NCBI GenBank assembly: GCA_029558735.1
Contig: JAKQDP010000029.1
Span: 1 to 56,568, forward strand
Length of the DNA stretch: 56,568 nucleotides
Reading direction: 5' to 3'
Source of the DNA: a bacterium
GTDB taxonomy: Bacteria > Patescibacteriota > Patescibacteriia > 2-01-FULL-39-33
Below are positions 1 to 56,568 of this stretch, in pieces. The notes below the pieces were generated by a model. It was given only the letters and a program-made list of their open reading frames with translations, had not been told where the DNA came from and searched no databases. Made by a program: the position numbers and the translations under genes. The first letter of the stretch is position 1; each line of letters begins with the position of its first letter.

Positions 1-633
1 ATCCGGCCTAATATATTTGGCGGTTTCATCAATCCTTTTTCGCAAATCTTGTTTGAAAGACAATTCCAATTGTTCCTTCTGGGTCGAGTCGTTCTCTTCC
101 ATTATGCGATTATAATTTTCCAAAGAAAATTTGGAATCAATCGGAATGATTTTGTCGCCCAAAAACAAAACAGCATCGACAATCAATTCTTGGCCGGTCT
201 TGGAATCTTTGCCCAAAGAATACTGCATTTTGTATTGGTTGGGCTGAAATGCGTTTTTTAAAAGCATTTCCAATTGATACTCGCCGAAGATGCCGCGCTG
301 TTTGGGATTTTTCAAAATATCCTGCAAGCGCTGAAGCTGGTCGGCAAAATTAACCACCTGGCGGTTGGTCTCATCCAGCTTGGTCAATTTCTCGGTTACC
401 GACTGGATGATTTTGGCGCTCTGGCCGAATTGCATCTGAATCTGACGGGTTGATTCGGCCAATTTGTTGTCCATGGTCTGATTGAGCTCTTTAATCCTCT
501 CTTGAAGCATCAAAAAGGACTGGTCATCTTTCCTGCCTCGCGTCAATTCGCTGAATTTCCGGTTGAAAAACAAGAACAAGCCGGCCATGGCGCCAATTAA
601 TACAATCAATAAAAAAATCAGAAGAAAATCCAT
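1..633 (-). CDS. rmuC: DNA recombination protein RmuC family, partial (runs off left edge)
   Basis: Own translation of the minus strand from ATG at 633: MDFLLIFLLIVLIGAMAGLFLFFNRKF... with N-terminal TM, coiled coil, then KNPKQRGIFGEYQLEMLL and DAVLFLGDKIIPIDSKFSLENY, typical of RmuC. Open to the window edge, so absent from the ORF track. Confidence 0.88.
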   Translation of the reverse strand, partial: MDFLLIFLLIVLIGAMAGLFLFFNRKFSELTRGRKDDQSFLMLQERIKELNQTMDNKLAESTRQIQMQFGQSAKIIQSVTEKLTKLDETNRQVVNFADQLQRLQDILKNPKQRGIFGEYQLEMLLKNAFQPNQYKMQYSLGKDSKTGQELIVDAVLFLGDKIIPIDSKFSLENYNRIMEENDSTQKEQLELSFKQDLRKRIDETAKYIRPD

Positions 634-691
634 AAAAAATATTTTAAATTAGCTTTGTTATTTTAATACCCGAGACCCTATAAGTCAAAAA

Positions 692-1441
692 CTATCGCTC
701 AACTTCAGCTACCGCCCGACGATAGGCGCAATAATCGCAATCAGGACCAGACGCTGGAATCTTCTTGCCATCTAAGCATTTCTTAATTTCCTTTAGAGTC
801 TTCTCCACCCAAGAATCATCGCCCCTGTGTTCAATCAGATTGACGTCAAATTCAATTTTTTTATCAAAAGCCTGCCGGTCCATTTTGCCGGTGCAATAAA
901 CAAAATAGCCGACATCGGAAACTTTCAAGCCATTTTGCCGCAACAGCCATTGATAAACCTCCATTTGCCGCTTATAACCGTCCTGCCACTCTTTGTCCAA
1001 GGCTTTGACCGCCTCATCCTTGGCAGTGGCTTTATAATCAACGACAATGTATTCGTCTTTTCCATTAATCCATAAATCATCAATCGCGCCGGTTACCAAC
1101 AGCCCGGTCGGCCGGTGCAAATATTTAACACCGCCGAAATTCCTCCGCCATTCATCAAGCTCGGCATGAGGTATTGGCCGGGCATCAATGCCATATTCTT
1201 TTTGCAAGGGGTGCTGTTCATTTTTGACGCGGTAAGCATCAAATTCCTGCTTCAATAGATAATCGACCGCGCTATTTAAAGAAAAAGGGAAACCGGGAAC
1301 TCGCTTTACTCCCAGCTTGTTATCCAGATAAAAGCACCTAGGGCACTCCAAAAACAGGTCGATTTTGGAACGGCTTAATTTCCAATTTTTGCCGCCGTAG
1401 TTCCAGCTGGCATCGCGTTTGGGATTGTAATACTGGGACAT
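692..1441 (-). CDS. PD-(D/E)XK nuclease family protein, Cas4/AddB-like with four-cysteine (putative Fe-S) motif
   Basis: VTGAIDDLW...YIVVDYKAT (D...DYK nuclease core), N-terminal LECPRC and C-terminal DCDYCAYR cysteine pairs. Confidence 0.8.
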   Translation of the reverse strand: MSQYYNPKRDASWNYGGKNWKLSRSKIDLFLECPRCFYLDNKLGVKRVPGFPFSLNSAVDYLLKQEFDAYRVKNEQHPLQKEYGIDARPIPHAELDEWRRNFGGVKYLHRPTGLLVTGAIDDLWINGKDEYIVVDYKATAKDEAVKALDKEWQDGYKRQMEVYQWLLRQNGLKVSDVGYFVYCTGKMDRQAFDKKIEFDVNLIEHRGDDSWVEKTLKEIKKCLDGKKIPASGPDCDYCAYRRAVAEVER

Positions 1442-1450
1442 AAAAAATAA

Positions 1451-4180
1451 TTATTTGCTATTTTCAATGATATTAATCTCCTCATCGGTCAGGCCGTAAA
1501 GCTGATAAACTTTTTGGTCAATTTCTTTGTCGGTTTTTTCTATCTCTTTTTTCTTGGCCTCGCATTCTTCCTTATCCAAAACCGGGTCCATTTTTTGAAA
1601 TTCTTTATTCAAGTCAAGCATTCTATCGGCCAGACTAACTAATTCATCATGCTTGGCTTTGTCTTTTTTATTTTTAAAATCTAAATTTGGTATTGGTATA
1701 TTTTCTAACTGATTTATTTTTATATGCAAACCGGCTTGAAAATTAGTTTTAAACCATTTATTAATAAATTTCGAATTTAAAATCGCTAAAACAAATTTCA
1801 AATTATAATTATCTAAACTGTAAATTAAACTTAAAGTATCATTAGTTAAATACCTCTGTTCATCTAAATTGGCAACAATTTCAACAGCAACATCTTTTAT
1901 AATAATTTTATCTCTCAAAAAATATTCTAACTTCCTGGGTCCGGCACCGACTTTTTTCATCATCAAATCTGGGCGATATAAAATCCATTTACCCGCCCAC
2001 TGGTGATTGTATCTTGATACATCCTTACCGCGCAAAAGCTTATAGCAATCATCATTTTCTTTTCTATTTAAAATAAATTTTTTATCATCGCTGGTCTTGA
2101 TGCCTAAAGAAAATTTAGCAATATTGCCAAGATTAACAGTAGGAATATTTATCTTGATCTCCGGATTAAAAGAAAAATTGAAATTGGGCGACTGGATTAT
2201 CCGCTGATAACTCAAATTATAAGGCAATAATTCAAACCCATCTGACTTTAACTCAAATAATTTTATTTTATGGCTCTTACTGGCAGCACCATTTTTCAGA
2301 AAAATTAATACCGGCGTGACAGTAGCGTCCTCAAATACTCCTAATGATAATTTTACCATTTGATAAACAGTAGTGTTATTTACCAAATACTCCCTAAATT
2401 TACTAAAGCTATCTGTCCCCAGCCAGCTATTAGACATAATAAAACCTAAAACTCCGCCATCATTTAACAAACTAATGGCCCGTTCGGTAAAAAAGCTGTA
2501 TAAATCCGACTTATTTTTTGCCGTCTCAAATTCTGATTTTAAATATTCCCGTTCTTCAGCATCCTTAATATTAGCCAAATTGACATACGGCGGATTGCCG
2601 ATGATTACATCAAATCCTCCCTGTTTGAAAGCTTCGGGAAATTTTTCCTGCCAATTAAACGGCTTTTTAGCCGGCCAGTCTTGGCCAAAATACTTTTCCA
2701 GCTCTTTTGGCGTGCCGGAAATCAGGGAATTGCCAACGCAGATATTGCTTTCCAGCTTGGGCAGTTTGCCTTTTTGCCCAACCATCTTCAAAAGCAGATT
2801 CAGGCGGGCGATTTCTACGGCTTCTTCGTCCAAATCAACGCCGTGGATGTTGTTCAATAAAATCCGCATTTTTTCCGGCGCGGACAGTTCCACGCCTTTT
2901 CTTTTTTTGAATTCTTCGGCAATTTTTTGCAACTGCTTAGTCTGGCCGATAGCGGGTTTTCCCAAATTGTGCTTTTGCCAATAATCTAATAAGGCCTGGT
3001 AAGCGGAAATCAAAAATGAGCCGGAGCCGCAGGCCGGGTCCAATATCTTCAGATTTTTTATTTCTTCCGGTTTTTTTTCTTTTAAAATCTCACCCAAAGT
3101 ATGCTGGACAATGTATTCCACAATATAGCGCGGGGTATAATAAATCCCCTGCGATTTTCTTTTGCTCTTTTTGCCCGCTTCAGCGTCCTCTTTCTGGATA
3201 TAGCCCAAATACTGCTCATACATACTGCCGAAAACATCAGAAGGAATATCGGCAAAATTATATCTGATGCCTTTGCCTTTGGTGTGATAAAGCTCGTTGA
3301 TGATTTCCGCCAGCACCTGGTCTTCGGCTTCAATTTTCTCCACCAGATGGTCGCACGGACCCTCTTTGAATAAGCCACTATTGTAATCTCGGTCAATGCG
3401 GCGAAAAATTTTGTTTATATCCAATAAAAGCTGATTATTCTTGCCTTTCTCGCTCCAATCGCGCGCCAAGGGCTGGAGAATCACATCTTCAATGCCTCGG
3501 TCCTCAAGCGTCCGGATAAATATCAACCTGTCCAAAATAGTCTGGACATATTCGGCAATTTTCTTTTCTTCAATTCCACGATTATATACTTTTAAATTGT
3601 CAAACAATGAATTGCGCCATCTGACTAAGTCTTCGGCCAATTGGCGGTCAATGATTTTCTTGGGACGCCGGCCGGCTTTTTCCGCTTCCGCATCCAAAAT
3701 GCCTTTTTCAAAACTTTCCCGAGACAGCCACCACAAGCGCTCGTCAGCCAAATACTGGCTATAAGGAATTTCAATATACTGGCAACTTTGGACATTCGGC
3801 TCATCCCATTCGGTATTATAGATTTTAATCGCCTCGAAATCAGTCAGAATCACCCAGGGGACGGATTTGTGCCAAGAATAGCTGATTGCCTGCTCGGCCC
3901 ATCTTTCTTCGTCTAAATTGACCGAAATCGCTTTAGCTTCAATATAAAATTTAGTTACGCCATTAATCTTAACGGCGTAATCAACCCTCTTTCCCGAAAC
4001 ATCTGTTTCCGGCCAAACATCCTGCTCAAAATCCCAGCCCAAAGCTTCAAAAAGAGGGCGGATAAAATGGTCCTTGGTTTGCTGCTCATTGTATTTTTTC
4101 TTTTCAGAATCTGTTAATTTTTCATAGCGTTCAACCAATTTTCTGATTTTTTCCATAGCTGAAACTTGATTGTTGGGCAT
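1451..4180 (-). CDS. Type IIG-like restriction-modification protein (Eco57I-type N6-adenine methyltransferase with N-terminal nuclease domain)
   Basis: N-terminal DVSGKRVDYAVKINGVTKFYIEAKA (HsdR_N-like PD-(D/E)XK), MTase motif I DPACGSGSFL, motif IV NPPY, C-terminal TaqI-like specificity region. Confidence 0.88.
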   Translation of the reverse strand: MPNNQVSAMEKIRKLVERYEKLTDSEKKKYNEQQTKDHFIRPLFEALGWDFEQDVWPETDVSGKRVDYAVKINGVTKFYIEAKAISVNLDEERWAEQAISYSWHKSVPWVILTDFEAIKIYNTEWDEPNVQSCQYIEIPYSQYLADERLWWLSRESFEKGILDAEAEKAGRRPKKIIDRQLAEDLVRWRNSLFDNLKVYNRGIEEKKIAEYVQTILDRLIFIRTLEDRGIEDVILQPLARDWSEKGKNNQLLLDINKIFRRIDRDYNSGLFKEGPCDHLVEKIEAEDQVLAEIINELYHTKGKGIRYNFADIPSDVFGSMYEQYLGYIQKEDAEAGKKSKRKSQGIYYTPRYIVEYIVQHTLGEILKEKKPEEIKNLKILDPACGSGSFLISAYQALLDYWQKHNLGKPAIGQTKQLQKIAEEFKKRKGVELSAPEKMRILLNNIHGVDLDEEAVEIARLNLLLKMVGQKGKLPKLESNICVGNSLISGTPKELEKYFGQDWPAKKPFNWQEKFPEAFKQGGFDVIIGNPPYVNLANIKDAEEREYLKSEFETAKNKSDLYSFFTERAISLLNDGGVLGFIMSNSWLGTDSFSKFREYLVNNTTVYQMVKLSLGVFEDATVTPVLIFLKNGAASKSHKIKLFELKSDGFELLPYNLSYQRIIQSPNFNFSFNPEIKINIPTVNLGNIAKFSLGIKTSDDKKFILNRKENDDCYKLLRGKDVSRYNHQWAGKWILYRPDLMMKKVGAGPRKLEYFLRDKIIIKDVAVEIVANLDEQRYLTNDTLSLIYSLDNYNLKFVLAILNSKFINKWFKTNFQAGLHIKINQLENIPIPNLDFKNKKDKAKHDELVSLADRMLDLNKEFQKMDPVLDKEECEAKKKEIEKTDKEIDQKVYQLYGLTDEEINIIENSK

Positions 4181-4330
4181 ATTATTTCATTTACCGCTAA
4201 TTATAACCGTCTTTTGACAAATTATATTTTATCTTTATTTTCCCATTTTTAGCGTTAAAAGTCAAAACGACCCGCTTAGGCGGGATATCATTTAAAATTA
4301 GTTTAGCCTTGATAAATAGAACATCAAAAA

Positions 4331-4371
4331 AGTAACAAAAAAGAGCCCAATTCCTAAAAGGAATCGGGCTC
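4331..4371 (-). terminator. Intrinsic terminator downstream of the MFS gene
   Basis: Minus strand GAGCCCGATTCCT-TTT-AGGAATTGGGCTC followed by TTTTTTG. Confidence 0.85.
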
Positions 4372-4380
4372 TGGCCACTG

Positions 4381-5577
4381 TCAATTGTTTTGGATAACGA
4401 ATATCCGGCAATAAGAGACAATCAGCCAAGCGGCGGCGATTAGTGAAGCTGTTCCCAAAATCACCAACCCAGCCGGTAGATCGACCAATCGCAAGAGCAA
4501 TCCGAATAGACCCAGCACAACAAATTCAGCCAAGCCGCGAACTGCCGATTTGATGGAGACTACAGTCGCCCGGTTGCTTGAATCCAGATAACGATGCAGG
4601 AAATGACCCAAAAAGGGATTGCTATACCCGCGAGCCACATTCTGCAAAATAACCAGAAATGCCAATGGCCAAGCAACTAGAAGACCCATTGCTATGATCG
4701 GCAAACTGACTACCGCTAGAATCATCAACACACTGCCAAAGTCGCCAATTTTAGACCATAGCCGGTGGCCTTGATGACTGAAAATAGCCGCCACCAAATT
4801 GAGGCCAAAGAATATCCAGCCATACCAGCTCAAGGGTAGATTGACCAGTTCGAAGTAGGGATTGTAGGTGAAAAACCAGACTTTGGAAATTACCCCCACC
4901 AGAACCGAGAAAGCAATCACCCATTTGACCGGCCGATGGTTGGAGACAAACAGGACGCTTAGCTTCATCAGACGCCAATGGCCGGCGGCGGTGTATTTTT
5001 GCCGACCGGCAAACGGCGGCTCGGCAAAAAAGTAAGTGACCAGACAATTAATGGCGATAAACACCACACCGAGACCTACCGGCAAACGCCAGTTCCAGGA
5101 TGCCATATAGCCGACCAAAGGCGAACAGGCAGCCACTAGTAGCAGCCGGAAAGAAACCGACTGGCCTTCAATCCGCCTGAAATCGTCCTCGCGGTTAAGC
5201 ACCCTTAGACTGTCAAATAGTAGCGAACTGTCAGCCCCCGACACCAAAGACATACCGACCACCCAAATCAGGTTGGCCGACCAGATCATCAGCCGGCTGT
5301 CAGCCAAGGCAAAGACCAGATGCTCGGCGATTATCAGCGCCGAGCCGATAAAGATAGTCCGGCGACGGCCCAAGAGATCGGCTAAGGCGCCGGATGGAAT
5401 CTCCAGCAGCATTATGCCGATCAAGCAAGTCGCCTCCATAATGTAAATTTCCGACAGTGACATCTGGGAGACATGGCGGATATAGCTGATGAGGATCGGT
5501 CCCCAAAACAGCGGTTCCCTTAGCAGCTGAAAAAAATAATACAACACCACATTCCGATTCGCCTGCTTGATGTCCAT
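4381..5577 (-). CDS. MFS transporter
   Basis: Multi-TM with MFS motif GALADLLGRRRTIFIGS. The ORF track start (5661) is probably too far upstream: ATG at 5577 (MDIKQANRN) has a strong SD (AGAGGAGGAAGTGTC-ATG) and the preceding 28 codons overlap an RNA hairpin. Confidence 0.88.
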   Translation of the reverse strand: MDIKQANRNVVLYYFFQLLREPLFWGPILISYIRHVSQMSLSEIYIMEATCLIGIMLLEIPSGALADLLGRRRTIFIGSALIIAEHLVFALADSRLMIWSANLIWVVGMSLVSGADSSLLFDSLRVLNREDDFRRIEGQSVSFRLLLVAACSPLVGYMASWNWRLPVGLGVVFIAINCLVTYFFAEPPFAGRQKYTAAGHWRLMKLSVLFVSNHRPVKWVIAFSVLVGVISKVWFFTYNPYFELVNLPLSWYGWIFFGLNLVAAIFSHQGHRLWSKIGDFGSVLMILAVVSLPIIAMGLLVAWPLAFLVILQNVARGYSNPFLGHFLHRYLDSSNRATVVSIKSAVRGLAEFVVLGLFGLLLRLVDLPAGLVILGTASLIAAAWLIVSYCRIFVIQNN

Positions 5578-5580
5578 GAC

Positions 5581-5676
5581 ACTTCCTCCTCTGTTGGCGG
5601 CGTTTTGGGCGCCGAATTGTAAGGTACTGTCCCGGATTGCCGAAAACAAAAAACTCGGCAATCTGGCCGAGGAAGT
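5581..5676 (-). promoter_or_regulatory. Putative attenuator/translation-control leader of the MFS transporter
   Basis: Minus-strand RNA: terminator hairpin CTCGGC(5671-5666)/GCCGAG(5659-5654)+TTTTTTG; antiterminator GATTGCCGA(5663-5655)/TCGGCAATC(5643-5635) sharing 5655-5659; ACTTCCTC(5676-5669) exactly complementary to the SD region GAGGAAGT(5588-5581). Confidence 0.6.
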
Positions 5677-5703
5677 TTTTAGCTTTAATTCAAATTGAAA
5701 AAA

Positions 5704-5817
5704 TTAAAATTTAAACACTGCCCGGGCCAAATGACAATAACCAAAGATACCGGAAACGGTATCCATCCCGTAATCAGCTTGAGACGCCCAATGCAGTTGT
5801 TTAAATTTTTGTTCCAT
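5704..5817 (-). CDS. Putative 37-aa leader peptide upstream of the MFS transporter
   Basis: ATG at 5817: MEQKFKQLHWASQADYGMDTVSGIFGYCHLARAVFKF*, just downstream of a consensus promoter; below the ORF-track length cutoff. Confidence 0.45.
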   Translation of the reverse strand: MEQKFKQLHWASQADYGMDTVSGIFGYCHLARAVFKF

Positions 5818-5840
5818 AATGATTAATTAATGGTAAATTA

Positions 5841-5869
5841 ATTATACCACAAAAAATAAAACCTGTCAA
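5841..5869 (-). promoter_or_regulatory. Sigma70-type promoter
   Basis: Minus strand TTGACA (5869-5864), 17-nt spacer, TATAAT (5846-5841), with extended -10 TGG. Confidence 0.8.
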
Positions 5870-5907
5870 ATCGGCAAAAACCGAACAATACTCCCCCTTG
5901 AAAATAT

Positions 5908-7107
5908 CTACAAAGCCAATAATTGCCCAATATAAGCCACGAGATTGTATTTTTCCGATTCCTGCCGGCAAGTTTCTTGTAACGCCAAAAGTTTGTCATG
6001 ATTATTAACCAGCCATTGCAATTTTTTTGCCAAATCTTCTTTATCGTGGAAAATCCAGCCGGTCTCCCCTTCCCGCACCAATTCCGGCAAGGCGCCCCGA
6101 TTGGACACCAAGGCGGGAATGCCATGCGCCTGGGCTTCAACAACCACCATGCCAAAGCTTTCCGCCACTTGGCTGGGATTGACTAAAATATCAATCTGCG
6201 GCCAGATATTCTCTTCCAGCTGTGAATGGCTAAGCCGACCCCAAAACCTCACCCGGGGGCCGCTATTAAGCCCCGCGATAACATCAGGAAAGGCCGTCTG
6301 AGCCAAAATTTTGGCCTCCAACAGGGCTTTGCCGTCGCCGACGACATTCAGTACCCATTGACCATTAACCCCCTTTAACGCTGCTAACAAATCAAAAATC
6401 CCTTTATAGGCCTCGAGTTGGCCAAGGAAAAGAATCTGGAACCTGGGATCCGGAATATGCGATTTTATTGAAAATTCAGAATTATTATTTTTAAATTTAA
6501 TGGGATTGCCAATGACGATTTTTTTTGAATTTTTAAAAAAGCCGAATCGCTCATAAACATTCTTAATATATTGCGACGGAAAAATCACGGCTGGCGGCGA
6601 AGCAAACAACCACTGGCAAAACCAACGATAAATCATAACCACTAAAAATGAGGCGTCGTCTGATTTATCGTCAAATAGTCCCGAAGGATGCAATAGCTGC
6701 ATATCATGGACAGTATGAATGTGCTTAATTTTGAGCCTGCTAAGCAGCCAGGGGGTATAATAACCCAAACCCTTGAGATTGTGAGTCAAAACTAAATCCG
6801 GACTTTCTTTTTTCAACGCTTGATACACCCACCAAGTCTGAACATCATTAAGCATATCAATAATATGCCAAAAAAATCTTAGCCAAACGGGCTTAGAATT
6901 AATATCCAAAAAATTAAAAAGATTAAACGGCTTAATGCGATAAACCTTAATGCCAGCTACGACCGAAACTTCGTTTTTTCGGCCGACGCAAATAACACAA
7001 ACATCATCGCCCCGCTCTTTAAGTCCAGCCACAATATTAGCCACCACCACTTCAGCGCCACCCCTGGTTTCCGGCTGATAAATTGAATGAATAACCGCTA
7101 TTTTCAT
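5908..7107 (-). CDS. GT4-family glycosyltransferase
   Basis: N-terminal IYQPETRGGAEVVVANIVAGL, C-terminal ESFGMVVVEAQAHGIPALVSNRGALPELV. Confidence 0.9.
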   Translation of the reverse strand: MKIAVIHSIYQPETRGGAEVVVANIVAGLKERGDDVCVICVGRKNEVSVVAGIKVYRIKPFNLFNFLDINSKPVWLRFFWHIIDMLNDVQTWWVYQALKKESPDLVLTHNLKGLGYYTPWLLSRLKIKHIHTVHDMQLLHPSGLFDDKSDDASFLVVMIYRWFCQWLFASPPAVIFPSQYIKNVYERFGFFKNSKKIVIGNPIKFKNNNSEFSIKSHIPDPRFQILFLGQLEAYKGIFDLLAALKGVNGQWVLNVVGDGKALLEAKILAQTAFPDVIAGLNSGPRVRFWGRLSHSQLEENIWPQIDILVNPSQVAESFGMVVVEAQAHGIPALVSNRGALPELVREGETGWIFHDKEDLAKKLQWLVNNHDKLLALQETCRQESEKYNLVAYIGQLLAL

Positions 7108-7140
7108 AAGGCCATTTTAACTGATTTTCTAAAAATAAAC

Positions 7141-7172
7141 AAAAAAATATCCGGCGCTCTTCTGAGCGCCGG
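7141..7172 (-). terminator. Intrinsic terminator of the 7180-7749 gene
   Basis: Perfect 9-bp stem CCGGCGCTC-AGAA-GAGCGCCGG on the minus strand followed by ATATTTTTTT. Confidence 0.88.
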
Positions 7173-7179
7173 AATTAAA

Positions 7180-7749
7180 TCAATCATCCCCGCCCCTTGT
7201 CTTATAATCCCACCGATGCCTTATTTTCTCCCGCGGATCAGCAATGCACAAATGGACAATTTGACGGTTGTCAAAATAATCAAATTCTGCAACTAAAGAA
7301 ATTTGCCAACCCTGACGACGCAGGCATGCTATTGCTTTTTCCAGCCACGGTTTCAATCTGATGCTAGTGAGACTATCGGGAGACCCAACGAATGCTCGGC
7401 TGACGGTGTAAATAGGAACCATTCCCGCCAATATCCTGGGCCTCATTAGCGGCCAATTCGATTCTTTGTAAAAATCGGAGTTATCTTTTTCCAGGGAAAT
7501 TCTATTTAATATCCCCTGCTGAACGAACAATGGGAACACTGGTAAAAAAAGCTCAATGTAAAGCTGCTCCAGGCGTTCGGAATCTTCCCGAAACTCGCTA
7601 CTGCGAAACCGCTGCAAGCAATCGGCGGTTTCCTGGAATCTGATAGTTATCATTTTTTTAATTTCTTCCCGGCTACTCTCTCTTTCTTCTTTTCCCAACA
7701 GTTGAAACTTTCTAAATATCCCTAAAACATTTTTGGAAGAAATATCCAC
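7180..7749 (-). CDS. Hypothetical protein (189 aa, GTG start)
   Basis: ORF with SD-like GGAGAGG before GTG and its own terminator; no family recognised. Confidence 0.65.
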   Translation of the reverse strand: MDISSKNVLGIFRKFQLLGKEERESSREEIKKMITIRFQETADCLQRFRSSEFREDSERLEQLYIELFLPVFPLFVQQGILNRISLEKDNSDFYKESNWPLMRPRILAGMVPIYTVSRAFVGSPDSLTSIRLKPWLEKAIACLRRQGWQISLVAEFDYFDNRQIVHLCIADPREKIRHRWDYKTRGGDD

Positions 7750-7831
7750 TTGCTAGTCCTCTCCACTTTGTTCAACCGACCAACTAGCCACCAGCTATAA
7801 CCACCACTATCACATTGACCTCAATTGAAAA

Positions 7832-7860
7832 AAAATAACACGCCGCAATAAATTTGTCAA
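7832..7860 (-). promoter_or_regulatory. Possible sigma70 promoter of the 189-aa hypothetical gene
   Basis: Minus strand TTGACA (7860-7855), N17, TATTTT (7837-7832). Confidence 0.4.
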
Positions 7861-7861
7861 A

Positions 7862-8248
7862 TTATCTGATTTTCTTTTTCTGCTGATAACGAAAAGTATA
7901 AAAACTCAAAATTAAATAAGCGCCGGCTGCATCCAACAACCAGTCGCTCAAGTGCGCTTCCCGACCGACCACAAATGACTGATGCCACTCATCAGTGATG
8001 CCATAAATTACCGCCAACGCAAAACCGCCAAAAAAAGCATAGCCCGGTTTTGCTCCACTGGACTGTAAAGCGGCAATAAATAACCAAGCCAAAATAAAAT
8101 ACAAAAAAATATGCATGACCGAAGAAACAAAGCCATAGCCCCCATCAGTCAAGTCCACCGGAAAACTGGGAATCGACGATAAATAAAAAATCAATCCCAG
8201 CCAAATAATCGCCGCGCCCCATAAAATTATCGGCTTATATTTCACCAT
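7862..8248 (-). CDS. VanZ family membrane protein
   Basis: YGITDEWHQSFVVGREAHLSDWLLDAAGAYL is the VanZ signature region. Confidence 0.9.
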   Translation of the reverse strand: MVKYKPIILWGAAIIWLGLIFYLSSIPSFPVDLTDGGYGFVSSVMHIFLYFILAWLFIAALQSSGAKPGYAFFGGFALAVIYGITDEWHQSFVVGREAHLSDWLLDAAGAYLILSFYTFRYQQKKKIR

Positions 8249-8253
8249 AAATT

Positions 8254-9426
8254 TTATTTTTGCGTTAATAGTTCTTGATAAACTTGATCAAGCTTAACTA
8301 GCACCTTATTCCAATCATAAAGTCTAACCGCCCGCTCACGGCCGGCCTCGGACATCGCTTTTCTGATTTCTTTCTCCGCCAATAAGCCACGAATTTTTTG
8401 CGCTAAATCAATTTCATTTTTCGGTTCAACCAAGAGACCAGTTTTTCCGTCCTCAATGGTTGCCCGCACTCCAGGCCAGTTGGCCACAATCGCCGGTACG
8501 CCGCAAGCCTGGGCTTCGGCAACCACAATGCCAAAACTTTCGGTCCGGGCGGTTGAAGGCAAAACAAAAATATCAGCCAGATTGTAATAATCAGCCAAGC
8601 TGTCATTAGCGACCCAGCCGGTAAAAATCACCTGCTCGGCCAACCCCAAATTTTTGGCCAATTGTTCATAGTGTTCCCGCATCTCGCCATCGCCGATAAT
8701 CAACAACTTGACTTTTTTATTCTTCAAACTGGCCACTGCTTTAATCAGCACTTCCACTCCTTTAAAAAAATGGAGTCGCCCTAAACCGCCGGCAAAAGCC
8801 ACCACTTTCTCTCCGGGCCCGATGCCGATGCCGTCTTTCAGCGCCACATACTTGGGTTTGGGCCGAAAAATATCAATATCAATTCCGTTGGGAATTTCCA
8901 CGAATTTAGCCGGGTATTTTTTTAAATATTTTTTCAAATAAGACCCCTTAGCGTTGTCCCAGGACAAGACCGCCACCCGATCGCTGATTTTAACTAGCGG
9001 CCCCAAAAATAATTTAAGGTAGAGCCAGAATAAAAATCGTTTTCCGCCCTGACCGACCGGATCCATCTCATAATGAATGACCAACTTTTTTTCGCGATGC
9101 CAAAATTTAAACCACCAAACAATCAGATCGGTGCCAAAAAACGGATAATATAAATGGATCAAATCAAAATCTTTCAATTTTTTCAGCAAGGGAAATAAGA
9201 AGCCGGCTTTGCCCAAAGGCAGCCAGACCGGCACATACTCCAACCAAATTCCGGCCTGATGAACCTTCTTAATCTTAGCGAAGGCCGGAGTAAAAGCGCT
9301 GACTCGATAGCCGAGTCTGGGCAGATATTTGGCGTGGTAATAGGCGTTGTTGCCAATACCGCCACCCTGAGGCGGCCAGGCACACACGACAATGGCAACC
9401 TTGACCGGTTGATTTTTTAGTTCCAT
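8254..9426 (-). CDS. GT4-family glycosyltransferase
   Basis: WPPQGGGIGNNAYYHAKYL, VAFAGGLGRLHFFKGVEVLI, RTESFGIVVAEAQACGVPAIVANWPG. Confidence 0.92.
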   Translation of the reverse strand: MELKNQPVKVAIVVCAWPPQGGGIGNNAYYHAKYLPRLGYRVSAFTPAFAKIKKVHQAGIWLEYVPVWLPLGKAGFLFPLLKKLKDFDLIHLYYPFFGTDLIVWWFKFWHREKKLVIHYEMDPVGQGGKRFLFWLYLKLFLGPLVKISDRVAVLSWDNAKGSYLKKYLKKYPAKFVEIPNGIDIDIFRPKPKYVALKDGIGIGPGEKVVAFAGGLGRLHFFKGVEVLIKAVASLKNKKVKLLIIGDGEMREHYEQLAKNLGLAEQVIFTGWVANDSLADYYNLADIFVLPSTARTESFGIVVAEAQACGVPAIVANWPGVRATIEDGKTGLLVEPKNEIDLAQKIRGLLAEKEIRKAMSEAGRERAVRLYDWNKVLVKLDQVYQELLTQK

Positions 9427-9481
9427 TGGAGTAATATTAGTATGGTTTAAGTATAATTTTTAAAAACATTTTAGTCAAAGT

Positions 9482-10810
9482 ATGAGCACTGAAGACATTT
9501 TGATTCGAATCAAAGAGGAGGGCGTTCAATTCATCACCTTGCAATTTACTGACTTGTTGGGTGTTGTCAAAGAAATCATTATTCCGGCCGCTGGCGCGGC
9601 CACCGCTATTAATAGTGGCGTCTGGTTTGACGGCTCATCAGTGGAAGGGTTTGCCCGCATCCAGGAGAGCGACCTCTTTCTCAAACCGGATTTGTCCACC
9701 TACTCGGTTGTTCCTTGGCTGGCGCAAAATGGTAAAACCGCCCGACTAATTTGCGACATCTACCGCCCGGATGGCCGGCCATTTGAAGGCGACCCGCGAT
9801 CAATTCTAAAAAAAATCATCAACCAAGCCCATCAGATCGGCCTTGAGCCCAAAATGGGTCCGGAAGCGGAATTTTATTTATTTAGAGACGAAACTCAGCA
9901 GCCGCCCCAGCCAATTGACTACAGCGGCTATTTTGACTTTTCTTCCCATGAGGGTTATAAATTCATTAAGGAGGTTGCCTCAGCCCTGGGCCAATTTGGC
10001 ATTGAAGTGGAAACCTCGCATCATGAGGTCGGCCAGGGACAGTATGAGATAGATTTTAAATACGGCCCAGCCCTGGAAATTGCCGACAAGGTGCTAACCT
10101 TGAAATATACCGTCAAAAAAATTGCCCAAATGTATGGCCTAAGAGCAACTTTTATTCCCAAACCGATTAGGGGGGCGGCCGGCTCAGGTATGCACATTCA
10201 CCAAAGTTTATTCGACCGAGACGGACGACAGAATTTATTCTATCACTCGGACAATCAGTACCGCTTGTCAAGCACCGCCTATCATTTCATCGCCGGCCAA
10301 ATGCGTCATATCAAAGCAATGAGCGCCATTTTATGCCCGACGGTCAATTCTTACAAGCGACTAATCTCGGGCTTTGAGGCGCCAGTGTACATCACTTGGG
10401 CCGGGATGAACCGGTCGGCGCTGATTCGCATCCCCCGTTTCCACGCCGACAAACCAGAGGCCGCCCGAATTGAATTGCGTTGTCCCGATCCAACCTGCAA
10501 TCCCTACCTGGCGTTCGCGGTGATGATTGCCAGCGGCCTAGAAGGGATCAAAGAAAAACTCCCTGCGCCGACGCCGGTAGAAGAAAATGTTTACAATTTT
10601 AACGGTGACGATTTAAATCATAAAAAAATCGCCACCCTGCCAACCTCGCTCAAAGAAGCCCTGACTGAAATGAAAAACGATTATCTAGTCGCCCAAGTGC
10701 TCGGTGACGACTTATTGGAAAAATATTTTTATATCAAAAATAAAGAATGGAACGAATATTCCGACCAGGTAACCGACTGGGAGATTAAAAAATATTCCGC
10801 TATTTATTAA
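9482..10810 (+). CDS. glnA: Type I glutamine synthetase
   Basis: FTDLLGVVKEI, WFDGSSVEGFARI, GPEAEFYLF, GSGMHIHQSL, NSYKRL, NPYLAFAVMIASGLEGI. Confidence 0.93.
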   Translation: MSTEDILIRIKEEGVQFITLQFTDLLGVVKEIIIPAAGAATAINSGVWFDGSSVEGFARIQESDLFLKPDLSTYSVVPWLAQNGKTARLICDIYRPDGRPFEGDPRSILKKIINQAHQIGLEPKMGPEAEFYLFRDETQQPPQPIDYSGYFDFSSHEGYKFIKEVASALGQFGIEVETSHHEVGQGQYEIDFKYGPALEIADKVLTLKYTVKKIAQMYGLRATFIPKPIRGAAGSGMHIHQSLFDRDGRQNLFYHSDNQYRLSSTAYHFIAGQMRHIKAMSAILCPTVNSYKRLISGFEAPVYITWAGMNRSALIRIPRFHADKPEAARIELRCPDPTCNPYLAFAVMIASGLEGIKEKLPAPTPVEENVYNFNGDDLNHKKIATLPTSLKEALTEMKNDYLVAQVLGDDLLEKYFYIKNKEWNEYSDQVTDWEIKKYSAIY

Positions 10811-10826
10811 ATAATAATCTCTAGCC

Positions 10827-11299
10827 ATGAATCTATCTATTAAAAAGGGGGGTTGGGTTTAGGCTAACCTCCGGCATTATTACCACTCTTGGCTTGATTG
10901 TTGGTCTGAATTCGGGAACCCACTCCCAGGCAGTAATCGTCGGCGGCATTGTCATTATCGCCGTCTCCGACGCTTTATCCGACGCCTTGGGCATCCATGT
11001 CTCCGAAGAAGCAGAAAATATCCATAGTCGTCAAAAAATTTGGGAAGCGACGATTTTTACCTTTTTAGCCAAATTTTTTCGCCTTAACTTTTGTGGTACC
11101 AATAATGCTCCTTAATCTGAATCAAGCGATTATTGCCTGTATCGCTTGGGGCATATTACTCTTGATTGTTGCCAATTTTATCATCGCCAAAACCAACCGA
11201 GACGAGCCCTTGGCGGTGATTGCTGAACATTTATTTATCGCCATTTTAGTAATTACCGCCAGTTATTTTGTCGGCTCTCTTATTAAACATATAAATTAA
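10827..11299 (+). pseudogene. VIT/CCC1-family transporter gene split over three frames
   Basis: ATG at 10827 (MNLSIKKG), then 10894-11115 frame (SGIITTLGLIVGLNSGTHSQAVIVGGIVIIAVSDALSDALGIHVSEEAEN), then 11093-11299 frame (VVPIMLLNLNQAIIACIAWGILLLIVANFIIAKTNRDEPLAVIAEHLFIAI). Joining them reconstitutes one protein. Confidence 0.75.
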
Positions 11300-12004
11300 A
11301 TGACGACCAGCATTACTAACAAAAAAATAATCGCCCAAGACACGCTCCTGGTGGAATTCGCCGCTACCGAGCCGTTCTCTTTTGAGGCCGGACAATATTT
11401 AACTCTGACGCTGGATAAACTCAACTATCCCGACCTCCGAGGCAATAGCCGGATCTTCTCGATTGTCAACGCGCCAATCGAAACCGGTAAACTCAGAATT
11501 ACAACCCGACTAACCGACAGCGGCTTCAAAAAAACACTGGCTGAGCTGCCGCTTGACGCTCGGGTAACTATCAATATTGAGGGCGGCGATTTTATTCTGC
11601 CGACCCAAACTAGCCAACCATTGGTCTTTATCGCCGGCGGTATCGGCATTACCCCGTTTATGAGTATGCTGGATTATTTTCAGCAAAAAAATACCGGACA
11701 CACCATACTCTTGATTTATTCCAATAGAAATTTGGCCTCAACCGCATACAAAAAAGAATTGGAAAACATCGCCCGAGAGAACAAAAATTTCAAAATAATT
11801 TTTACAATGACCCAGGATGACCACTGGCAAGGAGAAAAGAGAAAAATAGATTCTGAATTCATAAAAGAATACACCGACCCGATGAACAATTATTATATGG
11901 TCGCCGGACCACCTCGAATGGTGCAAGCGATAATCAGCGAATTGGAACAGGCTGGAGTGGCCGCCGCCAACATCAAAAGCGAAAATTTCAGCGGTTATAA
12001 CTAA
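11300..12004 (+). CDS. FAD/NAD(P)-binding oxidoreductase (ferredoxin-NADP reductase-like)
   Basis: FEAGQYLTLTLD, RIFSIVNAP, FIAGGIGITPFMSML, YMVAGPPRMV. Confidence 0.9.
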   Translation: MTTSITNKKIIAQDTLLVEFAATEPFSFEAGQYLTLTLDKLNYPDLRGNSRIFSIVNAPIETGKLRITTRLTDSGFKKTLAELPLDARVTINIEGGDFILPTQTSQPLVFIAGGIGITPFMSMLDYFQQKNTGHTILLIYSNRNLASTAYKKELENIARENKNFKIIFTMTQDDHWQGEKRKIDSEFIKEYTDPMNNYYMVAGPPRMVQAIISELEQAGVAAANIKSENFSGYN

Positions 12005-12018
12005 TAAACTTAAAATAT

Positions 12019-12260
12019 ATGGAAGAAAAAAATGGGAGATAAAAAACGGCCAATTGTCGAAAAATTTTCAGTTTGCCGATTTTTCCCAAGCAATAAAATT
12101 CATCAACCGGATAGCCGAGGCCGCCAATCAACAAAATCATCATCCGGATATTTATCTCCATAATTACAACCAAGTGGAAATAGAACTAAGCAGTCACGAC
12201 CAAGGACAAATCACCGACCGAGACCAACAACTGGCCGAAATAATCGATACTCTTGCCTAA
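12019..12260 (+). CDS. 4a-hydroxytetrahydrobiopterin dehydratase-like protein, start region apparently frameshifted
   Basis: FADFSQAIKFINRIAEAANQQNHHPDIYLHNYNQVEIELSSHDQGQITDRD matches the PCD family. The ORF track starts at TTG 12054, but conserved KWEIKNGQLSKNF lies in-frame upstream without a start; ATG 12019 would connect if the A7 run were A8. Confidence 0.75.
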
Positions 12261-12270
12261 AATCAAACTG

Positions 12271-12300
12271 AAAAACACCCGCTAAACAGCGGGTGTTTTT
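12271..12300. terminator. Bidirectional intrinsic terminator between convergent genes
   Basis: AAAAACACCCGCT-AAAC-AGCGGGTGTTTTT. Confidence 0.9.
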
Positions 12301-12312
12301 AAAAAATAAAAT

Positions 12313-13368
12313 TTACCAAAAAATAATTTTTTTTACCAGCCACAAATAAGCCTCCATCAACGGATTAACCACATAAGTCAAAGGAAAATAACTGACCTCC
12401 TGAAACTCAATTGAACCGGTAAATAATCTTATCAGCTGTCGATCTTTAACTCGACGAAATTTAAACTGATAATCCAATCGTCGACTAAAAATTGACGGCC
12501 AATGAAATAAAATCCACCTATATCCCTTTAATTTTTCTTTCAACCAATGATTCTTAAGAGCAAACGCCAGAAGACCCAATTCCATTACCAACCAAGCCGG
12601 AAACAGGACGATTAAAGTGGCCACCCGATAAGTCTCCAAACAGACTATCAACCGATTCCGCTCCATATAATAAAATTTATATTTGGCTTTGCTAAAAGAA
12701 TACTTATGATAAACCACCGCCAATGGATCAAATAAAACGCGATAACCGGCCAGCCGCAACCGCCAACCCAAGTCCACATCTTCGTGGTACATAAATAATC
12801 GCTCATCCAACAAGCCGACTTCTGCCAGCGCTGACATTCTCAATAGACAAGCAGCCCCCGACGGATAAGCGATATCAAAGGGCGCTGTTTGACATTCTCG
12901 ATCTGGCCAACGATATTTATCACAATAAGCAAAACCCAAAAAATGAATCCGATTACCAAAACTGTTAATCTTGGTGGTTTCCGGATAAAGCAATAATTTC
13001 GGCTGAAACGCCGCTGTCTTGGGCTTACTTTCCGCCAAATCAACCAAGTGTCTGAGCCATTCGCGGGAGACAATCGTGTCCTGGTTGAGCAAGACTAAAT
13101 AATCGGCTTGGTTTTTGCGGGCCAGAAAATAACCCTGATTATTGGCCTCGGCAAAGCCGCGATTGGTCCGATTCTCAATTACCTTAACCCAAGGAAACAT
13201 TTCCTTCACAAAGCCGACCGTACTATCAGCAGAATTATTGTCCACCAAAACCACCCGATAACACTGTCGCGGATAATTCTGATAATAAATACTTTCCAGA
13301 CAATCCTGGATATAATGCCGGGCGTTATGACTGACAATGACGATAGTAATTTTAGGATTGCTCCTCAT
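12313..13368 (-). CDS. GT2-family glycosyltransferase (rhamnosyltransferase-like)
   Basis: ITIVIVSHNARHYIQDCLESI, VLVDNNSADSTVGFV, LNQDTIVSREWL, FMYHEDVDLGWRLRLAGY. Confidence 0.92.
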   Translation of the reverse strand: MRSNPKITIVIVSHNARHYIQDCLESIYYQNYPRQCYRVVLVDNNSADSTVGFVKEMFPWVKVIENRTNRGFAEANNQGYFLARKNQADYLVLLNQDTIVSREWLRHLVDLAESKPKTAAFQPKLLLYPETTKINSFGNRIHFLGFAYCDKYRWPDRECQTAPFDIAYPSGAACLLRMSALAEVGLLDERLFMYHEDVDLGWRLRLAGYRVLFDPLAVVYHKYSFSKAKYKFYYMERNRLIVCLETYRVATLIVLFPAWLVMELGLLAFALKNHWLKEKLKGYRWILFHWPSIFSRRLDYQFKFRRVKDRQLIRLFTGSIEFQEVSYFPLTYVVNPLMEAYLWLVKKIIFW

Positions 13369-14233
13369 ATTTTTGAGCGATAATTAACAATTTATTGTGT
13401 CGGCCGATTAAAGCAGCCCACCCATTAACTAACCCCAAAACCAAGCGCGGCCCCCAAAACTTCCAACTCCAAGGAAAAATTCTAGCTGGTTCAGTATTAA
13501 ACCGTTCGACCGCCAAGATTTTAAAATTATTCTGGGCTAAGAGGAAAGCTAGGGACTGCTGGGAATGCCAATACAAATGATGATAACCAAACATCCAACT
13601 GGCCGGCCAACGAATGCCGATTTTTAACAACCAAATTATCAACTGATTAATCAGCGCCCGACTATCAGGGGTCTCGATGACCAAATAACCGCCGGGCGCC
13701 AGCCAATTGTTGATTCGACCCAACAACTGCTGAGGCTGGGACAGATGCTCTAATAAATCCCACATAAATACTGCGCCAAACTGTTCCTCAAAATCAACCG
13801 AACTAACGTCTGCCGTTAAGCATTCAACCGCAAAATTTTCCCGGGCAAATTTGGTGGCCGGAGCGCTGATTTCCACTCCCAGGCCGGAAAAACCAGCTTG
13901 CTTAACAATATCCAAAAACATACCGCCGCCACTGCCCAAATCCAATAATCGAAGATCCCGCCGAAAATGATATTGGTCGTTGAGTCGATGAAAATGATTA
14001 ATTAATTTCCGACCAACAACTTGGCGGCGATAATTTTTTATATTTCGATAATAATTGTCCGTCTGACCAATACTGTCATAATGCTGATAAAAATCGCGCA
14101 AAAAATCAACTGCTGGCAGAGGAACGGTAAAAATCAGCCGACAGTTATAGCAACGCAACAACTGATAATCGCCCTTGCCTATCTTCTGGTAATCAAGATA
14201 ATGACCGGCCAGACCCTGACAAATTGGACACAT
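13352..14233 (-). CDS. Class I SAM-dependent methyltransferase with N-terminal zinc-ribbon-like motif
   Basis: MCPICQG...RCYNCRLIF, LLDLGSGGGMFLDIVK, FGAVFMWDLLEHLSQP. Confidence 0.9.
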   Translation of the reverse strand: MCPICQGLAGHYLDYQKIGKGDYQLLRCYNCRLIFTVPLPAVDFLRDFYQHYDSIGQTDNYYRNIKNYRRQVVGRKLINHFHRLNDQYHFRRDLRLLDLGSGGGMFLDIVKQAGFSGLGVEISAPATKFARENFAVECLTADVSSVDFEEQFGAVFMWDLLEHLSQPQQLLGRINNWLAPGGYLVIETPDSRALINQLIIWLLKIGIRWPASWMFGYHHLYWHSQQSLAFLLAQNNFKILAVERFNTEPARIFPWSWKFWGPRLVLGLVNGWAALIGRHNKLLIIAQKYEEQS

Positions 14234-14236
14234 AAG

Positions 14237-14569
14237 CTAATTATCTTTAATCTCATCTTTGAGGGCGGCCTGCCGACAAAGCTTGGTGATATCTTTTTCA
14301 ATTTTTTCGATTCGTAACAATAATTTCAACAGTAAATAAAAAACCAAAATAATCGACACATAAATCACCAAATCCACCCCTCTGGTCACGCCCACCTTAA
14401 TGGCCAAAAAACTGGTGATATCCGGAAACAAAATCACAACGATTGCACCCAACCAAAGCCCGCTCCAGCCAATAAATTCCCAACCGGATATTTTCTGATT
14501 TCTAAATTGGGCAACCAGCCGACCAATAAACAGCAGCAGGGCGGCCACTAAAATCAATTGAATAAGCAT
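14237..14569 (-). CDS. DUF2304 domain-containing membrane protein
   Basis: Small three-TM protein, SGWEFIGWSGLWLGAIVVILFPDITSFLAIKVGVTRGVDLVIYVSI, next to a GT2. Confidence 0.8.
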   Translation of the reverse strand: MLIQLILVAALLLFIGRLVAQFRNQKISGWEFIGWSGLWLGAIVVILFPDITSFLAIKVGVTRGVDLVIYVSIILVFYLLLKLLLRIEKIEKDITKLCRQAALKDEIKDN

Positions 14570-14572
14570 AAA

Positions 14573-15232
14573 TTACCTCTTAATGATTAAATCCCATAAA
14601 ATATTAAAAGCGTTAAAGACACTCTGGCCTTTGCGCTTGGAATAATCAGTATAAACAATAGTAACCGGCACTTCTTTATATTTCAGTTTGTGGCGGGAAA
14701 TTTCTTGCAACAACTGGGAGGCATAAGCCTGACGATCTTGTGTCAATTTGATTTTTTTCAAAACGCTGACCTGCCAGGCCTGAAAACCATTATGCGTGTC
14801 AGACAATTTAAGACCGGTGTTAAGTCTGGTAAACCCTAAAGCCATTTTAAGGGTCAACAGTTTGAGCCAGGGTATTGCTTTGGCCTGGCCCAAAAATCGC
14901 GAACCTAGAACAACCTCATAACCTTCGGCCAAGGGCAAAACCACTTTAGCTATTTCTGTCGCCATCATTTGGCCGTCCGCATCAAAAAAAACTACCTGAT
15001 CAAAATCGTTAGCCAGGGCATAATCAATGCCCGTCTTGAGAGCAGCGCCCTGACCACGATTAAGCGGGTGCCGAACCACCGCTGCCCCGGCCGCTTTGGC
15101 TCTGGAAGCGGTATCATCAATGGAACCGTCATCCACCACCAAAACCGGCCAACCAACTTGTATAATTTCCCTTACCACCTCAACAATTTTTTCCTGCTCG
15201 TCTTTGGCGGGAATGATAACCAATATTTCCAT
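14573..15232 (-). CDS. GT2-family glycosyltransferase (dolichol-phosphate mannose synthase-like)
   Basis: VIIPAKDEQEKIVEVV, LVVDDGSIDDTASRA, FFDADGQM, GSRFLG. Confidence 0.9.
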   Translation of the reverse strand: MEILVIIPAKDEQEKIVEVVREIIQVGWPVLVVDDGSIDDTASRAKAAGAAVVRHPLNRGQGAALKTGIDYALANDFDQVVFFDADGQMMATEIAKVVLPLAEGYEVVLGSRFLGQAKAIPWLKLLTLKMALGFTRLNTGLKLSDTHNGFQAWQVSVLKKIKLTQDRQAYASQLLQEISRHKLKYKEVPVTIVYTDYSKRKGQSVFNAFNILWDLIIKR

Positions 15233-15282
15233 AAATAAATTATGACATTTTTTAAGCCAAAAAACAAATCAGCCGAATTTAA

Positions 15283-15320
15283 AAATCACTACTAACCGCC
15301 TAAACGATTAATAGTGATTT
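15283..15320 (-). terminator. Probable intrinsic terminator downstream of the NAD-dependent epimerase gene
   Basis: 9-bp AAATCACTA...TAGTGATTT inverted repeat with flanking A/T runs. Confidence 0.5.
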
Positions 15321-15338
15321 AAAAAAATAAAAACAAGC

Positions 15339-16349
15339 TTAAACAGTCGGCCGCAAAACATCTTTTTGGGCACTTAAGTAATCAATTGTTTGTTTAACGC
15401 CCTCTTCAAATAAAACCACCGGAAACCAGCCCAATTTCTCCTTCGCCGCCGCAATATCGACCATTAACTGAACCGCCGCCTGATCCGACTGCTGATAATT
15501 AATCGCCGAACCGGAACCAGTCAGAGCGACAATCTTCTCAGCCACTTCCTTGAAAGTCATTTGCCATTCGGAGGCCAAGTTAAACGGCCCCGCTTCCGAC
15601 ACTTCCATTGCCTTAATTAATGCTTTAACTAGATCGGAAATAAAAAAATAAGCGCTTTTATCTTTAGGCCCGCCCAAGATATTTATCGGCTCGTTATGAA
15701 TCGCCGCTCGGATAATTTCCGGTATCAGCCGACCGTCGTCAAGACGCATTCGCGGACCATAACAATTGGCAATTCGGACAATTTTGGTATCAACACCACG
15801 TTGCAACCGATAATTATTGACCAGTGTTTCGCCGAATCTCTTCGCTTCGCTGTAGCAGGCGCGACTAGACAACTGATTGACTCGACCGACGTAATTTTCC
15901 TTGATCGGCTTATTGTTTTCCGGCTCGCCGTAAACCGCCGAACTGGAAGTAAAAAGAAACTGAGCTTTATACTGAACCGCCAAATCTAAAGCATTTTTCA
16001 GACCCAAAGAATTGACGGCCAGAGTGTCAATCGGATAACGGGCATAATCACGAGGCGAAGTGGGCGAAGCTAAAAAATAAATCTCCTGCAGTCCCTGAAA
16101 CTCCACTTTAAAATCACGCAACTCCGGCTGTTGGGCCAAATCAATCGCCTCGGTGATATCATGGTTAATGAATTTAAAATTAGGATTCTGCAACAAATGA
16201 GCGATGTTGACATCCTGGCCAGTCAACAAATTATCCAGACAAATTACTTTATTATCAATAACCAAATCTTCGCAAAGATGGGAACCGACAAAGCCGGCGC
16301 CACCAACGACCAGAATATTTTTTCGGTCGAAAATCACTTCTTGGGGCAT
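15339..16349 (-). CDS. NAD-dependent epimerase/dehydratase, UDP-glucuronate decarboxylase-like
   Basis: ILVVGGAGFVGSHLCEDL, CLDNLLTG, YFLASPTSPRDYARYPIDTLAVN, ACYSEAKRFGE (YxxxK), NCYGPRM. Confidence 0.88.
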   Translation of the reverse strand: MPQEVIFDRKNILVVGGAGFVGSHLCEDLVIDNKVICLDNLLTGQDVNIAHLLQNPNFKFINHDITEAIDLAQQPELRDFKVEFQGLQEIYFLASPTSPRDYARYPIDTLAVNSLGLKNALDLAVQYKAQFLFTSSSAVYGEPENNKPIKENYVGRVNQLSSRACYSEAKRFGETLVNNYRLQRGVDTKIVRIANCYGPRMRLDDGRLIPEIIRAAIHNEPINILGGPKDKSAYFFISDLVKALIKAMEVSEAGPFNLASEWQMTFKEVAEKIVALTGSGSAINYQQSDQAAVQLMVDIAAAKEKLGWFPVVLFEEGVKQTIDYLSAQKDVLRPTV

Positions 16350-16422
16350 AAATTAAAAACTAAATTGATTTGTAAGTTATCAACATTATAACGAAAAAAC
16401 AAAGCAAAAACAAGGAAAAAAA

Positions 16423-16848
16423 TCAAGTCCGGCGAAAAGTCCAAAAACGATTCAAGCTAAAATTAAAAAAAGCGACAATTACCGCTACCACCAACTTGGC
16501 CCCCAAATCATGCCAGCCGCCCCAATCAACCAGGGCATAAAAAATAGTCAAATTTAAAACCAAGCCGGCTAAATTGGCCAGAAAAAATTTGATATATTGA
16601 CGACGGACATTACCCGCCGAATGCCGAAAGGTCCAACGACGATTAACAAAAAAACTCCAGGTCACCGCCACTGTGAAAGACAGCACCGCCGCCCCAATAT
16701 AAAACAAACCCAGCCACCTAGTCAGCAGCCAATAAACCAAAAAATCAATCAGCAAATTAGTAAAGCCAACTAGGCAAAATTTTACAAACTGCCTAAGTAA
16801 TGCCCAACCAATAATCAACGCGATTATCCTTTTGAATTTATATTTCAT
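16423..16848 (-). CDS. GtrA family protein
   Basis: FVKFCLVGFTNLLIDFLVYWLL, SFFVNRRWTF, FFNFSLNRFWTFR. Confidence 0.88.
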   Translation of the reverse strand: MKYKFKRIIALIIGWALLRQFVKFCLVGFTNLLIDFLVYWLLTRWLGLFYIGAAVLSFTVAVTWSFFVNRRWTFRHSAGNVRRQYIKFFLANLAGLVLNLTIFYALVDWGGWHDLGAKLVVAVIVAFFNFSLNRFWTFRRT

Positions 16849-18529
16849 AGGCAGATAAAGTTCCTAAATCCAAACCGGTCTGATAAATAAAATCCACTGA
16901 CACATCGGAGATGACATAATTTCGATTGAAATTATTGGCAACAAAAGACTCGGGTGTTACCAGGCGTTTAATTTGACCCTCCAGGTAATAAACTTTGTCC
17001 GAATTTATATAACTAATCAAACTACCGGAAGGATAAGGCGAGTCCGTCCACTGACTGGCGCGGCGATAATCCGTCTCAAAAGCGTTCTGAATAATCACTG
17101 CTCGCTTGCCAAAATTATCGCCAAAAAGTTGCCGAGCCCGCTCCTCGGTCAAATGATAAATAACCTGATTGACGCCGACCGCATAAACCCGGGGGCTGTT
17201 TTCAAAACGAACCAAATTTGTACCCGGCCTAACCGTAATGTTGCGACCAACCGCCAAACTATCGAATTCGGCCTGAGAAATTACTTTGATATCTTGATCG
17301 GTCCAAGCGCCCTGATGCCAACTCCAATAAGTAGCTTCGTTGGAAAACAGATGCCGTTCACCTCGGCCATCAATAAAATAAACTGCCGGCGCCGTTGCCA
17401 ATTTGCCCAAATAGCCGGCACCGGAAATCAAATCACTGCCCAACGCCAGACTGGCGTTAATTCGACCAGTACCCAATTTGCCGACATAGGCAGAGTTTTG
17501 CTCATCAATATCGTCTACGCTAAACAACAGAATTTCAGAAATTTTTTCCGGCGTTAATGACGGGTCCTTGGATTTGATCAAGGCGGCGACACCGGATACT
17601 AGGGCAGCGGAAAATGATGTCCCCTGCCAACCGTAAGAATAATAATCATTAAAACCTTCGGCCGGGCTATAATAAGCCAGGCTGACCAAAGCTTCACCGG
17701 GAGAACTGACATCAATACAGGAACCGTAATTAGTGAAAGACGATTTTTGGTCATTGTTGTTAACCGCGGAAACCGCCACCACCAAATTATTATCTTGATT
17801 ATCGCCATAGCAGGCCGGATAAGCCGGCTGACTGTCCAGATTGACCCCGCCGTTTTCATTACTGTTGCCGGCCGCCGATACCACCAACACTCCCTTGTTA
17901 TTAGCCCAAGCGATAATATCCTTTAATTCCTCACTATATTCGTAGCCGACCAAACTTAAATTGATTATATTGGCCCCGTTATTAACCGCATATCTAATCG
18001 CCTTAATCAAATTGCCAACATCACCAGTGCCGTCACCGCCCAAAATTCTAATCGGCATAATTTTGGCGTAAAAAGCCGAGCCGATTATCCCCTTGCCGTT
18101 ATTACCGACCGCCCCAATCAAACCGGCAATGGCAGTGCCGTGATTGATACTAGTTGACGAGTAGCCTTCTTCCAGTTTGGGCCGCGGATCGGGCAAATTC
18201 AACACAAAGTCCCAACCGTTAACATCGTCAACATAACCATTATTGTCATTATCTATTCCGTCACCCGGCTTTTCATCACTATTGGTCCAGATATTAAAGG
18301 CCAAATCCGGATGATTAATGTCAATCCCGGAATCCAACACGGCCACTACCACGTCCCGACCCTTGGCTTCCTCCCAAGCCGATTCAATTTCTATCTGCTC
18401 AAGATACGGCTGAAAAGAATACATCGGATCTGACGGCGTATAAGCCAACCCAGTAATGCTAAAAAAAGGCAAAGTCAAAATCGACAATAATAAACCGATG
18501 ATTATTCTTTGGTTTGATATTTTAAACAT
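16838..18529 (-). CDS. Secreted S8 (subtilisin-like) serine peptidase with C-terminal repeats
   Basis: N-terminal hydrophobic signal; VVAVLDSGIDINHPDL (Asp), NHGTAIAGLIGA (His), GTSFSAALVSGVAALI (Ser); C-terminal VYFIDGRGERHLF / RVYAVGVNQVIYHL / KVYYLEGQIKRLV repeats. Confidence 0.92.
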   Translation of the reverse strand: MFKISNQRIIIGLLLSILTLPFFSITGLAYTPSDPMYSFQPYLEQIEIESAWEEAKGRDVVVAVLDSGIDINHPDLAFNIWTNSDEKPGDGIDNDNNGYVDDVNGWDFVLNLPDPRPKLEEGYSSTSINHGTAIAGLIGAVGNNGKGIIGSAFYAKIMPIRILGGDGTGDVGNLIKAIRYAVNNGANIINLSLVGYEYSEELKDIIAWANNKGVLVVSAAGNSNENGGVNLDSQPAYPACYGDNQDNNLVVAVSAVNNNDQKSSFTNYGSCIDVSSPGEALVSLAYYSPAEGFNDYYSYGWQGTSFSAALVSGVAALIKSKDPSLTPEKISEILLFSVDDIDEQNSAYVGKLGTGRINASLALGSDLISGAGYLGKLATAPAVYFIDGRGERHLFSNEATYWSWHQGAWTDQDIKVISQAEFDSLAVGRNITVRPGTNLVRFENSPRVYAVGVNQVIYHLTEERARQLFGDNFGKRAVIIQNAFETDYRRASQWTDSPYPSGSLISYINSDKVYYLEGQIKRLVTPESFVANNFNRNYVISDVSVDFIYQTGLDLGTLSAYEI

Positions 18530-18582
18530 ATTATTACGGATTAAATTAATTTTAACCTATTTCCAGTCTTTTTAAAAGCCAC

Positions 18583-18611
18583 TTGAAAAAAATCAAAAAA
18601 TATTGTATAAA
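18583..18611 (+). promoter_or_regulatory. Sigma70-type promoter of the sugar transferase gene
   Basis: TTGAAA (18583-18588), N17, TATAAA (18606-18611); ATG at 18624. Confidence 0.55.
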
Positions 18612-18623
18612 TAATCCTAATAT

Positions 18624-19961
18624 ATGAATAATTTAGTAATTAAAACAAAAAAAGTTATCCTGCTGTCCGGCGATATCGCCTGCTTGTACTTGTCTTTATA
18701 TTTGACCTTGTTGGCCCGATATGGCTGGGGCAACATTAACCAAAATTGGGACAGGCATCTCTACCCCTTTTCCTTGATTTTTATCGTCTGGTTGATTGTC
18801 TTTTTTATTAATGATTTATACGACCTAAAAATCAGTTATAACACCAGCAATCTAATCAACAATCTGATCCGCGTCTCGGTGATTAACGCTCTGGCGGCAG
18901 TAATAATTTTCTACTTTTTTGGCCGTTTCTTGGACACCATCAGACCCCAGCGAGTATTAGTCATCGAAATTGCCAGCTTATTTGTTGTTTTATTTGCCTG
19001 GCGAAAATTATTCTATCACTTCATTAAATCAGCCAAAATTGCCAACCGAATTCTGATTTTGGGTCCCTCGCCACTAAGCGCCGAATTAGCAAAAGAAATT
19101 ATCCGGCGGCCACAACTCGGTTATCAAGCAATTCACTTAACTACCGAACCGGAAAATTTAAAAAATTATTGTTTGGAAAACCATATTGATATTTTAGTCA
19201 GCGCCGGCGATTTCCAAACTAATCAAATCCTGGCTAAAAAAATCTTTGATTGTCTGTCTCTGGGGATTGACTTCTACAATACTTATAATTTTTATGAACA
19301 AATCACCAATAAAATACCGGTCGAATACATCAAGCACGAATGGTTCTTGGACAACCTGACTGAACACTCCAAAAAAGCATATGAAATTATCAAACGACTG
19401 ATTGATATCGGCTGCGCTGGTTTGGGCCTAATTATCACCCTACCGCTAATGCCGATCATCGCTCTAATCATCAAACTGGACAGCCCGGGACCGATAATCT
19501 TCAAACAAATCCGGACCGGCAAAAACGGTAAAGATTTTCTGGCCATAAAATTCCGCTCGATGATTCAAAACGCTGAAAAAGATGGGGCTCAGTGGGCGCA
19601 AAAAAACGACGCTCGGATCACCCGCTTTGGCTCAATTATGAGAAAAGCCCGACTGGACGAAATTCCTCAACTCGTAAATGTTCTGCGCGGCGAGATGAGT
19701 CTAGTCGGACCGCGGCCGGAACGCCCGGAATTCATCAAAATCTTGGAACAATCAATCCCCTTCTACCGTGAACGGCTGATTGTTAAGCCCGGACTGGCCG
19801 GCTGGGCCCAACTCAAAGGACCGGCCTACGGCGGCTCGCAGGAAGAATCGCTGGAAAAATTAAAATACGATTTATATTATATCAAAAACCGCTCGCTGAT
19901 TTTAGATTTAAACATCATGCTCAAAACCATCAAGGTGGTGTTAAGCGGTAAGGGGCAATAA
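18624..19961 (+). CDS. Polyprenyl glycosylphosphotransferase (WbaP/WcaJ-like initiating sugar transferase)
   Basis: N-terminal TM helices; KRLIDIGCAGLGLIITLPLMPIIALIIKLDSPGPIIFKQIRTGKNGKDFLAIKFRSM, ARLDEIPQLVNVLRGEMSLVGPRPERPEF. Confidence 0.95.
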   Translation: MNNLVIKTKKVILLSGDIACLYLSLYLTLLARYGWGNINQNWDRHLYPFSLIFIVWLIVFFINDLYDLKISYNTSNLINNLIRVSVINALAAVIIFYFFGRFLDTIRPQRVLVIEIASLFVVLFAWRKLFYHFIKSAKIANRILILGPSPLSAELAKEIIRRPQLGYQAIHLTTEPENLKNYCLENHIDILVSAGDFQTNQILAKKIFDCLSLGIDFYNTYNFYEQITNKIPVEYIKHEWFLDNLTEHSKKAYEIIKRLIDIGCAGLGLIITLPLMPIIALIIKLDSPGPIIFKQIRTGKNGKDFLAIKFRSMIQNAEKDGAQWAQKNDARITRFGSIMRKARLDEIPQLVNVLRGEMSLVGPRPERPEFIKILEQSIPFYRERLIVKPGLAGWAQLKGPAYGGSQEESLEKLKYDLYYIKNRSLILDLNIMLKTIKVVLSGKGQ

Positions 19962-19970
19962 AACAAAAGC

Positions 19971-20003
19971 AAAAAACTGTCTAATATTTTAGACAGTTTT
20001 TTT
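19971..20003. terminator. Bidirectional intrinsic terminator
   Basis: AAAAAACTGTCTAA-TATT-TTAGACAGTTTTTTT between convergent genes. Confidence 0.92.
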
Positions 20004-20012
20004 GTAATAATT

Positions 20013-21245
20013 TCATAAATTATAATAGCTAATAGTTTTTTCCAATTGACGATTTAAAGAAAATTCCGCCAACGCCCGCCGGTAACCAGCCTGACCAAAT
20101 TCTTTTGCCTTAGCAGTATCGGTCAATAATTCTCCGATTTTTTGGCTGAATAACTCAACATTATAAGGATTGATGACATAACCGGTAACTCCGTCGACAA
20201 TAATCTCTCGGGTACCGCCAAAACAAGTGCCGACAACCGGCTTTTTAAAAAGCATCGCCTCGACATTGGTCAAATTGAAAGTATCCAGACAAACAGAGGG
20301 GTTAATTACCAAATCGCAGCGCTTATACCACCGTGCCAGATCGTCTTGCGGTACCCAATCCAATACTAATAAATAACTATCTAGCCCGACGGCGTTTTCG
20401 AAAAAACCAGGATATCTGCTACCAATCAAAACGAAAACAAAATTATCCAAATCATCCTTAAGCCGGCTGATGTATTTCAAGACGAGTCCGGTACCTTTGA
20501 GCCGACCCATTCGGCCAGCCATTAAAACCACTTTTTTATTGGGGTCAATGGCAAATTTTTTATGAATTAATTCATTAGTCTGGAGACCACCAATATCAAC
20601 CACCGGATCAACGCCGTTATAAATCACCTCCACATTCCTTATGCCATTCTGCTCCATCGCTTCTTTTAATTCTTGACTGACAGCAAAATTTTTATTGGTC
20701 TGCCTTAGGAAAAACCTAACCAATGGCCGACGAAAAGGATTGAGTGTTTTCTTCAGCTGTCTTAAATGATCACTAATGCTTAGTGAATAATCAAACTTCT
20801 GCCCTGATCGATAAACTAATTCCGGATCAATAAAAGAATGAAATTTATCTTGATGAAAAGAGTCAACATCATGAGCGGTCCAAAAAACCTTAGGGCACTT
20901 TCTTTTGGCCAACCACAGAGCGCCGTAAGAAATATGGGTATGAATATTGTGAGCGTGGATGACATCAGGACCAAACTCAGTAATTTTTTTATTTAAAATT
21001 TTTAACACCGCCGGATTGCAAACTCCGCGCCAGCCCCGCCAGCGCAGATTGTAACGACTAAAAATAAAAAAAACATCAACACCGTCAACTTGGCGCCAGC
21101 CGCTATTATCAAAATCTTGGCAAACAGAAAGCACTAATACCTGATGACCAGCGGCCAATAATCTCCGTGTCAATCGCCAAGCCACCATTTCTGCTCCACC
21201 GGCGGCAAACGGCGGAAATACATCACTTAATATTAATATTTTCAT
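20013..21245 (-). CDS. GT4-family glycosyltransferase
   Basis: FPPFAAGGAEMVAWRLTRRL, VVLMAGRMGRLKGTGLVLKYI, VVGTCFGGTREIIVDGVTGYV. Confidence 0.93.
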   Translation of the reverse strand: MKILILSDVFPPFAAGGAEMVAWRLTRRLLAAGHQVLVLSVCQDFDNSGWRQVDGVDVFFIFSRYNLRWRGWRGVCNPAVLKILNKKITEFGPDVIHAHNIHTHISYGALWLAKRKCPKVFWTAHDVDSFHQDKFHSFIDPELVYRSGQKFDYSLSISDHLRQLKKTLNPFRRPLVRFFLRQTNKNFAVSQELKEAMEQNGIRNVEVIYNGVDPVVDIGGLQTNELIHKKFAIDPNKKVVLMAGRMGRLKGTGLVLKYISRLKDDLDNFVFVLIGSRYPGFFENAVGLDSYLLVLDWVPQDDLARWYKRCDLVINPSVCLDTFNLTNVEAMLFKKPVVGTCFGGTREIIVDGVTGYVINPYNVELFSQKIGELLTDTAKAKEFGQAGYRRALAEFSLNRQLEKTISYYNL

Positions 21246-21990
21246 AATAGTCTATCAATTGGGAATTGGTTAACAATAAAACATCTTCCGAGACGCTAAC
21301 CATTTTTAAAAATTTTTCTAATTTGCCCCATAAACCATATTTTTCTATTTCCCAAGAATGACCCCAAAGATGAAAAACACCACCTTTTCTCTGGACTGAT
21401 CTAAAATAGTCTCGAGCAAAAGAATTCCAATTAAATAAAGACCGAGCGGAAATATGATATTTCCTAATAACTGGCCAATAATAAAATAGCGGCTCTAACA
21501 AAAATTTAGACCAATGCAGGCGCTGAGCTGAACGCCGTCGAAAAGGAAAAGGATAAACCTGCAAACTGACCGGCAGAGCAAACCGATCATAATCATCTTT
21601 AATAATATCTACGGTTCTCGCGCCAGAAAAACCGGCCGCTTGGACTAATGCCTTAATCTGTAAATCATACTGACCCTTGGGATAGGAAAACATTTTTACC
21701 GGCTGACCAATTAAATTGGTCAGCCATTCTTTTGGCTCAGTTATTTCTCTTGTAGCCGCCCCTTTGTCGGTCTCCAGCAGAAAAGCATGGTTGACAGTAT
21801 GAGCGCCGATTTCATGTCGCAATGATATTTTTTTTATCTCCTGATCACTCAACCTACCATCAAAAAATTTAGGCACATAAAAAGTACCTTTTATACCATA
21901 CCGATCCAATAAATCAGCCAGCCGCAAATCCAACTGATGGCCGTCATCCCAGCTGGTAGTAAAAATTATTTTTTTATTAGAATTAGCCAC
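21223..21990 (-). CDS. Polysaccharide deacetylase family protein
   Basis: TTSWDDGHQLDLRLADLLDRYGIKGTFYVP, HEIGAHTVNHAFL, MFSYPKGQYD. Confidence 0.88.
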   Translation of the reverse strand: MANSNKKIIFTTSWDDGHQLDLRLADLLDRYGIKGTFYVPKFFDGRLSDQEIKKISLRHEIGAHTVNHAFLLETDKGAATREITEPKEWLTNLIGQPVKMFSYPKGQYDLQIKALVQAAGFSGARTVDIIKDDYDRFALPVSLQVYPFPFRRRSAQRLHWSKFLLEPLFYYWPVIRKYHISARSLFNWNSFARDYFRSVQRKGGVFHLWGHSWEIEKYGLWGKLEKFLKMVSVSEDVLLLTNSQLIDYYENINIK

Positions 21991-24106
21991 TATCTTTTTT
22001 GATTATAATCAGCCAGCCGATAGCGAATTGACGATTGGCATGACCGGTGTCACGATTATCCAGCCAGACCATAAAATTGGAGTAAATTTTTAAAATAGGA
22101 TTCAATAATCGCGCCCAAAACTTGTTATGAAGATTAAATCGATCAATTAAGTATCGAACATTAGTTTGGGCGCGAGCGGAAAAAAAACCGCCGCGCTGTT
22201 CTGTAAGCTCAATTTTAAATCCCGCTTCTTCAAAAAGACGAACTAAAGCATAATGGGTAAAACGCCAAAAATTATTCGGCTCATCATACAAATGATTTAA
22301 AAACGTAGTTGTTATAAGGGCGTGCCCCCCGGGTTTTAACACTCGAAAAAACTCCCTTGACGCCTTGAAAATATCAAACACATTGCCTAACACTTCAGTG
22401 CAAACAATGGAATCAAATGACGAGTCCTCAAAAGGCAAATCACTGGCGCTGCCGACAACATCAATGTTATTATTTTTTTCCACATCCATTTTTATATAAC
22501 TCTCGCAACTAAAAAATTGCCGATAACGGCTGCGACCGCCGGCACCAATGTCCAATACCTTACCAGAAACAAACCGGCTATGTTTTTTGACTTGCCGACG
22601 GAGCAAAATCCTGTCCACTTGATAAATATAATCAGTGCCCTGATTAACTTTTCTTTTCAAATTATTTTTATGAAAAATAAAAGTATGTTTTATTTTAGAT
22701 AAATACAACTTCGGTTTTTTAAAAAATCTTCGCCAGAGCTTTAATTGAAATAAATCTTTAAACTCAAAATCATGAATAATCTGGGCATGGTGCCAGAAAA
22801 CGGGAATCAATTCTTGATGATAAAATTTTAAAAATTCATCATAACTCACTTTTTCACCCAGCCAAACATTCTTGCCGCGATTACGAAGAATGAGACGGCT
22901 CCAATCCATATTATTGGATACCAATCCCCGCCCCAAAGCGTACTGCCAAATGCCAGAACCAGGCAGTGGCGTTAAAACTTGCATTTCTACCGAAGGCATA
23001 TGATTACGCTTAATAAAATCCAACGTCATTTTCATTTCCTCCATAGTTTCATCGGGAGAGCCGAAAATAAACGAGCCATAAACATGAATGCCGTGCTTCC
23101 TCAATAAATCATAAGCTTTTTGATTTGTTGACACCGAACAATTATCATTTTTAAGATATTTCAATATTCTATCCGAGCCGGATTCAAAACCAATAAAGAC
23201 TAACTTGACATTCATCTCTTTGAGTAATTGGCAAACTTCATTGGTAATGTGATCAGCTCTGGTATAACAGAAAAAGGCGGTTTTTTTATTCAGACCCCGA
23301 ACAATAATTTCCTGGGCGATTTTCTTAAAACGATTGATATTGGCCAAAAAATGGTCGTCCATAATATCAATCAAATCGACATCATATTGATAAACCAGTT
23401 CTTCGATCTCTTTAATAGTACGTTCCCACGAGTGGGGACGAAACCTTGCCGAAAGGGCGCGCTCTTGGCAAAAAATACAATTATACGGACAGCCGCGAGC
23501 AGTCATTAATCCTGAGGGACGATAGAGCTTGGTCGGAAAAATTGTTTCTGCCTCGGCAAAATATCCCCTGATATTCATCAAATCTCGGGCCGGCAAAGGC
23601 AAAGAATCAATATCATCAAGGGGCTGGCGGGCATCAGTCTTCACCAATCTATCATTGTCCCAAAATATCAAACCGTTTATTATCTTAAGATTATCAGATG
23701 TAAATTTACCATCTCGACGATAAATATCAACCAATTCGCAAATGGTCTTTTCTCCCTCACCAATTACCCCCAAATTAAATTCCTTCGGCAGGGTATTAGG
23801 CAAGCTAGTTATGTGCGGTCCGCCAATTATCTGGGGCACACCCGGCAAAGAGGATTTGACCTGCGCGGCAATTTTTACAACTTCGTGCAGATAAGGAGTG
23901 ACGGCCGTATAGCCAATAATGTCCGGATTTTCTGCAATTATTTTATCAGCCAAGTCAGGAATAAATTTCCTCTGCAATATTTTAACATTATAAACGCCGG
24001 CCCACTCCCTTAAACAGGCCGCCAGAAGGCCAAGCCCAATACTGGGCAGGCTGACTCGCTCGACAGAATCAATCAATAATACTTTGATATCTTTTTTTTC
24101 CGTCAT
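21983..24106 (-). CDS. B12-binding radical SAM protein fused to C-terminal SAM methyltransferase
   Basis: ITAVTP/IGGPHITSLPNTLP B12-binding half, radical SAM GCPYNCIFCQ (CxxxCxxC), C-terminal VLDIGAGGRSRYRQFF ... FDSIVCTEVLGNVFDIFKASREFFRVLKPGGHALITT. Confidence 0.9.
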   Translation of the reverse strand: MTEKKDIKVLLIDSVERVSLPSIGLGLLAACLREWAGVYNVKILQRKFIPDLADKIIAENPDIIGYTAVTPYLHEVVKIAAQVKSSLPGVPQIIGGPHITSLPNTLPKEFNLGVIGEGEKTICELVDIYRRDGKFTSDNLKIINGLIFWDNDRLVKTDARQPLDDIDSLPLPARDLMNIRGYFAEAETIFPTKLYRPSGLMTARGCPYNCIFCQERALSARFRPHSWERTIKEIEELVYQYDVDLIDIMDDHFLANINRFKKIAQEIIVRGLNKKTAFFCYTRADHITNEVCQLLKEMNVKLVFIGFESGSDRILKYLKNDNCSVSTNQKAYDLLRKHGIHVYGSFIFGSPDETMEEMKMTLDFIKRNHMPSVEMQVLTPLPGSGIWQYALGRGLVSNNMDWSRLILRNRGKNVWLGEKVSYDEFLKFYHQELIPVFWHHAQIIHDFEFKDLFQLKLWRRFFKKPKLYLSKIKHTFIFHKNNLKRKVNQGTDYIYQVDRILLRRQVKKHSRFVSGKVLDIGAGGRSRYRQFFSCESYIKMDVEKNNNIDVVGSASDLPFEDSSFDSIVCTEVLGNVFDIFKASREFFRVLKPGGHALITTTFLNHLYDEPNNFWRFTHYALVRLFEEAGFKIELTEQRGGFFSARAQTNVRYLIDRFNLHNKFWARLLNPILKIYSNFMVWLDNRDTGHANRQFAIGWLIIIKKDSG

Positions 24107-24117
24107 AAAAATAAATT

Positions 24118-26949
24118 TTAATAGATGCCGATTATGCTTTTCTGAATTTCCAGATTCAAACCCTCGCTATCAAACCAGCCGAACTCCATAATATCAGAAA
24201 AATCATTTGTATTTTTGAGCCGAAAATTATCCTGAAAGACAGGGGGCGTTTGGGAATTACTATCACCAAAATCAGAATCAATGATCGAATATTTTATTTC
24301 AATATCAGATTTTTCATCCTGTTCAATAAACTGCTCATTACCCCAAATTATAGAATTAAAAACCTTTAAATTGCCACCGCCAAAAATCGGCTTCTTTTGA
24401 TAAGCGGCCAAAGCGATATTATTGCCAGTTACTGTATTATTAAAGAATAGAGCGGTTGACCCATCTTTTGCGGCAATGCCATAATTGCCATCTTTAATTA
24501 GATTGTTGAAAATAATCAAATCAGAACGCTCGCCGACACTGATACCCTTGTCGCCGGCATTAAAAATGCGATTGTCAGAAACAATCATTTTTGAACCGCT
24601 GACATCGAAAGCGTCATTGCCATTATCGGAAAAAATATTGCCTTCAGCTTGGCCAGTGCAAAAATCGCAATCAATAGCATCAAAACCATTATTGGAAAAA
24701 TTATTGTTTCTCATACTGGTTTCCGCATTCTTGACATTCAAGCTGTCGTCGCCGTGGGCATCGCTAAAATAACAATTGCTAACTTCAACTGGAGAATGAT
24801 AGATACTAACCATACCGGAGAAAAAAACGCCATTGATATAATCCTGGAAGCCGCCGGAAAAATTAGCATAAGTAATGATATTTTTATCCTTGGTTCCAAC
24901 CACTCCAAAAGAACCCCAAGGCTGATCCGAGCGGGCGGCAAAAAATCTGATTGGCGCCTCGGGCGAACCGACAGCAACGACGGGTGAATAGGAAATCAAA
25001 GAAACATCTTTGGCTAAAGCCACACTGACTCCGGGACTAATTACCAACCCGTAACCGCCAGGCACAACAATATCACGCTCAAAAAAATATTGGCCGGCTG
25101 GTAAAATAAAGCTGCCGTTGACAAAAGAAAACATCGGATGACGATTGACAAATTCCTGTGGCGACAAAAAAATATCCTGCCAGTTGTCAAAAACCGACGA
25201 ATCGACAAATCTTTCATTTTCATTTATCTCTTCTCCAGTAATGACATTTTCCAGCTTTAATTTTAAATTTCTGTCATTAATTGTATTGCCAATATTGTCA
25301 GCCACCAAAAAAAGACGGTGCATGGTGGGAATACTCTTAATGGGCTGAAAAATTATATCGGGATCTCCTCCTTCTTCGGGACGAACATAGCTAATGCCTT
25401 CCGGCACTGATCGGTCTGACAATAGCACTAATCCCTCGGTCAATCTCTTGATATCTGATTGGCCATTTTCTATATCAGCCAATTTAACATCCCCTAAATC
25501 ATAATTGCCATTGTGATTACTGTCCGCTATTAATTGATATTTCAACGGCTGTTCAGTGTCAATATTAATATCCTTTATTTTTAGGCCGCTGAAATTATCC
25601 ACCTCAATTCCAATACCAACTATTGAATCAGATTGGCGCTCAATAATAATATTGGCATTATTATTATCATTAACAAATAAATCACGCGCGCTCATAAAAT
25701 TGTCAACCATAATCTGACGGCGCACTCTTATCTTTCGGTCAAAATAAAAATTACTATGATCTTTGGTACGATCACGATAAACCGGCCAGCGCGCCAAATC
25801 ATAATACTTATCAAATTCCCGTAAATCATCAGCCAGATTCTTATCTTGGCCGACATAATCCCATAAAATTTTATTGCGCTCATAGGCAAACTCCTCATTC
25901 TCCAAAATTCTAGTAACCAAAGGATTATAAACATAATCATTGGCCGACTCAGTCGAGATACCAATATCAGCCGGCATTAATTTAAATTTGCCCAAGGTCG
26001 CATCAAAATAAAGCCGCATATTATGAGCAAAATCCTGATGATAGTTGCCGCCCAACATCTCTAAAATGTGCCAACGATAAAAATTATCCAAATCCACCAG
26101 CATCGGTATTTGCTTTTTGAATTCTTCATCGCTGGCATTATTTATCAAATCCAATAATAACTGCAACTCGGCAAAATTGCCTTCAGCGGTATGCGGATTG
26201 AAAGAATATTTTTGCCAATAATTTACATTTTTAAACAAGCGATTACTAATAATATCATCGCCATATAAATTAATATCCGAATTTATGTTATTGATTTCCA
26301 AAACATCTTTATTATGCGATTTTCTTTCCCAATAAAGACCATAATAATTGCCATTAATGAAAACTTTAACAAACCGACTCGGCGGGACAGCCAGGTCCAA
26401 TTTTTTGGCCCGATAATAATTCAATTCTTCCATAATATACTCCTGAGACGAGGCGATCATTAGATCAACTGAAGTAAAGCCATCTGCTGGCGGCACATTG
26501 CCAAATTTTATCTTCCAAGATTTTTTCTCGTTGATCCAATGGTCAAAACAGTCTCCCCTAACCTTCAATTTCACTTCATAATCTTGACCGCCAAGCTTTA
26601 GAGTTGCCGGCTGATATTGACGATTATCTTCAAAAATATCCCAACCAAAACAGCCTCGCTGTTTCGGTAGGGACTGATTAATTTCGGATAATTTATTTTC
26701 GTCTATCTCTATTCTATATTCCGGCAAATTAGATCCTTTAATCATCAATGGCAAATAATAAATGTCCAGAGCCAGGGGTAGGTCCTCAAACCAAGCCAAG
26801 GAGGGATGTTTGGTGGCAATCGCCTCTAAGCGACCAGTATATTCAAAATAGAAAATTGTAAAAGATAAAAGAACCAGCAACAACACCAATAGTGCCACGA
26901 TAATCCACCTAAACTTTCGAAACAAAAAAATCATTTTATTGATTAACAT
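24118..26949 (-). CDS. CotH kinase-like domain protein fused to right-handed parallel beta-helix
   Basis: LKLGGQDYEVKLKVRGDCFDHWINEKKSWKIKFGN...SRFVKVFINGNYYGLYWERKS (CotH-like); C-terminal NNNFSNNGFDAIDCDF...GNIFSDNGNDAFDVSGSKMIVSDNRIFNAGDKGISVG beta-helix repeats; N-terminal TM. Confidence 0.85.
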   Translation of the reverse strand: MLINKMIFLFRKFRWIIVALLVLLLVLLSFTIFYFEYTGRLEAIATKHPSLAWFEDLPLALDIYYLPLMIKGSNLPEYRIEIDENKLSEINQSLPKQRGCFGWDIFEDNRQYQPATLKLGGQDYEVKLKVRGDCFDHWINEKKSWKIKFGNVPPADGFTSVDLMIASSQEYIMEELNYYRAKKLDLAVPPSRFVKVFINGNYYGLYWERKSHNKDVLEINNINSDINLYGDDIISNRLFKNVNYWQKYSFNPHTAEGNFAELQLLLDLINNASDEEFKKQIPMLVDLDNFYRWHILEMLGGNYHQDFAHNMRLYFDATLGKFKLMPADIGISTESANDYVYNPLVTRILENEEFAYERNKILWDYVGQDKNLADDLREFDKYYDLARWPVYRDRTKDHSNFYFDRKIRVRRQIMVDNFMSARDLFVNDNNNANIIIERQSDSIVGIGIEVDNFSGLKIKDINIDTEQPLKYQLIADSNHNGNYDLGDVKLADIENGQSDIKRLTEGLVLLSDRSVPEGISYVRPEEGGDPDIIFQPIKSIPTMHRLFLVADNIGNTINDRNLKLKLENVITGEEINENERFVDSSVFDNWQDIFLSPQEFVNRHPMFSFVNGSFILPAGQYFFERDIVVPGGYGLVISPGVSVALAKDVSLISYSPVVAVGSPEAPIRFFAARSDQPWGSFGVVGTKDKNIITYANFSGGFQDYINGVFFSGMVSIYHSPVEVSNCYFSDAHGDDSLNVKNAETSMRNNNFSNNGFDAIDCDFCTGQAEGNIFSDNGNDAFDVSGSKMIVSDNRIFNAGDKGISVGERSDLIIFNNLIKDGNYGIAAKDGSTALFFNNTVTGNNIALAAYQKKPIFGGGNLKVFNSIIWGNEQFIEQDEKSDIEIKYSIIDSDFGDSNSQTPPVFQDNFRLKNTNDFSDIMEFGWFDSEGLNLEIQKSIIGIY

Positions 26950-28270
26950 AAGTCCGACCTTCTTTTATTCTTAAATTTATATATATTAGCAAATAGGCAT
27001 AAAAAATCAAGGTGGAAACGGGTACCCAGGCGGCCACCGGATAAACGGAAACAGTGATTGGATAATGCTTCATAAAAAAATAAATTACACCGGCGCCAGT
27101 CAAAACCGCTACGGCATTTACATAAATGGACTTGCGCATTAAATTAAGCGTCCTGAAAGCCGAACCATTGCCTACGCCTAAGGCGGTAATTGCCGAACCG
27201 ACCAAAAGTGGAAAAGACAGATAAACGGAGAGAACATATTCCTGACCATACACTAAAGGAATCAAAATGGGCGCCATTAATGCAAAAATTACTACCAAAC
27301 CAGAAGTAATCAAAAAGCTGCCAACCGATGAGCGGACAAAATCTCTCTTTAATATGCTCAAACTATAGGATTTTGTTATTGGTAAATGGACACTCAACAA
27401 ACGCGAGACTGGACCAATTAGAGTTAGCGGCAGGCCGGCATAAGCAATGGCAATTTTTAAAATGGCAACATCATTAATACTAAACAACCCCAGAATAAAA
27501 ATTGGCAATGTACTATAAAGACTGACAATATTTTTATCAATCGCAATCATAAAACCAAAGCGGAAATAATAGCTGAAACGCGATTTGAACATATTGGAAA
27601 AAATCTCCGACCAAGACGGTAAAATTGGATCATTTTTCGCCAAGCGTGAATAACTAATCCAGGCAAATACGGCAAACCCGCTCGCCACAATCAGGTGGCC
27701 AAAAACAATTCCCTTAAGTCCCCAACCAATTAAAACCAAGGTAACCGGAACCGCCACATAAAAAACTTTATTAATATTTTCAATAACGGCTAAAATTTTA
27801 ATCTGACGGATGACTTGAAGCACAATTATATACATGCCAAAAAATATTTTTATAATATCAACTAAAATAATTACTCGTGCCAATTGACCTATAGTACTAT
27901 CGCCATAAAAAAATTTTGTTAAAAATGGCGATATTAATATAATTGAAAACCCCACAACAAGTAAAACCGTGCCGGTCACTTGGACATAATAAGTCAATAT
28001 ATTCCTGGCTTTATCTCGATCCTTTTGAGCATAGGCCCCTGATAACAATGTCAAAGCTGATTGATTGGTGCCAATATTCATAAAGATGCCGACTATACCA
28101 ACAAAAGCAAAAATCAAGGCATAAGCCGAATAACCTTCAACTCCTAACGTCCTAGCAAAAACTACTGACGCAATAAAAGACAATCCGGTCGAAAAAACTG
28201 AGGCAAACTGCAAGACAATTGTATCTTTGATAAATCTTTTCTTAAATAGATTTCTGATTCTGGTTATCAT
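26936..28270 (-). CDS. Oligosaccharide flippase (Wzx/MATE-like)
   Basis: Multi-TM, FASVFSTGLSFIASVVFARTLGVEGYSAYALIFAFVG. Confidence 0.88.
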   Translation of the reverse strand: MITRIRNLFKKRFIKDTIVLQFASVFSTGLSFIASVVFARTLGVEGYSAYALIFAFVGIVGIFMNIGTNQSALTLLSGAYAQKDRDKARNILTYYVQVTGTVLLVVGFSIILISPFLTKFFYGDSTIGQLARVIILVDIIKIFFGMYIIVLQVIRQIKILAVIENINKVFYVAVPVTLVLIGWGLKGIVFGHLIVASGFAVFAWISYSRLAKNDPILPSWSEIFSNMFKSRFSYYFRFGFMIAIDKNIVSLYSTLPIFILGLFSINDVAILKIAIAYAGLPLTLIGPVSRLLSVHLPITKSYSLSILKRDFVRSSVGSFLITSGLVVIFALMAPILIPLVYGQEYVLSVYLSFPLLVGSAITALGVGNGSAFRTLNLMRKSIYVNAVAVLTGAGVIYFFMKHYPITVSVYPVAAWVPVSTLIFYAYLLIYINLRIKEGRTYVNQ

Positions 28271-29424
28271 TTTTTAAAATTAATTATTTTTTCAAAAGAA
28301 GCCATCACATCTTCAACGGTCGTATCCAGAAGGCATTGGGAGGTGCCATAACGGCATTCTCTGGCAGCTAGGGCACTAAATGAACATGGCTGACAAGAAA
28401 CCTTATAGTCCACAACTTCGCAATTATTGCCCAGTGGCGGGTGTTCTAATTTGTCTATCGGACCGATAATGTTAACGCCTGGTGTTCCGGCTGCATGGGC
28501 CAAATAGAATTGTCCGCAATCAGCAGATACGAAAACTTTCAAAAAAGAAAATAAAGCGGCGCTCTCATTAATGGAAAAATCAGTGCTGTAAAATATTGAA
28601 TTACCACCGACTCCGGAGACAAATTTTTCCAATATCGCTTTTTCTTTGGGCGTACCGACGGTGATTATCTTGGCATTGTATTTATTTATTATTTGCTTAG
28701 AAAATTCAACAAATTTTTCCAGAGGCCATACTTTAAATTGATTGCCGGCGACGACCGATATGCCGACCAAAAAATCCCTATTCGGATTAATATTTTTACT
28801 GGCCAACCAATCATAAGCTTTTTTCTTATTTTCTTCCGTCCAAAAAATATCATAATTCTCCATCCGCGGATTAGCGACTTTAATATCAATGCCAGCATCT
28901 GACAAAATATCAATATATTGGCTGACCGTATACTGGTGGGGCAAATAAGGCCTAATTTGATTGCAAAAATGACGAGCAGTTAAAGCATTCATTCTTCCTG
29001 TTTCCTTAATTAAAAAAGAGATTCTCTTAAGAGCTCCCGCCCAAACCGAAGCGATAACGATATTAATTGAGGGAGTAAAGATTATTATTTCCCGACAACC
29101 ACTTTGTTTAATCGATTTAATTAAGGGGATAATTTTTCGGTCATCGGACACAGTCAGAATCTTATCAATGTGCGGATTATCCCTCAAAACCCCAGCTAAG
29201 CTATCACCAACTAAGACTGAAATTTCAGCGGTCGGATAATTCATTTTTACCAATCGATAAATCGGGGTAGTACAAATCAAGTCACCCATTTTGGACAATT
29301 GGATAAATAATATTTTTTGCCGCGAGGACTTAATTGAATTTAAAAAAAATAATTTTTGCCCCCAATAAACCGGGTAAGTAACAACAAATAAAATAATATT
29401 TTTTGCCTTAGTGATAAGATTCAT
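28267..29424 (-). CDS. GT9 family (heptosyltransferase-like) glycosyltransferase
   Basis: ILFIQLSKMGDLICTTPIYRLVKMNYPTAEISVLVG; ADCGQFYLAHAAGTPGVNIIGP. ATG at 29424 gives a 4-nt ATGA overlap with the upstream gene, so it is preferred to the track start at 29469. Confidence 0.88.
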   Translation of the reverse strand: MNLITKAKNIILFVVTYPVYWGQKLFFLNSIKSSRQKILFIQLSKMGDLICTTPIYRLVKMNYPTAEISVLVGDSLAGVLRDNPHIDKILTVSDDRKIIPLIKSIKQSGCREIIIFTPSINIVIASVWAGALKRISFLIKETGRMNALTARHFCNQIRPYLPHQYTVSQYIDILSDAGIDIKVANPRMENYDIFWTEENKKKAYDWLASKNINPNRDFLVGISVVAGNQFKVWPLEKFVEFSKQIINKYNAKIITVGTPKEKAILEKFVSGVGGNSIFYSTDFSINESAALFSFLKVFVSADCGQFYLAHAAGTPGVNIIGPIDKLEHPPLGNNCEVVDYKVSCQPCSFSALAARECRYGTSQCLLDTTVEDVMASFEKIINFKK

Positions 29425-30146
29425 ACCAATTTGATAGATTGACGAATTTTTTCTAATCGATTGAACCATTTGGAACGATAAGTATAGGTATATTCTTTAA
29501 TTGTAACCGGGGTAAAACTCATTTTATATTGAGCCAAATTTTTTTTGGCAAAATTAACCGAGCCTAAATCATAAATTGAATAATTATTTTTAAGCCCATA
29601 CTGGCAAACCTCATACATCAACCTTCTACCGGCATAAGATATGATTCTTCTCTTATCCGGTTGATCGACCTTAAGGCGCTTGGAACAAATCGCTTTAGCT
29701 CGTAAAATCGAGCCAACGTCAAAACAAATAATATTAGCTATCAATTCATCATAATAATAAGCAGAAAATATTTTGCATCCCCGATAATCGCTAATATTAT
29801 CCGGCCGGCGGCCTTGAGATTTCTCAAATTCAGCGCTTAAATTATAATTGGCAACTAAGTCATGATCATCGGAAAAAAATCGCAAACCGGGAATTTTATT
29901 GTCAAATGTTTTTCTGATTTCATTCCTGGCAGTATGATTGAAATCTTTAAAAATTTCATCCATCGTCCTATTTAAATATATTATCGGCGTATCCTTTTCT
30001 TTAACACTGAAGTCGGGCAAATCCTTTTTATCATAACTCAACAAATAAATGGCTGAGTATTCTTTTTTTAACGCCTCAATGTCTGGCCATGGTTCTAAAA
30101 TAAAACGGATAATCCGAAAAAATAATTTGTTTTTAGTGAAAACCAT
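29421..30146 (-). CDS. GNAT/FemAB-like acyltransferase
   Basis: FNHTARNEIRKTFD...GRRLMYEVCQYGLKNNYSIYDLGSVN resembles FemAB/GNAT folds found in EPS clusters. Confidence 0.55.
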   Translation of the reverse strand: MVFTKNKLFFRIIRFILEPWPDIEALKKEYSAIYLLSYDKKDLPDFSVKEKDTPIIYLNRTMDEIFKDFNHTARNEIRKTFDNKIPGLRFFSDDHDLVANYNLSAEFEKSQGRRPDNISDYRGCKIFSAYYYDELIANIICFDVGSILRAKAICSKRLKVDQPDKRRIISYAGRRLMYEVCQYGLKNNYSIYDLGSVNFAKKNLAQYKMSFTPVTIKEYTYTYRSKWFNRLEKIRQSIKLV

Positions 30147-30184
30147 CTAATTAACAATTAATTCCCATTTTAATAAAATAAATA

Positions 30185-30946
30185 TCAGCCAAGCTCTTTG
30201 GTGCCGACAATAATTATATGCCAAGCCGCTCGATTGAGTACTGGTATCTTTGATAAAAATAGATCCCAACGAAATAAAAACTTGAATAATTTAAAAGGAA
30301 AATATTTCAACACCTTGATAATATCGGGAAAGGCAAATGGATAAGCCAAATATCCAAAATAATGTATGCCATCCAGCCTCATGCCACTAGTCACAAATAA
30401 AGACCTAATTTTTGAAGTAGTAAAATTAGTATGTTCCTTGTCAAATTTTCCAGTAATCATTTTTAATATCTCACGAGGCAAAAAAGTAAAAACATTTCTG
30501 TGGGGTTCCGAAATAACCACTGCCCCATCGCCAACTAATACCCTTTTTATCTCTCGTAAGCTCCGCTCTGGATTCGGTACATGATGCAAAATGCTTCGAG
30601 CAATAATAACATCAAAAGAACCATCTGAAAATTCCAGATTTTCACAATCCATAACTATAAATTGGGCTTGAGGATATTTTCTTTTTCCCACTGAAATCAT
30701 TTTTTCCGATAGATCAATGCCGACATACTCCATCTTAGGAAAAGCCTCTCTAATAACCTCATAGGCAATGCCGGTACCGCAACCCAAGTCTAAAATCTTA
30801 ACAAATGGTTTGTTCGGCAATAGACCCAATAAATGCCTTACCCACTCTAACGAATAATAACGACCGTTGGCCTGGCTTTCTCTAATCAACTCGTAATTAT
30901 CAGCTAATTGATCGTGCAAAATTTTTTCCCTCTCTTTCCTATTCAT
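30185..30946 (-). CDS. Class I SAM-dependent methyltransferase
   Basis: VKILDLGCGTGIAYEVIREAFPKMEYVGIDLSEKMI, FDVIIARSILHHVPNPERSLREIKRVL. Confidence 0.93.
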   Translation of the reverse strand: MNRKEREKILHDQLADNYELIRESQANGRYYSLEWVRHLLGLLPNKPFVKILDLGCGTGIAYEVIREAFPKMEYVGIDLSEKMISVGKRKYPQAQFIVMDCENLEFSDGSFDVIIARSILHHVPNPERSLREIKRVLVGDGAVVISEPHRNVFTFLPREILKMITGKFDKEHTNFTTSKIRSLFVTSGMRLDGIHYFGYLAYPFAFPDIIKVLKYFPFKLFKFLFRWDLFLSKIPVLNRAAWHIIIVGTKELG

Positions 30947-31362
30947 GATTTATTGTTATCTCTAAAAATAAAATTATCATATATTAAATATTTTAATGCC
31001 AAAAAAAAGCCAGTGACCACGATTATAACCAATTTATAATTAAGCTGGAATGATTCCGTTAAAAATTTTACCGTGCCAAGATTCATAATAAAAAATAATA
31101 AAACCACCGAGAGATATGAAACGAAAATACGAAAACGATGTGAATTTATTTTAAAAATGACTCTCAGGGCAAAAATAAAATTAAACAAAATGCTAGCACC
31201 CAAGCCTAACGAGTAAGCGATAATATAATGCCACAAAAAAACATCTGCTAAAGTAAACGTGATCGTCAAATTAATGGCATAACCCATTAAGCCACCGAGG
31301 ATAAATTTAAAAAATTTATAAAAATTATCTTTATTGGCTTGTTGCTGTATAAATTTTTTCAT
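30943..31362 (-). CDS. GtrA family protein
   Basis: FFKFILGGLMGYAINLTITFTL, ILFNFIFALRVIF; four TM. Confidence 0.8.
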   Translation of the reverse strand: MKKFIQQQANKDNFYKFFKFILGGLMGYAINLTITFTLADVFLWHYIIAYSLGLGASILFNFIFALRVIFKINSHRFRIFVSYLSVVLLFFIMNLGTVKFLTESFQLNYKLVIIVVTGFFLALKYLIYDNFIFRDNNKS

Positions 31363-32222
31363 TATTTCTGACGTTTAATAATTACCTCAGAAATTACTGC
31401 CATAAAAAACATCTGAATGGCGAATAAAATCAATAATAATGCCAAGGTGCCGATATAGCCGTTGATCGTGAAATCCTTAACTAGCTTAACTAAACCGGCA
31501 ATAAAAAAAATCGCGGCAACCGGACTAAGCATTTTCAGCGGCTTGAAATAAATAATTACCCTGATAATCAAACTAATAAAATCAAAAAAATTTCTAATCT
31601 TAATACCCGACTTGCCTACTCTTTTATAATAAGGTATGTCAACATATTTAACAAAATAATCATTACTGAAACACGCCAAAGTAATTGTACTAGTAAAAGA
31701 GAATCTTGAGGGAAATAGATGCCAAAACTCATCGGCGACGCTTCTTCTGAAAATCCTCATCCCCGAATTCAGATCGGGAATAGTCTTACCCACCAAAAAG
31801 CTGGCTAATTTCTTCAAAAACCATTTTGCCGGCTTACGGCCAAAGTGATCTCGCTGGTGCTGGCGATTGCCAACCACCATATCATACTCTCCCGCATATC
31901 TGATAAACTCGGGAATCTTATCTATCGGATAGGTGCTGTCGGCATCAATAATCATCACCCAAGCGCCGCTGCTTTCCTTAATGCCTCTTTTTAAAGAAGC
32001 ACCGTAACCGATGTTGTATGGATTATTCAAAACTTTTATAGAATCCACTTTCGCCAAACTGGCTTTGGTGCCGTCTCTGGAACCATCATTGACTACAATG
32101 ATTTCATAATCTAACCCCAAAGAATTAAGTTGCTCCCGGCATTTTAAAACCGTCTCCGCTACCATTTTTTCTTCGTTATATACCGGAATGACCAAACTTA
32201 ACTTTTCATTTTGTTTTAACAT
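31362..32222 (-). CDS. GT2-family glycosyltransferase with C-terminal TM helices
   Basis: LVIPVYNEEKMVAETV, EIIVVNDGSRDGTKA, YGASLKRGIKESSGAWVMIIDADSTYP. Confidence 0.93.
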   Translation of the reverse strand: MLKQNEKLSLVIPVYNEEKMVAETVLKCREQLNSLGLDYEIIVVNDGSRDGTKASLAKVDSIKVLNNPYNIGYGASLKRGIKESSGAWVMIIDADSTYPIDKIPEFIRYAGEYDMVVGNRQHQRDHFGRKPAKWFLKKLASFLVGKTIPDLNSGMRIFRRSVADEFWHLFPSRFSFTSTITLACFSNDYFVKYVDIPYYKRVGKSGIKIRNFFDFISLIIRVIIYFKPLKMLSPVAAIFFIAGLVKLVKDFTINGYIGTLALLLILFAIQMFFMAVISEVIIKRQK

Positions 32223-34125
32223 ATTTTTTGGACAAATTTATTAATCCCTCAATAGAAATAAAAAATAAAATTATCATTATCGGTACTATCGGCAAAAAAT
32301 AACGCGGGTTCCTAAAAGTCGGCTCAATAAAAGGCAGCAAAATCGTGTTGGCGATAAAATAAAATAACACTAGCCAACCAATTAATTTCTGACGTTTAAT
32401 TAATAAATAAAAACCATAAATCATAAATAAAAAAACAAAAACCAACGGTACAAAAATAATCCAACCATATTCCAAGGGGTAGGTAAAGATTCTTAAGACA
32501 TAAATCCAACTAACATAATAAGAACTGTCATACACCTCATAAGAAGTTTTGAAAATTGAACCGCGGCTAGCAAAATTTACATATAATTGCATGAATAATA
32601 ACGGCAAGGCGCTCATAACAAAATAAATCGCCGGTCGAATTTTTTTCAGAACAATCAAGATGAAAAAATACAAGGGCAAAATTAAAATATTCTGAATTCT
32701 GGTAACAAAGGCGGCTGATGCGAGAAATCCTAAAAGGATAGCCCAATTATCAGAGGTGATTTTTTGTTTAGCCAATTTTAATACCACCAATAAGGTGGCC
32801 AATAACAGTAAGGTAGCTAAGGGGTCGGATGCTACCGGCCAAAACATCAGCTGCATAAACCGGCTGGTCACGAAAGGATTAATAATATCGCCTCCCGGGA
32901 CAAACCATTTGAATAAAAAATAAAATCCATAAGGATAAATCGTGAACAATAGAGCAGCTAAATATGATTTTACCTTAGAAATAAAAATCTCCTTTGACAA
33001 AAAATAGACCAAAACCACCGACAAGGAATAAATAATGACTCCATTTACAAATGATATTAATGGAAAAATGTCTATTATTCTATCGGGCTTCAATAAGGCT
33101 ATAAATGGAGCCAAAAATAAAGGAAATCCTATCGGCTGGGCGTCGGGCAACAATATTCCCCGAAAAAAATTTTTAGCCGTTTTAAAATAAACCAATTCAT
33201 CGCCGCCATAGACTGTCCACCAATCGCCAAGCATTGCCCCATCAGCTGGCCAGCCAGCTAATGATAAATTAAAAAATAAAATTCTCAACATCGCCAAAAA
33301 CAATAATAGCCAAAACCATTTCGACCCGACCAATCTGGAGACGGCCGCCAAGAGCCGAGGCAAGAAATAATAATAAGGAGACAGCCGCGCCAGAAATTTT
33401 TCAGAAGAATCTTGTCGGTAGACTTGTATCCGTTCAATATCCAGCGGCAAACTGGCCGACAAACAAACCCCGGGTCGGCCGCCAAAACCCAATTTAACCC
33501 CGATCTCTTTTAATTTACCAAAAATACTGCGGGCTTTTTTATTTCTTGGATAAGCCACGCAATTCAAACTTTCTTTCGAACCGACCGCGCCAGCCAAAAT
33601 ATTTTTATTGCTGAAATATTCAGCCTCTATTTCGTCATCGCTCAAATTTTCGATCGGCCGATGAGAAAAAAAATGATTAGCGATCTCGTGCCCCTCTTGT
33701 TGTAAACCCACTAACTGATTGACTGTCATCATTAATTTACGCTTATCGGCATTATCAGTGCAAAAATCCGCTGTCCGATTTATATATTTTCCGGAAATAA
33801 AAAAAATCGCTTTAAATCCGTATTGCGCCAAAAGCGGCCTAGCAATGTCATAATTATCCCTGAAGCCGTCATCAAAAGTGACCAAGACTTTATGGCGAGG
33901 AAAATGACCGGTAGAAAAATAACCCTGCAATTCCGATAAAGACAGTGAGCCATACCCATTACGCTTTAAAATATCCAACTGATGCCGAAAATCATCCGGA
34001 CTGACTGACAACTTGCTTCCGTCATTAGAGATGGAATGGTATAACAAAACCGGCACCCCAGCCAGCGGAAAATATTTCTGTAAAAATATTACAAACTGCA
34101 AATATATTTTTCTAAAAAAAGGCAT
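32206..34125 (-). CDS. Polysaccharide deacetylase domain fused to GT39/PMT-like multi-TM domain
   Basis: N-terminal VPVLLYHSISNDGSKLSVSPDDFRHQLDIL...LVTFDDGFRDNYDIARPLL...HEIANHFFSHRPI; C-terminal about ten TM helices with YPYGFYFLFKW, FVTRIQNIL, FRNPRYFLPIVPI. Confidence 0.85.
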   Translation of the reverse strand: MPFFRKIYLQFVIFLQKYFPLAGVPVLLYHSISNDGSKLSVSPDDFRHQLDILKRNGYGSLSLSELQGYFSTGHFPRHKVLVTFDDGFRDNYDIARPLLAQYGFKAIFFISGKYINRTADFCTDNADKRKLMMTVNQLVGLQQEGHEIANHFFSHRPIENLSDDEIEAEYFSNKNILAGAVGSKESLNCVAYPRNKKARSIFGKLKEIGVKLGFGGRPGVCLSASLPLDIERIQVYRQDSSEKFLARLSPYYYFLPRLLAAVSRLVGSKWFWLLLFLAMLRILFFNLSLAGWPADGAMLGDWWTVYGGDELVYFKTAKNFFRGILLPDAQPIGFPLFLAPFIALLKPDRIIDIFPLISFVNGVIIYSLSVVLVYFLSKEIFISKVKSYLAALLFTIYPYGFYFLFKWFVPGGDIINPFVTSRFMQLMFWPVASDPLATLLLLATLLVVLKLAKQKITSDNWAILLGFLASAAFVTRIQNILILPLYFFILIVLKKIRPAIYFVMSALPLLFMQLYVNFASRGSIFKTSYEVYDSSYYVSWIYVLRIFTYPLEYGWIIFVPLVFVFLFMIYGFYLLIKRQKLIGWLVLFYFIANTILLPFIEPTFRNPRYFLPIVPIMIILFFISIEGLINLSKKYVKTK

Positions 34126-34132
34126 TTTTTAA

Positions 34133-34816
34133 TTAATACTCGATATCGTTCTTAGCGGTAATCACATTAACATCACTGATACCAGACATGGCGCTTAATT
34201 TGGAGATAAATTCGCTAATAGTTTCCGCCTTAAAAAACCGAATATTGAAGGTGTAATCCAAAACCTTGCCGTTTTCTCTGGAAACCACATTCAACAGTCC
34301 ATCGGCCCGCAGGTATTCTTTAAAAAGGTCACGCATCTTTTCGTTGGAGAAAGACGCTGTGTCGGCCGAAAGGGTCAGCACATAGTCATACTTTCTGATG
34401 GTGCCAAAATTCATCCGAGACATATAATAAACCAGAATCGTAATGAAAATTGTGGCTACCACCGCTAAAACATAATTGCCGGTGCCGACTGCCAAGCCGA
34501 TAGCCAAAGCCAGCAAAATAAAAGAAATATCTTTGGGATCTTTAATGGCCGCCCGAAAACGAATAATAGAAAAAGCGCCGAAAGCGCCGAAAGCGGCGGC
34601 CAAGCTGCTGCCAATGGCAGTAATAATGACCGACATCAATAGACCAATCAGCACCAAAGAAAAAGTAAACGATTGAGAATATGACAAGCCCTTATGGGTT
34701 ACCCGATAAACGATAGCCGCTAATAGCGACAATAGCGTCGCCAAAATCATATTAAACAACACTAAGCCGACGCTTAACTGGTTTTCCCACCCCAAACCAA
34801 ATAAATTTTCAAACAT
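34133..34816 (-). CDS. DUF4956 domain-containing membrane protein
   Basis: IGSSLAAAFGAFGAFSIIRFRAAIKDPKDISFILLALAIGLAVGTGNY. Confidence 0.9.
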   Translation of the reverse strand: MFENLFGLGWENQLSVGLVLFNMILATLLSLLAAIVYRVTHKGLSYSQSFTFSLVLIGLLMSVIITAIGSSLAAAFGAFGAFSIIRFRAAIKDPKDISFILLALAIGLAVGTGNYVLAVVATIFITILVYYMSRMNFGTIRKYDYVLTLSADTASFSNEKMRDLFKEYLRADGLLNVVSRENGKVLDYTFNIRFFKAETISEFISKLSAMSGISDVNVITAKNDIEY

Positions 34817-34826
34817 AGTTTTTTAT

Positions 34827-35576
34827 TTAAATTATATAATTATTATCGTCTAACGCCGGCTTGACCTTCCTCAAGCCGTTGCAATACTTGGAAAAAGTGA
34901 TCCGCTGCAATTGATATTTTTGGATTACTTCGTGAAACCATTTGGGCAAAACATTATTGTACTTGACTTCCAATACCACCCCGGTCGGATAAATCGCCCG
35001 AAGCTTATCCAATCGGCCGGTCAAAGCATCGGCCAATTGGGCCTGGATATCATAATCAAAGGTTACTCGGAATCTCTTATCCCTACGGTCAATCAGCGCC
35101 TTGCGCTTATAAGTGACAAACAGCTTCGGCCGCAGACAATTCCTTTTTTTAAACCAAATCAATTCGTGGATAAAATCATTATCCGGATCCTGTTTATAAA
35201 GTTCCAATAATTTGGCATCCAAAATATTATTAACGGCATCACCAGCTGGCAACAATATCCTGTCTTTAATCACTAAAGCGTTGCTTTTTCTCTTAATCTC
35301 CAAAAAAACCCGCTGGTCTTCGGTCACGGCATGACCATAATAGCGAAAACGAAGCTTTTTTCTATCAGAAACACCGGCCTCTTTGTCCCAAAAACAATCA
35401 AAGTTCTCATTATCAAAATATAAGCTATTCACCTGATAATAATCCTGGCCCGTAGTCAATACATAAGGATCCCACTCCATATGGTTTAATAGAGCGGGAA
35501 TCAGCTTATCGGCTTTGTTTTTGGGCAGAAAATATTTAAATTCAAAGCGTTGAAAATGGAGTTTCGGCTTCTGCAT
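34827..35576 (-). CDS. VTC domain-containing (polyphosphate polymerase-like) protein
   Basis: QRFEFKYFLP, YYQVNSLYFDNENFDCFWDKEAGVSDRKKLRFRYYG, VFLEIKRKSNALVIKDR, GVVLEVKYNNVLPKW. Confidence 0.9.
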   Translation of the reverse strand: MQKPKLHFQRFEFKYFLPKNKADKLIPALLNHMEWDPYVLTTGQDYYQVNSLYFDNENFDCFWDKEAGVSDRKKLRFRYYGHAVTEDQRVFLEIKRKSNALVIKDRILLPAGDAVNNILDAKLLELYKQDPDNDFIHELIWFKKRNCLRPKLFVTYKRKALIDRRDKRFRVTFDYDIQAQLADALTGRLDKLRAIYPTGVVLEVKYNNVLPKWFHEVIQKYQLQRITFSKYCNGLRKVKPALDDNNYII

Positions 35577-35704
35577 ATTATAAATAATACTTGCACATTA
35601 CCGTATTTAACAACTTGAATTCTAACATTTTTTACCAAAAATGTAAAGATAAAAAATACCGGCCATAAAACCGGTAAAACAGCACTAATACTAGAAAAGT
35701 GTTT

Positions 35705-36865
35705 TTATTTTATAAAGTCTATAATACTTCGGACCCGATTGTGCCAAGTGTACTGCTTGGATTTCTGATAAGCCCCTTGGCTAATTGCCGTCGCCAAATT
35801 ACTGTCCGTCAAAATCAGCTTTATTTTTTCCGCCAAATCAGCTGGGTCATCGGGCCGACAAAACACGGCACTTTTCTCATCCAAAATCTCCCGAATAGTC
35901 GGCAAATCCGAGGCGACTATCGGCCGCTTGGCCGCCAGATATTCAAACATTTTCAAAGGAGACATAAAATAAGCGTAATGCTCGGTCCAGGGAAATGGCA
36001 TCAATAAGATATTAAACGCTTGCTGATAAATCGCCAGCTTGTCTTGCGAAACCTTGCCCAAAAAAAGTGTCTGCTTTTCCACCCCCGCGTCAACAGCCCG
36101 CTGCTGGTAATAATCAATATCAGTCTGATTGCCGCCGACCGCCACAAATAAAATTTTTGGCCAATTTTTTTTGAGCAGATTAATCACCTTAATAATGTCA
36201 TTAATTCCCTTATCCATTCCCTTGGTTTTGAAACTGCCGGTATAGCCCAAAATAATTGCGTCAACCGGCAAGCCCAGTTCTTGCCGAGCCATCTCCGGAG
36301 ATATCTCTATACCAAAAATATCCAAATCCACTGCATCCGGCGAAACTATAATTTTAGACAGTGAGACGCCATCCTGCTCAAGTCGTTTTTTCATTTCTCC
36401 GGTCAAAACAACTAAAGCCCTGATGCAATTAAAATATTTGACATAGCGCTTTTTGTTGGCAGGCAAAGCGTGGCCCTCCCAGACTATATTTTTGGAAAAA
36501 ATACTCAGAACCGGCAATAGATATTCATCGCGAGTATAAAAAATAATTTTCTGTCTATTTTTTTTAAACAAAAGATAAAAAAACAAACTGATAATGAAAA
36601 ATAAAGATTGTAATTTTATATACCAGCCGGCTGGCGCACGCATCAAAAAAACAGGGTCGAAAATTTTCAGCTTTTTAATGACAAAGTTATTTTTGACTTG
36701 ATAATAATCAAACACATCCAGCTGACTAAGCTGATTGACTCGATTGGGCAAAACCAACTGCACCTCTGCGCCATTAGATGCGAATAGTTCGCACATCTTC
36801 ATTATCTGGTGACCATGCGCTTTTTCAGTCGGCATTCTTACATTGGCGATGTATAATATTTTCAT
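35705..36865 (-). CDS. GT4-family glycosyltransferase
   Basis: PTEKAHGHQIMKMCELFA, ILGYTGSFKTKGMDKGI, SPLKMFEYLAAKRPIVASDLPTIREIL. Confidence 0.92.
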   Translation of the reverse strand: MKILYIANVRMPTEKAHGHQIMKMCELFASNGAEVQLVLPNRVNQLSQLDVFDYYQVKNNFVIKKLKIFDPVFLMRAPAGWYIKLQSLFFIISLFFYLLFKKNRQKIIFYTRDEYLLPVLSIFSKNIVWEGHALPANKKRYVKYFNCIRALVVLTGEMKKRLEQDGVSLSKIIVSPDAVDLDIFGIEISPEMARQELGLPVDAIILGYTGSFKTKGMDKGINDIIKVINLLKKNWPKILFVAVGGNQTDIDYYQQRAVDAGVEKQTLFLGKVSQDKLAIYQQAFNILLMPFPWTEHYAYFMSPLKMFEYLAAKRPIVASDLPTIREILDEKSAVFCRPDDPADLAEKIKLILTDSNLATAISQGAYQKSKQYTWHNRVRSIIDFIK

Positions 36866-36879
36866 AATATTACCCCCTC

Positions 36880-37025
36880 CTAACCTCCCCCTTCTAAAGG
36901 GGGGAATTTTAATTGATAATCCTCTCCTTTGAAGGGGAGGAATTTAATTGGTGATGCCCCCCTTTAAGGAAAAATTTAATCGACAATCTCCCTTCCGGCA
37001 CAGACAAGCGGTTCCAAGGGAGGAC
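36880..37025. repeat. Imperfect tandem array of palindromic units (about 36 bp)
   Basis: CCTCCCCCTTCTAAAGGGGGG-AATTTTAATTGATAAT / CCTCTCCTTTGAAGGGGAGG-AATTTAATTGGTGATG / CCCCCCTTTAAGG-AAAAATTTAATCGACAAT / CTCCCTT...AAGGGAG. Confidence 0.85.
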
Positions 37026-37029
37026 TATT

Positions 37030-38517
37030 CTAATTAATAGCAAATTTAAAGCCGAATTTATTGAGTAGATATTTAATAGCTCGCTTAATTTTGAACAAAA
37101 TAAAATCCAGCCGCTCTTTCTTGTTACCCAATTTGAGCCAAATCACGGCAATGCGCAAAAAATGTTTCAAGCCGCGTTTTTTAACTCCCTCAAACAGCTT
37201 CAGCCGCCATTGCCTAAACAGGACATCTAATTCGGCCGACGGCACTAAGGATTTATTGAACTTATCAGCGCTCTGGTGAAAGGTGATATCATTATAATCA
37301 TCCAAGTTCAGGCTACCAGCAAAAAAATCGTCATAAAGCTTAGTGCCGGGCAGAGGCATAAAAATACTGAAAGAATAATGGTCTGACTCTATCCGTTGAG
37401 CCAATTCAAAAGTCTTGACCATCTCTTCCTTATTTTCCCCGGGTAGTCCAATCATAAAACTGGCTTCCGTCCTGATGCCATATTTATGGCACAATTCAAA
37501 GGCCTTGGTAATATCCGCTAATTTTATTCTTTTATTAATTATCTCATCTAGCACTCTCTGACTGCCCGATTCAACGCCAAAATCAAGCTGAAGGCAGCCG
37601 CTGTCTCTCATCAATCTGACCACACCTTCATTAGTTAAATCAACTCTTGATTGCGCCCCCCAATACATCCCTAATTCCTTCATTAAACCACATATTTTTT
37701 TAACATAATCATAATTAACCGTCAGAGTATCATCAGCAAACCACACCCCCTCCACCCCGTACTGATCCCTAAGCAAGATCAGTTCTTTTTTGATATTATC
37801 CAGACTGCGGTAACGCACCCGCCGGCCGAATACCTTGTTACAGGCGCAAAAAGTACAGCTATAAGGACAGCCGCGCGAACCCATCACCATCACTGATTTT
37901 ATCGGTATGCCCCTAATGACATCGTCCCAGATCTTAGTGTGATAATCCATATTGACCTTGTCATAAGCCGGCAAGGGCAATTCGGAAATATCAATCAACT
38001 CTCTGGATGAATTTATCACTGTTTTGTTTTGACTTTTGTCTAACCAGGCTATCCCCTTCACTGAGGACAACTCCGGTATATCTTTTTCCAGCTCGCGAAT
38101 TAATTCCAAAGTAGTCTGCTCGCCTTCGCCGATAACTGCCACCTCAAAGCCGCGACCCAAAACTTCTGCCGGAGAAGCGGTAACATGAGGCCCGCCAATA
38201 ATGGAATAACAATTTATTTTTTCCCTAATCTGGTTATTGAGCCAGACTACTTCATTTATCTCAATCGTACTGGCGGTAAAACCAATAATTTTCGGCTGTA
38301 ATCTAATCGCCGTTTCTATAATCTCTCTTCTCGCCTTCTGCCGGTCATAAACATAATCTTTGCCACCAAGAATTTTACTCTCAATAATAGTATTGTCATA
38401 ACCGTGGTCTCGCAAATAGCCGGAAATATACATCACCCCGAGAGAATAACGATGTTCCTTAAACCTTTTCGGCGGAAGGATTAATACGATATCGGTTGGC
38501 TTGGTTATTTTGGACAT
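37030..38517 (-). CDS. B12-binding domain radical SAM protein
   Basis: IGFTASTIEINEV, IIGGPHVTASP, AVIGEGEQTTLELI, GSRGCPYSCTFCACNKVFG. Confidence 0.93.
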   Translation of the reverse strand: MSKITKPTDIVLILPPKRFKEHRYSLGVMYISGYLRDHGYDNTIIESKILGGKDYVYDRQKARREIIETAIRLQPKIIGFTASTIEINEVVWLNNQIREKINCYSIIGGPHVTASPAEVLGRGFEVAVIGEGEQTTLELIRELEKDIPELSSVKGIAWLDKSQNKTVINSSRELIDISELPLPAYDKVNMDYHTKIWDDVIRGIPIKSVMVMGSRGCPYSCTFCACNKVFGRRVRYRSLDNIKKELILLRDQYGVEGVWFADDTLTVNYDYVKKICGLMKELGMYWGAQSRVDLTNEGVVRLMRDSGCLQLDFGVESGSQRVLDEIINKRIKLADITKAFELCHKYGIRTEASFMIGLPGENKEEMVKTFELAQRIESDHYSFSIFMPLPGTKLYDDFFAGSLNLDDYNDITFHQSADKFNKSLVPSAELDVLFRQWRLKLFEGVKKRGLKHFLRIAVIWLKLGNKKERLDFILFKIKRAIKYLLNKFGFKFAIN

Positions 38518-38522
38518 AAAGA

Positions 38523-39185
38523 TTATTTACTTTCTATTTTTATAATACTTTGAAAAACAAACAAATTGGGCGGTAAAAACTTTTTCATTCTTTCCAATTT
38601 ATTGGGATACCAGATATTGTCTTCCGCCAAAATATTAAAATTATTTTTCACCAATCTGTCTTTCAATCCATTATAGCTCATCAAATGAATATGCCCCCAA
38701 TCATAAAATATTTCCTTCTCCCCATAATGGCCCAAAAACATCCTGATTCGATTGTTCCAAAGCAAAAAATTCGGCGTAGAAATAATAATTTTTCCATCCG
38801 GCTTAAGGACTTCTTTCAAGCGCTGCAAAGAGCCATCAATATCAAACAGATGCTCCAAAACTTCCGCACAAATAATCAAATCAAATTTATTATCAATAAG
38901 CTCCGGCGGCCAATCATCCCGCTCTAAGTCAAAGGACCGCGCGGCATCCAGGCGTTGTTGCAATTCGTTAATAAATTTTTCTGAAATATCCAAACCGACG
39001 ACAAAATTGTCCGGCTGTTTCAGCTCCTTGGCCAAATAACCACTGGCACAACCAACATCAAGAATTCTTTGGCCGGCTAATAATCCACTACCAGCCAAAG
39101 CCAAAATTTTACGACGCCGCAAACTATTAATGCCATAATCTGTCCTAACCTCATTATAATATTTCTTCAAGGGATTATCGCGCAT
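38523..39185 (-). CDS. Class I SAM-dependent methyltransferase
   Basis: RILDVGCASGYLAKELKQ, FDLIICAEVLEHLFDIDGSLQRLKEVLKPDGKIIISTPN. Confidence 0.92.
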   Translation of the reverse strand: MRDNPLKKYYNEVRTDYGINSLRRRKILALAGSGLLAGQRILDVGCASGYLAKELKQPDNFVVGLDISEKFINELQQRLDAARSFDLERDDWPPELIDNKFDLIICAEVLEHLFDIDGSLQRLKEVLKPDGKIIISTPNFLLWNNRIRMFLGHYGEKEIFYDWGHIHLMSYNGLKDRLVKNNFNILAEDNIWYPNKLERMKKFLPPNLFVFQSIIKIESK

Positions 39186-40212
39186 ATTTTTCTATGTTAA
39201 AAATTAACCCTTCAACCAATTTAGCCGGCTTTAATCTGCTTTGGAATAAAACAAAAGCATTATTCGCTATTTTTTTCCTCAATAGGGCATTGGATTCTAG
39301 GGCTAATATTTTTGCCGCCAAAGACTCGCTGTCAGCCAGCCGGCATAAGGCGATATTCTCACCGTCAGTAAATAATTCTCTGACGGCCGGACTATCGCCG
39401 GTAATCACCGGCCTGGCGCAGGCAATCGCTTCAAAAACCTTGTTAGGAATAATCCGCTTGGTCTTATCACTAGCACCGAACACACCCAAACAGACATCGG
39501 CCCGAGCCATATAGTCTCTTAATTCTTCATAAGGGACATCATCAATAAAATTGACATTAGGATATTGGCCAACCGGAGCCAGCTTCTTAATTTTACTACC
39601 AATAATATTAAATTTTATATTTTTGCTTTCCAACAACTTGGCCGCTTTCAAAATATAATTCACTCCTTGCAGCGGCACCATACTGCCGTGGAAATGAACC
39701 ATAAAATCATCACTGTTTTTTTTACTCCCTACCGGAAATAACTCTCTGTCATCCGAACCAACCCAAACCCGCAAAAATTTTTCTTTTTCCAGATGAAAAG
39801 TTTTGACAAAATAATCAATATGGGCATCAGTATCTAAAATAATCATACTAGCCAAACAGCAAGACAACCAGTCCAGGAACCAAAAATATCTGGCTTTCAA
39901 CGATCGAGGGGACAATTCTTGCCTGTCTAAAACCATTGAATCATATAATGATACAAAAGCGTTAAAAAAAATCGGCCGGCGCGTTAATAGCCGCGCCAAT
40001 ATCATCGCCTGCTGGCCGGGAAAACCGACCATCATCACATCATAAGCTTTTCTAAGCGGCCAATACTGCTTGAACAAGTCAATATATTTGGCCAAGCCAC
40101 GACAATCAGTTCGACATTCAATTATTTCTATGCCATTATCTTTCAACCCCTTAATCAGCGTCCGGTTGCGGCTATAGTTTGAGCGATAAATGCCAAAATA
40201 ACAAACTTTCAT
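39175..40212 (-). CDS. GT4-family glycosyltransferase
   Basis: MVHFHGSMVPLQGVNYILKAAKLL, IIPNKVFEAIACARPVITGDSPAVRELF. Confidence 0.88.
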   Translation of the reverse strand: MKVCYFGIYRSNYSRNRTLIKGLKDNGIEIIECRTDCRGLAKYIDLFKQYWPLRKAYDVMMVGFPGQQAMILARLLTRRPIFFNAFVSLYDSMVLDRQELSPRSLKARYFWFLDWLSCCLASMIILDTDAHIDYFVKTFHLEKEKFLRVWVGSDDRELFPVGSKKNSDDFMVHFHGSMVPLQGVNYILKAAKLLESKNIKFNIIGSKIKKLAPVGQYPNVNFIDDVPYEELRDYMARADVCLGVFGASDKTKRIIPNKVFEAIACARPVITGDSPAVRELFTDGENIALCRLADSESLAAKILALESNALLRKKIANNAFVLFQSRLKPAKLVEGLIFNIEKYAR

Positions 40213-40216
40213 AATA

Positions 40217-41245
40217 TTAAAATTGACTGACTATTTTTTTTGCCAACTTTTCCAAATCATATTCATTAATCACTTTTTGCCTTAATGACAGGCCAACTTC
40301 GACTCTTTGCTGATCAGTCAAAGCCACCGCTTGAGAAATCTTCACTGATAATTGTCGAGGGTTATTTTTTTCCGTCATAAATTTCTCGCCGAGAATATTG
40401 ATAAAAGCCTCATTAGAAGTCAAAACCATTGTGCCGCAAGCCATGGCTTCCAAGACCACCTTATCCACGCTGCCGGTGCCGCTCATATTAATAAATAAAT
40501 CTGCTTGCTGATAATAATGAGGCATATCCTTATTGGCCACCCAGCCGGCAAATTCCACTTGGCTAACCAAATCCATCTTCGCCACCATCTGACGCAAACT
40601 GTCCAAATACTGGCGCTGGGATGGCAAAATCACATCACCGATAATCGTCAGCTTTATTTTAGGGCTACCAATAATATCAATTGCCTTAATTATTGTTTCA
40701 TAATCTTTGGTTGGCGAAATTCGGCCGACGGATATTATTCTAAAAAAACCATCAGTTTGTTTGGCACTATCCGGAGTGAATAATTGAGTATCAATGCCAT
40801 GGCCAATTACCCGGACTTTGGCAGGATATTTCGCCTCGCGAAAACTTTCTGTTGAGGCGGTAATGATAATATCAGCCAATCGTTCCATCAACCGACGACG
40901 CCAAGTGACAGCTCTGTGCGTATACCAGCTAACAATCTTTTTGCTGAAAATTTTTGCCATTGGACCGGCTAAAATAGTGTACTCGGGATTCATATGGCAG
41001 AATAGGCCGTCCACCTTAGGCAGAGTCTTCCAAAGCAATTTCCACAAAGCCAAAACTTTAATAAATTTGTTTTTGGGCAAAAAATATACCTTGATGTTTT
41101 CTGGAAATCCGGCAGCATCGCCGGCCTGCCAAGAAATTACATACAAAGTGTCCAGATTGCCACCAATTTTTTTCACCCAATTATAGGCAAAGCCAGCCAA
41201 AGCATCATTAGGGTCAACTTTTCTGGTTATCATTAATAGAGTCAT
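40217..41245 (-). CDS. GT4-family glycosyltransferase
   Basis: VIGHGIDTQLFTP, RIISVGRISPTKDYETII, SVDKVVLEAMACGTMVLTSNEAF. Confidence 0.92.
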   Translation of the reverse strand: MTLLMITRKVDPNDALAGFAYNWVKKIGGNLDTLYVISWQAGDAAGFPENIKVYFLPKNKFIKVLALWKLLWKTLPKVDGLFCHMNPEYTILAGPMAKIFSKKIVSWYTHRAVTWRRRLMERLADIIITASTESFREAKYPAKVRVIGHGIDTQLFTPDSAKQTDGFFRIISVGRISPTKDYETIIKAIDIIGSPKIKLTIIGDVILPSQRQYLDSLRQMVAKMDLVSQVEFAGWVANKDMPHYYQQADLFINMSGTGSVDKVVLEAMACGTMVLTSNEAFINILGEKFMTEKNNPRQLSVKISQAVALTDQQRVEVGLSLRQKVINEYDLEKLAKKIVSQF

Positions 41246-41949
41246 AATTTTTGAAATTTAATCCTAAAAATGGTAATGAAAAATTTGATAATTTCTTTTT
41301 GGGACAACTTGGATTTGCCATGCCGACGGTCGACGAAAGTAATAGGAACTTCTCTTACCACCATTCCGACCCGCTCCACCAGATAAATAATTTCCTCCAA
41401 AAACGAATAGCCGTTGCTACCGATAGCATCCAAATTTATTTTATCAAATACCGACCGACGATAAGCGCGAAAACCACTGGTCAAATCGTTGGTCTTAATA
41501 CCCAGAACAATTTTTGATATTGACATTGCCCCGGCGCTGGCAAATTTCCGCCACCAATTCCAGCCGATTATTTCTCCGCCGTTAATTTTACGCGAGCCAA
41601 CAGCCACATCAGCGCCCGACTCAATCGCCCGGACCAGTTCAACAATCTTTTCCGGTTGATGGGAAAAATCAGCATCCATTGACACAATAATCTCGGCGCT
41701 CAATGCCAGCGCCCTTTTAAAACCGACCACGTGAGCACTGCCATAACCGAGCTTGCCCGGCCGACAAATAAGATACAGATTGGGAAAATATGTTTTCAAA
41801 TCTGAGACAATCTCAGCCGTGCCATCCGGGGAATTATCATCAATAATAATCACTGACAAATTAGCAATTGGTAAAGCAAAAATTTGCCGGATTAATTTTT
41901 CAATATTTTCTTTTTCATTATAAGTCGCGATGGAAACTGCTATTTTCAT
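41242..41949 (-). CDS. GT2-family polyprenol monophosphomannose synthase-like glycosyltransferase
   Basis: VSIATYNEKENIEKLIRQI, IIDDNSPDGTAEIV, SMDADFSHQPEKI, GSRKINGG, SGFRAYRR, EVPITFVDRRHGKSKLS. Confidence 0.94.
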   Translation of the reverse strand: MKIAVSIATYNEKENIEKLIRQIFALPIANLSVIIIDDNSPDGTAEIVSDLKTYFPNLYLICRPGKLGYGSAHVVGFKRALALSAEIIVSMDADFSHQPEKIVELVRAIESGADVAVGSRKINGGEIIGWNWWRKFASAGAMSISKIVLGIKTNDLTSGFRAYRRSVFDKINLDAIGSNGYSFLEEIIYLVERVGMVVREVPITFVDRRHGKSKLSQKEIIKFFITIFRIKFQKL

Positions 41950-41965
41950 AAATTATATATTTTTA

Positions 41966-42055
41966 CCTCCCCCTACCCCCCCCTCCCCTGCCGGCAGGCA
42001 GGTTTAAACAAGGAGGGGAAAGAAATGGGAATAAAGCAGGCGAATCATCCGCGAG
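41966..42055. repeat. Intergenic repeat with perfect palindrome CCTGCCGGCAGG
   Basis: CCTGCCGGCAGG at 41987-41998 inside CCCCTCC...GGAGGGG inverted repeat arms. Confidence 0.7.
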
Positions 42056-42070
42056 GCTGAAGAAATAATT

Positions 42071-43189
42071 TTACAAATTACCGCCAATAATATCTTGCCA
42101 GAATTTGACTATCTTACTAGTATTATCACCAAATCTTTCTTTTACCATTTGCCTGCCGCGTTCACCCATGGCCTTGGCTTCAATTGGATGCTCCAACAGA
42201 TAAATGATTTTTTCTGCTAGTGCTTGATAATCGCCTACTCCGACCAAAAAACCATTTTTGCCATCTTCAATAATTTCTTTGGCGCCGGTGGTCGCCGTGG
42301 ACACCACTGGTTTGCCGCAGGCATTCGCCTCTACCAGCACCTTGCCAAAAGATTCGGAAGTGGACGATAAAACAAAAACAAATGACTGATTATACAAATC
42401 CATTAAACTATCATGATTAAGCCGACCCTTTAATAAAATGTCTTTGAAATTAATATTATCCATCGCTTGATACAATTCATTGTCTGCTCCGGCCTGAACA
42501 AATTTTGTATCCGGAATTTTTTCCTTCACTAATCTAAAAGCGTTGACCAGTGTGTTATAATCCTTAACCTCATCATCTCTGCCAATATGTAAAATTATCT
42601 TCTTGTCATTTTCAGCTTTAGAATTTTCACTTTCAACTTTAAACTTATCAATATCCACTGGCGTAGAAATAACTCTGATTTTTTTCTCATTAATTCCGGC
42701 TCTAATTAATTTATCTTTCTGCCCTTCACTCATCACCCGAATGGCGTCAGCGCGCGGCACGGTAAATTTGGAAATCCACAAAAATATCCTATTTATTTTT
42801 CGCTCTTTTAACCAACTAAGATTATCCCAAAAATCGCCATGAAAATTTATCTGCAATTTGACGCCAAATTTTCTCTTCAGCCACCAGCCGACCAGACCCA
42901 GTAAAAACGGATCCTGACACTGAACCAAATCAATTTTATGTTTATTATTTATTTGTTTGAAAATTTTAACCGCGTCAAAAATAAACCACGGCTTACAGCA
43001 AGAATTGGTTGGATAACCAATGACCTTGTCGGAAATAAAAAATTCTTTCAAGTCTTCTTTTTTATCGGTATAGACAATAATATCTAAATGGTCGACGGCT
43101 TCGCCATATTTCCGATGACGCTCAATGGCATCACCCAGCCGCTTGCCTCCAACTAATGTTTTGTCCGTGCCAATATTTAGGATGTTCAT
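42071..43189 (-). CDS. GT4-family glycosyltransferase
   Basis: VISTPVDIDKFK, IILHIGRDDEVKDYNTLVNAF, STSESFGKVLVEANACGKPVVSTATTGAKEII. Confidence 0.93.
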   Translation of the reverse strand: MNILNIGTDKTLVGGKRLGDAIERHRKYGEAVDHLDIIVYTDKKEDLKEFFISDKVIGYPTNSCCKPWFIFDAVKIFKQINNKHKIDLVQCQDPFLLGLVGWWLKRKFGVKLQINFHGDFWDNLSWLKERKINRIFLWISKFTVPRADAIRVMSEGQKDKLIRAGINEKKIRVISTPVDIDKFKVESENSKAENDKKIILHIGRDDEVKDYNTLVNAFRLVKEKIPDTKFVQAGADNELYQAMDNINFKDILLKGRLNHDSLMDLYNQSFVFVLSSTSESFGKVLVEANACGKPVVSTATTGAKEIIEDGKNGFLVGVGDYQALAEKIIYLLEHPIEAKAMGERGRQMVKERFGDNTSKIVKFWQDIIGGNL

Positions 43190-45627
43190 AAACTTTCAAA
43201 AATTGATAAAAATCTATCTGCCATATCACTCCAGGAATAAGAATTTTCTGCCGCGGCTCTTTGGAATAAATAATCCCGATAATTATCTTCGTCCAAAAAA
43301 TATTCTATCCCCTCTTTAATGCTGTCTGTTGATAATGGGTCAATCAGCTTACACTGGTTTTTCAAATCATCAGCTAGGCCGTTTTCCTTGGTCAGTAAAA
43401 CCGGCACGCCGATACTTAAGGCCTCTATGGCCGCATTGGGATTCATCTCGGAAATAGACGGCAAAACAAATAAAAATCCCTTAGTAGCAAGACGCTCCAA
43501 TAAATCGGCGTAATCCATCTTTCCTTCAATAAATATATTGTTACCATTAAATTGTTCCAATTTTTCTCTCTCCGGCCCATCACCTATTAAAACCAGTTTT
43601 TTATTGGTTTTTATTTGTTTGAAAGCCTCAATCAACCTTTCCAAGTTTTTCAATGGTATGAAGCGACCGCTAAAAATTATTTCATCGGCATTATAACTAT
43701 CAGCCGAATGCTTCACTGCTCTATTCGTAAATGGATTTTCCACCAAGGAAACCTTGCTATCCGGCAAATTAAAAATCTTCTGATAAATTTCTTTTTGCCA
43801 TTTATTATTAAAAACAATCATATCCGCCCGCCCCAGCACCAAGCGATAAATTGTCAAATAAATTTTTTCAGTCAAGCTTTTCGGCTGGTCATAATATTGA
43901 CTCAGTGGTACTTCGCTCTTTCTAGAGTTAACCATTTTTTCCCACAGAAAATCACCGCCGATTCTAATGACAAGCTTCTGGCCGGCTCGCTTGGCCAAAG
44001 CTGCCGGCCAGCCGGAAGAAACCAGATCTTGGGCAAAAATAATTTTGGCGTCTTTGGCTTGTTTTCTGACAATCCGCCAATAATTAAAATAACGCCAAAA
44101 ATTTCTCGGCACGATAAAAATTTTATCTTCGCGAATTTCTCTTTTTTCGCCATAAGCAACCACCGACCAGACAGTTTCGGCCGACAAGTTTTTAATCAAA
44201 CCGGAAACAAAGGTGGACTGGCCGGAGACCTCCGGCAAATAAGTGCCACTGGCAATGACAATTTTATTTTCAAATTTTTTATTTTGAAAATTATAAAGAA
44301 GCATAATTAAGAGCAAAGGAATAATCGGCAATCGATATTTGGGGTCGACATAAGGGCCGGCGGCAAACACAAAATAAAAAGACAACAGCGCAAATAGAGA
44401 AAAAACAACAAAAACTTTTTTATCCTGCCAAAATGATTTCATCCAATGATAAGCCGCTAAAAGATAGACAATTATCAACAACAAATATCTAATCATCAGC
44501 AACAAATTTTCCCGACTCAACACAAAAACCGCCGCTTGCCGCCAATAACCATCGGAAATCATTTCAGTCAAATTGACTTCATGCTTGGGCTCCACTGAAA
44601 ACGGCAGAAGTTTTTGGTGGCCGTAATAATAAAAAGACTGAAACTGGCCCGACATTAATAATCTGATTGTCCCAGTAAAATGATTCTTCAAATATTTCAC
44701 GGGCTGATTGGCTATCCTCAACAACGACACCTCCATAAGCTGGCTGGAGTATCTAAGGTCTCGCTCCGGCTCGCGAATGTCCGGATCAAAAACGATTTTT
44801 ATTCTGGGCTCTGTCAAATCAGCAGTATAAAAAAGGTAGAAATTAAAAGCCTGAACGGACGACATACCGAAATGGCCAAAAGCAATCTTATTTCTCACTA
44901 GCCATGGGGAAACAATGGCAGTAAAAATTATTGCGGCCAAAACAATATGCAAAATTAATTTTTTAAAATCAACGGAAAAAAATATTTTCTTGCATAAGGC
45001 GAATAAGAGGAAAACAACCAATAAATAAAAACCGACCGGCTTGGCTAAAGCCAAAAAACCCAAGACAATCGCAGACCAAATCAATCCTGTTTTTTTCTTG
45101 TCCAGCCAGAACAAAATTAAAAAATAGAGAGACAACAAAAATAATAAAATCATTAGCGCATCCGGTTCAGCTAGATTGGATCGATATGCCAATAGCGGTT
45201 CTAATGCTATAAGTAATGCGATTAGAATGGATTTCTTTTCTGATAAAAACAACTTGGACAGAAGGTAGACTACAATCGGCGTAAACGATAAAATAACATC
45301 CAAAATTAAAATAGCCAGCCAAATACCGCCAAAACCCAATGAATAAATAAAAGGCAAAAAATAAAGAGGCAGGAGCGGAGTACGAAAAGCAGTGGATTGA
45401 AATGGCTCATCAACAAACCGAGAATAAACTCCGCGTTCAACAATATTTTTGGCAATCAGTACATAATGCTGAGAATCATTCCCATCCAAAAACATGCCAT
45501 CATTATCAAGATAAAAACTGCCCGGACCATAGTGCCACATCATCAACCCGAAAAACAATAACCGCACAGCTAGGGCAACAATAAATAAAATGAAAAATAT
45601 TTTGTGTCGTTTGATAAAATCTATCAT
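43186..45627 (-). CDS. GT39/PMT-like membrane domain fused to C-terminal GT4 glycosyltransferase
   Basis: N-terminal multi-TM region (HYVLIAKNIVERGVYSRF...FRTPLLPLYFLPFIYSL), then VIASGTYLPEVSGQSTFVSGLIKNL...IIFSGRFIPLKNLERLIEAFKQI...PSISEMNPNAAIEALSIGVPVLLTKENG. Confidence 0.9.
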   Translation of the reverse strand: MIDFIKRHKIFFILFIVALAVRLLFFGLMMWHYGPGSFYLDNDGMFLDGNDSQHYVLIAKNIVERGVYSRFVDEPFQSTAFRTPLLPLYFLPFIYSLGFGGIWLAILILDVILSFTPIVVYLLSKLFLSEKKSILIALLIALEPLLAYRSNLAEPDALMILLFLLSLYFLILFWLDKKKTGLIWSAIVLGFLALAKPVGFYLLVVFLLFALCKKIFFSVDFKKLILHIVLAAIIFTAIVSPWLVRNKIAFGHFGMSSVQAFNFYLFYTADLTEPRIKIVFDPDIREPERDLRYSSQLMEVSLLRIANQPVKYLKNHFTGTIRLLMSGQFQSFYYYGHQKLLPFSVEPKHEVNLTEMISDGYWRQAAVFVLSRENLLLMIRYLLLIIVYLLAAYHWMKSFWQDKKVFVVFSLFALLSFYFVFAAGPYVDPKYRLPIIPLLLIMLLYNFQNKKFENKIVIASGTYLPEVSGQSTFVSGLIKNLSAETVWSVVAYGEKREIREDKIFIVPRNFWRYFNYWRIVRKQAKDAKIIFAQDLVSSGWPAALAKRAGQKLVIRIGGDFLWEKMVNSRKSEVPLSQYYDQPKSLTEKIYLTIYRLVLGRADMIVFNNKWQKEIYQKIFNLPDSKVSLVENPFTNRAVKHSADSYNADEIIFSGRFIPLKNLERLIEAFKQIKTNKKLVLIGDGPEREKLEQFNGNNIFIEGKMDYADLLERLATKGFLFVLPSISEMNPNAAIEALSIGVPVLLTKENGLADDLKNQCKLIDPLSTDSIKEGIEYFLDEDNYRDYLFQRAAAENSYSWSDMADRFLSIFESL

Positions 45628-47936
45628 TGTGAAGAAATAATTTTTTCCGCTAATTTAAAACCATCTTTAACATTATCATCCATATTGGTATAGCTGAATC
45701 TGCCGGTCCGACCAAGCAGCTTCAATCGGCCATTATCCTCCAAATGATCTATGACCGATTTCAAATTTTCTGAATAGGTCAAATCGTAAATCGGATAGGT
45801 ATAAGGTACTTTGATAACAATCCCCTCTTCCATCTCTTCAGGACGGGAAATAATCCCCGTCTTAACCAAACCTTCTCTGGTCTTAGCCACTAATGCTCGA
45901 TCATTATTTTCCTGCCAAATAGGCTCGTCAGGAGTGCAAGATATGTCCAAACACAAGCCGGTTTTATCTGCCGGTGCCAAGTCTTCGCTCCAATTCTTCA
46001 TTTCTACCGCCCGAACAAACAGCACTTCTTCTGATGGCTGGGGAAAATAAAGCCAGGAATCATCACTGACTTTTGGCTTATTGATAATTACGTTTATAAA
46101 AATCGTGTTAAGATATTTCAATTGGGCCAAACGATCATAAATTTCCTGCGGCGCTTGCGGAGTTAAAATCTTGACCAAATTATTGACGGGAATAGTGGAA
46201 ACAATCACATCAGCCATAATTTTAACTGACTCGCCATTTCGATTGTATTTAACATAAGAATTTCCCGACTCATTGTTGACCGCTATTAACTCAGCTTCAG
46301 TAATTATTCTCCCGCCCAAATTATGAATCTCCTCGGCGAAGCGCTTGGGAATAGAACCGCAACCGCCACGAACCGGATAATAAAAAGAGTCAGCGTCAGG
46401 ATAGGGATTACCCTCTTCCAACTGACTGGCATGCTTCTTGAATAATAAATCTTTGATAATAGTCTTCAAATTAAAATTGGCCGGCGACCGGGCTTCACCC
46501 CATTCAGAGGCGATTTGCGATGGGTCACGTCGCCAATGTTTAGCCGCATAAGGCTCACAATTTGTCTTGTATAAAGTATGGCCAAAGCTGGCAATGAACC
46601 AATCCTTAAAAGAAACTATTTCTACCGGCTTAAATCGACGCTTAACCAAAGAAAAAAGATAATCAACCACCGCTCTGGCGGCGAGAGTTTTGGGCATATA
46701 AATCATCAGGTTGGCCAATTCAAACGGATAATTGAGCCAATGCCCCCACATCAGAATCCGCGAACGCTTGGAACACTTTTTAAAATTGTCTCCCATTAAA
46801 ATTTTCATCTCCTCTATCAGCTCTTTATCTTTGCCTAAAAAACGATGGGCGGAAAAATCAAAATAAAAATCTTTATACCTAATGGTCCGTGCCAAGCCGC
46901 CGACTTCCTTCTCTTTTTCAATTAAGGTCACTCCAATCCCTTTCTGTAATAATTTATAAGCGCAAGCCAAACCGGACAGACCGCCGCCCAAAATCACTAC
47001 TTGTTTACCGTCTTTCTGATAATCAGACGCCAGGGGTTCGCTACTAATCATTTCAAAAAAATTATCTTTGATGTATTCGCTGATTACTTCCCGCCAGTTA
47101 CGCATCAAATTGAGGCCACGCAATTCCAACATTAGATTTTCCAGCATTTCCGACCGCGGCCGACTGACCGGATAATCTTTGGCAAAATAATCCGAATGGA
47201 CGCTTTGTACTTTAATATCCGGGCGATTAAGAACTTTGACAATTTCGCAGGCCACATCATAACGGCTCGCCGAACCCCGACAAACCATATGATAGACGCC
47301 GTAAAATTCAGTCTCAATCAACCTAGCTAAATTGCGGCAGAAATCTTTGGTGTATGTCGGCGTGCCAAACTTATCATCCACCGCATAAAGCTTCGTGGCG
47401 CCATCACGAATCTGCTTCAAAATCTGACCGACAAATTTTTTGTCTTTTTTGCCACCGCCGATCATCCAACCGGGCCGGCAAACAAAATATTGGCTCAAAG
47501 TTTCACGGACAATCTTCTCCCCCTCTAATTTTGATTGGCCATAAACCGACAAGGGTATGGCTGGATCGAATTCATTATAAAAACCGTCTTTCTCACCGTC
47601 AAAAATTCCGGCGGTACAAATATAAACCATCTTAATGCCCAGTTTCTTGCAGACCAAAGCGACATTTTGAGTGCCAATAGTATTGGTGGCAAAAGCGTAA
47701 TGCGGATCGTTCTCACAAATTTCCAAACTAGTCTCCGCTGCCAAATGAAAAATAAAATCCGGTTTTATTTTTTCCGCCCATTCCAAAACTTTGCCATAAT
47801 CCCGAACATCCAAAAACTCTATGCCGGCTTCGGGATTTTTATCGGTCGGATAAATTTCATGCTTCTGTTCATCGCGAAGAACCGGAATCATGGAGCTTCC
47901 CAACATACCTGCCGCACCGGTAATTAAAATTTTCAT
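45624..47936 (-). CDS. RmlD-like SDR sugar reductase fused to FAD-dependent amine-oxidase/UDP-galactopyranose-mutase-like oxidoreductase
   Basis: N-terminal MKILITGAAGMLGSSMIPVL...VYGQSKLEGEKIV; internal VVILGGGLSGLACAYKLLQKGIGVTLIEKEKEVGGLARTIRYKDFYFDFSAHRF. Confidence 0.9.
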   Translation of the reverse strand: MKILITGAAGMLGSSMIPVLRDEQKHEIYPTDKNPEAGIEFLDVRDYGKVLEWAEKIKPDFIFHLAAETSLEICENDPHYAFATNTIGTQNVALVCKKLGIKMVYICTAGIFDGEKDGFYNEFDPAIPLSVYGQSKLEGEKIVRETLSQYFVCRPGWMIGGGKKDKKFVGQILKQIRDGATKLYAVDDKFGTPTYTKDFCRNLARLIETEFYGVYHMVCRGSASRYDVACEIVKVLNRPDIKVQSVHSDYFAKDYPVSRPRSEMLENLMLELRGLNLMRNWREVISEYIKDNFFEMISSEPLASDYQKDGKQVVILGGGLSGLACAYKLLQKGIGVTLIEKEKEVGGLARTIRYKDFYFDFSAHRFLGKDKELIEEMKILMGDNFKKCSKRSRILMWGHWLNYPFELANLMIYMPKTLAARAVVDYLFSLVKRRFKPVEIVSFKDWFIASFGHTLYKTNCEPYAAKHWRRDPSQIASEWGEARSPANFNLKTIIKDLLFKKHASQLEEGNPYPDADSFYYPVRGGCGSIPKRFAEEIHNLGGRIITEAELIAVNNESGNSYVKYNRNGESVKIMADVIVSTIPVNNLVKILTPQAPQEIYDRLAQLKYLNTIFINVIINKPKVSDDSWLYFPQPSEEVLFVRAVEMKNWSEDLAPADKTGLCLDISCTPDEPIWQENNDRALVAKTREGLVKTGIISRPEEMEEGIVIKVPYTYPIYDLTYSENLKSVIDHLEDNGRLKLLGRTGRFSYTNMDDNVKDGFKLAEKIISSQ

Positions 47937-49090
47937 AACTGGTTCGTTAATTGATTAAAAATTTTCCTCATGCTTTCGGATATGTTATTCCAATTATATT
48001 TTTCCTCAACCATTTTTCTAGCATTATCAACTACCATCTCCACCTCCTCTTTGTTCTTTGGATCTAATACATAATTTATTTTTTGAGCAATGCTTTTAGG
48101 ATCCTTAACCTTACAAAACCAACCGGTCTCACCATCATGCAAAAAATCAGGGATACCGCCAACTGGAGTGGCGATAACGGGTAATTTAAAAGCCATCGCT
48201 TCTAAGAAAGAATTCCCTAATCCTTCAGACAAGGAAGGGCGACAAAAAACATCGGAACCAGCTATAAAATTATGAAATTCATTCTGATTCACGAATCCCT
48301 CAAATTTTACCTTGTCTTCTAAACTTAATTCTTTGGTTATAGATTCTAAATATCTTTTCAATCTACCATCGCCCAATATAATCAATCTGCCGTTAATATC
48401 CTTCATGGCCCTAATTAAATATTCAATCCCATTTTTCTTTTCTAATCTAGAAAATGTTATTATTTTTCCCAAACCAGATTCTTGAACACTATCTTTCCAA
48501 TTCGACTTCATTTCAACGATATCAGTACAACCCAATTGAGTCAACCATTCACTTTTAACACCATTTGGCACAACTTCTATTTTATTTTTAGCTCCCAACT
48601 TTTTGGCTCGCTCCGCCAAAAAATTACTAATGGCCTGAATATGATCGGCACGACGATAAATATTTTTGTAAATCAGTCGGATAAAAAAAGTCCGCCACCA
48701 AATATCCCATCCGCTATCTCCTTCTTGGAGAGTGAGCAAATATTTGACCGACGGAAATTTGTTTTTAAATTTAAGCGCCGCCCAGCCGGCCTGATTGGCC
48801 ATCATCGCCCAAATCATATCGTAATTGTTTTTCTCGTGCAGTTTTTTTGCTTTGAAATACGCGACAAACGGAAATAAGTATTTGCATAATTTGCTTCTAC
48901 CAATTCTATAGACATTAATATTGCCAACCCTCTCTTCTTTTTTTTGCTTGCCATCCAAATTGGCGGTAATCATATCAAAGGAAAAATCGTCGCCAAGACG
49001 ATCAGTAATTTCTTTGATTGCTACTTCGGCGCCGCCGACAAACGGATAGTAAGCCAAAGAAAAAATTAATATTTTAGGGCGAACAGTCAT
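47933..49090 (-). CDS. GT4-family glycosyltransferase
   Basis: YYPFVGGAEVAIKEITDRL, IITFSRLEKKNGIEYLIRAM, PSLSEGLGNSFLEAMAFKLPVIATPVGGIPDFL. Confidence 0.94.
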   Translation of the reverse strand: MTVRPKILIFSLAYYPFVGGAEVAIKEITDRLGDDFSFDMITANLDGKQKKEERVGNINVYRIGRSKLCKYLFPFVAYFKAKKLHEKNNYDMIWAMMANQAGWAALKFKNKFPSVKYLLTLQEGDSGWDIWWRTFFIRLIYKNIYRRADHIQAISNFLAERAKKLGAKNKIEVVPNGVKSEWLTQLGCTDIVEMKSNWKDSVQESGLGKIITFSRLEKKNGIEYLIRAMKDINGRLIILGDGRLKRYLESITKELSLEDKVKFEGFVNQNEFHNFIAGSDVFCRPSLSEGLGNSFLEAMAFKLPVIATPVGGIPDFLHDGETGWFCKVKDPKSIAQKINYVLDPKNKEEVEMVVDNARKMVEEKYNWNNISESMRKIFNQLTNQL

Positions 49091-49143
49091 TTTAATTTTA
49101 AATTTTAGATTATAAATTTTAATTTAATTTCAAAATACAAATT

Positions 49144-49503
49144 TTAAATTTTTACGCATATTTTACCGAAAATTTTTGACAACTCTTGACTTTCTTGCCA
49201 AAATTTTCTTATTTCTTCTTTCCGACTGGGCAAAGTTACTGCTAACATTCTTAACCAATGTTTAGTTTCCTGGGCTTCTTTTTTGCAGATAAATATTTTA
49301 TTTCTAAAATCTCTCTTTGAGCTTGCCCCATTTGCCTCCATATAATTTGCCCCAATACTGGTAGCTGATCTAACAAGTTGGGAAATCAACGGCCGACTGA
49401 CAACATCGGGGTTGACCGAACGACAAAATAAAATTATAGATTCCCCAAATTTAGCCGTTCTTTCTTCTAAATCATATCCCTCCATAATTTTAAAATTATT
49501 CAA
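49144..49503 (-). CDS. Four-helix bundle protein (23S rRNA intervening-sequence protein family)
   Basis: DLEERTAKFGESIILFCRS...LISQLVRSATSIGANYMEANGASSKRDFRNKIFICKKEAQETKHWLRML. Confidence 0.92.
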   Translation of the reverse strand: MNNFKIMEGYDLEERTAKFGESIILFCRSVNPDVVSRPLISQLVRSATSIGANYMEANGASSKRDFRNKIFICKKEAQETKHWLRMLAVTLPSRKEEIRKFWQESQELSKIFGKICVKI

Positions 49504-49536
49504 TTTAAAATTATTTTAAAATTTATAATTTTAAAT

Positions 49537-50394
49537 TTAAAATTTATCAGCCACCTCTTCGCCATAAACTCCTTTCAATAAATCCAAATCCTTATTAGTG
49601 CTCAATAATAAATCAATATTTTTCTTTTCAAAACCATTTAGCGCTTCCAGCCCGGCTTCATCGCCGACCGCCTGCTTGTAAAACTCCTTAAAGGCCGCAA
49701 AATCTTTGATAAAACAATGCCCGCCGGCACCGCGGCCGCTTTTATGAACCGGATCAATGTGCATATTGCCAATCCAGGGATCAGCGCTCATAATTTCATG
49801 AATCGAATCCCAATTGCAACCGTTTTTTTCTGCCAAGTCATAAGCCATATTCATAAAAACGACTTTAGTGTAAAAAAAACAATTGCGGATATATTTAAAC
49901 AGCTCGGCTTCCCGGGAAGACATTATTTTGGCAATAGGCGCCGGAGACAGGATATCCAAATATTCTTGAGCCTTCCGGCGATAATCTTCGTTGTCAATCG
50001 GAATACCGACTAAATTCCGCCCCGGATTGGCCACATCCCAGGCGGCCGTCCGTTCGGTCAAAAATTCCGGCGAGTGCATCACATATACTTTGGGAAATTC
50101 CCGTTGTATTGATTGGGTGGTTCCGGGAATTATTGTGGATTTTATAATCGCAGTTTTTCCTTCTCCCACCAGCGCCACTGCCTGCCGGACAATACTATCG
50201 TCAAAACCTTGCGGCGTCGATGGTGTTGGCACAGCAATAAAAATAATGTCACAATCTTTTATTTTATCTTTATTGCCATTATACGGCTCCTCCAGAGCAT
50301 AACGAATCACTGTAAATCCCCGCTCTTCAAAATTATCAGCGTAATTCTTGCCAATCCAGCCTTGACCGATAAAGCCTATTTTTTGTTTTTCCAT
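49537..50394 (-). CDS. UDP-glucose/GDP-mannose dehydrogenase family protein, short form
   Basis: IGFIGQGWIGKNYADNF, AVPTPSTPQGFDDS, STIIPGTTQS, SPEFLTERTAAWD, active-site-like GAGGHCFIKD; only 285 aa. Confidence 0.85.
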   Translation of the reverse strand: MEKQKIGFIGQGWIGKNYADNFEERGFTVIRYALEEPYNGNKDKIKDCDIIFIAVPTPSTPQGFDDSIVRQAVALVGEGKTAIIKSTIIPGTTQSIQREFPKVYVMHSPEFLTERTAAWDVANPGRNLVGIPIDNEDYRRKAQEYLDILSPAPIAKIMSSREAELFKYIRNCFFYTKVVFMNMAYDLAEKNGCNWDSIHEIMSADPWIGNMHIDPVHKSGRGAGGHCFIKDFAAFKEFYKQAVGDEAGLEALNGFEKKNIDLLLSTNKDLDLLKGVYGEEVADKF

Positions 50395-50580
50395 ATCTAA
50401 GCTAATTTTTAATTTTAAGTTTTAAATTTTAAAAAATAATAATTATCAAATTTTAATATTGCTATATTTTTTATAACATTACAAAGACAAAACCTAACAA
50501 TTTAACAATATAACAATTTGACTTTATAACTTTTTAGGTTTTTAACTTCTAATATTTTGTATTAGGTGTTAGATAATTTT

Positions 50581-50620
50581 TCAAGTTACGAGTTACCAGT
50601 GCCGAGTTTCGTTACCGATT
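50581..50620. repeat. Inverted repeat copy A (GTTACC family)
   Basis: tcaagttacgagttaccagtgccgagtttcgttaccgatt; reverse complement nearly matches 52814-52855. Confidence 0.8.
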
Positions 50621-51587
50621 ATTTATTGCTCCCCTGATAATACCTTTTGTACCACTCCAAGAAATTCTTAATCCCCTGTTCAATGCCGACTTTTGGCTCA
50701 TAGCCCAACTGGCTTTTTGCCTTGTCAATATCAGCATAAGTGGCCGGCACATCGCCGACTTGCAAAGGTAAATAATTCTTAATCGCCTTTTTGCCAAGTT
50801 CATTTTCAATTACGGAAATAAAATATTCCAACTCCACCGGCTGATTGTTACCCAAATTATAAATCTGATATCCCTGGCAATTATTCAAAGCGGCGACAAT
50901 GCCGGCGACAATATCATCAATATAAGTAAAATCACGCCGGTGCTCTCCATTATTATAAACATCAATCGGCTGGCCGGCCAAAATCGCCTTGACAAATTTA
51001 AATAGCGCCATATCCGGCCGACCCCACGGACCATAAACGGTAAAAAACCTCAAGCCGACCGTATTGATGCCATAAAGATGATGATAAACATGGGCCTGAA
51101 GTTCATTAGCCTTTTTAGTGGCGGCGTAGAGAGAAATCGGATTATCCACCGGGTCCGCTTCGGAAAAAGGAATTTTGGTATTACCGCCATAAACCGAAGA
51201 TGATGAAGCATAGACCACTTCCTTGATGCCATAATCTTTAGCTAATTCCAAAATATTATTAGTGCCGACAATATTGGCGGAAATATAAGCAGCGGGATTT
51301 TCCAACGAATAACGGACACCGGCTTGGGCGGCCAAATGACAAATTTTATCTATTTTATGATTAGCAAAGACCCCCTTGAGTTTGTCCTTATCGGCAATAT
51401 CGCATTCATACACCTTAAAATCATAATCAGCCAAAAACTTAGCAATGCGGTCACGCTTGATTTGCGGGTCATAATAATCATTAAAATTATCCACGCCCAC
51501 CACCTCCACCCCCTCGGACAGCAGTCTTTTTGCGGTATTAGAGCCGATAAAACCGGCAATGCCGGTAATTAAAATCGCCATAAACAA
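50619..51587 (-). CDS. NAD-dependent epimerase (UDP-glucuronate 4-epimerase-like)
   Basis: ILITGIAGFIGSNTAKRLLSEGVEVVGVDNFNDYYDPQIKRDRI, HLAAQAGVRYSLENPAAYISANIVGTNNIL, SLYAATKKANE, TVYGPWGRPDMALFKF. Confidence 0.93.
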   Translation of the reverse strand: MFMAILITGIAGFIGSNTAKRLLSEGVEVVGVDNFNDYYDPQIKRDRIAKFLADYDFKVYECDIADKDKLKGVFANHKIDKICHLAAQAGVRYSLENPAAYISANIVGTNNILELAKDYGIKEVVYASSSSVYGGNTKIPFSEADPVDNPISLYAATKKANELQAHVYHHLYGINTVGLRFFTVYGPWGRPDMALFKFVKAILAGQPIDVYNNGEHRRDFTYIDDIVAGIVAALNNCQGYQIYNLGNNQPVELEYFISVIENELGKKAIKNYLPLQVGDVPATYADIDKAKSQLGYEPKVGIEQGIKNFLEWYKRYYQGSNK

Positions 51588-51657
51588 GCTTGATTAATAA
51601 CTGATTATACTCTAATATTATTATATATTTCAGCCAAAAAGTAAAGACTTAAAATAC

Positions 51658-52809
51658 ATGAAAATACTTTATCTTATCACCCAGCCGGAATGGGGCGGCG
51701 CCCAGCGCTATGTCTTTGATTTGGCAGTATTTTCAAAAAAGCAAGGACACCAGGTAATGGTGGCAGCCGGCCCAGCCCAAGATAGGCCGCTCTTGGAAAA
51801 ATTGGCTAAACAGGGGCTTGAAACATATCAATTAAAAAATTTAGTCAGAGAAATATCGCCGGTGAAAGATTTGGCGGCTATTGGGGAAATAAAAAAACTA
51901 TATCAAAAATTACAACCCGATATTATCCATTTAAACAGCACTAAGGCCGGCATCATTGGCTCCTTGGCTTCTGTGGGGTATCGTAACTGTAAAACAATTT
52001 ACACGGCCCACGGCTGGGTATTTAATGAGCCATTGCCGAAATGGAAAAAAAACATTTTTTTATGGCTGGAAAAATTGACTGCTCGAGCAAAAGATAAAAT
52101 AATCTGCGTCTCCGAATTTGACCGACAATCAGCGCTGGATAACAAAATTGCGCCTAATGACAAATTAATCTCAATCCACAATGGAATTGACGCTGATAAA
52201 ATTGAATTTTTGCCTAAGACAGAAGCGCTCAAAGAATTAATCAGTGATACTGATTTCCAAATTTCTGACACTGATATTATCATCAGCACTATTGCCAATT
52301 TCTATCCAACCAAAGGATTGCCCTACTTGATTGAGGCCATCCAATTACTGGTTACCCGTTACTCATTACCCGTTACCCTAATCATTATCGGCGACGGCGA
52401 AAAGCGACTGGAACTGGAAAAAATAATCGCTGAAAAAAAATTGAACAAAAAGGTATTACTGGCCGGCAGAAAAGAAAACGCCAGCCGCTATCTTAAAGCC
52501 TTTGATATTTATGCTTGCTCTTCAGTCAAAGAAGGCTTCCCCTACTCCATTTTGGAAGCAATGGCAGGCGGATTGCCAATAGTAACTACCAATGTCGGCG
52601 GTATCCCAGAAATTATTGAGAACAATCGCACCGGATTGCTAGTAGAACCGAAAAATCCAAGCCAACTGGCGGAAAAAATATTCCAACTGGCCAATAATAA
52701 ATCTTTGGCTCAAAAATTAGCTGGTCGAGCACAGATTGATATAAAAGAAAAATTTTCCAAAGAAAAAATGGCCGAGAAGACAATAGAAGTCTATAAAGTC
52801 GAAGGTTAG
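51658..52809 (+). CDS. GT4-family glycosyltransferase
   Basis: ITQPEWGGAQRYVFDLAVF, HLNSTKAGIIGSLAS, SVKEGFPYSILEAMAGGLPIVTTNVGGIPEII. Confidence 0.93.
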   Translation: MKILYLITQPEWGGAQRYVFDLAVFSKKQGHQVMVAAGPAQDRPLLEKLAKQGLETYQLKNLVREISPVKDLAAIGEIKKLYQKLQPDIIHLNSTKAGIIGSLASVGYRNCKTIYTAHGWVFNEPLPKWKKNIFLWLEKLTARAKDKIICVSEFDRQSALDNKIAPNDKLISIHNGIDADKIEFLPKTEALKELISDTDFQISDTDIIISTIANFYPTKGLPYLIEAIQLLVTRYSLPVTLIIIGDGEKRLELEKIIAEKKLNKKVLLAGRKENASRYLKAFDIYACSSVKEGFPYSILEAMAGGLPIVTTNVGGIPEIIENNRTGLLVEPKNPSQLAEKIFQLANNKSLAQKLAGRAQIDIKEKFSKEKMAEKTIEVYKVEG

Positions 52810-52813
52810 GAAA

Positions 52814-52867
52814 CAACTGGTAACGAAACTCGACACTGGTAACTCATAACTCGTGACTGGTAACTCG
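52814..52867. repeat. Inverted repeat copy B (GGTAAC family)
   Basis: AACTGGTAACGAAACTCGACACTGGTAACTCATAACTCGTGACTGGTAACTCG. Confidence 0.8.
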
Positions 52868-52899
52868 AAATGAGCTGATATTTAAATATATAACAATTC

Positions 52900-52985
52900 G
52901 CCCATGGCGAGCAGGTTGGGCAGATAAATCCACCCCTGCCTGCCGGTTTACAAGCCATGGGTATGTAGGCAAGTTGGGCGGATAA
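52900..52985. repeat. Intergenic repeat containing CCTGCCTGCCGG and imperfect direct repeats
   Basis: CCTGCCTGCCGG (52935-52946) is the reverse complement of 41991-42002; AGGTTGGGCAGATAA and AAGTTGGGCGGATAA direct repeats. Confidence 0.65.
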
Positions 52986-53043
52986 GAATTGGAATATAGA
53001 ATATAGAGGAAACTAATAAGCCGAAAGTCAAAAAATAAAAATT

Positions 53044-53074
53044 AAAAACGCCCCACTAAAAGTCGGGCGTTTTT
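53044..53074. terminator. Bidirectional intrinsic terminator
   Basis: AAAAACGCCCcACT-AAA-AGTcGGGCGTTTTT between convergent genes. Confidence 0.88.
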
Positions 53075-53091
53075 GGATAGCTAAAAAATAA

Positions 53092-55416
53092 TTACTGCCT
53101 GAAATCCCCCCGCCTGATTTTTTCAATAAAATCCTGAGACTGCTGTTCATATTCTGCGCCAAAAGACGAAACTTTCTGGGCAGCGGCAATCGCTTCGGCC
53201 TCCTCGCCTAGATAAGCATGGGCCAGAGCCAATTGGACATAATACTGCGGATTATCGGGGTCAATCTCAATCAGCAGCTTGGCTATCTCTTTTATTAATT
53301 CATAATTCTTGGCTGGAATGGCAGTATTAATAATCTGCAGTAAAAAATTCGGCTTGTCATATTTGCGTTCCAGCTGATCAGCTCGATTAATCAAATCCAA
53401 AACCCTTTCATTATCACCGGAAAAAATATAAACACTGGATAGTTGACGATACGATTCAAAATTTTCTTCATTAAGGGACAAGGCAAATAAAAATTGCTCT
53501 TCCGCCAACTGATAATAAGGGCCGGCAATATCAGCTTGACCAGACGCCTGATAGGCATTGGCTAGATACAGATAAGAATAACCGATTTCAAAATAAAGTT
53601 GCTGACGAGTCGGTGATAACGGCTTGGCCCGGTCAAACAGCTTGAAATTTTCATTGACATATTCGATATTACCGGTACGGTTGAACATAAAATTATTAAA
53701 CCGCATCATCAACAGATAATTAGCGGCGCTCTCTGGGTTCTCCTCCAATTGCCGTTCCAATTCTTGCTCAGTATAACTGGCCAAATCATTAATGATCGCC
53801 GAATCAGTGCCAGTATTGGCTGCCGCCACGTTTTGAAAAAAATTAAACAGCTGCCGCCGGTATTCCTGATTGCCCAAAGTCCCCTTAGCAATCGCCGACT
53901 TAAACAAACCAATGCGCTGTTCTACGGTGATGTTGGCCATGCCGCCAAACGCCTTGGTAAATTGGATATTGGCCGACAAGGGACGATAAGTAAAATAATA
54001 AAGCACCGGCAAAAACAATACCAGCCCAACAATCAAACTAATCAACTTGAACCGCCGGTCAGCCAAAAACTGCCAATTGAAATGCGGAGTGAATAAACCG
54101 ACAAACGCCAAAACCAAAAACAGAGGAATATAAATCACTAGTGCCTCAAAAATAAACAAATTTTGAATAAAATAAGAAATTATCATCAGACTAAACAGTA
54201 TGGGCAAAAAATATTGCCGCGTCCGCTTGAAAACGGTCGGACTATCGGCCGAAGACAAATCTTTCTCCCGAGACAAATAATGGCGCCACAAAAAATAAAA
54301 TGGCACAAACAAAAAAGCCAAATAAAGAATTAAGCCGACTAGACCGCCGATAATCAGCCGGTCAAAAATAATATTATGGGCCCGGTCAAACCAGACCACC
54401 GAATTGACATGACGATAAATCTTGGGATTGAAATTCTTGTCAAACACCTGATAAAAATTCTCATTGCCCCAGCCGAAAATCGGCCGCTCCTTAAATCCTT
54501 GCCAAGCGGAATTCCAAGTCATCAAGCGGTTCTGGGTGGTGGTATCAGACCAGGAGATATTAGCAATTCTGGCCAGTACCGGATTATTGGCAATTAAAGG
54601 CGAATTCTTGCCGGCCAACAAGGCAAATGGCGCTATAATCGCCAATATAATAATTACCGTCCCAATAATTTTCAAACGCTTGTCTTGAAAATAGAAAAAC
54701 AACAAATAAAGCAAAAACACAAAACCGCCCAAAGCCAAGGCCAAAATACCGCCGCGGGTCTGGGTGTTTAAGGCGATAAAAATCTCCAAAATAATCACCG
54801 CACCGTAATAAATTTTCAAATAATTATTTTTCCGCTTGAACATCAGTAATAAACCGAAAAAAACTGCAAATATCAAATAGCCGGCCATATAACCGGCATT
54901 GCCAATAGTGCCGGCCAACCGCTGGCCGCCGCTTGAGGGCAACAGCCAAGAAATTTGCAAATATTGTCCTAAAGCCACCAAACTGACAATCAAACTGGCA
55001 AAAAAAGACAAATCAAAGACATACAACCAATCCTTGAGCTTGCGGAAAAATCCGGACATGGCCACAAAAAACAAAAACAAATGGATAAACAATAAAATAC
55101 CTTCGCTACGTTCATTGTTACTCCAGAAACTGCGGTAAAAATTATCACCCAGCGCTGAAGAAATAACACTGATAAGAATATAAACAGCCAATATCACCAC
55201 CGCCAGGTTAATCCTGATTTTGTAATCATCGCTCTTAAAAGCCAGAACCAAGAAGGCCAAAAACATTATGACAGTGGCGATATTAAAAGCTACTGTTTTA
55301 GTGACAATGAAAGGAAAAAACAGACCGCTATTGGTATAAAGGGGAGAAAATAAAATCACGGCCAAACACAGCCAAATCACCACTTTAGCGGCGAAAATAA
55401 TCCGATCTTTAGCCAT
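53092..55416 (-). CDS. O-antigen ligase/Wzy-like membrane protein with C-terminal TPR region
   Basis: Multi-TM; TQTRGGILALALGGFVFLL, FKERPIFGWGNENFYQVFDKNF, AHNIIFDRLIIGGLVGLILYLAFL; C-terminal TPR-like helices. Confidence 0.92.
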   Translation of the reverse strand: MAKDRIIFAAKVVIWLCLAVILFSPLYTNSGLFFPFIVTKTVAFNIATVIMFLAFLVLAFKSDDYKIRINLAVVILAVYILISVISSALGDNFYRSFWSNNERSEGILLFIHLFLFFVAMSGFFRKLKDWLYVFDLSFFASLIVSLVALGQYLQISWLLPSSGGQRLAGTIGNAGYMAGYLIFAVFFGLLLMFKRKNNYLKIYYGAVIILEIFIALNTQTRGGILALALGGFVFLLYLLFFYFQDKRLKIIGTVIIILAIIAPFALLAGKNSPLIANNPVLARIANISWSDTTTQNRLMTWNSAWQGFKERPIFGWGNENFYQVFDKNFNPKIYRHVNSVVWFDRAHNIIFDRLIIGGLVGLILYLAFLFVPFYFLWRHYLSREKDLSSADSPTVFKRTRQYFLPILFSLMIISYFIQNLFIFEALVIYIPLFLVLAFVGLFTPHFNWQFLADRRFKLISLIVGLVLFLPVLYYFTYRPLSANIQFTKAFGGMANITVEQRIGLFKSAIAKGTLGNQEYRRQLFNFFQNVAAANTGTDSAIINDLASYTEQELERQLEENPESAANYLLMMRFNNFMFNRTGNIEYVNENFKLFDRAKPLSPTRQQLYFEIGYSYLYLANAYQASGQADIAGPYYQLAEEQFLFALSLNEENFESYRQLSSVYIFSGDNERVLDLINRADQLERKYDKPNFLLQIINTAIPAKNYELIKEIAKLLIEIDPDNPQYYVQLALAHAYLGEEAEAIAAAQKVSSFGAEYEQQSQDFIEKIRRGDFRQ

Positions 55417-55426
55417 AAAATATAAA

Positions 55427-56568
55427 TTAATTATTGCTTAGGGGAACATAATAAATCTTAAATACCGTCACGCCGTCAAGATTGCCGATAGTTACCGGTT
55501 CGATATTGTTGTTTTCCAGCATCTGGGAAAAAATCACCATATTATCGCGCATCGCCGGAATATCTTTCTTGACCGAATCAACCACCGAATCATCAGCAGC
55601 ATAAATATAATAAAATCCTTCCACTCCCGCCTGGACCAAGGGCGAGATAATATCCTCGCTGGCAAACTGCAGATAATTATAAAAAGAAAACAGCGGCTGG
55701 CGATAAAAAAACGAATATTTTTGAATATACCAAACAAACGAAAACCAATTAATAGTCTCATCAAAAAATATCACCTTTTGTCCCTTAAGCTCATTGAGTC
55801 CAACTGATATTTCCTCCAAGCTCTTAGGGCTAACCGGCTTGGCCAATGATCCAAAGACCTCACCCCGCAAATAATCATCCAGCTGGTTGAAACCGCGGCC
55901 ATAAAAACGAGAAGATGAATAAAAAATTTTCTTTGGACCAATGGGCTTAGTCAAAATATTGGTATTAAAACTGTAAAACATCTCACCGGCCAATATCAGT
56001 CCGACAACCGCTAAACCGATATAAAACAAAACCTTTTTCTTTCTTATTTTCATCAAGACGATATAAACCGCCAACGCCGTTATCGATACTACTAGCGGCA
56101 CCAAAATGGACAAAAACCGAGGCGCCACCCCAATAAAAGTAAACATCAAAAAACCAAAACCAAAACTGATGAGCAATATTTTCTCCAATTTGGACCACTT
56201 GTTGATAGTGGCGCGATAAAGTAAAAACACCAAAGACAATAGCCACAAAGCAAAAAAGGGATAAGAATAAAGTTCTGAAGAGGTCCGGAAAAATTCCAGC
56301 CAATTGCCCCAATAGTTCGTCCCCACCTTGCGGCCGCTAAGACCGATAAAATCTTCAGTCTCAATGCCGAAAGTGGAAGACCAGACCGCATCCAAATGGC
56401 CGCGAGTCTGAAAAACTTTTAAATTGTAAATTGCCACCGGCGACAATATTACAACGGCCATAATCACTCCCAGCCAAAACTCTTTTTGGCGAAAAACCTT
56501 TCTGTCCCAAATAAGCCAATAAATTCCATAAGCCGGTATCAAAAATATGGCGGTATATTTGGAAATAA
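55427..56568 (-). CDS. GT39/ArnT-like membrane glycosyltransferase, partial (runs off right edge)
   Basis: Reading stays open past the track start to the window edge (ISKYTAIFLIPAYGIYWLIWDRKVF), TM helices, periplasmic C-terminal domain. Confidence 0.8.
   Translation of the reverse strand, partial: ISKYTAIFLIPAYGIYWLIWDRKVFRQKEFWLGVIMAVVILSPVAIYNLKVFQTRGHLDAVWSSTFGIETEDFIGLSGRKVGTNYWGNWLEFFRTSSELYSYPFFALWLLSLVFLLYRATINKWSKLEKILLISFGFGFLMFTFIGVAPRFLSILVPLVVSITALAVYIVLMKIRKKKVLFYIGLAVVGLILAGEMFYSFNTNILTKPIGPKKIFYSSSRFYGRGFNQLDDYLRGEVFGSLAKPVSPKSLEEISVGLNELKGQKVIFFDETINWFSFVWYIQKYSFFYRQPLFSFYNYLQFASEDIISPLVQAGVEGFYYIYAADDSVVDSVKKDIPAMRDNMVIFSQMLENNNIEPVTIGNLDGVTVFKIYYVPLSNN

Follow-up and report, generated by a model that had tools for sequence, protein, structure and literature searches.

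The leader preceding an MFS transporter gene in a 56,568-nucleotide stretch of DNA from a very small, uncultured bacterium (the whole of which we call the window; contig C53 of a 991-kb source genome) recurs ahead of pumps and acetyltransferases in many Patescibacteria and has not previously been described. Our main reading, to which we assign a probability of roughly 0.8, is that this leader is a transcription attenuator with an upstream open reading frame (uORF) that responds to stalled ribosomes by inducing resistance-type genes. The analysis demonstrated the parts of the leader, their conservation and covariation, a predicted switch and the genes that lie downstream. The named relatives of the source genome are Patescibacteria, the closest of them, in the same family, being 'Candidatus Buchananbacteria'. 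The features of the element in the window are listed in order of transcription.

5841..5869 (-): promoter TTGACA-17-TATAAT with TG ahead of the -10 box; 12/12 consensus, by far the best score in the region
5704..5817 (-): leader ORF of 37 codons, ATG to TAA, MEQKFKQLHWASQADYGMDTVSGIFGYCHLARAVFKF, without a Shine-Dalgarno (SD) sequence; equivalent in 46/46 homologous units
5793..5808 (-): segment 1, AAATTTAAAC-A-ACTGC, in the 5' half of the ORF, partner of segment 2 (anti-antiterminator 1:2); from swap tests
5707..5731 (-): segment 2, at the ORF end, TTTGGCC-C-GGG-C-AGT-G-TTTAAATTT, partner of segment 1 or 3; from pairing tests
5662..5680 (-): segment 3, AAAA-ACT-T-CCT-C-GGCCAGA, antiterminator partner of segment 2; from 2:3 covariation
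5648..5671 (-): intrinsic terminator (3:4), CTCGGC-cagatt-GCCGAG-TTTTTT; from sequence, 3:4 covariation and presence in 46/46 leader units
5659-5654 (-): segment 4, the terminator 3' arm; from sequence
5635..5643 (-): segment 5, TCGGCAATC, partner of the terminator loop and 3' arm (5663-5655); from sequence, a conserved pairing class
5615..5627 (-): weak boxA-like stretch GTACCTTACAATT between terminator and SD, tentative since this copy is degenerate; motif kept in homologues
5581..5590 (-): Shine-Dalgarno AGGAGGAAGT of the MFS gene; from sequence
4381..5577 (-): MFS transporter gene, 398 aa, the predicted regulated gene; PF07690, E 4e-10

An earlier note on the window had described a terminator with arms CTCGGC (5671-5666) and GCCGAG (5659-5654) followed by six T residues (5653-5648), a competing 9-bp hairpin between GATTGCCGA (5663-5655) and TCGGCAATC (5643-5635), an anti-SD octamer ACTTCCTC (5676-5669) opposite GAGGAAGT (5588-5581), and a small hairpin CGGCG/CGCCG (5614-5610 with 5602-5598). 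Read on the minus strand, the terminator is exact, the 9-bp hairpin is perfect, the octamer is fully complementary to its target and the small hairpin is present, all at these coordinates. Features beyond that description are the consensus promoter, the leader ORF (5817-5704) and an antiterminator built with the end of the ORF. In the window, this antiterminator pairs TTTGGCC-C-GGG-C-AGT of segment 2 with ACT-T-CCT-C-GGCCAGA of segment 3, and the alternative 1:2 helix pairs AAATTTAAAC-A-ACTGC with GCAGT-GTTTAAATTT. Segment 3 includes both the 5' arm of the terminator and the anti-SD octamer. The MFS gene starts at 5577 with AGGAGG upstream. Folding revealed that the 281-nt leader is more stable than 200/200 dinucleotide shuffles (z -3.5), and a 121-nt portion of it gave z -2.4 against shuffles. 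Rfam covariance models (riboswitches, T-box and amino-acid leaders) returned no match in the window at the gathering score and nothing meaningful at a permissive threshold, in agreement with the earlier remark that no known family could be recognised.

Alternating hairpins in homologous leaders

Homologous MFS genes were gathered by protein similarity alone, and the RNA played no part in their selection. A scan of genome contigs with the single MFS protein as query found none; an alignment query gave the homologues. Upstream of these genes we delimited 46 leader units in Patescibacteria, two of which come in tandem from one locus. All 46 hold an ORF and an intrinsic terminator, the ORF being 33-53 codons long (stop counted) and its stop codon lying 21-59 nt from the terminator. 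The open frame across the leader is frame 0 in 46/46, as against +1 in one and +2 in two. One homologue (L052) fits the RNA model, yet has no recognisable ATG leader ORF. At the tandem locus (L011:1057-1480), two full leader units with two ORFs and two terminators precede one MFS gene in an arrangement resembling a double gate.

A strong promoter was found at the equivalent position in most homologous loci. The leader ORF is without an SD in 45/46 units of this first set and in 35/36 of the independent set described below. For 13 of the 37 promoters scored in the first set, the distance from the -10 box to the ATG is exactly 6 nt, where transcription should be expected to start; in the window the distance is 23 nt. 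Since the ATG often lies 6 nt from the -10 box and an SD is missing, the sensor ORF is probably leaderless in many of these loci.

The pairings were analysed by a swap test across the 46 units, in which a segment was matched either to its native partner or to partners exchanged between loci (5000 permutations). Native partners paired better for 1:2 (z -14.4), 2:3 (z -12.0), 3:4 (z -16.1) and the terminator loop with segment 5 (3:5, z -7.1), with 0/5000 permutations as good in each case. The control pairings 1:3, 1:4, 1:5 and 2:5 stayed at |z|<2, which makes relatedness or composition an unlikely source of the native signal. Across the 38 loci of alignment A2, pairing in the 2:3 helix reaches 87.4%, falling to 35-48% when the strands are slid, with two-sided changes at 14/16 pairs; the 3:4 helix is 94.7% paired, with two-sided compensatory changes at 5/7 pairs. 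An independent set of 36 loci found by covariance search, none of them from the MFS clade used initially, gave z -11.3 for 1:2, -13.5 for 3:4 and -8.7 for 3:5, and its controls were null. The 2:3 pairing was also strong in this set, a result biased by the inclusion of 2:3 in the search model. RNAalifold on the leader alignment recovered the terminator alone because the alternative helices are mutually exclusive. Lack of covariation at orthologous loci had been named in the earlier note as grounds for dropping its attenuator ahead of the MFS gene; the paired segments covary strongly across loci, which supports that proposal.

Covarying alternative helices are also typical of riboswitches, and the RNA pairing is under more constraint than the peptide. 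Both observations would suit a metabolite- or protein-binding leader in which the ORF is incidental, and the earlier note had compared the region with riboswitch expression platforms. Against such an RNA acting alone, each of the 46 units has an ATG-started frame that spans segments 1 and 2 and stops 21-59 nt short of the terminator. Moreover, what is conserved in the leader is the set of mutually pairing segments; the alignment shows no additional conserved aptamer core, and Rfam gave no match. We therefore consider a riboswitch-like leader very unlikely. Antiterminator and terminator are mutually exclusive and the antiterminator overlaps the end of the ORF, as in the uORF attenuator class, and it is as a leader-peptide/uORF transcription attenuator that we interpret the element.

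Predicted response to ribosome position

In the proposed mechanism, RNA polymerase would start near 5834, as the promoter sequence suggests, and a ribosome would load onto the SD-less leader ORF. A ribosome that reaches the stop codon would cover segment 2; the 3:4 terminator would then fold, keeping the MFS gene off. Without ribosome loading, 1:2 would form and leave segment 3 free for the terminator, and the gene would again be off. A stall at about codons 3-25 would mask segment 1, allowing 2:3 to form; the terminator would then be blocked and the MFS gene transcribed. The upstream ORF and the RNA switch thereby probably turn the pump on upon ribosome stalling. We infer the co-transcriptional order of these steps, the stalling itself, the inducer and the role in resistance.

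The switch was simulated by removing the RNA up to the leading edge of the ribosome, placed by its P-site codon, and folding the remainder. For the window, the simulated probability of the terminator was 0.99 without a ribosome and 0.98 with the ribosome at codons 1-2, dropped to 0.00-0.13 at codons 3-25, and returned to 0.98 or more for positions between codon 26 and the stop. Only 1/200 codon-shuffled window ORFs gave the same switching. Across loci, a full switch was predicted in 25/46 as against 0-1/46 after codon shuffling. The other 21/46 lack a full switch in the equilibrium fold, mostly since the long terminator stem wins, which counts against the model; there the antiterminator would have to fold ahead of the terminator as the RNA is made.

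Selection on the leader peptide is weakly purifying (pN/pS 0.5-0.8 in close pairs), the middle of the ORF shows no extra constraint, and the 46 leaders show no clear enrichment for any amino acid. A specific arrest peptide, considered as a candidate, was not supported by these values. The same features bear on an amino-acid attenuator of the trp type, in which ribosomes would stall at the codons of a scarce amino acid that the MFS protein imports. The 1:2 / 2:3 / 3:4 logic is identical, Patescibacteria are amino-acid auxotrophs, and many leaders carry a Trp codon near codon 8-19 (Trp is present in 33/46 leaders vs 24 expected). However, no leader has a run of a single amino acid, 13/46 are without any Trp, and simulated stalls at any of codons 3-25 should suffice; the GNAT acetyltransferases and ABC exporter found behind other copies do not suit the uptake of a single amino acid either. 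We regard this alternative as unlikely. Weak peptide conservation and the lack of clear amino-acid enrichment leave both a specific starvation signal and an arrest peptide unsupported. Instead, three observations suggest impaired translation as the signal, most likely caused by ribosome-targeting antibiotics: the predicted stall window is broad, the peptide is weakly conserved, and the leader recurs before MFS, GNAT and ABC genes. We therefore take the leader to be a probable sensor of translation stress or antibiotics that controls resistance-type genes.

Genes behind the leader and known systems

The nearest solved structures to the MFS protein of the window are the NorA and EfpA exporters, at weak similarity. 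Covariance models of the leader were run on three genome sets, drawn from the phylum (about 380), the class to which the window belongs (381) and another class (384). The search was not restricted by gene, and the resulting counts are lower bounds, 8 candidates per genome having been scored. Matches stood ahead of at least about 19 more MFS exporters, which form a separate clade and weakly resemble Tet(40)/TetA(P); at least 17 PF13302-type GNAT acetyltransferases, weakly similar to AAC(6') and spermidine acetyltransferases; and at least one ABC exporter. All NCBIfam resemblances of downstream proteins fell far under the curated cut-offs. The leader also stands ahead of at least one Ocnus/PHPT (Ocnus/Janus-type) protein with no obvious resistance role (L178:1401-2100). 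About 10 weak matches precede unassigned ORFs, and matches that were weak or had no clear downstream gene were left uncounted (L126, L127, L133, L134, L147, L151, L152, L155, L181, L186). Putative exporters and drug-type acetyltransferases are the targets that would be expected of an antibiotic-inducible leader.

Within the same genome, no other copy of the leader was found by DNA similarity, and model R3 gave no second match in the window. The sole other pattern match in that genome was a terminator-like hairpin, CTCGGC...GCCGAG-ATTTT (G000:C69:36504-36532). The commonest terminator sequence had no match in viral contigs, and a plasmid tblastn search returned nothing but distant MFS proteins. 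Directly downstream of the MFS gene in the window lies an Eco57I-type restriction-modification methylase with a TaqI-like specificity domain (1451-4180, minus strand).

Several known systems resemble this arrangement. In the whiB7/wblC leaders of Actinobacteria (Lee et al. 2022, reviewed in PMC11550727), translation of a uORF favours a Rho-independent terminator, and its disturbance by many antibiotics leads to the antiterminator and drives antibiotic resistance (PMC11550727). The likeness lies in uORF-based terminator/antiterminator attenuation, which is predicted here. Unlike whiB7/wblC, which controls a transcription factor and through it a regulon, the patescibacterial leader directly precedes exporters and acetyltransferases; no WhiB-type protein was found downstream of it, the genes being MFS, GNAT, ABC exporter and Ocnus. 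The conditional terminator of Listeria rli53-lmo0919, found by Term-seq, likewise combines a uORF-containing leader, a terminator/antiterminator and a drug-resistance/efflux gene (PMC11550727), and the downstream genes here are of similar resistance/efflux type. It differs in being lincomycin-specific, from Firmicutes and at a single gene; no Rfam family matched the leader here. The toiL uORF of E. coli topAI is multipurpose, stalls at many positions freeing a structure, and long pairing across its ORF has been given as the reason for its sensing of many ribosome-targeting drugs (PMC12121999). The wide stall window simulated here is comparable, whereas toiL represses translation, acts through Rho, has no intrinsic terminator and serves a toxin-antitoxin target. 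In trp/ilv-type leader-peptide attenuators, such as the ilvB1 uORF, ribosome position sets termination (PMC13236596). Alternating hairpins and a decision by ribosome position are shared with these, whereas the patescibacterial leader has no regulatory codon run and its downstream genes are not biosynthetic. The leaderless poly-cysteine uORF attenuators of mycobacteria are reportedly cysteine-responsive (Canestrari 2020). Many patescibacterial loci, with an ATG 6 nt after the -10 box, may resemble them in having a leaderless sensor ORF; unlike them, our leaders carry no cysteine codon runs. The element is probably a new family that would work much as whiB7/wblC and rli53 do; none of the Rfam families matched it.

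Gene regulation in Patescibacteria is almost unstudied, and we found no description of such an element in the literature on riboswitches, leader peptides and leaderless ORFs in this phylum. Patescibacteria hold many divergent 'resistance-like' genes (PMC8651080). A recognisable inducible leader offers a means of telling which of these genes truly respond to drugs, and would be a ready-made broad sensor. Its presence suggests that host-attached Patescibacteria cells encounter ribosome-targeting compounds.

Between the terminator and the MFS gene

The 9-bp hairpin that the earlier note had viewed as competing with the terminator is formed in the window by segment 5 with the terminator loop and 3' arm. 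It belongs to a conserved class of terminator:post-terminator pairings. Because segment 5 is transcribed after the U-tract, it cannot serve as an antiterminator; in the conserved antiterminator, 5731-5707 at the end of the leader ORF pairs with 5676-5662. A boxA-like motif, GTTCTTTRACAA, lies between terminator and SD at 31/46 homologous loci vs 2.9 in shuffles. Stretches resembling it occur in rRNA leaders from several of these genomes, and it could recruit Nus factors. At some loci (e.g. L041, L046, L049, L072), GTTCTTTRACAA closely precedes the SD of a gene that is not ribosomal. More tentatively, and at somewhat short of even odds, we suggest a phylum-wide cis-regulator in Patescibacteria: a broad-window, often leaderless uORF attenuator through which the members of a distributed resistome (exporters of the MFS and ABC types, GNAT acetyltransferases) would share one sensor of translation stress, and to which segment 5 and the boxA-like site would add a control step absent from known attenuators.

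The anti-SD octamer at 5676-5669 raised the alternative, also put forward in the earlier note, of an erm-type translational attenuator that masks the MFS SD until a stalled ribosome releases it. The exact 8-bp pairing is included in the predicted fold of the window and was attained by only 10/5000 shuffles, and a 12-bp match occurs at L049. Across loci, however, conserved sequestration of the SD was not observed (z -1.7; p<0.05 in only 3/46 loci), and the octamer lies within segment 3, where it is engaged in 2:3 or 3:4 and may simply reflect the CU-rich make-up of that segment. With its pairing unconserved and specific to the window, this translational layer would be at most a local addition to the transcription attenuator, and as an explanation of the leader it is quite unlikely. 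The match at L049 is a 12-nt exact complement between the pre-terminator stretch (around ATTCTCCTTAG) and the SD region; it is the only strong anti-SD besides that of the window, a weaker one being found in L056. Insertions extend the distance from terminator to MFS start to 150-245 nt at three loci (L071, L068 and L005), and an insertion at L005 carries CTGTCTAGCC, which is perfectly complementary over 10 nt to the 5' arm and loop of the terminator.
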